DNA from: Rhodospirillaceae bacterium
GTDB lineage: Bacteria > Pseudomonadota > Alphaproteobacteria > Kiloniellales > DSM-21159
Direction: 5' to 3'
Assembly (NCBI GenBank): GCA_029265995.1
Contig: JAJUFM010000017.1
Span: 1 to 34,695, forward strand
DNA length: 34,695 nucleotides
Shown one piece after another: positions 1 to 34,695 of the stretch (positions are counted from its first letter, which is position 1; the number at the start of each line of letters is the position of its first letter). Position numbers and translations under genes: made by a program. The notes beneath the pieces are model-generated. The model was not told the DNA's origin, ran no database searches, and saw only the letters and a list, made by a program, of their open reading frames with translations.

Positions 1-527
1 CCGGTGACGCGAACGCGCCCGCGCGGCCGGGTGCCCTTCTTCGTGACTGCCGTCTTGCCATCGCGAATGTCGTCGTGCGCCTTGAGGATCGCCCGCCGGG
101 TGAGCTCTCCCACATAGGTCTTGCCCAGCAGCGGGCGGAGGTGCCGTTCGATTCGGCCCTTGTTGATCGCCTTGGTCGTCTCTGCCTTCCGGGCGAACTG
201 CGGGGATTCGAGATAGAGGTCGAGGAGCTGGTTGACGGTCAGGGCCTTCCGCTTCGCCTGCTGTGCCCCAAGCGGGTCATTACCTTGCCGCAGGCTGTCC
301 CGATGCTCCTCCGCCTTCTTGCGGGCCTGCTCGCAGGTCCATTCGCCATGCTTCCCGATCGTGACGCGCCTCTTTCGCCCATAGCCGTTGCGATAATCGT
401 AGACGTAGGACTTCACGCCAGAAGGCAGCACCAGGAGGCCGAAGCCCTTCAACTCGGTGTCCCAAACCACGTGCCTCTTGTCCGTCACCTTGGCCGCCGT
501 CACGACGCGCTTTGTCAGCTTCGCCAT
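1..527 (-). CDS. Tyrosine-type site-specific integrase, N-terminal part (runs off the left edge)
   Basis: About 175 codons are visible, starting at an ATG at 527-525 (MAKLTKRVVTAAK...) and continuing open to base 1. The first ~90 residues match the arm-DNA-binding domain (DUF4102 type) of P4-like integrases: a WDTELKGFGLLVLPSG stretch, then YDYRNGYGRKRRVTIGKHG, then a helix ending in RQGNDPLG. Next comes the start of the SAM-like core-binding domain (about residues 95-165, with NKGRIERHLRPLLG). The catalytic R-H-R-H-Y domain lies outside the window, so activity cannot be judged. The gene reads away from the attachment site. It would catalyse integration and excision at the tRNA-Ala site. The family assignment is firm; the gene's completeness is unknown. 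Confidence 0.88.
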   Translation of the reverse strand, partial: MAKLTKRVVTAAKVTDKRHVVWDTELKGFGLLVLPSGVKSYVYDYRNGYGRKRRVTIGKHGEWTCEQARKKAEEHRDSLRQGNDPLGAQQAKRKALTVNQLLDLYLESPQFARKAETTKAINKGRIERHLRPLLGKTYVGELTRRAILKAHDDIRDGKTAVTKKGTRPRGRVRVT

Positions 528-551
528 CGCCCCTCATCCCTTCCAGTTTTG

Positions 552-590
552 CCCGTGTCACCAGCCCGTGTCACCACCATGTCACCAAGT
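552..590. repeat. Three 13-bp tandem repeats upstream of the integrase
   Basis: Units at 552-564, 565-577 and 578-590 share the core TGTCACCA at a 13-bp period; the first two are identical for 12 of 13 bases and the third is more diverged. They lie 25-63 bp upstream of the integrase start, between it and the attachment site. This is where arm-type integrase sites or excisionase/repressor sites are expected. Function is inferred from position. Confidence 0.6.
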
Positions 591-703
591 GAGAGTAAAT
601 CAGGGCTTGAGCATTACAGGAAGAGTAAGCGATATATTGGCAGTTTCCAAGGGATTTTCCGGTGATAGTAAACCTTGTGTCGGCAAGGGTAAAAGGCGGG
701 TAA

Positions 704-753
704 CTACAATGGCATTGTAGAGGTCAGCGGTTCGATCCCGCTCGGCTCCACCA
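704..753 (+). tRNA. 3' half of tRNA-Ala(GGC): attachment-site duplicate, not a functional tRNA
   Basis: The anticodon arm reads CTACA-ATGGCAT-TGTAG (704-720) with anticodon GGC at 711-713. The T arm is AGCGG-TTCGATC-CCGCT (726-742), the 3' acceptor strand is 743-749, the discriminator A is 750, and an encoded CCA is 751-753. The 5' acceptor strand and D arm are missing: the sequence before 704 has no TAGCTCAG-like D-arm motif. This is a partial copy made by integration, with the break at or near the anticodon stem. A strong terminator follows, so this end is the original chromosomal 3' flank. Confidence 0.85.
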
Positions 754-759
754 TCTTCA

Positions 760-790
760 AAAAGGCCCGGCCGTTCTGGCCGGGCCTTTT
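760..790 (+). terminator. Rho-independent terminator of the tRNA-Ala locus
   Basis: A perfect 13-bp stem (760-772 with 778-790) with a 5-nt loop is flanked by an A-run on the left arm and a T-run on the right arm, so it could work in both directions. It begins seven bases after the tRNA CCA end. Confidence 0.85.
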
Positions 791-922
791 GCATTCCGCG
801 CCTTTACTTTCCCTGAGAACGAGCGTCCGACTGCTGGGGCAGCGATCGGCCCTACCAGTGGCTTTCCTCTTTGGGTTAACATAACGCCCAAGGACGAAGA
901 TGAGCCATGGGAGGATTGCGTC

Positions 923-2722
923 TTGTTCGACACTACCCTCAGCGAAGCGGTCGAAGCGTTTCTGGAAAACTTCGGCAAGGCCTTGGAAGATGGCGATATC
1001 GAGCGCGCGACGGAGCTTTTCCAGGAGGAGAGCTATTGGCGCGACCTCGTCAGCTTCACCTGGAACATCAAGACCCTGGAAGGCAAGGAGCAGGTGGCCG
1101 AGATGCTGCAGCGACAACTCGCCCCCATCCGGCCGCATAGCTGGAAGCTGGCCGAAGGGGAGGCTCCTACGGAAGAGGATGGCATCATCACCGCCTGGAT
1201 CGAATTCGAGACGGCCGTCGCGCGTGGCTACGGCCTACTACGCCTGAAGGACGGTAAGGTATGGACGCTGCTAACCACCATGGCCGAGCTAAAGGGTCAC
1301 GAGGAGCCGCGAGGATTCGCACGGCCACTGGGTGCCAAGCATGGCGCTGGCAAGAACCGGGTGAGCTGGCGAGAAGAGCGTGAACGTGAGGAAGCCGAAC
1401 TCGGCTACAGGTCTCAGCCCTACTGCGTGATCGTCGGCGGCGGCCAGGGCGGCATCGGCCTGGCAGCGCGCCTGCGCCAGCTGGGAGTTCCGACAATTGT
1501 CCTGGAGAAGAACGACAGGCCCGGGGACAGCTGGCGCAAACGCTACAAGTCGCTCTGCCTGCATGATCCGGTCTGGTACGACCACCTGCCCTATCTAAAG
1601 TTTCCGGACACCTGGCCCGTCTTCTCCCCCAAGGACAAGATCGGCGACTGGTTGGAGTTCTACACCAAGGTGATGGAGCTCAACTATTGGACCCGCAGCA
1701 CCTGCAAATCGGCCCGCTACGATGAAGCCGCCAAGGAGTGGACGGTCGTGGTCGATCGCGATGGCGAAGAGGTGGTGTTGCGCCCCCGACACCTGGTTCT
1801 GGCAACCGGGATGTCCGGCAAGCCCAATATCCCCGACTTCCCCGGCAAGGAGCGCTTCCGCGGAGATCAGCATCATTCCTCGCAGCATCCGGGGCCAGAT
1901 GCTTACCGCGGCAAGAAGTGCGTCGTGGTCGGCTCCAACAATTCGGCCCACGACATCGCCGCCGCCCTATGGGAACAGGATGCCGATGTCACGATGGTGC
2001 AGCGCTCCCCCACCCACGTGGTGCGGTCGGACACCCTGATGGACCTGGGCCTGGGTGCCCTGTACTCGGAGCAGGCGGTACAAAATGGCATCACGACCGA
2101 AAAAGCTGATCTGATCTTCGCCTCCCTTCCCTACGCGATTCTGCATGAATTCCAGATCCCGCTTTACGAGCAGATGAAGGAGCGTGACAAGGACTTCTAT
2201 GAGGGTCTGGAGAAGGCCGGCTTCATGCTGGATTGGGGAGATGACGGCTCCGGGCTGTTCATGAAGTACCTGCGCCGCGGCTCCGGCTACTACATCGACG
2301 TGGGCGCCAGCCAGCTCATTATCGATGGCGAGATCAAGCTCGCCCGAGGGCAAGTGACGGAGATCGTGGAGGACGGCCTGGTTCTGGAGGATGGAACTAA
2401 GCTCGACGCCGATCTGATCGTTTATGCCACCGGCTACAACTCCATGAACGGCTGGGCTGCCGAGCTGATCGGCCAGGAGGTTGCCGACAGAGTGGGCAAG
2501 TGCTGGGGGCTCGGGTCAGATACGACCAAGGATCCGGGGCCCTGGGAAGGCGAACTCCGCAACATGTGGAAGCCGACACAGCAGGAGGCGCTCTGGTTTC
2601 ATGGCGGAAACCTGCATCAGTCCCGCCACTACTCGCATTTTCTCGCCTTGCAGCTAAAGGCGCGGCAAGAAGGCATTCCGACGCCGGTCTATGGTCTTCA
2701 AGAGGTGCATCACCTGGCCTGA
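923..2722 (+). CDS. NTF2/SnoaL-like domain fused to an FAD/NAD(P)H-dependent monooxygenase
   Basis: This is a 599-residue flavoprotein. Residues ~1-140 resemble an NTF2/SnoaL-like domain (acidic helix, then EESYWRDLVSFTWNIKTLEGKEQV). The rest is a class-B flavin monooxygenase/YUCCA-type fold: a first Rossmann FAD motif VGGGQGGIG near residue 172, FRGDQHHSSQHPG near 312, a second nucleotide-binding motif VVVGSNNSAHD near 335, and the ATG motif (VYATGYN) near the C-terminus. It probably oxygenates a small organic substrate using NAD(P)H and O2; the substrate is unknown. The start is a TTG with a good GGGAGG Shine-Dalgarno at 909-914; no in-frame ATG lies nearby. It converges on nrdJ and ends inside a shared hairpin. 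An attachment site lies 170 bp upstream. Confidence 0.85.
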   Translation: MFDTTLSEAVEAFLENFGKALEDGDIERATELFQEESYWRDLVSFTWNIKTLEGKEQVAEMLQRQLAPIRPHSWKLAEGEAPTEEDGIITAWIEFETAVARGYGLLRLKDGKVWTLLTTMAELKGHEEPRGFARPLGAKHGAGKNRVSWREEREREEAELGYRSQPYCVIVGGGQGGIGLAARLRQLGVPTIVLEKNDRPGDSWRKRYKSLCLHDPVWYDHLPYLKFPDTWPVFSPKDKIGDWLEFYTKVMELNYWTRSTCKSARYDEAAKEWTVVVDRDGEEVVLRPRHLVLATGMSGKPNIPDFPGKERFRGDQHHSSQHPGPDAYRGKKCVVVGSNNSAHDIAAALWEQDADVTMVQRSPTHVVRSDTLMDLGLGALYSEQAVQNGITTEKADLIFASLPYAILHEFQIPLYEQMKERDKDFYEGLEKAGFMLDWGDDGSGLFMKYLRRGSGYYIDVGASQLIIDGEIKLARGQVTEIVEDGLVLEDGTKLDADLIVYATGYNSMNGWAAELIGQEVADRVGKCWGLGSDTTKDPGPWEGELRNMWKPTQQEALWFHGGNLHQSRHYSHFLALQLKARQEGIPTPVYGLQEVHHLA

Positions 2723-2746
2723 CGCCTCTTGATGAAGATGGCGTCA
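2720..2746. terminator. Hairpin spanning the stop codons of both convergent genes
   Basis: Left arm 2720-2730 pairs with right arm 2735-2746 (one bulged T at 2739), with a 4-nt loop. The left arm begins at the monooxygenase TGA (2720-2722) and the right arm ends at the nrdJ stop (complement of 2744-2746). There is no T-run, so it may act as a bidirectional structural end rather than a classical terminator. Confidence 0.5.
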
Positions 2747-5014
2747 GCCGCAGCGGCTATATCCGCAGGCGGTACAGAGGTCGCACCCCTCCTGCCGCAG
2801 CAGGGAAAGGGAGCCGCAGCGCGGGCATTGTCGCAGGTCACTAGTACCAGCAGCGGGGGTATCGAGGCCGCTCGCGGTCGCCGCGGTCGCTTCGGCCCCG
2901 TGCCCGCCAATGGCCGTTGAACCAGGCAGAAAGCCGGTGTCGATCATGTGCTGTTCAATGATGCCGCCGATCGCCGCCAGCAGCGAGGGAACGTAACGCC
3001 CCTCCATCCAGGCGCCGCCCTGCGGATCGAAGACGGCTTTCAGTTCCTCCACGACAAAGGCGACCTCGCCCCCGCGTCGGAAAACCGCGGAGATCATACG
3101 GGTGAGCGCCACCGTCCAGGCGTAGTGCTCCATGTTCTTGGAGTTGATGAAGATTTCGAAGGGGCGCCGCTGCCCCTCCTGGACAATGTCGTTGAGCGTC
3201 ACATAGATCGCATGATCGCTGGCGGGCCACTTCAGCTTGTAGGTGCGCCCTGGCAAGATCGTCGGCCGCGCCAGAGGTTCGCTCGAGTGGGTTGCTGCCT
3301 CGGCCGCAGTGGAAGGCGCCTGCGCAGTCTCCAGCACCGCCCCCCGAAGCGGGGTCGGCCGATAGGTGGTGCAGCCCTTGCAGCCAAGATCCCAAGCCTC
3401 ATCATAAACCTTCCGGAAATCTTCGAATGAGATGTCCGCCGGTAGATTGATGGTCTTGGACACCGCGGCATCGACATACTTCTGAATCGCTGCCTGCATG
3501 ACCAGATGCTCGCGGGGCGTGAGGTGCTGGGCGTCTACAAAAGCCGGTGGAAGCGAGGCCTCCTGACCAAAGCGCTCGCGGAAGGCACGATACGCCGGGT
3601 CACTCACGGTTTCGCTTCGCTGGCTTCCATCGGCTTCACGCACCCGGCGACGGTATTCGAAGGCAAAAACCGGTTCGAGACCCGAGGAAAGATTGTCGGC
3701 CAGCAAGGAAATGGTGCCTGTTGGCGCTACGGAGGTCAGTAGCCCATTGCGCAGGCCATAACGCTCGATCGCGCGCCGCAGTTCCGGTTTCAACCGCTGA
3801 GTCGCTTCGGTAGCGAGAAACGCCTGGCTGTCGAACAGCGGAAAGCTGCCCTTCTCCGTCGCCAGTTCGACCGACGCGAGATACGCGGCCTCCTGAAGCT
3901 CGCCCATCCAGGCTTCTACCGTTTCCACCGCTGCCGCGCTGCCATAGCGCAGCCCGCAGTAGATCAAGGCATCACCGAGACCGGTGATCCCCAGGCCGAT
4001 GCGGCGCTTCGCTTGCGCTTCCTGACGTTGCTGCTCAAGAGGAAAGCGGGACGCATCGATCGCGTTGTCGAGCATGCGAACCGCCACCCCCACAAGCTCG
4101 CGCATGGCGTCCAGATCGAGGTGAGCTGTCTCTTCGAAAGGATCGCGAATCAAGGCCGCCAGGTTGATCGATCCCAAGAGGCAGGCGCCATAGGGTGGCA
4201 GAGGCTGCTCTCCGCAGGGATTGGTCGCCTGTATCGTTTCGCAATAGGACAGATTGTTCAGCCTGTTGATGCGATCGATGAAGATCACCCCCGGCTCCGC
4301 CGTCTCGTAGGTGGCGCGCAGAATACGTTCCCACAGAGCGCGCGCTGGCAGGCGGCGCCAGACCTTATCGCCGAAAACCAGAGACCACTCGTCGTCCTGC
4401 CGTATCGCCTCCATAAAACCGTCAGTGACCAGGACCGAAAGGTTGAAGTTGGTCAAACGGCCCGCGGTGCGTTTCGCATCGACGAAGGCTTCGATGTCGG
4501 GATGATCGCACCGCAAGGTCCCCATCATGGCACCGCGGCGGGCGCCGGCCGACATGATGGTCCCGCACATGCTGTCCCAAACCTCCATGAAGGAGATCGG
4601 GCCGGAAGAGGTCGATCCCAGCGACCTTACCGGCGCACCTTTTGGGCGCAGGGTCGAGAAATCGTAGCCGATACCTCCACCCTGCTGCAGGGTCAGCGCC
4701 GCCTCACGAAGATGCGAGAAAATTCCCCCGAGATCGTCTGGGATGGTTCCCATCACAAAGCAGTTGAACAGGGTGACATCCCGCTCTGTGCCCGCACCCG
4801 CCAGGATGCGACCTGCCGGGAGAAAGCGGAAGCCCTCCAGCGCGCGCCGGAACGGGTCCTGCCATTTGACCGGCTCCTTCTCCACTTCTGCTAGGGCGCG
4901 CGCCACCCGATCCCAGGTCGCGCCGATGTCCGGCTCCGGTGGCTGGTCGAGCGAGCCGCTGAAGCGATACTTTGCCTCCCAAATCTGTCGGGAGAAGGGG
5001 GAGAGCTCCGACAT
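2744..5014 (-). CDS. nrdJ: Adenosylcobalamin-dependent (class II) ribonucleoside-diphosphate reductase
   Basis: This 756-residue enzyme reduces ribonucleotides to deoxyribonucleotides with a B12-derived radical, independent of oxygen. The active-site set expected for NrdJ is visible: N265, the thiyl cysteine C267 and E269 in NPCGE, plus the redox pair C85 (TLFNCF) and C278 (GACLLGS), spaced as in characterised class II enzymes. The barrel motif APTGTISLLADN is present. The C-terminus holds a four-cysteine ribbon (CPRCG...CDLCTACG) that probably shuttles electrons from thioredoxin. No N-terminal ATP-cone is seen. I chose the ATG at 5014 because AGGAG sits 7 nt upstream; a TTG at 5041 is less likely. 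It is divergent from a small cytochrome gene. Confidence 0.95.
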   Translation of the reverse strand: MSELSPFSRQIWEAKYRFSGSLDQPPEPDIGATWDRVARALAEVEKEPVKWQDPFRRALEGFRFLPAGRILAGAGTERDVTLFNCFVMGTIPDDLGGIFSHLREAALTLQQGGGIGYDFSTLRPKGAPVRSLGSTSSGPISFMEVWDSMCGTIMSAGARRGAMMGTLRCDHPDIEAFVDAKRTAGRLTNFNLSVLVTDGFMEAIRQDDEWSLVFGDKVWRRLPARALWERILRATYETAEPGVIFIDRINRLNNLSYCETIQATNPCGEQPLPPYGACLLGSINLAALIRDPFEETAHLDLDAMRELVGVAVRMLDNAIDASRFPLEQQRQEAQAKRRIGLGITGLGDALIYCGLRYGSAAAVETVEAWMGELQEAAYLASVELATEKGSFPLFDSQAFLATEATQRLKPELRRAIERYGLRNGLLTSVAPTGTISLLADNLSSGLEPVFAFEYRRRVREADGSQRSETVSDPAYRAFRERFGQEASLPPAFVDAQHLTPREHLVMQAAIQKYVDAAVSKTINLPADISFEDFRKVYDEAWDLGCKGCTTYRPTPLRGAVLETAQAPSTAAEAATHSSEPLARPTILPGRTYKLKWPASDHAIYVTLNDIVQEGQRRPFEIFINSKNMEHYAWTVALTRMISAVFRRGGEVAFVVEELKAVFDPQGGAWMEGRYVPSLLAAIGGIIEQHMIDTGFLPGSTAIGGHGAEATAATASGLDTPAAGTSDLRQCPRCGSLSLLRQEGCDLCTACGYSRCG

Positions 5015-5125
5015 GCGATGTCTCCTCGCGCCAAGACGCAAGGGTAAGCAGCCTCCAGAATTGAATCAACGTGAGCGCGCGAGCTCTCTTGCCGCGCGCG
5101 CAGGGAATGGGCATAGAGTGGAGTT

Positions 5126-5485
5126 ATGAAAAGGGTATTGCTCGCAGCCTCTACCACCCTGCTCCTGCTCGGCGCCTGCTCGAGCCAGGAAGCAGCCGTT
5201 ACGCCCGGCTCCCTGCAAGGCCGGGCCGTTCCCAGCGTGCAAGTGGCGGTAGACAAGGACCGCGGGCTGGATGTCGCGCAACGCTGGTGCGCCTCTTGTC
5301 ATCAGGTGGAGCCGCTGGGATCCCGCCGCAGCGCGGCCCCCAGCTTCATGGAGATTGCACAGGATCCCCGCAAGGACAGGGCCTGGCTGGAAGCCTTCAT
5401 GGGCGAAGAGCACCTGCCCATGCCCACCTTTCGCCTCTACCCGGACGAGCAGGCGCATGTGATCGCCTACCTGGAGAGCCTCTAA
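5126..5485 (+). CDS. Small lipoprotein c-type cytochrome
   Basis: This is a 119-residue exported haem protein. A lipoprotein signal ends at the lipobox LLGAC (Cys18). One haem-c motif, CASCH, lies at residues 55-59, and the likely distal ligand is Met99 in LPMPTF. The length and single haem fit a soluble electron carrier of the cytochrome c class I fold, here anchored to a membrane through lipid. The ATG at 5126 follows GGAG. It shares a 111-bp intergenic region with nrdJ, which is transcribed the other way. Its redox partner is not evident from the neighbours. Confidence 0.88.
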   Translation: MKRVLLAASTTLLLLGACSSQEAAVTPGSLQGRAVPSVQVAVDKDRGLDVAQRWCASCHQVEPLGSRRSAAPSFMEIAQDPRKDRAWLEAFMGEEHLPMPTFRLYPDEQAHVIAYLESL

Positions 5486-5511
5486 ATCAAAGGTGTAGAG
5501 TAAATTCACGC

Positions 5512-5546
5512 ATTGAAGCGGGTCATTCTCGTGAACCCGATTCAAT
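5512..5546. terminator. Imperfect hairpin between convergent genes
   Basis: Arms ATTGAA...CGGG...TCA (5512-5525) and TGA...CCCG...TTCAAT (5532-5546) form about 13 base pairs, with one mismatch, one bulge and a 6-nt loop. It sits between the ends of the cytochrome (5485) and the thioesterase (5563), where a bidirectional terminator is expected. Confidence 0.5.
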
Positions 5547-5562
5547 CCGGTCTGCTTTCGCC

Positions 5563-5985
5563 TCAGCGGTCGGGAGGTATTGAATAGGTCAGGGTCGCAT
5601 GGGCGACGGGGTCATCGTTCTCGATGGCAGCGCTGGTGATGAGGACTTCGCCATAGGCCAGCCGCTTGCCCAGCTTGAGTAGCCGGCATTCCCCTACGAG
5701 ATCTCCCGGCGGCGGCGGGCGCAGGAAGTTGATCGAGAGGTTCGTTGTCAGCGCCATCTCGACCCGGCCGATCGCCCCCAGGACCGCCACATACATGGCG
5801 AAATCGGCCAGGGTCATCATGGCGGGCCCACTGACCGTGCCACCGGGGCGGAGGACACTATCTGAAGCCGGCAAGCGCAAGCGGGCCGATCCCTCCCCAA
5901 TCTCCTCGACGGAAACGCCGAGCATGGTGACCCACTTCAACTCGGTGGAGATCTCTTCAATCTCAGCCAGCGTGATCTTTGCCAT
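5563..5985 (-). CDS. PaaI-family acyl-CoA thioesterase (hot-dog fold)
   Basis: This 140-residue single hot-dog domain would hydrolyse acyl-CoA esters in the cytoplasm. It has the PaaI-like core: LRPGGTVSGPAMMTLADFAMY (about residues 45-65), where the conserved G-G-x-x-x-x-P-x-x-x-x-x-A-D pattern lies, then TTNLSINFLRPPPPGDL, then the beta-strand run to the C-terminus. The length is usual for the family. The start codon is ATG at 5985. It is divergent from a crotonase-family gene (6123), an association common for acyl-CoA metabolism. The substrate cannot be read from sequence. Confidence 0.85.
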   Translation of the reverse strand: MAKITLAEIEEISTELKWVTMLGVSVEEIGEGSARLRLPASDSVLRPGGTVSGPAMMTLADFAMYVAVLGAIGRVEMALTTNLSINFLRPPPPGDLVGECRLLKLGKRLAYGEVLITSAAIENDDPVAHATLTYSIPPDR

Positions 5986-6122
5986 TCGCCTCTCGTTTTC
6001 TTACTGCCGCTCGTTCCTGCCTTTATCTCTTGTACCGGCGCGAAAGGAAGGTCCACATTGAAATGCTATAACTATCGGTGGCGCATGCCCTCCGCGGCAG
6101 TCAGATTGAGGAGCAGCAGCCC

Positions 6123-6917
6123 ATGACAGCAGTCGGCGCAAACGAGCCTCTACTTCTTCGCGAAGAACGCGACAGGGTCGCCTGGCTCACCCTGAACCGA
6201 CCCAGGCAGTATAACGCGCTCTCTGAGGAACTACTGGCGGAGCTGACCTCCACCTTCGATTCGCTGGCAAAGAAGGAAGCGCTCCAGGCAGTGGTAATCG
6301 CCGGAGCAGGCAAGTCTTTCTGCGCCGGCCACGACCTGAAGCAGATGCGTGCTACGCCTGACCAGGAGTATTATCGACGCTTGTTCACAGCCTGCAGCGA
6401 GATGATGTTGTCCATCCGCAGGCTGCCGGTTCCGGTTGTCGCGCGAGTCCACGGGATCGCAACCGCCGCAGGCTGCCAGTTGGTGGGCGCCTGTGATCTG
6501 GCTGTTGCCAGCGATGACGCTCGCTTTGCCACCTCCGGCATCAATGCCGGCCTTTTCTGTTCCACTCCCGCCGTCGCCCTCTCGCGCAATGTCGGCACCA
6601 AACCGGCCTTTGAAATGTTGGTGACCGGTAACTTCATTAGTGCGAAGGAGGCCCAAAGGCTGGGATTGGTCAATCGAGTGGCCGCAGCGAGCGCTCTCGA
6701 TGAGGAGCTAGGGGCGCTCCTGAACCAAATTCTCAACAAGTCTCCAGTTGCCGTTCGTACGGGTAAGAAGATGTTCTACGAACAGCAGGGGAAGGCACTG
6801 GAGGAGGCCTACGCCTACGCGGCGGAGGTGATGGCGTGCAACATGATGGCTGAAGATGCGGGGGAAGGCATTGATGCCTTTATTGAAAAGCGTGACGCAG
6901 TTTGGCGGGGGCGTTAA
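6123..6917 (+). CDS. Crotonase-superfamily protein, ECHDC3-like, missing both hydratase glutamates
   Basis: This 264-residue enoyl-CoA hydratase/isomerase fold has the oxyanion-hole motif SFCAGHDLKQM and the signature HGIATAAGCQLVGACDLAVA. The segment GINAGLFCSTPAVALSRNVG is typical of the ECHDC3 subgroup. Against the classical hydratase pattern GGGCELAMMCD...QPEI, the two catalytic glutamates are replaced by Gln (GCQL) and Gly (SGIN), so ordinary enoyl-CoA hydration is doubtful. I chose the ATG at 6123 because GAGGAG lies 9 nt upstream; a GTG at 6078 is in frame. Its end overlaps the next gene by 44 bp, suggesting co-transcription. Confidence 0.85.
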   Translation: MTAVGANEPLLLREERDRVAWLTLNRPRQYNALSEELLAELTSTFDSLAKKEALQAVVIAGAGKSFCAGHDLKQMRATPDQEYYRRLFTACSEMMLSIRRLPVPVVARVHGIATAAGCQLVGACDLAVASDDARFATSGINAGLFCSTPAVALSRNVGTKPAFEMLVTGNFISAKEAQRLGLVNRVAAASALDEELGALLNQILNKSPVAVRTGKKMFYEQQGKALEEAYAYAAEVMACNMMAEDAGEGIDAFIEKRDAVWRGR

Positions 6918-7572
6918 CTCTGCGCTCGTCCTTCTTCTGACGGCCTTTATCGTGAGCGCCTGCGGAACCAGCAGCGGCGAGCGCGAGGTGCCGAGAGACC
7001 CAAGGGCCAACCTCTACGGGGTGAGCATCGCCAGTCTGCAGGCCAACCCCCAGCTCTGCACCTTTGCGCTGGGTGCCAGCGGCCATCAGCTGACGTCGGT
7101 GCCGGACCGTCCTATTCAAAATGGTTGCGGCATCACGAATGCGATCGAGATGAGCGCCACCTCGGTCGCCTTCAACAACGGCTTTGTTGCAACCTGCCCT
7201 CTAGCCGCGACCTACGCGATCTTTGAGGCCGACGTACTTCAGCCCGTTGCCATGAAGCACTTCGGCCAGGCCGTCGCTCGCGTGGATCATTGGGGAACCT
7301 ACGCCTGTCGCAACCGGAATAATCGCATGGCCGGACCCCGAAGCGAGCATGCAACCGGCAACGCCATCGACATTGCCGGGTTCACGCTAGCGGACGGGCG
7401 AAAGATCAGTGTCCTCGACGGCTGGCACGGGAAAAGCGACGAACGCGCTTTTCTGCGAGAAGTCCACCTGGGCGCCTGCAGTCTCTTCCAGGGCGTCATT
7501 GGACCGGATCACGATGCGGCGCACCGCGATCACTTCCATCTGGACATGGGTCGCTGGCGCTTTTGTAGATAA
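6874..7572 (+). CDS. Extensin-like family lipoprotein (probable LAS-type peptidase fold)
   Basis: About 232 residues. A hydrophobic signal ends in a lipobox-like VSAC, so it is probably a lipoprotein in the periplasm. The remainder matches the bacterial extensin-like family. It contains SEHATGNAIDI and HRDHFHLDM, a pair resembling the SxHxxGxAxD and HxDHxH zinc motifs of LAS D-Ala-D-Ala peptidases, so a role in peptidoglycan trimming is plausible but unproven for this family. The start could be ATG 6856 or 6874; I prefer 6874, which has GGAAGG about 5 nt upstream. Either start overlaps the crotonase end. Confidence 0.8.
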   Translation: MPLLKSVTQFGGGVNSALVLLLTAFIVSACGTSSGEREVPRDPRANLYGVSIASLQANPQLCTFALGASGHQLTSVPDRPIQNGCGITNAIEMSATSVAFNNGFVATCPLAATYAIFEADVLQPVAMKHFGQAVARVDHWGTYACRNRNNRMAGPRSEHATGNAIDIAGFTLADGRKISVLDGWHGKSDERAFLREVHLGACSLFQGVIGPDHDAAHRDHFHLDMGRWRFCR

Positions 7573-7595
7573 AGCCGGGGGCGTGAAGGAGAAAG

Positions 7596-8453
7596 TCAGG
7601 GACGGCCTAGCCAGTCCAGGATCAGCTCGATCTGCTCGCGTCGCATCAGCGCCGGCGCATGGCCACTGCCCGCGATTTCGACAACCTCGGCACATGGCCC
7701 TCGCTGCTTCATCTCCGCTGCGGTCGCGGGGGTCAGAAGTTGCGAGTGCTCGCCGCGCAGCACCAGCACCGGCTGGCGCACAGCCTCCCAAAAACTCCAA
7801 AGGTCTACGTCCCCTCCGACCGAAGTGGCGAAGGCGTTGCCCAGGGCAGGATCGTAGTTGCGCCGCCAGCGGCCATCCGCAGTCTGGGTGAGGGAGCGTT
7901 CGATGAGACGCTGCCACTGCTCATCGTCCAGGGGGCCAAAGCCCTCATAGGCCTGGCGCAGCTCCTGGCTCGCACTCGCGAAGTCAGGCCAGAAGCGCTC
8001 TTCCGCCACCTGGCTGGCGATATCGGCGATCGCGGGACGCGGCAGAAAGGGCCCGATGTCATTAAGGACGAGGCGGCGCAGGGGACTTTTGGGCTGGGCA
8101 GCCATTAGCATACCGATCAAACCGCCCATGGAAGTACCCAGCCAATCCACCTGTTCCACATCTAGCCGGGCGATCAGGGCATTCATATCCTGGAGGTACT
8201 GAGGGAAGCTGTAGCCGGCGGGATCAGCCAGCGCATCGCTCTCCCCTCGCCCAACTACATCCGGGCAGATCACCCGCCAGCCGGCGGCGCTCGCCGCCGC
8301 GGCCACTTCCTCAAAATCCCTGCCGTTTCGGGTGAGGCCGTGGACGCAGACAAGAACACGCGGCGCATCAATTAGCCCCCATTCCCTATAGGCAAGGCGG
8401 TGGAAGCCGCTGGCGGAAAGGCCTAGATGAAACTTCAGCCGTGGCTCGCTCAT
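7596..8453 (-). CDS. Alpha/beta hydrolase
   Basis: This 285-residue cytoplasmic alpha/beta hydrolase has an oxyanion region VCVHGLTRNGRDFE (about residues 35-48), the nucleophile elbow LGTSMGG with Ser108, and a C-terminal GSGHAP histidine. An acid residue after strand 6 probably completes the triad. The substrate is unknown; esters, lactones or C-C bonds are all possible. The ATG at 8453 is preferred; a GTG at 8492 is in frame. It lies 73 bp downstream of matA on the same strand, so it is probably in the same transcript and may serve the same malonate-linked pathway. Confidence 0.82.
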   Translation of the reverse strand: MSEPRLKFHLGLSASGFHRLAYREWGLIDAPRVLVCVHGLTRNGRDFEEVAAAASAAGWRVICPDVVGRGESDALADPAGYSFPQYLQDMNALIARLDVEQVDWLGTSMGGLIGMLMAAQPKSPLRRLVLNDIGPFLPRPAIADIASQVAEERFWPDFASASQELRQAYEGFGPLDDEQWQRLIERSLTQTADGRWRRNYDPALGNAFATSVGGDVDLWSFWEAVRQPVLVLRGEHSQLLTPATAAEMKQRGPCAEVVEIAGSGHAPALMRREQIELILDWLGRP

Positions 8454-8526
8454 GGTGAACACCCTTGCGGTTGCTTCGCCGCCCCCTGTCACTGATGGTT
8501 ATCGTGCCGCCGGCCTGGGGCGCGCG

Positions 8527-9981
8527 TCAAACCAAGCCGAAGCGTCGCAAAGCCCCACCGCCGTCTGCACGGCGCATCAAGGAGCGAACTTCGGAGCTGG
8601 CAGCAATCGTACCCTTGGTCATGAAGGCTTCGTGGTTCTTTTCGATATCGTCCCGAAGGTAGCGATAGTTGACCATGATCCCGGCAGACTGCTCCATCCC
8701 CTTGATGGATGTATCCCCCAGCCAGTTGATCCGTTCGAGGCGCGCCCCGTTGCGCAGGTGGAATCGGGCGACCGGGTCGATCGGCTGACCATCGCCTCGC
8801 CTTTCCATGAAGTAGCGTGCGGCGAGACGCAGCATCGGCTCCTCCAAAGCCTCGACCATCTCCTTGTGCTCGTACCAACGGTCGCGCTCAAGAAGGGCCT
8901 TCAAGGCCTCTGCACTATCCTCCAGTTCGCTCAGTTTCCGCAGGTCGGCGCGCTCGTCCGCTGTAAGCAGGGCGTCCAGCACTGTCCTGTCCTGCTTGTT
9001 CAGCCAAGACCTGAACCCTGGCACGGGGGACAAGGTGGCGAAGTTCCTGATCTGGGGAAGGTCGTGGCTCAGTTCCTGCACGACCATCTTGATAAGGAAG
9101 TCGCCGAAGGTGATTCCTCTTAGCCCGCGCTGGGTGTTGGAGATGGAATAGAAGATTGCGGTGTCTGCGCGTGCAGGATCGGCTGCAGGCGCACTTTCGT
9201 CGAGAAGAGCCTGAACGCTGCTGGCCATCCCGGCTACCAGGGCTACCTCAACAAAGGCCAGGGGCTCGTTCGGCATTCGGGGATGGAAGAGCGCATAGCA
9301 GCGGCGGTCAGAATCTAACCGATCGCGCAGATCATCCCACGACTGAATCTCGTGCACTGCCTCATAGGCAATGAGCTTTTCCAGCAAGGCTGCGCTGGAA
9401 TGCCAGGTGATCCTCCTGAGGTCGAGAAAGCCTGTATCGAACCACGACATTAGCAGTGCCTGAAGATCCCGGTCCAGTGCTTGCAACTGCGGATCCTGGT
9501 CCCGCAGCCCGAACAGATCGACCCGAAGATCCACCAGAAACTTAACGCCTTCAGGTAAAGCATTGAATTGCTTCAGTAAGCGTATCCTCGGCGGCTCCAA
9601 GGCCTCGCGAAGGCGCAGAGTCGCGGCAATGCGGCCTTCTTCGTCTTCCTGCTGATGATAATCGTCGATGGCCGCTTCGACGACCTCCTCCTTGACCGCG
9701 AAATCACGCGCCAGCACCTGCAAGAATATGGCCCGTCCTTCCGGATCGAGTTGCAGATAAGAGCGGCCGAGAGCCGCCGCCCGAAGGCGAGCGGACACTT
9801 CCCCCCCACGCGCCTCCAGACAGTCGCGCATCTGCTCACGCAAACGCAGCGGGTCTGCCACTGCCTCATCCGATACTGGAAGACCGATGCTCCTGGCGGC
9901 AGAGACAGCTACGTCGCGCCAATTGGCCGAGAGGTTCGAGAGCGCCCGGTCGAAAAGTGATGGGCTATCCTGATGCGTCAT
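8527..9981 (-). CDS. matA: Malonyl-CoA decarboxylase
   Basis: This 484-residue enzyme converts malonyl-CoA to acetyl-CoA and CO2. The family hallmarks are clear: HPRMPNEPLAFVEVALV, FYSISNTQRGLRGITFGDFL, TLSPVPGF with the likely catalytic Ser318, and ARFHLRNGARLERINW with the likely catalytic His408, then NYRYL...NHEAF near the end. The helical N-terminal domain is complete. The ATG at 9981 has GAGGAG just upstream. The gene is divergent from a GntR regulator and about 8 kb from matB. This matches the decarboxylase/synthetase logic of the rhizobial mat operon, but with an ABC transporter and other genes in between. Confidence 0.95.
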   Translation of the reverse strand: MTHQDSPSLFDRALSNLSANWRDVAVSAARSIGLPVSDEAVADPLRLREQMRDCLEARGGEVSARLRAAALGRSYLQLDPEGRAIFLQVLARDFAVKEEVVEAAIDDYHQQEDEEGRIAATLRLREALEPPRIRLLKQFNALPEGVKFLVDLRVDLFGLRDQDPQLQALDRDLQALLMSWFDTGFLDLRRITWHSSAALLEKLIAYEAVHEIQSWDDLRDRLDSDRRCYALFHPRMPNEPLAFVEVALVAGMASSVQALLDESAPAADPARADTAIFYSISNTQRGLRGITFGDFLIKMVVQELSHDLPQIRNFATLSPVPGFRSWLNKQDRTVLDALLTADERADLRKLSELEDSAEALKALLERDRWYEHKEMVEALEEPMLRLAARYFMERRGDGQPIDPVARFHLRNGARLERINWLGDTSIKGMEQSAGIMVNYRYLRDDIEKNHEAFMTKGTIAASSEVRSLMRRADGGGALRRFGLV

Positions 9982-10050
9982 GCCACTCCTCAAATTCCCG
10001 GCCGCGGCTGCGACCGCAACGCTGGTTCTTCCTTAGGCAGACAAGTTTAA

Positions 10051-10064
10051 TCACCTGAAGGTGA
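10051..10064. repeat. Perfect inverted repeat upstream of matA
   Basis: TCACCT and AGGTGA flank two bases. It lies 70 bp upstream of the matA start, in a position suited to an operator or activator site. It does not resemble the 14-bp site near matR, so another factor, or nothing, may bind it. Confidence 0.4.
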
Positions 10065-10262
10065 CATCAGAATGTCCCCTCCTTCTTTGGAGAGTGTTGG
10101 CGATGGGCAGCAGATGGTGAGAAAAAGAAGGAAGTCTCGCTGGCGAAAAAGATCCCTCTGCTGCTGCCAGTCTGGAAACACCTTTGGGGAGGGAGGCCGG
10201 GAACGGTGCGTCCTCTGCATCAGTCCTGCAACTCACCCGTTTTCTTAATGATGCCGTAACAG

Positions 10263-10291
10263 TTGCCATTATCGAACGCGCCGTCAATTAT
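10263..10291 (+). promoter_or_regulatory. Probable sigma-70 promoter of the GntR regulator
   Basis: The -35 TTGCCA (10263-10268) and -10 AATTAT (10286-10291) are separated by 17 bp. The predicted start of transcription falls inside the 14-bp operator-like site, only about 15-20 bp before the start codon, which would suit negative autoregulation. Confidence 0.5.
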
Positions 10292-10304
10292 CTTGTATGC
10301 ATAA
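10291..10304 (+). promoter_or_regulatory. Operator-like site 1 (GntR/FadR type)
   Basis: TCTTGTATGCATAA matches the site at 11044-11057 (opposite strand) at 12 of 14 positions and has the TGTATRCA core typical of FadR-subfamily operators. It overlaps the last base of the -10 element. From memory, the characterised rhizobial MatR operator also begins TCTTGTA; this was not checked here. Confidence 0.6.
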
Positions 10305-10313
10305 CCAGGTCAC

Positions 10314-11003
10314 ATGCATAACGATCGGCAGGTGGTGGTGAACGCCTCGCAAGCGCTTCGAGATGAAATCGAAAAAGGCATCGTAACCGGCGAGTTCAGG
10401 CCCGGCGAACGACTTGACGAGATGCAGTTGGCGAAGCGTTTCGGAGTTTCTCGAACTCCTATCCGCGAAACCTTGATGCAGCTCGGAGCAATAGGTCTTG
10501 TGGAGATTCGCCCGCGCCGGGGCGCGATCGTCGTCGAGCACGGCCCACAGCGCGTGTACGAGATGTTCGAGGTCATGGCGGAACTGGAAGGCATGGCGGC
10601 ATCCCTAGCCGCTCGCCGATTGACTGAAGCCCATATACAGGCCTTGCTGAGGGCGTTAGAAGGATGCGAGGTCGCGGCCAAAGAAGGCGACTTCGACGCC
10701 TACTACTATGCCAACGAGATTTTTCACCAGGCGATCTATAACGCGAGCCAAAGCGCCTTCCTGGCTGAGCAATGCACCTCTCTCCACAAGCGCTTGCGGC
10801 CCTACCGGCGCCTGCAACTGCGCGTACGCGGGCGTATAACCACCTCTCTCGCCGAACACGCTGCCGTGGTTGAGGCGATTGTGGCAGGCAGTGCCGAAAA
10901 GGCGCGAACACAGCTGCGCGCCCATGTAGTGGTTCAGGGCGATCGCTTCAGTGATCTGCTGGCCTCTCTTGACCAGTTGAAGCAAGGTTCAGCACCCACT
11001 TGA
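10314..11003 (+). CDS. matR: GntR-family (FadR/FCD subfamily) regulator, MatR-like
   Basis: This 229-residue regulator has an N-terminal winged helix (residues ~8-75; FRPGERLDEMQLAKRFGVSRTPIRETLMQL) followed by an all-helical FCD ligand domain. The FCD domain shows the metal/ligand-binding pattern (YYYANEIFHQAIYNAS, then SLAEHAAVVEAI and RAHV). Position supports malonate control: it is divergent from matA and sits directly before the transporter-matB run. Operator-like sites lie on both sides of it. The inducer could be malonate or the imported precursor. The ATG at 10314 sits inside a 9-bp direct repeat (10297 and 10314). The name matR rests on context and is less certain than the family. 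Confidence 0.85.
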   Translation: MHNDRQVVVNASQALRDEIEKGIVTGEFRPGERLDEMQLAKRFGVSRTPIRETLMQLGAIGLVEIRPRRGAIVVEHGPQRVYEMFEVMAELEGMAASLAARRLTEAHIQALLRALEGCEVAAKEGDFDAYYYANEIFHQAIYNASQSAFLAEQCTSLHKRLRPYRRLQLRVRGRITTSLAEHAAVVEAIVAGSAEKARTQLRAHVVVQGDRFSDLLASLDQLKQGSAPT

Positions 11004-11196
11004 TCCTGCCTATCTCCTCCTGTCGCAGCTCGCGTACCCCGATTTCTGTATACAAGAGTATTGACAGGGGCATACATAAATGGTCCCGTCCCAAAAACGC
11101 ATAAGAGCTACCGAACAAGGGTTGCTCTACAATAACGCGCTTCGCCGTCGCGCGCAGCGATAAATAGCTGGCGAAATCCAGGGAGGATGGGCTCCG
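11004..11196 (+). promoter_or_regulatory. Control region of the ABC transporter-matB gene run
   Basis: This 193-bp gap contains no gene. It has a perfect -35-like TTGACA at 11061-11066 without a convincing -10 at 16-18 bp, and a TACAAT at 11128-11133 without a good -35. It holds the second operator-like site (11044-11057) and a half-site GCATACA (11070-11076), placed on either side of TTGACA. A GGGAGG Shine-Dalgarno lies at 11181-11186. Confidence 0.55.
11044..11057 (-). promoter_or_regulatory. Operator-like site 2 (GntR/FadR type)
   Basis: Read on the minus strand it is TCTTGTATACAGAA, with the palindromic core GTATAC at 11048-11053. It is nearly identical to site 1 in the matA/matR gap and lies just upstream of a TTGACA hexamer, so the same regulator probably controls this promoter. 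Confidence 0.62.
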
Positions 11197-13281
<2,085 letters not shown>

Positions 13282-13394
13282 CGCCTGCCAGTCGGAAAGG
13301 GCACCATAACTCGCCTACCTGAAATGGATCGGGAGGCGATCATTGCCGAGCCGGGAAAACATCGGCCGGCAGAGAATCAGAGGGAGAAACGCTA

Positions 13395-14987
13395 ATGATA
13401 AGAAGCAGATTTGCTGTCGGGGCGGGCTTCGTGGGAGCGGCACTTCTGACGACCGCTTTGGCGGCGCCAGCCTTGGCGGAAGAGCCGCGACACGGCGGCA
13501 TCCTGAATTTTGCGGTGGGCGCTGAACCCCCCAACTACGATTGCCACGCCAATACTTCCTTTGCCTTCACGCACCCGGTGCGTCCGCACTACAACACGCT
13601 GCTGCGCTTCGTGCCGGACAACTACCCGGAAGTTGAAGGTGATCTTGCGGAGTCTTGGGAAGTTTCAGAGGACGGACTGACCTATACCTTCCACTTGCGG
13701 GAAGGGGTGGAGTTCCACGATGGATCACCCTTCACCTCGGAAGATGTGCGTGCGACCTATGATCGCCTGCGCGATCCGCCCGACGGTGTGGTCTCCATCC
13801 GCCAGGCGTCCTACTCGGACATCGAGGCGATCGAAACGCCGGACGATCATACCGTCATCTTCAAGCTGTCTGGTCCGAACGCTGCGATGCTGGCGAACTT
13901 CGCCTCCCCCTGGGACTGCATCTACAGTGCCGAGAAGCTTGCGGAAGATCCGAATTTCCCGCGACAGAACATCCTCGGCACCGGCCCCTTCGTCTTTGAG
14001 GAGCATGCAGCAGGATCGCATTGGATCGGCAAGCGCAACGAGAACTATTGGGATCCAGAGCGCCCCTATCTCGACGGCTATCGGGCTGTCTTCATCTCCG
14101 GAGCGCCCATGGTCAACGCCCTTTCTGCCGGCGAAGTTCTGGCCGAGTTCCGCGGCCACTCCCCCGCCGATGCAGACCGCATCATGCAGCAGCTAGGCGA
14201 CGACGGCGTTCGTCAGGAAGGTCCCTGGGCTTGCCTGCTCAGCGTTGCGTTGAACGTGGAGAAACCTCCTTTCGACGATGTCCGGGTTCGCCAGGCCTTG
14301 TCCCTGGCGATTGATCGTTGGGGGGGGGCGGAAGCCCTGTCGCGGATCGCGTTGGTGCGAGACGTCGGTGGCATTCTCCGCCCGGGATACGATTATGCAG
14401 CCTCGAATGAGGAGCTGGAAAGCCTGCCGGGCTTCGGTCGCGACGTGGAGGCCAATCGAGCGGAAGCACGTCGTCTGCTGGAAGAGGCAGGATATTCCGA
14501 CCTCTCCTTCACCTTCACCAACCGCAACGTCCCCATGCCTTATACGCCCGTGGGCGTCTTCCTGATCGACCAGTGGCGACAGATCGGCGTTACCGTCGAG
14601 CATGAGCAGCTCGAGACACGTCTCTACACCGATAAGCTACTGGGCGACGAACTGGAAGCCGGGCTCGATTACGCCTGCGATTTCATGGATGAGCCGAGCA
14701 TTCAGCTCATCAAGTACATCTCGGCTGACAAGTCAGCGATCAACTATACCGGCTCCATCGATGAAACCCTCGACCGCCTCTACGAGGAGCAGTCGCGCGA
14801 GCTGGACGTGGAGAAGCGCAAGGAGCTGATCCGGAAGTTCGAAAAGCACCTCCTGACCCAGGCCTATCAGTTCCCGACGATCTGGTGGCACCGGATCATC
14901 GTTCACCACGACAAGCTGAAGAACTGGCACATCACGCCCAGCCACTACCTCAACGTCGATCTCGCCGACGTTTGGCTGGCTGAGTAA
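13395..14987 (+). CDS. Dpp/Opp-type ABC transporter substrate-binding protein (SBP_bac_5)
   Basis: This 530-residue periplasmic binding protein has a clear signal peptide (about residues 1-28, ending ALA). The mature part has the family-5 layout: RHGGILNFAVGAEPPNYD, then ESWEVSEDGLTYTFHLREGVEFHDGSPFTSEDV, then a mid-protein AIDR motif. Family members bind peptides, but also opines, nickel-histidine, sugars and plant conjugates, so the ligand cannot be assigned. Inside the gene, a run of nine G (14320-14328) encodes Trp-Gly-Gly and could slip. The gene is followed by a strong intercistronic hairpin that may raise its transcript level above the permeases. Confidence 0.92.
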   Translation: MIRSRFAVGAGFVGAALLTTALAAPALAEEPRHGGILNFAVGAEPPNYDCHANTSFAFTHPVRPHYNTLLRFVPDNYPEVEGDLAESWEVSEDGLTYTFHLREGVEFHDGSPFTSEDVRATYDRLRDPPDGVVSIRQASYSDIEAIETPDDHTVIFKLSGPNAAMLANFASPWDCIYSAEKLAEDPNFPRQNILGTGPFVFEEHAAGSHWIGKRNENYWDPERPYLDGYRAVFISGAPMVNALSAGEVLAEFRGHSPADADRIMQQLGDDGVRQEGPWACLLSVALNVEKPPFDDVRVRQALSLAIDRWGGAEALSRIALVRDVGGILRPGYDYAASNEELESLPGFGRDVEANRAEARRLLEEAGYSDLSFTFTNRNVPMPYTPVGVFLIDQWRQIGVTVEHEQLETRLYTDKLLGDELEAGLDYACDFMDEPSIQLIKYISADKSAINYTGSIDETLDRLYEEQSRELDVEKRKELIRKFEKHLLTQAYQFPTIWWHRIIVHHDKLKNWHITPSHYLNVDLADVWLAE

Positions 14988-14995
14988 CTTCCTCA

Positions 14996-15025
14996 GAGGG
15001 GACGAAGGAAAGGCTTCGTCCCCTC
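14996..15025 (+). terminator. Intercistronic hairpin after the binding-protein gene
   Basis: A perfect 12-bp stem (14996-15007 with 15014-15025) has a 6-nt GAAAGG loop and is followed by a broken T-rich stretch. Between a binding protein and its permease, such a hairpin usually stabilises the upstream mRNA or causes partial termination. Confidence 0.65.
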
Positions 15026-15052
15026 ACTTCTTGATTTCCCGGATCGCGCCAG

Positions 15053-16006
15053 ATGCTCGCCTATACGATCAGACGGATCCTCTTGATGGTCCCCACCCTT
15101 CTGGGGGTGGCCATTCTTGTCTTCCTCATGCTCCGCCTCATGCCTGGCGACATCGTCGAAACCATGCTGCGCGAGGGCGGCGGCAACGTACCTGCCCACG
15201 TTATCGAACAGGAGCGCGTGCGCCTTGGACTCGACAAGCCGATCCACATTCAGTTCATCAGCTGGTTCGGTGGAATCCTCCAGGGCGATTTCGGCGCCTC
15301 GATGTGGACCGGCAAGCCGGTGCTTCACGAGATAGGTTCACGGCTGGAACTGTCGCTGCAGATTGCGCTGATGGCGACCTTCCTGGCTGTCCTGATCGCC
15401 CTGCCGCTAGGCACCCTGGCCGCCATCTTCAAGAACACCATCGTCGACCATGTAATTCGTGTCATCTCCATCGCCGGCCTGGCCATTCCATCCTTCTGGC
15501 TGGGAATGGTCATCATCCTGCTGCTCCTGACCTTCTATGGGTGGATACCGCCCTTGACCTTCACCTCCTTCTTTGAGGATCCCTGGCGCAATCTTTCTCA
15601 GCTCATCTGGCCAGCCATGGCGGTGGGTTACCGCTATTCCGCGGTCGCTACGCGCATGGCGCGCTCCTCAATTCTAGAGGTGATGCAGGAAGACTATATC
15701 CGCACCGCGCGCGCCAAGGGCGTCTACGAACGCCTGGTGGTGGCGCGCCACGGCATGCGCAACGCCCTGCTGCCGGTCATTACGGTCATCGGTCTGGAGT
15801 TCGCCTTCCTGATCGGCGGGCTGGTCGTCACCGAGCAGGTGTTCAACCTGAACGGCATCGGCCGCCTTTTCGTGCAAGCGACGACCCGGGGCGACTACAC
15901 CATGATCCAGGGCCTCGTGCTCCTTGTGGCAGTGACCTTCATCATGGTGAATTTCCTGATCGACATGCTTTACGCGGCGCTCGACCCGCGCATCCGGTAC
16001 AAGTGA
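15053..16006 (+). CDS. Dpp/Opp-type ABC transporter permease (DppB-like)
   Basis: This 317-residue inner-membrane protein has about six transmembrane segments, beginning with the usual N-terminal signature MLAYTIRRILLMVPTLLGVA. It carries a large periplasmic loop after the first helix and the cytoplasmic EAA-type ATPase-contact motif EDYIRTARAKG. The C-terminus LYAALDPRIRYK is canonical for DppB homologues. The next permease starts two bases after its stop, so the pair is translationally linked. It forms the channel with the DppC-like protein. Confidence 0.93.
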   Translation: MLAYTIRRILLMVPTLLGVAILVFLMLRLMPGDIVETMLREGGGNVPAHVIEQERVRLGLDKPIHIQFISWFGGILQGDFGASMWTGKPVLHEIGSRLELSLQIALMATFLAVLIALPLGTLAAIFKNTIVDHVIRVISIAGLAIPSFWLGMVIILLLLTFYGWIPPLTFTSFFEDPWRNLSQLIWPAMAVGYRYSAVATRMARSSILEVMQEDYIRTARAKGVYERLVVARHGMRNALLPVITVIGLEFAFLIGGLVVTEQVFNLNGIGRLFVQATTRGDYTMIQGLVLLVAVTFIMVNFLIDMLYAALDPRIRYK

Positions 16007-16007
16007 T

Positions 16008-16913
16008 ATGACCGATACCACCACCGATACGGTTCCTGCCGTCACCTACAAGGTTCGCAAGGCTCGCCACCCGATACTGGGCTTCGTCCTACAGCAGCCC
16101 CTGGGAGCGATGGGCCTTCTGGTCATCATCATCATGATGCTCTGCGGTCTCTTCGCGGAGGTCGTGGCGCCCTATGATCCCTTGCAGATCGACTACATGG
16201 CGATTCTTCAGGCGCCTTCAGCCGACCACTGGATGGGGACAGACGATTTCGGCCGCGACATCCTTTCACGAGTGATTTATGGCGCACGCACCGCGCTTGC
16301 CGTCGGCTTCATTGCTTCACTGGCCGGCTGCAGCATTGGCGCCATCATCGGTATGGTGTCCGCCTACTTCGGTGGGTGGGTCGACACCATCATCCAGCGC
16401 CTGATGGACGTGCTGCTGTCCTTCCCCATCATCGTCCTGGCCCTGGCCATCGTTGCCATCCTGGGCAAGAACGTCGTAGGCGGCATCGACATCAACCTGA
16501 TCATCGCGATCGGTTTGCCCATCATACCGAAGGTGGCGCGCGTCATCCGCTCCTCCGCGCTGGCCATTCGGGAATTGCCCTACATCGACGCTGCGCGAGC
16601 GGCCGGCTTCTCCCACAAGCGGATCGTGATGCGCCACATTCTGCCGAACGTGACCGCTCCCTTCCTGATCATGTTGACGGCCTATGTCGCCCAGGCGATC
16701 CTGCTCGAAGCCTCCCTGTCTTTCCTCGGCCTAGGTGTCACCGAGCCGACGCCGGCCTGGGGCCTGATGCTTTCCGGTTCCGCCGCGCAGTATTATCAGG
16801 AAGCTCCTTGGATGATCATTTTCCCGGGGATCGCGATCAGTCTGGCGGTCTTTGCCTTCAACCTCTTCGGCGATGCCCTGCGGGATTGGCTCGATCCGAA
16901 GGTTCGGATGTGA
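16008..16913 (+). CDS. Dpp/Opp-type ABC transporter permease (DppC-like)
   Basis: This 301-residue partner permease has an N-terminal cytoplasmic tail, a first helix at about residues 35-55, then MAILQAPSADHWMGTDDFGRDILSRVIYGART, the family hallmark. The EAA motif is ELPYIDAARAAGFSHKRI, and the C-terminus FNLFGDALRDWLDPK is canonical. Its last codons overlap the GTG start of azlC (16910) by 4 bp, so the AzlC exporter is coupled to this importer at translation. Confidence 0.93.
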   Translation: MTDTTTDTVPAVTYKVRKARHPILGFVLQQPLGAMGLLVIIIMMLCGLFAEVVAPYDPLQIDYMAILQAPSADHWMGTDDFGRDILSRVIYGARTALAVGFIASLAGCSIGAIIGMVSAYFGGWVDTIIQRLMDVLLSFPIIVLALAIVAILGKNVVGGIDINLIIAIGLPIIPKVARVIRSSALAIRELPYIDAARAAGFSHKRIVMRHILPNVTAPFLIMLTAYVAQAILLEASLSFLGLGVTEPTPAWGLMLSGSAAQYYQEAPWMIIFPGIAISLAVFAFNLFGDALRDWLDPKVRM

Positions 16914-17659
16914 CGGCGAGTAGCTCTTTCATTTCCGGCCCCCGTTACGAAACAGCCGCTGACGCGCTACGCGGCGGCGCGTTGGAAGGGATGGGGGCTC
17001 CGGCACTGGTTCTCGGCTCCGGCTACATCGGCTTTGGCGCCTTGGCGGCCGATGCCGGGGTATCCCTTCCGCTTGCGGTACTTTCAACGCCGATGATCTT
17101 TGCCCTGCCCGCCCAAATTATCATGGTAGAGATGTGGCAGCTGGGAACGCCGGTACTTGCCCTGGTGCTGGCAGTGATGATGGCCAATGCTCGCTTTCTG
17201 CCGATGACGGCCACGCTGCTGCCGCAGATGCGGCATCCCCGCTGGAACGGCTGGCACTACGCCTTTGCAACCCACCTGGTGGCCATGTCGGGATGGGCCA
17301 TCGCCATGCGCCGGAACGTGGAGTTAGAGGCAGAACACCGCCTGCCGTTCTTCTGCGGCTTCAGCCTCATCATGTGGTTGGGTTGCTCGCTCGGCACGCT
17401 GATCGGCTTCTTCCTGTCGGGCGGGTTCCACGATTTGGTGACGGTCGGCCTGATCTTCCTCAATCCCATCTACTTCATTCTCATCCTTACGCGAGAAACC
17501 CGCACGCGCCTGGGGATAACAGCACTGCTCTGCGGTGCCGTCGCTGGCCCGCTGGTTCACCTCTGGATCCCTGACTGGAGTCTGATTGTCGGTGGCATTC
17601 TCGCCGGACTGTTAGCGTTCGCGATCCTGGAGAGCACAGGAGCGGCTCGACGTGGCTGA
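16910..17659 (+). CDS. azlC: AzlC-family branched-chain amino acid exporter, large subunit
   Basis: This 249-residue membrane protein is the large subunit of an AzlC/AzlD exporter of branched-chain amino acids and analogues. Landmarks are the hydrophobic N-terminal region with GYIGFGALAADAGVSLPLAVLSTPMIFALPAQ and then ANARFLPMTATLLPQMR, typical of AzlC. The start is GTG at 16910, overlapping the dppC stop, with GAAGG 7 nt upstream. Longer in-frame readings upstream run through dppC and are not real. It overlaps azlD by 8 bp. Its place between an importer and malonate genes suggests it exports an amino-acid product of the pathway; that is inference. Confidence 0.88.
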   Translation: MTASSSFISGPRYETAADALRGGALEGMGAPALVLGSGYIGFGALAADAGVSLPLAVLSTPMIFALPAQIIMVEMWQLGTPVLALVLAVMMANARFLPMTATLLPQMRHPRWNGWHYAFATHLVAMSGWAIAMRRNVELEAEHRLPFFCGFSLIMWLGCSLGTLIGFFLSGGFHDLVTVGLIFLNPIYFILILTRETRTRLGITALLCGAVAGPLVHLWIPDWSLIVGGILAGLLAFAILESTGAARRG

Positions 17660-17984
17660 TGCAAGTCTCTGGGGATTGATGCTGGTCTGCGCGGTTGTCA
17701 CCTTCGCCCTGAGAGGCACCGGCCTCTGGCTTTCCCGCCTCATCAGTCTCGACGGACGGGCGATGCGGCTTCTCGCCTGTATCGCCTATGCGACGCTAGC
17801 CGCGCTGGTTTCCCGGATCCTCTTCCTGCCGGCGGGCATTCTGGAAACCACGTCCCTGTGGGAACGGCTTTTGGCCACGGCAGTCGCTCTCGGAGTGTTC
17901 CTTTTGCTCGGCATGAACCTCCTGGCCGGCGTTGTCACCGGGGGTGTGGCGCTGGTGGTCATCGTCGTGCTGTTCGGGCTATAG
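17652..17984 (+). CDS. azlD: AzlD-family exporter small subunit
   Basis: This 110-residue protein has four hydrophobic segments, the size and pattern of AzlD, the small partner of AzlC. RGTGLWLSRLISLDGRAMRLLACIAYATLAALVSR is typical. The start is GTG at 17652, inside the end of azlC, which implies coupled translation and a two-subunit complex. A 172-bp gap to matB follows, holding only a weak 6-bp hairpin (18056-18072). Confidence 0.87.
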   Translation: MADASLWGLMLVCAVVTFALRGTGLWLSRLISLDGRAMRLLACIAYATLAALVSRILFLPAGILETTSLWERLLATAVALGVFLLLGMNLLAGVVTGGVALVVIVVLFGL

Positions 17985-18156
17985 GGCAGAACGCGAGGTA
18001 CCCGGGAACCATGAGCAGCCACGGGGCAGCACTCACACCTTTAGCAGCGGCCGCACCTGGATCGGTTCCAGGGGTCAAAGTGACATCAAGAACCTTGCCT
18101 GCTATGAAGCCCCTCGAGCCTGTGGGCAAAGAGCAGCCTTCCAGGGACAGCACACG

Positions 18157-19674
18157 ATGAACAGAAACCTCTACTCCCTCCTCTCCGAGCGCTTTCCGTC
18201 TGACCGCAGCCAGACTGTCCTGGAGATGCCGGACGGCAATCGCCACGACTATGCCCATCTGGAAGCGATGGCAGGTCGCTATGCAGCGCTGCTGCGCAAG
18301 CTTGGAGTCAGGCCGGGCGAAAGGGTCGCCGTTCAGACCGAGAAGTCTCCCAATGCCATATACTTCTACCTCGGCTGCCTGCAGGCGGGTGCGGTCTACC
18401 TGCCGCTGAACACCGCCTATACGAAGTCGGAGGTTTCCTACTTCCTGGAAGACGCAGAGCCGGCGCTGCTTCTCTGCCGCCCGGAAAGCCTTGCACCGAT
18501 CACCGAGATTGCCGAGGCCGCAGGCGTCAGCCACATCCACTCCATGGACGCGCAAGGCAACGGCTCTCTTACGGCAGCCGCCCTGGAGCTTGCGCCTTCT
18601 TCAGATATCGAGCCGAGGGCGGACGACGACCTGGCCGCCATTCTTTACACCTCCGGCACGACCGGGCGCTCAAAGGGCGCCATGCTCACGCACGGAAATC
18701 TCTCTTCCAACGCCTTTACCTTGCACCGGATCTGGGGGTTCCGGGAGGGCGATGTCCTCCTCCACGCCCTGCCAATTTTCCACGTGCATGGCCTGTTCAT
18801 CGCCACCAACACCACGCTGGCGAACGGCAGCTCCATGATCTTCCTGCCGCGCTTCGACGTTGATGAGGTCCTCCGGCTACTTCCGAAGGCCACGCTGATG
18901 ATGGGTGTACCAACCTTCTACGTGCGCCTGCTCGCCCATCCTGAATTCACCCGGGAAGCCAGTGCGCACATGCGCGTTTTCATTTCCGGCTCAGCACCTT
19001 TGCTCGAGGAAACCTTCTACGCCTTTGAGGAGCGTACCGGACAGCGAATCCTGGAGCGCTATGGGATGACGGAAGCCGGCATGATCACCTCTAACCCCTA
19101 TGAGGCGGAGCGACGAGCCGGAACCGTGGGATTTCCTCTGCCTGATGTGGAAGTGCGTGTGGCCGATAATGAGGGGCGCATGCTGGGCACCAACGAGATC
19201 GGCGTCCTGGAGGCCAAGGGTCCCAACATCTTCAAGGGCTACTGGCGGATGCCTGAGAAGACGGCGGAAGAGTTTCGCCCCGACGGCTTCTTCATCACGG
19301 GCGATATCGCCAAGATCGATGAGCGTGGTTACGTCCACATTGTGGGCCGGGCCAAAGACCTGATTATCTCGGGCGGCTACAATGTCTATCCCAAGGAGAT
19401 CGAGCTGGTCATCGATGCCCAGCCCGGGGTGGTGGAAAGCGCCGTTATCGGACTGCCGCATCCCGATTTTGGCGAAGCGGTTGCGGCCGCGGTGGTTCGC
19501 ACCGCCCCCGACGCAACCGACGAGGCCACCCTCCTTACCGGCATCAAGGGGGAATTGGCGGGCTTCAAGCTTCCGAAAAAACTTTTCTTCGTGAACGAAT
19601 TGCCGCGCAATACCATGGGCAAGGTACAGAAGGCGCAGCTGCGCGAAAGCTACAAGAACGCCTTTGTCACCTAG
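18157..19674 (+). CDS. matB: Malonyl-CoA synthetase
   Basis: This 505-residue acyl-adenylate-forming enzyme makes malonyl-CoA from malonate, CoA and ATP. The AMP-binding loop TSGTTGRSKGAMLTHGNL starts at residue 165. Further landmarks are HALPIFHVHGLF, LMMGVPTFYVRLL, ISGSAPLL, ERYGMTEAGM, and the hinge and catalytic region ISGGYNVYPKEIE with C-terminal PRNTMGKVQK. It is close to the well-known Rhizobium MatB throughout. The ATG at 18157 is the natural start; a longer upstream reading is open but lacks homology. Paired with matA, it completes malonate to acetyl-CoA. Related methylmalonate activation is possible. Confidence 0.94.
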   Translation: MNRNLYSLLSERFPSDRSQTVLEMPDGNRHDYAHLEAMAGRYAALLRKLGVRPGERVAVQTEKSPNAIYFYLGCLQAGAVYLPLNTAYTKSEVSYFLEDAEPALLLCRPESLAPITEIAEAAGVSHIHSMDAQGNGSLTAAALELAPSSDIEPRADDDLAAILYTSGTTGRSKGAMLTHGNLSSNAFTLHRIWGFREGDVLLHALPIFHVHGLFIATNTTLANGSSMIFLPRFDVDEVLRLLPKATLMMGVPTFYVRLLAHPEFTREASAHMRVFISGSAPLLEETFYAFEERTGQRILERYGMTEAGMITSNPYEAERRAGTVGFPLPDVEVRVADNEGRMLGTNEIGVLEAKGPNIFKGYWRMPEKTAEEFRPDGFFITGDIAKIDERGYVHIVGRAKDLIISGGYNVYPKEIELVIDAQPGVVESAVIGLPHPDFGEAVAAAVVRTAPDATDEATLLTGIKGELAGFKLPKKLFFVNELPRNTMGKVQKAQLRESYKNAFVT

Positions 19675-19703
19675 CCGCTGCGCCCTCATTCTGTACCGGA
19701 GAA

Positions 19704-19724
19704 CTTCACGCTGATCGCGTGAAG
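19704..19724 (+). repeat. Intercistronic hairpin between matB and the aldehyde dehydrogenase
   Basis: An 8-bp perfect stem CTTCACGC/GCGTGAAG closes a 5-nt loop. There is no T-run, so transcript processing or stability is more likely than termination. Confidence 0.5.
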
Positions 19725-19762
19725 CTGGCTTGGATCACAAAGCTCGGAAGGAGGCCCTGCCG

Positions 19763-21256
19763 GTGAGCACCCTCGACACTCCTGCACTCGATCCCCGCAA
19801 ACTGGCCCGCCGCCTGTCGAACAAGCACCTGATCGATGGAAGCTTCGTGGCCCCCCAAGGAGGCAAGACCTTCGACGTCATTCACCCGGCAACTCTCGAG
19901 GTAGTGGCTCAGGCCGCGGCCGGCGAGGCGGCGGATGTCGATGCGGCGGTGGCCGCCGCCAAGCGGGCACAGGCTTCTTGGCGGGCGCTACCGGCCCGAG
20001 AAAGGGGCAAGCTGGTCGCGGAATGCGGCCGCCGGTTGGAGGGGCACAAGGAGGAGCTGGCCCAACTGGTCGCCTTGGAGACGGGCAAGGCATTGCGCAC
20101 GGAAAGCCGGGTCGAGGCCAATGTCGTGGCCGATGCCTTCATCTTCTATGGCGGCCTCGCGTCTGAACTGAAGGGCGAACACGTCCCTTTCCACCCCGAC
20201 ATGCTGACAGTGACGATCCGAGAGCCAATCGGCGTCGTGGGCGCGATCATTCCCTGGAACGTCCCGATGATGCTGATGGCCTTCAAGATCGCCCCGGCGC
20301 TGGTCGCCGGGAATACGGTGGTCGTAAAGTCGGCGGAGGAAGCGCCGCTGGCAGTGCTACGCGTCTGCGAAATAATGAACGAGGTCCTGCCACCGGGCGT
20401 CTTCAATATCCTTTCCGGTTTCGGTCCCGAATGTGGCGGCCCACTGGTTGCCCATCCAGACGTCGGAAAGATCACCTTTACCGGTTCCGTGGAGACCGGG
20501 AAGATCATCTCTCGCGCGGCTGCCGAAAAGCTGATCCCGGTGACGCTCGAACTGGGCGGCAAGTCGCCGATGATCGTAATGGACGACGCGGACCTGGAAC
20601 GGGCGGTCGAAGGCGCGGTGACCGGGGTGCGCTTTACCCGCCAGGGTCAGTCCTGCACGGCGGCAAGCCGGATTTACGTGCACGAAAGCCTTCATGACCG
20701 CTTTGTGGAGGCACTCAAGGCCCGCGTGGATGGCATGGTCATGGGTGACCCGCTCGATGAAGCGACAGACATCGGCACGATTGTTAGCGAACAGCAGTAC
20801 GAGAAGGTTCTAGGCTATATCACCCAGGGACAGGCCGACGGCGGAACCGCACTGGAAGCTTCCCGGCTTCCAGAGGATTCACGGCTGTCCAAGGGTTACT
20901 TCGTTCGTCCAGTAATTTTTACCGACCTGCCGGAAACGAGCCGCTGCATCCAGGAGGAGATCTTCGGTCCGGTTACTGCCGTCCAGCGCATCTCGAGCCT
21001 GGACGAGGCGATCGAGAAGGCGAACGACAGTGTCTATGGCCTCGCGGCAACCATTTGGACGAGCAACCTGAAGACGGCGATGGAGGGTGTCCGCCGACTG
21101 GAGGCGGGCTTCGTTCAGGTCAACCAGAACCTTGTTGTTCAGCCCAACCTTTCCTATGGCGGGATCAAGCAGTCCGGTCTGGGGAAGGAAGCTTCTCTGG
21201 AAGCGATGCTGGAACACTTCACGGTCAAGAAGACCGCCATTATCAACATGACGTGA
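19763..21256 (+). CDS. NAD(P)-dependent aldehyde dehydrogenase
   Basis: This 497-residue ALDH-superfamily enzyme oxidises an aldehyde to the acid. The cofactor-site motif is GAIIPWNVPMMLMAFKIAPALVAGNTVVVK. The general-base glutamate is Glu263 in ELGGKSP and the catalytic cysteine is Cys298 in GQSCTA, one residue further apart than in classical ALDH2. EIFGPV and NQNLVVQPNLSYGGIKQSG are present. The GTG at 19763 is preferred, with AAGGAGG 8 nt upstream. Given matB upstream, malonate semialdehyde to malonate is an attractive guess, but the sequence looks like the general betaine/succinate-semialdehyde group and lacks clear CoA-acylating MMSDH features. Confidence 0.9.
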   Translation: MSTLDTPALDPRKLARRLSNKHLIDGSFVAPQGGKTFDVIHPATLEVVAQAAAGEAADVDAAVAAAKRAQASWRALPARERGKLVAECGRRLEGHKEELAQLVALETGKALRTESRVEANVVADAFIFYGGLASELKGEHVPFHPDMLTVTIREPIGVVGAIIPWNVPMMLMAFKIAPALVAGNTVVVKSAEEAPLAVLRVCEIMNEVLPPGVFNILSGFGPECGGPLVAHPDVGKITFTGSVETGKIISRAAAEKLIPVTLELGGKSPMIVMDDADLERAVEGAVTGVRFTRQGQSCTAASRIYVHESLHDRFVEALKARVDGMVMGDPLDEATDIGTIVSEQQYEKVLGYITQGQADGGTALEASRLPEDSRLSKGYFVRPVIFTDLPETSRCIQEEIFGPVTAVQRISSLDEAIEKANDSVYGLAATIWTSNLKTAMEGVRRLEAGFVQVNQNLVVQPNLSYGGIKQSGLGKEASLEAMLEHFTVKKTAIINMT

Positions 21257-21272
21257 CAGGCTCGCGAGCCTG
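21257..21272 (+). repeat. Perfect 16-bp palindrome after the aldehyde dehydrogenase
   Basis: CAGGCTCG is followed directly by its reverse complement, with a further GTGAC...GTCAC pairing outside a 3-nt bulge. It begins right after the stop codon and lies 21 bp before the thioesterase start. A transcript hairpin or a regulator site is possible. Confidence 0.5.
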
Positions 21273-21293
21273 CCGTCACAGTTCCGGAGCAGC

Positions 21294-21740
21294 ATGACAA
21301 TCTCGGTGCCCGATCCGACCAGTCGCGCCCTCTACCGCCACTGGACCCAGGTGACCATCCGCTATGCGGATCTCGATCCGAACAATCACGTCAACAATGG
21401 TGCCATCAACCAATACTTCGAGGACGGGCGAGTCAGCCTCCGGCAGCAGCATCTATGCGACCTGCCCTCAGGGGTTCTGACAGGCTTCGCATTGGTGAAG
21501 TTCACCGCCACCTACCGCTCTACCCTCCACTTTCCAGGCACCGTAGAGGTGGGCACCGCGGTAACGCGCATCGGCCGGACCTCCTATGAGCTGAGCCAGG
21601 GTATCTTCCAGGGGGATACCTGCGCCGCAACCGCTGAGGTGGTAACGGTCCATCTGAACCAAGACAGGAGCGGATCAAGCCCGCTGCCGATGCCGGTGCG
21701 CACTCTGCTGGAGGCGCTTCTGGTCGACGCTTCTCGCTGA
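21294..21740 (+). CDS. Hot-dog acyl-CoA thioesterase (YbgC/4-hydroxybenzoyl-CoA thioesterase type)
   Basis: This 148-residue thioesterase has the sequence RYADLDPNNHVNNGAINQYFEDGRV (residues 23-47), matching the family pattern in which an Asp (here Asp26) is catalytic and HVNN follows. Then come a TYRSTLHFPGTVEVGT strand and the C-terminal strands. The ATG at 21294 has GGAG 5 nt upstream. As it follows matB and ALDH, it could release CoA from a pathway intermediate or keep malonyl-CoA from building up. The substrate is unknown. Confidence 0.86.
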   Translation: MTISVPDPTSRALYRHWTQVTIRYADLDPNNHVNNGAINQYFEDGRVSLRQQHLCDLPSGVLTGFALVKFTATYRSTLHFPGTVEVGTAVTRIGRTSYELSQGIFQGDTCAATAEVVTVHLNQDRSGSSPLPMPVRTLLEALLVDASR

Positions 21741-21762
21741 TGATCTTGCCGAGCCCGCCGGG

Positions 21763-24117
21763 ATGTTAAGCCACTTCCTCAGGTTGCTCGCCTGGATCGG
21801 CGGAGGTCTGCTACTCCTCCTGCTCCTGGGAGGCGTGACCGGCTACTTCTGGCTCCTCGGTAGCTTGCCGCAAAGGGACGGCGAGCTTGTCGTCGCGGGA
21901 GCGGCAGCGCCCATCGAGATCCTCCGCGATGAACGTGGCCTGGTGACCATTCGGGCCGAAAGTCACAGCGATGCGATCTTTGGTCTCGGCTTCGTCCATG
22001 CTCAGGATCGCATGGCACAGATGGAACTGCTGCGGCGAGTGGGCACGGGTCGAGCGGCTGAGATCGCGGGTCGTGCGGCCCTGAGGAGCGACCGTCTATT
22101 TCGACAGCTTGAGTTCGAGCGCCTGTCCCGCGCTGCCGAGCCGCACCTCGAAGCGGAGACCCGGAAGCTGTTGGAGCGCTATGCCAGCGGCGTCAATGCG
22201 TTCCTGACCGGCCCGAGCAACCGCCTGCCCCCCGAGTTCCTTCTTGCAGGCAAGCCCGAACCCTGGGAGCCGTGGCACTCCATCCTTTGGGGCAAGCTGA
22301 TGGCGCTCCAACTCTCGGGCAACTGGCGCGAGGAGCTGCAAAACGCCCGCTTGTCGGCCCGATTGACACCACGAGAACTTGCTGAGCTCTTTCCAGAGCT
22401 GCCGCCAGATTCCCCCGCAACCCTCACTGACGCAATGCAGCAAGCTGCGCTGCATCCCAGCCTGCTGGAAGCCCTTCCCCGTGGGTGGCAGGAACGCCGC
22501 GGCGCCAGCAACATATGGGCCCTCTCGCCCGCACGGACCAAAACCCAGGGAGCCTTGCTGGCAAACGATCCACATCTTGGTTTGGGCGCCCCGGGCACCT
22601 GGTATCTGGCCCGCCTGGAAACGCCGGAAGGTGTTTGGGCCGGCGCGACCGCCCCCGGGGTTCCCGGGATCGTGATCGGCCACAATGGAAGTGCGGCCTG
22701 GGGCTTTACAACGACCCACAGCGACACCCAGGACCTGGTCGCCGAACGCCTCCTTGAAGGCGATGAGGACAGCTACATCACTCCCGAAGGCCCCCAAAAG
22801 TTAGAGGTCTGGACTGAAGAAATCCGCCTGCGAGACGGCAGCAGCGAAGAGGTCCGCCTTCGCCGCGGCCGCTTTGGGCCTGTGATTTCGGAAGAAGCGG
22901 GTTTGGGCGACGATCGCGTGCTCACCTTGGCCTGGCCAGCCTTGCAAGAGGCCGATACCTCGGCGGACGGGCTGGTACGACTGAACAAGGCCCGCAGCCT
23001 GGAGGATTTCGTCGCTGCCCAAAAGCGCTTCGTCGCACCGCAGCAGAACATCTTCTTCGCAACCCAGGACGGGACAATTGCCTTCGGTTCTCCTGCCCTG
23101 GTGCCGCTGCGCGACGGACATGACGGAAGCCTGCCGGTCGATGGCGCAAATCGAAGCCGGATTTGGACAGGCTTCCTCCCGTTCGATGCACTACCCCAGG
23201 CCGTGAATCCGCCAGAGGGTATCTTGATCAACGCCAACAACCGCCCGGTAGGTCCCGACTATCCTCACCTCCTCGGAACGCGCTGGCCGGAGCCCTATAG
23301 AGCGGAACGTATTCAGGAGGTACTAGAGTCGCGAGACCGTCACAGCTTCTCGGACATGCAGGCCCTGCAGATGGATGTGGTTTCTCCCATGGCGCGTGAC
23401 TTGCTGCCGCTCCTTTTGGCGCCAGCGCCGGCGCCTGGAGCGGCAAGTGAGGCACACGAGCTGTTGGAAAGCTGGGATGGTGACATGCAGCGAGACCGGC
23501 CGGAACCCTTGATCCTCTGGGCATGGCTGGACGCTTTACACAACGCTCTCTTCGCGCCGAAGCTGGGGCCCTACTACTCGGATCTCCCGCGCCTTGAGCC
23601 GCGTGCGATCAAGGGGTTCCTGGAGCGTGACGACGGCACCTGGTGCGGCGCAGAAGCAGGAAGCTGTCACCAACTGCTGCGACAAACTCTGGTGGAAGCC
23701 TTGGAAAGTCTGGAGGCGAACGCACCTGGCGCCCCCGCCAAACTTCGTTGGGGCGACTACCACCGCGCCCGCATGTCCCACTTCTTGCTGGGCCGCCTCC
23801 CCGTCATCGGCGACCTCTTCAGCATTGAACTGGAGACGGGTGGGGATGATTTCACCGTGAACCGAGCTACCCCCAGTCGCGATCCGGAACGCAGATTCCA
23901 GCAAGTGCATGGGCCGGGTCTGCGGGTCGTGTTCGACCTCGCAAACCTCGATGAATCCGCCTTCATCGTTACGCCAGGGCAGAGTGGGAACCCTTTTTCT
24001 CCACACTTCCGTGATCTGGCCGAAGCGTGGCGGGACGGGGAAATGGCGCAACTTGTCGCACCGGAACGAGCCAAAGCCGACCGCCTCGTGCTAAACCCTG
24101 GCTCCAGGTTTGAGTGA
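21763..24117 (+). CDS. Penicillin acylase family Ntn-hydrolase, membrane-anchored
   Basis: This 784-residue precursor has an N-terminal hydrophobic anchor (about residues 7-33). The alpha segment has IRAESHSDAIFGLGFVHAQDRMAQMEL. The autocleavage junction is GAS with Ser249 as the new N-terminal nucleophile, followed by NIWALSP and then NDPHLGLGAPGTWY and GHNGSAAWGFT. The order and length fit the family (penicillin G acylase, aculeacin and acyl-homoserine-lactone acylases), which hydrolyse amide bonds of N-acylated amines. It probably acts outside the inner membrane. Its stop overlaps a GTG of the next reading frame, and the threonine ammonia-lyase ATG follows 8 bp later. The likely job here is deacylation of an N-acyl compound; the substrate is not shown. 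Confidence 0.9.
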   Translation: MLSHFLRLLAWIGGGLLLLLLLGGVTGYFWLLGSLPQRDGELVVAGAAAPIEILRDERGLVTIRAESHSDAIFGLGFVHAQDRMAQMELLRRVGTGRAAEIAGRAALRSDRLFRQLEFERLSRAAEPHLEAETRKLLERYASGVNAFLTGPSNRLPPEFLLAGKPEPWEPWHSILWGKLMALQLSGNWREELQNARLSARLTPRELAELFPELPPDSPATLTDAMQQAALHPSLLEALPRGWQERRGASNIWALSPARTKTQGALLANDPHLGLGAPGTWYLARLETPEGVWAGATAPGVPGIVIGHNGSAAWGFTTTHSDTQDLVAERLLEGDEDSYITPEGPQKLEVWTEEIRLRDGSSEEVRLRRGRFGPVISEEAGLGDDRVLTLAWPALQEADTSADGLVRLNKARSLEDFVAAQKRFVAPQQNIFFATQDGTIAFGSPALVPLRDGHDGSLPVDGANRSRIWTGFLPFDALPQAVNPPEGILINANNRPVGPDYPHLLGTRWPEPYRAERIQEVLESRDRHSFSDMQALQMDVVSPMARDLLPLLLAPAPAPGAASEAHELLESWDGDMQRDRPEPLILWAWLDALHNALFAPKLGPYYSDLPRLEPRAIKGFLERDDGTWCGAEAGSCHQLLRQTLVEALESLEANAPGAPAKLRWGDYHRARMSHFLLGRLPVIGDLFSIELETGGDDFTVNRATPSRDPERRFQQVHGPGLRVVFDLANLDESAFIVTPGQSGNPFSPHFRDLAEAWRDGEMAQLVAPERAKADRLVLNPGSRFE

Positions 24118-24125
24118 GGCAGGCT

Positions 24126-25358
24126 ATGAACGACTTTAATCTCGACAGCATCCGCAAGGCAGCAGAGGGCATCCGCGATCATGTCGTGCGCACCCCCCTT
24201 GTACCTGCGGCGCGGCTGGCTGAAACCCTCGGCTGCGAGCTATCTCTTAAGCTTGAGTCGCTGCAGTTTACCGGCTCCTTCAAGGACCGAGGCGCCTGCT
24301 GGAAACTGATGAATCTGGATGAGGAGAGCGCACGGCGGGGCGTAATTGCGATGAGCGCCGGGAACCACGCTCAAGGGGTTGCCTATCATGCCCGCCGTCT
24401 AGGTATTCCCGCGACCATCGTCATGCCGGAGTTTGCGCCCTTCGCCAAGGTGGAGCGCACCCGCTCCTTCGGCGCCCGCGTCGTGCTGACCGGAGATACG
24501 CTCGACGCGTCGGCCATTGCTGCACAAGAGATCGCTCTGAAAGAAAGTCTCACCTTCGTCCATCCCTATGACGACCCCTTCATCATGTCCGGCCAGGGAA
24601 CGATCGGCCTGGAGCTCCTGGAGGATCTGGCGGACTTCGATTGCCTTGTGGTTCCGATCGGGGGCGGCGGCTTGATTAGCGGTATCGCCACGGCCGTTAA
24701 GGCGCTGCGGCCGCAAGTCGAGATCATCGGCGTGGAAGCGGCACTATACCCCTCGATGCAGGAAGCCCTGAGCGCCGGCGGATCTGGCGGATCCGGCACG
24801 ACCCTCGCCGACGGCATCGCGGTGAAACGCCCAGGCAAGCTGACGACGCCCGTGGTGAAAGAGTTGGTGTCGGATATCCTGCTGGCCGACGAAGGCGCTA
24901 TCGAGACTGCCATCCACTATCTCGTCGAGCAGCAAAAGATCGTACCCGAGGGTGCAGGAGCTGCCGGGGTCGCCGCCATGCTGGGCCACCGCGAGCGCTT
25001 CGCCGGGCGTCGTGTCGTTGCGGTAATCGGCGGAGGCAACATAGACGTCCGCCTGCTGTCCGGCGTCCTGGATCGAGGTCTCATGCGGGACGGCCGGGTG
25101 GTTCGCCTGCGGATCGAGATTATAGATCGCCCGCGTCAGTTGGCGCTCATCGCTCAAGTGATCGGCGAGACCGGCGGCAACATCATTGAGGTCTATCATC
25201 AGCGGCTGTTCGCTGATGTCCCTGCTAAACGAGCTGACATTGATGTCGTGGTGGAGACCCGGGACAGCGAGCATGTCTCTGACATCATGAAGGGGCTTCA
25301 GGAAGCAGGCTTCCCATGTCGCGTACTTTCAAGCCGCTCGATTGACACCAATGTTTGA
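24126..25358 (+). CDS. ilvA: Threonine ammonia-lyase with C-terminal ACT-like domain
   Basis: This 410-residue fold-type II PLP enzyme converts L-threonine to 2-oxobutyrate and ammonia. The PLP lysine is Lys53 in FTGSFKDRGA; SAGNHAQGVA and the phosphate-binding glycine loop GGGGLISG follow. A regulatory ACT-like domain occupies about residues 325-405 (RLRIEIIDRPRQLALIAQVIGETGGNII). The length fits the single-ACT TdcB/IlvA-like group. The ATG at 24126 has GAGG 6 nt upstream, inside the acylase stop, so the two genes are translationally close. Serine and related hydroxy amino acids may also be used. Confidence 0.9.
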   Translation: MNDFNLDSIRKAAEGIRDHVVRTPLVPAARLAETLGCELSLKLESLQFTGSFKDRGACWKLMNLDEESARRGVIAMSAGNHAQGVAYHARRLGIPATIVMPEFAPFAKVERTRSFGARVVLTGDTLDASAIAAQEIALKESLTFVHPYDDPFIMSGQGTIGLELLEDLADFDCLVVPIGGGGLISGIATAVKALRPQVEIIGVEAALYPSMQEALSAGGSGGSGTTLADGIAVKRPGKLTTPVVKELVSDILLADEGAIETAIHYLVEQQKIVPEGAGAAGVAAMLGHRERFAGRRVVAVIGGGNIDVRLLSGVLDRGLMRDGRVVRLRIEIIDRPRQLALIAQVIGETGGNIIEVYHQRLFADVPAKRADIDVVVETRDSEHVSDIMKGLQEAGFPCRVLSSRSIDTNV

Positions 25359-25498
25359 TCGAGCGCCCCTTCGGCAATCCGGCTAAGCGGCATTGCCTTG
25401 CGGCCCCCAATCTGCTGCGATCCTCTGCAGTGAATTCGTTGAATCGGGTGGCTGCCCGGCTAAACCCTTTCTCATCTCTGTGTCTGGACCCTGTTTGC
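25359..25498 (+). promoter_or_regulatory. 140-bp gap before the cystathionine beta-synthase gene
   Basis: The gap has an inverted repeat GGCAAT (25373-25378)/ATTGCC (25392-25397) and a TTGAAT hexamer (about 25439) followed 16 bp later by TAAACC, at best a weak promoter. No gene and no SAM or SAH riboswitch was recognised. Confidence 0.3.
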
Positions 25499-26875
25499 AT
25501 GACCCTCTCCACATACAAGGGCACCCTCGCAACAATCGGTAATACGCCGCTTGTCGAGGTGACCCACTTGGACACTGGCCCTTGCCAGCTCTTCCTGAAG
25601 CTTGAAAACCAGAACCCGGGCGGTTCCATCAAGGACCGGGTCGGAAAGTCGATGATCGAGGCCGCCGAACGCGACGGAAAGCTGAAGCCCGGCGGCACTA
25701 TTGTAGAGGCCACGGCCGGAAACACGGGCCTGGGACTCGCCCTTGTCGCCTCTCAGAAGGGCTACAAGCTGGTGCTCGTGGTGCCGGACAAGATGGCCCA
25801 GGAGAAGATTTTCCATCTCACTGCCCTTGGGGTGGAAGTTATTCTGACGCGCTCCGACGTCGGTAAGGGGCACCCTGAGTACTATCAGGATATGGCCCAA
25901 CGGATTGCCGACGAGAGGGGCGGCTTCTTCGTCAATCAGTTCGAGAACGAAGCCAATCCCCTCGCTCACGAAACGACGACCGGCCCCGAAATCTGGGAGC
26001 AGATGAACCACGACGTCGATGCCGTGGTGTGCGGGGTCGGGTCCGGCGGCACCATCACCGGCCTCGGCCGTTTCTTCCGCAAGGTCAGCGACAAGACAGA
26101 GATGGTGCTGGCTGACCCGGAGGGTTCGATCCTTACCCACTATGTAGAAACAGGCGAAATCTCGAAAGACGTGGGCTCCTGGGTCGTGGAAGGTATCGGA
26201 GAAGACTTTGTTCCCGTCATCTGCGATCTGGAGCAGGTGCGCACCGCCTACACCATCCCCGACAAGGAGGCGCTGCTGACCGCGCGCGAATTGCTGGCCA
26301 AGGAAGGCATCCTGGCCGGCTCCTCGACCGGAACGCTGCTCGCCGCAGCCTTGCGCTACTGCCGCGAACAGACGGAGCCAAAGAGGGTGGTGACGCTCGT
26401 CTGCGACAGCGGCAACAAGTATCTCTCGAAGATGTACAACGATTACTGGATGTACGATCACGGCTTCCTGGAGCGCCCGGCGGCCGGGGACCTGCGCGAC
26501 CTGATCTCCCGGCGCCATGAGGATCGCGGAACAGTCACGGTCGGGATGGACGACACCCTCTTGGCCGCCCATGGCCGTATGAAGCTCTATGACGTTTCCC
26601 AGCTTCCCGTCATCGATGAAGCGGGCAAGGTTGTCGGCATTCTGCACGAAAGCGATCTACTGCTCGCGGTCGTGAAGGACGAAGCGCGCTTCCGGGATCC
26701 TGTGTCCAGCGCCATGTCGAGCAAGCTGGAAACCATTCAGGCGGATCAGCCGATGGAGGACCTTCTCCCGATCTTCGACCAGGGCTATGTGGCGATCGTG
26801 AAGGATGGAGACGAGTTCCTTGGCCTGATCACCCGGATCGACCTGATCAACACCCTTCGCCGTAAACTGAAGTGA
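25499..26875 (+). CDS. Cystathionine beta-synthase with a CBS-domain pair
   Basis: A 458-residue protein. The catalytic fold-type II PLP domain (residues ~1-320) has Lys45 in NPGGSIKDRVGKSM, the substrate loop EATAGNTGLGLAL, and the phosphate loop GVGSGGTITG. C-terminal residues ~335-458 form two CBS domains (VTVGMDDTLLAAHGRMKLYDVSQLPVID... and MSSKLETIQADQPMEDLLPIF). This layout fits bacterial cystathionine beta-synthase, which joins serine and homocysteine; cysteine synthase activity is the alternative. There is no haem N-terminus. I use the ATG at 25499; a TTG at 25355 is open but adds a non-homologous leader. The lyase partner follows after 8 bp. Confidence 0.9.
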   Translation: MTLSTYKGTLATIGNTPLVEVTHLDTGPCQLFLKLENQNPGGSIKDRVGKSMIEAAERDGKLKPGGTIVEATAGNTGLGLALVASQKGYKLVLVVPDKMAQEKIFHLTALGVEVILTRSDVGKGHPEYYQDMAQRIADERGGFFVNQFENEANPLAHETTTGPEIWEQMNHDVDAVVCGVGSGGTITGLGRFFRKVSDKTEMVLADPEGSILTHYVETGEISKDVGSWVVEGIGEDFVPVICDLEQVRTAYTIPDKEALLTARELLAKEGILAGSSTGTLLAAALRYCREQTEPKRVVTLVCDSGNKYLSKMYNDYWMYDHGFLERPAAGDLRDLISRRHEDRGTVTVGMDDTLLAAHGRMKLYDVSQLPVIDEAGKVVGILHESDLLLAVVKDEARFRDPVSSAMSSKLETIQADQPMEDLLPIFDQGYVAIVKDGDEFLGLITRIDLINTLRRKLK

Positions 26876-26883
26876 GCGTTTAG

Positions 26884-28053
26884 ATGTCTGAGACTTTCGG
26901 CCGGAACCGTCCCGGCTTTGGCACCCGTGCGATCCACGCCGGGCAGGAACCGGATCCGACTACCGGCGCCATCATGATGCCCATCTACGCCACCTCGACC
27001 TACGTGCAGTCGAGCCCGGGCGTGCACAAGGGCTATGAGTACAGCCGCACCCATAATCCGACCCGCGGTGCCTACGAGCGCTGCATCGCCGATCTGGAAA
27101 GCGGCCAGCGCGGCTTTGCTTTCGCCTCTGGCCTGGCTGCCACGGCAACCCTGCTGGACACCTTGGACAGCGGCAGCCACGTGATCGCCATGGACGACCT
27201 CTACGGCGGCACCTATCGCCTCTTCCAGAACGTCCGACGCCGCTCCGCCGGTCTGCAATTCAGCTTTGTCGACATGACGGACCCGGCCGCGATCGAAGCC
27301 GCCATTCGGCCGGAAACGCGGTTGATCTGGGTGGAAACTCCCACCAACCCTCTGCTCAAGCTGGTAGATCTGGAAGCCATCGCGCAGATCGGCAAGCGTC
27401 ACGGCATCATCACCTGCGCCGACAACACCTTCGCCAGCCCCTGGAACCAGCGTCCGCTGGAACTGGGGATCGACGTGGTAATGCATTCGGCCACCAAATA
27501 TCTCAGCGGCCACAGCGATGTGATTAGCGGCATGCTCGTTGTGGGCGAGAACCGGGATCTGGCCGACGAGTTGGCCTACCTGATCAACGCCGTCGGCGGA
27601 ATTCAGGGACCCTTCGACGCCTTCCTCGTGCTGCGTGGCCTGAAAACCCTGCACCTGCGCATGGAGCGTCACTGCCAGAACGCGCAGCGCGTCGCCGAAT
27701 TCCTGGAGCAGCACTCGCAGATCGAGAAGGTCTACTACCCGGGCCTGGCGAGCCATCCCCAGCATGAGCTGGCGAAGCGCCAGATGCGCTCCGGCGGGGG
27801 CATGGTGACGGCGGTACTGAAGGGAGGCCTGGACGCCTCGCGCCGTTTCCTCGAACGGGTGGAGCTCTTTTCGCTGGCAGAGTCGCTCGGCGGCGTGGAA
27901 AGTCTGATCGAGCATCCGGCAATCATGACGCACGCTTCCATCCCGGCGGAAACCCGCGCGCAGCTCGGCATCAGCGACGGCCTGGTGCGCCTCTCGGTAG
28001 GGGTCGAGGACGGTGACGATCTACTTGCCGACCTGAAGCAGGCTCTCGCCTGA
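26884..28053 (+). CDS. Cystathionine gamma-lyase / trans-sulfuration PLP enzyme
   Basis: This 389-residue fold-type I PLP enzyme of the Cys/Met metabolism family has FGTRAIHAGQEPDPTTGAIMMPIYATSTY, SGLAATATLL, and the PLP lysine Lys205 in HSATKYLSGHSD; C-terminal ESLIEHPAIMTHASIP is typical. With the beta-synthase 8 bp upstream, the natural reading is reverse transsulfuration: cystathionine to cysteine, 2-oxobutyrate and ammonia. Sequence alone does not separate gamma-lyase from gamma-synthase, so the role relies on context. 2-Oxobutyrate is also the product of the threonine enzyme two genes upstream. Confidence 0.9.
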   Translation: MSETFGRNRPGFGTRAIHAGQEPDPTTGAIMMPIYATSTYVQSSPGVHKGYEYSRTHNPTRGAYERCIADLESGQRGFAFASGLAATATLLDTLDSGSHVIAMDDLYGGTYRLFQNVRRRSAGLQFSFVDMTDPAAIEAAIRPETRLIWVETPTNPLLKLVDLEAIAQIGKRHGIITCADNTFASPWNQRPLELGIDVVMHSATKYLSGHSDVISGMLVVGENRDLADELAYLINAVGGIQGPFDAFLVLRGLKTLHLRMERHCQNAQRVAEFLEQHSQIEKVYYPGLASHPQHELAKRQMRSGGGMVTAVLKGGLDASRRFLERVELFSLAESLGGVESLIEHPAIMTHASIPAETRAQLGISDGLVRLSVGVEDGDDLLADLKQALA

Positions 28054-28059
28054 TCTTTC

Positions 28060-28117
28060 CGGCTGGTTCCACGCATCTGAGATCCTGAAAATGGTCTTGG
28101 GAGAGTGGAACCAGCCG
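28060..28117. repeat. 13-bp perfect inverted repeat with 32-nt spacer
   Basis: CGGCTGGTTCCAC (28060-28072) is the exact reverse complement of 28105-28117. The right arm falls between the -35 and -10 elements proposed for the TRAP binding-protein gene. It may be a paired operator allowing DNA looping, or a transcript stem that ends the transsulfuration transcript. No T-run follows. Confidence 0.7.
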
Positions 28118-28124
28118 CTATACA
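28097..28124 (+). promoter_or_regulatory. Possible promoter of the TRAP binding-protein gene
   Basis: TTGGGA (28097-28102) and TATACA (28119-28124) are separated by 16 bp, each matching four of six consensus bases. The inverted-repeat arm lies within the spacer, suggesting repressor control. Confidence 0.4.
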
Positions 28125-28187
28125 TAAGACCTGCATGTGCAGCTGGTGCTAACCTGTGAGAACAAAAATCAACACAGGAGAGGCTCG

Positions 28188-29171
28188 ATGCTCCTCAAGA
28201 AGGTCGCCTACCTTTCAGCCAGCATGCTGCTCGCTTCGGCCGCGATGGGGGCCACTGCGCAGGCACAAACCACGCTGACGCTGATCAACGAATACCCGGC
28301 AACATCGATAACTGCGACGGCGGACCTGAACTTTGCGGAACAGGTAGAAGAACTGTCAGAAGGGTCCCTGCTTATCGAGACCCTGCAGGAAGGCGATAAT
28401 CCCTTTAAAGGCGTGGATCAGGTCGATGCCATTACCAATGGCGAGGCCCAGATGGGCACCCTCTTCGGTGGCATACTGGGAGCGCGCGATTCCCTGTTTC
28501 TGCTGTCTTCGCTTCCATTCGCCGCGCGGGACTTCGCTGAGGCACGAGCGATTTACACCTGCGCCAAACCCGCGCTCGAGGAACGCGCGCAGCAACTGAA
28601 TGCGCGCCTGCTCTACGTCACGCCATGGCCCCCTTCCGGTATCTGGTCGGTTGAGTCGCTGGAGAGCGCAGCAGATCTGGAACAGCTCAAGATCCGGACG
28701 TACGACGAAACCAGCAAGTCGGTGTTCGAGCGGCTGGGCGCAGAAAGCGTTCATCTGCCCTACTCTGATTTATCGGAGAAATTGGCGGCTGGCGAGGTGA
28801 ACGCGGTTCTTACCTCCGGTGACGGCGGCGCGGGCCGAAACCTCTGGGACCACCTGCCCCACTTCACGGCGGTCAGCTATTCTATCCCGCTCAGCTATAC
28901 GATCATCAACCTAGATGCTTGGAACAGCCTCGATGGGAACCAGCAGGCGATTCTTTTGCAGGCAGCGGAGCAAGTCAGCGAAGCATCCTGGAGTGGCGTG
29001 GAGCAGCGGATCGATGCCAACTACGCCCGCATGCGCGACAATGGCATGACCTTGAACACAGATCCGTCGACATCCGTGATGGACGCGCTGCGCCAGGGCG
29101 GATCCGATGAAACGGACGTTTGGCTAGAAGAGAATCAACTCTCTGAAACCGAAGCCGCCTGCTTGTCGTAG
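28188..29171 (+). CDS. TRAP transporter substrate-binding protein (DctP-like), without its membrane subunits
   Basis: A 327-residue periplasmic binding protein with signal peptide (residues ~1-26, ending AQAQ). The mature part has the DctP pattern: a first lobe with FAEQVEELSEGSLLIETL, DQVDAITNGEAQMGTLFGG, then LKIRTYDETSKSVFERLGAESVHLPYSDLSEKLAAGEVNAVLTSG, where the Arg near residue 170 is the usual carboxylate ligand. The ATG at 28188 has AGGAGA 6-7 nt upstream. No DctQ or DctM gene lies within reach: the next gene is on the other strand. It either serves a remote TRAP membrane pair or has another sensing role. Confidence 0.86.
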   Translation: MLLKKVAYLSASMLLASAAMGATAQAQTTLTLINEYPATSITATADLNFAEQVEELSEGSLLIETLQEGDNPFKGVDQVDAITNGEAQMGTLFGGILGARDSLFLLSSLPFAARDFAEARAIYTCAKPALEERAQQLNARLLYVTPWPPSGIWSVESLESAADLEQLKIRTYDETSKSVFERLGAESVHLPYSDLSEKLAAGEVNAVLTSGDGGAGRNLWDHLPHFTAVSYSIPLSYTIINLDAWNSLDGNQQAILLQAAEQVSEASWSGVEQRIDANYARMRDNGMTLNTDPSTSVMDALRQGGSDETDVWLEENQLSETEAACLS

Positions 29172-29261
29172 AGCAGACGCAAGCACCAAGCTTGGGCTGA
29201 CCCTAACGTTGCCGCCCCGGGTTCCGGTCGAGCTGCGACCCTCGCCAATGCACCGCCATCC

Positions 29262-30440
29262 TCAGGCAAGCAGGCGTGGGTCGTCGCCCATGTCCAGTCC
29301 CGGGAAAATGGCAGTCTCCAGCAGGTCCCCCGGCGTGTCATAGAGGCTTCGCAGGACCCACGCAGCATAGCGTCGGATGTCGGCGAGCGGCATGAGGTCT
29401 CGCCCCGCGTAAAGATCGCTTTCATCCAATCCAGGCCAGTCCCCGAGGGCGCGCCCGCCACGCACGGCACCGCCGGCCAGAAGCAGGGCGCTGCCTGTCC
29501 CATGATCGGTGCCGCCGGCGCCATTCTCTCTAACGGTGCGCCCAAACTCCGTCATGGCAAGTACAGTGGTGTGTGCCCAGTTGGGTCCAAGTTGTTCGCG
29601 AAGGGTCAGGATCGCAGCCGAAAGGTTGTCCAGCGCCTTCTGCAACGACTTGACCTGGCGGACGTGGCTATCCCAACCATTCAAGGAGAAGGTCGCGATA
29701 CGCGTCTGCCCGTTGAGGCGGTCGGCGGCAAAACGGGCGATGGCCCGCGTTTGCCGCGTAGGCCCCTTCTCCTCCTGGGGCCGGTTCAGCCCTTCTGCTG
29801 CGATTTCCATCGCCTCCTGGCCCTCCGCCCGGAACAGCGGGTCGTCATGGTAGACATGTTGCAGAAGCCGTTGCGCCTGTGGCGAGAGCTGAAGTTTGAT
29901 GGAAGGCGCCCAGCTCTTAGCAGGAGCAGTGCCCGCCAAGATGCTCATATACTCCGTGCCAACCGCGTAGGCGGTTTCCGACTCGGCGCCTGGCAGGTTG
30001 CGGAGCAGGCGATTCAACCAGCCGTCGCGCTGTTGCCTCACCGGCAAATCCGTTCCGGTGCCTGCCTCTAGAAGATCCTGCCCGTCGAAGTGACTCCGCT
30101 TGTCTCTGTAAGGCGTGGAGACGGCAGGCACAAAGCCCAGCTCGCCTGCCCGCCACAAGGGCAGCAGAGACGCCAGATTTGGATGCAGTGCGTAGAAACC
30201 GTCGAGATCATGCGCACCCCCCTCAGGCCCCACAGATATGGAGGTTCGCAGCTTGCGCAAGTTTGGGTCCCCATAGGGCTGAAAGACGTCCAGGCCGTCC
30301 ATCGCTCCACGCAGGATGATCACGACAAGTCGGTTCTTGCCGGGTGCGCTGGCGAAGGCGATTGGCGAGACAAGGGATCCTCCCGCTGCCAGACAGCCCG
30401 TCACCGCAGCGCTCTTGAGGAACAGTCGCCGACTGAGCAT
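29262..30440 (-). CDS. DUF1501 family protein with Tat signal
   Basis: A 392-residue exported protein. The N-terminus MLSRRLFLKSAAVTGCLAAGG carries a twin-arginine signal. The body has the DUF1501 pattern (LVVIILRGAMDGLDVFQPYGDPNLRKLR, and near the C-terminus VLAMTEFGRTVRENGAGGTDHGTGSALLLAGG), related to the alkaline-phosphatase/sulfatase fold, with a likely metal-binding TDHG stretch. The biochemical function of the family is not established. The ATG at 30440 lies 5 bp after the DUF1800 gene end, with GGAG 8 nt upstream inside that gene, so the two are coupled. Confidence 0.88.
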   Translation of the reverse strand: MLSRRLFLKSAAVTGCLAAGGSLVSPIAFASAPGKNRLVVIILRGAMDGLDVFQPYGDPNLRKLRTSISVGPEGGAHDLDGFYALHPNLASLLPLWRAGELGFVPAVSTPYRDKRSHFDGQDLLEAGTGTDLPVRQQRDGWLNRLLRNLPGAESETAYAVGTEYMSILAGTAPAKSWAPSIKLQLSPQAQRLLQHVYHDDPLFRAEGQEAMEIAAEGLNRPQEEKGPTRQTRAIARFAADRLNGQTRIATFSLNGWDSHVRQVKSLQKALDNLSAAILTLREQLGPNWAHTTVLAMTEFGRTVRENGAGGTDHGTGSALLLAGGAVRGGRALGDWPGLDESDLYAGRDLMPLADIRRYAAWVLRSLYDTPGDLLETAIFPGLDMGDDPRLLA

Positions 30441-30444
30441 TACG

Positions 30445-31812
30445 TCATCTCCGGTTGAAATCAGCCGAAGCCAATAGGATGGCCACGCCTTCACGGCGCG
30501 ATTCAGCCCGCGGCACTGCCCATTTCAGGGGCTCAGATGCCGTATCTGCAAGGGCCGTCTCCAGCAGATGTCGTGGATCCGGAAGGTCGTCACAAAGCTT
30601 TCTTGGCACGCGCATCGCCCATTCGACCCGCGCCGCCAGACCCTGAGCCGTTATCCAGGCTTCGGCCTCCTCCGGCCAGCCGTCGGGCCCAGGAGGCCTC
30701 CCCCAAGTCTGGCCCATCTTGGTCATTGGAGAGGTCAACCAACCTCGCAACTCCTTGCGTTCAAGCGCCATGATCTCTGCCCCCGTCACCCCAAGAGCGC
30801 GCAGGGAAGCAACAAGGAAATCGAAAGGCTGCCGCGCCTTCTGCCGAAAATGCGAGGCGAGCTCAGGCGCTCGTGCGAGTTCCGCTGCAAGCGCATTCAG
30901 GTCGCCGTCGGTTTCCCTGTAGATTACCACCAAACGGTCTACCAATTCCGCAGGTGGCCGGTCGGAAACGAAATGAACGGCGAGCTTGCGCGCCAGGTGG
31001 CGCGCTGTGGCCGGATGTCGCGCGAGATCCGTGATGACGGCCCGGATATCATCCAGGCTAGGCTTTTTGCCCCCGTAACTGCGGCCCAAGACCTCCTCGG
31101 CTCCGGGTTCGGCGCGGACCGGGCGGAAAACTTTCGTATCCCGCGGGCTGTAGGAAAGCCCCGTCAGCAGCTCAGCCAGCTGTCGCACATCCGTCTGGCT
31201 GTAGTCGGCCCCTACACCCAAGCTGTGAAGTTCAAGCATCTCGCGCGCGAAGTTCTCGTTTAGCCCGAACTTCCGGCGTCGCCGGTGCTTCTTCGCGTGG
31301 CTCGAGTTGGGTCCAATCGAACTGCTCTGATCCAGATAAGTCACCATGCGGGGATGAGTCTCCGCTGCGAACATCAAATCAGCGAAACGGGAGCGGATAT
31401 GCGGGCGAATAGCTTCGTCAACGAACGCGACGGTCATCAGCTGCTGATAGGCGTTGCCAGCATTGACCGTGAAATGATCTGACCAGAATTGGACAAGCCG
31501 CTCCCCGAAGCCAGCAGGGTCATCGACAGCCCGCGCAAAGCGCCGCAGGGTTTCGCGATCGACACGCCTTCTTGCCTGCTGAACGACCTCCTTCCGCTCC
31601 TTTTCCGCCTTTTCGTCTCCATCCCTACGCTTCCGCCCCAGTTCAGCGATGCGTAGATGAACTTCCCGAGCGTCTTGCATATCGACGGCAGATGCAGGCT
31701 TTTCGGCCTCCTGAAGCGTGGCTAGCAGCTCATCTGGGCTCGATGGCGGACGTTGATGAGGAGACCTTCCGTAGCCCAGACGGATGGAATAGATCGTTGC
31801 CGAATCAACCAC
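30445..31812 (-). CDS. DUF1800 family protein
   Basis: A 455-residue protein that almost always pairs with DUF1501, as here. Family features: RLGYGRSPHQRP at the N-terminus, FWSDHFTVNAGNAYQQLM, then GLNENFAREMLELHSLGVGADYSQTDVRQLAELLTG, and HPATARHLARKLAVHFVSDRPP. No signal peptide is visible although the partner is Tat-exported, so it may travel with that partner or have a longer start. The start is GTG at 31812 with a distant AGGA. A Lys/Arg/Glu-rich segment (about residues 55-85) is likely helical. The function is unknown. Confidence 0.86.
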   Translation of the reverse strand: MVDSATIYSIRLGYGRSPHQRPPSSPDELLATLQEAEKPASAVDMQDAREVHLRIAELGRKRRDGDEKAEKERKEVVQQARRRVDRETLRRFARAVDDPAGFGERLVQFWSDHFTVNAGNAYQQLMTVAFVDEAIRPHIRSRFADLMFAAETHPRMVTYLDQSSSIGPNSSHAKKHRRRRKFGLNENFAREMLELHSLGVGADYSQTDVRQLAELLTGLSYSPRDTKVFRPVRAEPGAEEVLGRSYGGKKPSLDDIRAVITDLARHPATARHLARKLAVHFVSDRPPAELVDRLVVIYRETDGDLNALAAELARAPELASHFRQKARQPFDFLVASLRALGVTGAEIMALERKELRGWLTSPMTKMGQTWGRPPGPDGWPEEAEAWITAQGLAARVEWAMRVPRKLCDDLPDPRHLLETALADTASEPLKWAVPRAESRREGVAILLASADFNRR

Positions 31813-31915
31813 GATTTTCAGATCCTACCCCATGTACATGACTTAAAGTCAGCTGACCAACGCCTATGAGGTAACGCCAGATTTGGACAGGAGTTCAGAT
31901 CCTGAGCGGTTTGAG
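31813..31915. promoter_or_regulatory. 103-bp gap upstream of the DUF1800/DUF1501 pair
   Basis: It contains short palindromes CATGTACATG and GACTT-A-AAGTC side by side (around 31832-31850) and a 10-bp direct repeat TTCAGATCCT at both ends. It would hold the promoter of the pair and the end of the LysE transcript. No gene seen. Confidence 0.4.
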
Positions 31916-32542
31916 CTAAGCAGCGCTTCGGCGCAGCGCCGCCGCAAGTAGTCCAGCGCTAATCATCACGCCGCCGCCCAGGCGGTTCATCGTCTTGACC
32001 GCTCGGGGCCTCCGCAGGCGCTTGCGCAATCGAGCGGCGAGTAACGCATAGACAAGGACATTTAGGGTCGCCAGCGTCAGAAAGGTCGCTTCCAGTATTG
32101 CCAGCTGGGGAAGCAGGGGTGCCGCCGGCGTGACGAACTGCGGCAGAAAGGCAACGAAGAAGACGATCGACTTAGGGTTCAGGGCTGTCACCGCAAAGCA
32201 GTGGAGCATGATTCTGTAGCCCCGCAGCTGAGTTGCCGCTTCCTGATCCACCGGAGCTGCCGGCGCTCGCCACAAACGGATGCCGAGCCAGACCAGATAG
32301 AGTGCGCCAGCCCATTTCACGAGCGAAAAGGCGGTTGCCGAAGCCGCCAGAAGGGCTCCGACGCCGAGCAGGGAAGCGGTCATCGCAACGAAGTCGCCCA
32401 AGGCTACGCCCGCAGCGCACCAGCTCACGGCCCCAACACCGCGGGAGAGGGCGTAACCAATCACCAGCATCACAGTTGGTCCGGGAACAGCGACCAGAAC
32501 CGCGGCGGCAACTGTAAAAGCCAACCAGGTTTCGACCATCAT
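31916..32542 (-). CDS. LysE/RhtB family amino-acid exporter
   Basis: A 208-residue inner-membrane protein with about six transmembrane helices. The N-terminal family signature AVPGPTVMLVIGYALSRGVGAVSWCAAGVALGD is clear, followed by KWAGALYLVWLGIRLWR and ALNPKSIVFFVAFLPQFV. It exports amino acids or homoserine lactone-like compounds. It lies 91 bp downstream of diaminopropionate ammonia-lyase on the same strand, and may relieve excess of a toxic amino acid that the lyase also removes. ATG codons at 32542 and 32539 are both possible; GGAG lies about 10 nt upstream. Confidence 0.88.
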   Translation of the reverse strand: MMVETWLAFTVAAAVLVAVPGPTVMLVIGYALSRGVGAVSWCAAGVALGDFVAMTASLLGVGALLAASATAFSLVKWAGALYLVWLGIRLWRAPAAPVDQEAATQLRGYRIMLHCFAVTALNPKSIVFFVAFLPQFVTPAAPLLPQLAILEATFLTLATLNVLVYALLAARLRKRLRRPRAVKTMNRLGGGVMISAGLLAAALRRSAA

Positions 32543-32633
32543 GCGCCGGCTTCTCCTTCTAGCCGCTCTGAGGTTGCTGGATGCCCTTCGGGAGAAGGCC
32601 TCGGGGCAGCACGCGGCGCAACAGGAAAGTGCA

Positions 32634-33842
32634 TCATGCTCCGGCCAGGTCGCCAGCCCCGATCACCCCCTCCGGCCTCATCCCGACCAACTGGTGGTAG
32701 CGTGCCGCATCGGTCGGGCCTTCAGTATTGATGACAAATACGCGAGATAGTTCACTCAGATCCAAAGCCTCCCGAATCTCGGGATCTGCGGCAGCACGAA
32801 GTACCCCAGCAAGTCCGGCTCCGCCGCTTTCGCCGGCAGCAATTGCAGGATCCTTGCCCTGGGGTCGTGCGAGGCGGTTCATTGCGTCGATCGCATCCTC
32901 CTCCTCGACCGTCATGAAGGCATCCGCCACCCGGTACAGCACACGCCACGCAATCAAGGAGGGCTCGTAGCATTCCAGCATTGCCATGACCGTCGGCTTT
33001 CCATGCTCCACCTTCACCACCCTGCCCGCCCGCGCGCTCTCAAAAAGGCAGGCAGCGCGCGCCGGATCGACCACAACAAAAGTCGGCCGCGCCGCGCCAA
33101 GGACAAGACTGAGATGGCCGCCCACGGCCGCCGCCACGCCTCCCACTCCCGCCTGAACGAACACATGGGTGGGCGGAGCGGGAAGCTGGCGCAAAGCCTC
33201 CCGCACCATGACCGTGTAGCCCCGCATGACGAGAGCGGGGACACGTTCATAGCCCGGCCAAGAGGTATCGGAGACGACGGTCCACCCCTTCTCGCTCGCC
33301 ACGCGCGCTGCCTCGGCGACAGAGTCATCATAGGTGCCCTTGACCCGAACCATCAGGGCCCCAAAGCGCGCGATAGCGCCCACGCGCTCCTCGCTTACCC
33401 CAGCGTGAACGAAGATGGCAGATTTTGCGCCCACCAACTGCGCCCCCTGTGCGACGGAACGCCCATGATTGCCATCTGTCGCGCAGGCCACCGTCATCTC
33501 GCCAGCAATGGCGCGAACCTCCGGCGAGTGCAACTCGTTCATTGCAACATTGCGGCCAAGTTGGCGCGAAGCTTCCTCCAGCACGAGCCGGACGACAGCA
33601 TAGGAACCACCCAGTGCCTTGAAGCTGCCCAAGCCCAACCGAGATCCCTCGTCCTTCACGTGAATAGCGCCCAGATCGAGTTCGGTTGCCAGGGCTGGCA
33701 GGCTGCGCAAAGGAGTGGGCGCCGCATTCCCGCGCCAGGCGAGATAGGCTTCAGCATCCTCGGCTGCAGCCATGCCCAGGGATGTGGCATCCACGGGATC
33801 GAGATTCTTGCGATAGTCGGAATGCCGGTTGAGTTGGAACAA
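32634..33842 (-). CDS. dpaL: Diaminopropionate ammonia-lyase
   Basis: A 402-residue fold-type II PLP enzyme that breaks 2,3-diaminopropionate into pyruvate and two ammonia. The PLP lysine is Lys75 in LGLGSFKALGGSYAV; CATDGNHGRSVAQGAQ and the glycine loop QAGVGGVAAAVGGH follow, and INTEGPTDAARYHQLVG near the C-terminus is characteristic of this lyase. The start is a TTG at 33842 with an excellent GAGGAGGG 5 nt upstream; no nearby ATG is in frame. It precedes a LysE exporter. D-serine and related beta-substituted amino acids are alternative substrates. Confidence 0.92.
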   Translation of the reverse strand: MFQLNRHSDYRKNLDPVDATSLGMAAAEDAEAYLAWRGNAAPTPLRSLPALATELDLGAIHVKDEGSRLGLGSFKALGGSYAVVRLVLEEASRQLGRNVAMNELHSPEVRAIAGEMTVACATDGNHGRSVAQGAQLVGAKSAIFVHAGVSEERVGAIARFGALMVRVKGTYDDSVAEAARVASEKGWTVVSDTSWPGYERVPALVMRGYTVMVREALRQLPAPPTHVFVQAGVGGVAAAVGGHLSLVLGAARPTFVVVDPARAACLFESARAGRVVKVEHGKPTVMAMLECYEPSLIAWRVLYRVADAFMTVEEEDAIDAMNRLARPQGKDPAIAAGESGGAGLAGVLRAAADPEIREALDLSELSRVFVINTEGPTDAARYHQLVGMRPEGVIGAGDLAGA

Positions 33843-34005
33843 CTTGACCCTCCTCGATGAACAGCGGAAGGGTAGTCTAGCGGCTGGGGGAATGGGAACT
33901 AACTGCCGCTGGCAAGATCAAAGGATCCTGAAACCAAACCGTCGCGCCTCGCTTCTCCGAATCAGAGTAATCAACGCATTTCCACTGCTCGGCGCAAGGG
34001 TCAGC

Positions 34006-34695
34006 TCACGCTCGCCCGACCAGTCGCCGATAGCTGAGCGCTTCCGCAAGATGTAGGCGTGTCACGCGTTCTTCGCTCGCGAGGTCAGCCAGCGTGCGGG
34101 CAACGCGAAGAACCCGGTGATAGCTCCGCGCGGTTAGACCGAGCTTGTCGGCAGCGTGCGCGAGCAGACGACGTGCCTCCGCATCTAGCTGGACAAGCTC
34201 CTCGAGCAGCCTCCCGGCGAGTTCTGCGTTGGAGCGCGGCCGCTGGTCTTCGGGCAGATGCTCGTAGCGCCGTTCCTGTATCCGCCGAGCGGCGGCTACA
34301 CGTTCGGCAACCGTTGCCGTGGGCTCACCGGCGGCTGGAAGGCTCAGATCCGCAACCGAAACTGCGGGAACATCCACATGGAGGTCGATCCGGTCAAACA
34401 GAGGGCCCGAGATCTTGGCCTGGTAATCGATCGCGCAGCGCGGGGCGCGTCCACAGGCGCGTCCGGGATCATCCAGGTGCCCGCAGCGGCAAGGATTCAT
34501 GGCCGCTACCAGCTGGACCCGAGCCGGATAGGTAACGTGCGCATTCGCACGCGCGATCGATACTCGGCCGGTTTCAAGGGGCTGGCGCAGGGCTTCCAAG
34601 GTCGCTCGCGCAAACTCCGGCAACTCATCAAGAAAGAGCACGCCATGATGCGCCAGAGAGATCTCGCCCGGCTTCACTTTGTGTCCGCCCCCGAC
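34006..34695 (-). CDS. comM: YifB/ComM-family AAA ATPase (Mg-chelatase-like), C-terminal part
   Basis: The last 229 residues are visible; the N-terminus lies beyond the right edge. Motifs: GEISLAHHGVLFLDELPEF (Walker B region), RQPLETGRVSIARA, sensor-1 VAAMNPC with the cysteine cluster CRCG...CGRAPRC, the arginine-finger region SGPLFDRIDLHVDVP, and a C-terminal helical lid ending SYRRLVGR. ComM is a DNA branch-migration helicase that helps integrate donor DNA during natural transformation. The gene is followed by dpaL after 163 bp. Confidence 0.93.
   Translation of the reverse strand, partial: VGGGHKVKPGEISLAHHGVLFLDELPEFARATLEALRQPLETGRVSIARANAHVTYPARVQLVAAMNPCRCGHLDDPGRACGRAPRCAIDYQAKISGPLFDRIDLHVDVPAVSVADLSLPAAGEPTATVAERVAAARRIQERRYEHLPEDQRPRSNAELAGRLLEELVQLDAEARRLLAHAADKLGLTARSYHRVLRVARTLADLASEERVTRLHLAEALSYRRLVGRA

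Follow-up and report, generated by a model that had tools for sequence, protein, structure and literature searches.

Two candidate MatR operators flank matR in a Rhodospirillaceae bacterium and may place an ABC transporter-matB run under its control

The window analysed here, i.e. the whole stretch of 34,695 nucleotides from contig JAJUFM010000017.1 of a Rhodospirillaceae bacterium (assembly GCA_029265995.1), contains a gene for a GntR-family regulator, matR, with a divergent gene for a malonyl-CoA decarboxylase, matA, on one side and a plus-strand run of genes on the other (Table 1). The matB gene, which is the sole copy in the genome, lies 7 kb downstream of the regulator gene and shares a separate run with the genes of an Opp/Dpp-type ABC transporter. 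An aldehyde dehydrogenase gene starts about 60 bp after matB and could be a further member of this run.

Table 1 Features of the mat locus and of the candidate operators (positions of the window)
Feature	Position	Strand	Evidence and remarks
matA, malonyl-CoA decarboxylase	8527..9981	-	Pfam MCD, MCD_N; ATG at 9981 (start called from sequence), AGGAG ahead
TTGACG, -35-like, 3 nt from site 1, facing matA	10282..10287	-	composite TGTATACAAGANNNTTGAC, 1 mismatch
Site 1, candidate MatR operator TCTTGTATGCATAA	10291..10304	+	16.7 bits, matrix rank 2 in window
matR, GntR-family regulator with FCD domain	10314..11003	+	Pfam GntR 63.7 bits, FCD 104 bits
TGCAT, possible companion half-site, 21 bp from site 1	10315..10319	+	half-site score top 2%; weak
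Site 2, candidate MatR operator TCTTGTATACAGAA	11044..11057	-	19.6 bits, matrix rank 1 in window
TTGACA, -35-like, 3 nt from site 2, facing transporter-matB run	11061..11066	+	composite, 0 mismatches, genome-unique
GCATACA half-site, 22 bp from site 2	11070..11076	+	half-site score top 0.05% of window; weak
Fused double ATPase, Opp/Dpp-type ABC transporter	11197..13281	+	Pfam ABC_tran (two stretches), oligo_HPY
Solute-binding protein, family 5	13395..14987	+	Pfam SBP_bac_5
ABC permease 1	15053..16006	+	Pfam BPD_transp_1
ABC permease 2	16008..16913	+	Pfam BPD_transp_1, OppC_N
AzlC-like permease	16910..17659	+	Pfam AzlC
AzlD-like ORF	17652..17984	+	size and position only
matB, malonyl-CoA synthase	18157..19674	+	NCBIfam PRK07514, 815 bits
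Aldehyde dehydrogenase, probably the final gene of the run	19730..21256	+	Pfam Aldedh; start approximate

The regulator possesses an N-terminal winged helix of the GntR type and a C-terminal FCD domain, and its gene has matA as divergent neighbour and matB downstream. Its identity to MatR proteins of rhizobia is 61-69% in most cases, and it is placed as sister to the rhizobial MatR rows in the tree (support 99/95). The stretch VSRTPxRE, which reads the DNA, is invariant in the aligned MatR proteins. Atu1419 belongs to the same regulator subfamily as MatR and also has the TGTATACA core site and an arginine in helix 3 that reads a guanine, but it differs from MatR in its pathway, in its proposed effector and in forming a DNA-looping tetramer. 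The position of this arginine (Arg45) falls in the corresponding helix of MatR. In the solved structure of Atu1419, a repressor of the VanR group from Agrobacterium fabrum with the core site TGTATACA, Arg45 contacts the key guanine (PMC7797058).

According to the original prediction, two matching operator-like sites flank matR. Both 14-nt words are indeed present, on opposite strands, and they are identical at 12 of 14 positions; read on the promoter-facing strand, site 1 is TTATGCATACAAGA and site 2 is TTCTGTATACAAGA. A repeat search without prior assumption returned a 22-nt inverted repeat (10283-10304/11044-11065) as the longest of the region. The common element is therefore longer than first described and comprises 22 bp, namely the operator, 3 nt and TTGAC. 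Taken by themselves the two 14-mers are only mildly unusual, with approximately 0.6-0.8 matches (at most three mismatches) expected per shuffled window, and the case for the operators was therefore built on orthologous loci and on the whole genome.

For the former, a scoring matrix was derived from 60 sites upstream of orthologous matR genes, leaving out the two sites of the window. When the window was scanned with this matrix, site 2 and site 1 took the first two ranks, while the third-best position was lower by 14 bits, reaching only 2.3 bits. Each of the two scores is reached by one position in 3 Mb of random sequence that has the composition of the window. Site 2 is identical at 14 of 14 positions to the matR site of Brucella grignonensis. 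Two further candidates, a third site by matA (10033-10046) and a ATGCATAA repeat at 10314 (shift of 17), were rejected, as their matrix scores were far under those of the real sites.

In pattern searches of the whole genome (3.17 Mb), TCTTGTATRCANAA matches nowhere but at the two sites, and no other position matches the palindrome as well as site 2 does. Likewise, the composite of operator and TTGAC, TGTATACAAGANNNTTGAC, has only two good matches, site 2 with no mismatch and site 1 with one; the next-best match has three mismatches, a level which is also reached by the reversed control. A chance likeness of two AT-rich words, to which the modest rarity of the 14-mers alone would point, thus has a vanishingly small probability and is refuted at the sequence level by the ortholog matrix, the uniqueness in the genome and the conserved geometry described below.

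The conservation of the motif was examined in 57 loci with relatives of the regulator from named genomes and in loci from the family and order of the genome itself, in a search interval that began 300 bp before the aligned matR start and ended 60 bp after it. The palindrome TCTTGTATACAAGA was found with zero to three mismatches upstream of matR in 62 of 77 loci, and the reversed pattern in none of the 77, although these counts are not all independent, given the close kinship of many rhizobial loci. Site 1 occupies this conserved place ahead of matR. The loci from the family and the order support the conservation of the putative operator separately from the rhizobial ones. Loci without the palindrome mostly belong to distant relatives (Methylobacterium, Propionivibrio and a Myxococcales bin). 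Six Methylobacterium loci (L047, L050, L051, L053, L054 and L055) have a matR relative without a TCTTGTATACAAGA site, and there a GntR gene on the opposite strand, encoding a protein 33-38% identical, lies directly beside it. Three loci (L047, L049 and L050) show [TC]CTTGTATATT in place of TCTTGTATACAAGA.

In the loci of R. leguminosarum and R. johnstonii, the strand facing matA carries TCTTGTATACACGA, which in R. leguminosarum is followed by 3 nt and TTGAC. The likeness to the rhizobial MatR site, which had been put forward in the original prediction, is hence borne out. In the R. leguminosarum loci, TCTTGTATACACGA matches the reported footprint of MatR, and this kind of operator is therefore already known; MatR and the operator of the matABC genes were reportedly described in Rhizobium leguminosarum bv. 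trifolii by Lee, An and Kim in 2000. By their sequence, the two sites of the window belong to this known operator type, albeit in a rearranged regulon.

The position of the operators relative to TTGAC is conserved as well. An exact TTGAC after 3 nt is present on the side pointing away from matR in 29 of 62 orthologous operators and on the side toward matR in 0 of 62. Both sites of the window have it on the side of the gene that would be regulated, and the TTGACA that had been noted beside site 2, ahead of the transporter run, is this element. The suggestion that site 1 overlaps the promoter of the regulator itself fared less well, since the prediction of such a matR promoter is at chance level; the best-conserved promoter element there, TTGACG, faces matA rather than matR. 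The centres of the operator and of TTGACN are 13 bp apart, with the operator upstream; taking TTGAC as the -35 element, the operator would be centred at approximately -46, and the footprint of R. trifolii MatR is reportedly centred at -46.2. No convincing -10 element was found 16-18 nt from TTGAC at either site. Both promoters possess an ATAA stretch at equal offset (GATAAT and CATAAA), which could serve as an alternative -10.

This geometry also bears on the sign of the regulation. An activator that is bound just upstream of the -35 element and recruits RNA polymerase in the presence of malonate would commonly be found around -46, and a dependence on such an activator would fit the absence of good -10 elements. 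However, the related Atu1419 represses from the same core site, as do most regulators of the FCD-type within the GntR family, and we regard activation by MatR as rather unlikely, though as an alternative to be taken seriously.

Weaker second sites in the orthologs are enriched at a distance of exactly 21 bp, i.e. two helical turns. The TGCAT next to site 1 keeps this register, overlaps the start of matR and corresponds to TGTAT at an offset of +21 in the rhizobial loci. The GCATACA half-site predicted 22 bp from site 2 is present and has a high half-site score, but the companions in the orthologs are found at 21 bp; it is plausible as a companion half-site that is one base off the conserved spacing.

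In most orthologous loci, matR adjoins matA and/or matB. Within the same family, matB directly follows matR, and a gene for a TRAP binding protein is situated between matR and the divergent matA. In the window, matR and matB are instead separated by the genes for the Opp/Dpp-type ABC transporter and AzlC, which follow site 2. A second operator within 400 bp downstream of matR was found in 0 of 75 orthologous loci, so that the proposed control of the transporter run rests on site 2 itself and not on conservation of the layout. The lack of the flanking pair in any ortholog also weakens the idea of a joint action of both sites on matR, with a MatR tetramer bridging them and looping out the 740 bp of matR in between, and with site 2 serving mainly for autoregulation. 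The tetramer of the VanR-group relative Atu1419 does loop two TGTATACA palindromes that are 190 bp apart (PMC7797058). In addition, two strong sites flank matR in the window, and the 21-bp companion sites of the orthologs suggest that more than one dimer is assembled. For looping alone, however, the full module of operator, 3 nt and TTGACA in front of the transporter run would be unneeded, and we consider such an arrangement improbable.

The proteins of the locus do not share the same nearest relatives. MatR is only 48-56% identical to the proteins of the genome's own family, whereas MatA (63-65% to the family vs. 42-47% to rhizobia) and MatB (66-71% vs. 55-61%) are closest to them. Since matR is nearest to rhizobia and matA and matB are nearest to the family, the locus has been rearranged. 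These identities suggest that matR was replaced by transfer and acquired apart from matA and matB; a paralogue history would be another source of the mismatch between the regulator and the enzymes. Against this background, site 2 might be a functionless leftover of a duplication or of the horizontal capture of matR together with its promoter, and the two modules indeed match at 26 of 39 positions. A relic should decay, however, and site 2 is nearer to the consensus than site 1, retains TTGACA at the right spacing and precedes the operon with the only matB of the genome, which makes a leftover quite improbable.

We therefore consider it highly probable, as judged from the sequences compared, that the two sites are operators of the MatR ortholog encoded between them and act at two outward-facing promoters, each operator lying 3 nt upstream of TTGAC. 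Site 1 would serve the minus-strand gene matA and, since it lies close by, also matR, and site 2 would serve the plus-strand run with the ABC transporter, AzlC, matB and the aldehyde dehydrogenase. The candidate operators themselves are established at this level, as are their conservation, the geometry common to both and the fact that they are unique in the genome. From these we infer the binding of MatR, its effector, the sign of regulation and the organization of the downstream run as one operon: the -35 region is most likely blocked by bound, effector-free MatR dimers, which malonate or one of its close derivatives would release. One regulator would then join uptake, activation to malonyl-CoA by MatB and decarboxylation by MatA despite the presence of two catabolic operons. 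The prediction of a single MatR regulon comprising matA, matR and the ABC-matB run is thus supported by the ortholog matrix, the conservation of the motif and its uniqueness in the genome.

There are both likenesses to and differences from the known systems. As in R. leguminosarum bv. trifolii, an orthologous GntR/FCD regulator is accompanied by a divergent matA with an operator in the gap. In that organism, however, matA, matB and matC are clustered together to one side of matR, whereas the window has matB in a second operon; an arrangement of matA, matB and matC on one side of matR with one operator is not present here. A transporter-matB run behind a second operator, without matC, is also unlike R. 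leguminosarum bv. trifolii. The matA leader, counted from site 1, has a length of approximately 250-300 bp compared to roughly 100 bp in rhizobia, a difference which, like the lack of convincing -10 elements, counts against the proposed reading. The leader has no similarity to the other loci fetched. It contains interleaved inverted repeats (10080-10088/10124-10132 and 10106-10113/10161-10168, within window positions 10000-10250). These repeats had suggested a structured RNA in the leader, but the idea was rejected, as folding was no better than that of shuffled sequences (z -0.66 on the minus and -0.10 on the plus strand), and there is no Rfam match in the window.

The divergent neighbour of the regulator gene in the Sinorhizobium, Brucella and Chelatococcus loci is DctP-like, as judged from sequence. 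The MatR relatives of Sinorhizobium, which presumably are GtrA, are 68-69% identical to MatR, and the same module of operator, 3 nt and TTGAC faces the gene for the DctP-like binding protein. The transporter of S. meliloti is of the TRAP type, whereas that of the window is an ABC transporter on the other side of the regulator. GtrA and the malonate TRAP transporter of Sinorhizobium meliloti go back to Chen et al. 2010, as cited in PMC5237526.

A close TRAP homolog was not found in the genome of the window, where the best match has 27% identity. It is possible, though we put this forward only tentatively, that the Opp/Dpp-type ABC transporter has replaced a TRAP or MatC carrier as importer of malonate or of a precursor and has come under the control of MatR via a duplicated operator-promoter module. 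Transporters of this class are usually assigned to peptides, nickel or glutathione, and related transporters are found in other genomes with no mat genes in the vicinity. In one genome (G186, L152:7679-14704), the permease genes of a related ABC set directly precede a gene for a malonyl-CoA decarboxylase in the same orientation; this arrangement supports the role as malonate importer and provides an independent link of this type of transporter to malonate. In a genome of the same genus (G004, L104:2789-11525), a related transporter is found among genes for a family III CoA-transferase and two HpcH/HpaI lyases (citrate-lyase-like), with a LysR-like gene beside the cluster. Short carboxylates as substrate are consistent with the gene neighbourhoods. 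A limited literature search, which is weak evidence of absence, yielded no ABC-type malonate importer, and the placement of an ABC transporter under the MatR switch appears to be new.

The MatR operator matrix in combination with the fixed -35 geometry can be used across several alphaproteobacterial families. Through the proposed regulon, a family-5 ABC transporter becomes connected with the use of malonate, and the substrate of this transporter is directly testable. If the aldehyde dehydrogenase is part of the matB run, malonate could also come from malonate semialdehyde. The locus would illustrate how a regulon takes in a new transporter through the gain of one 22-bp module.
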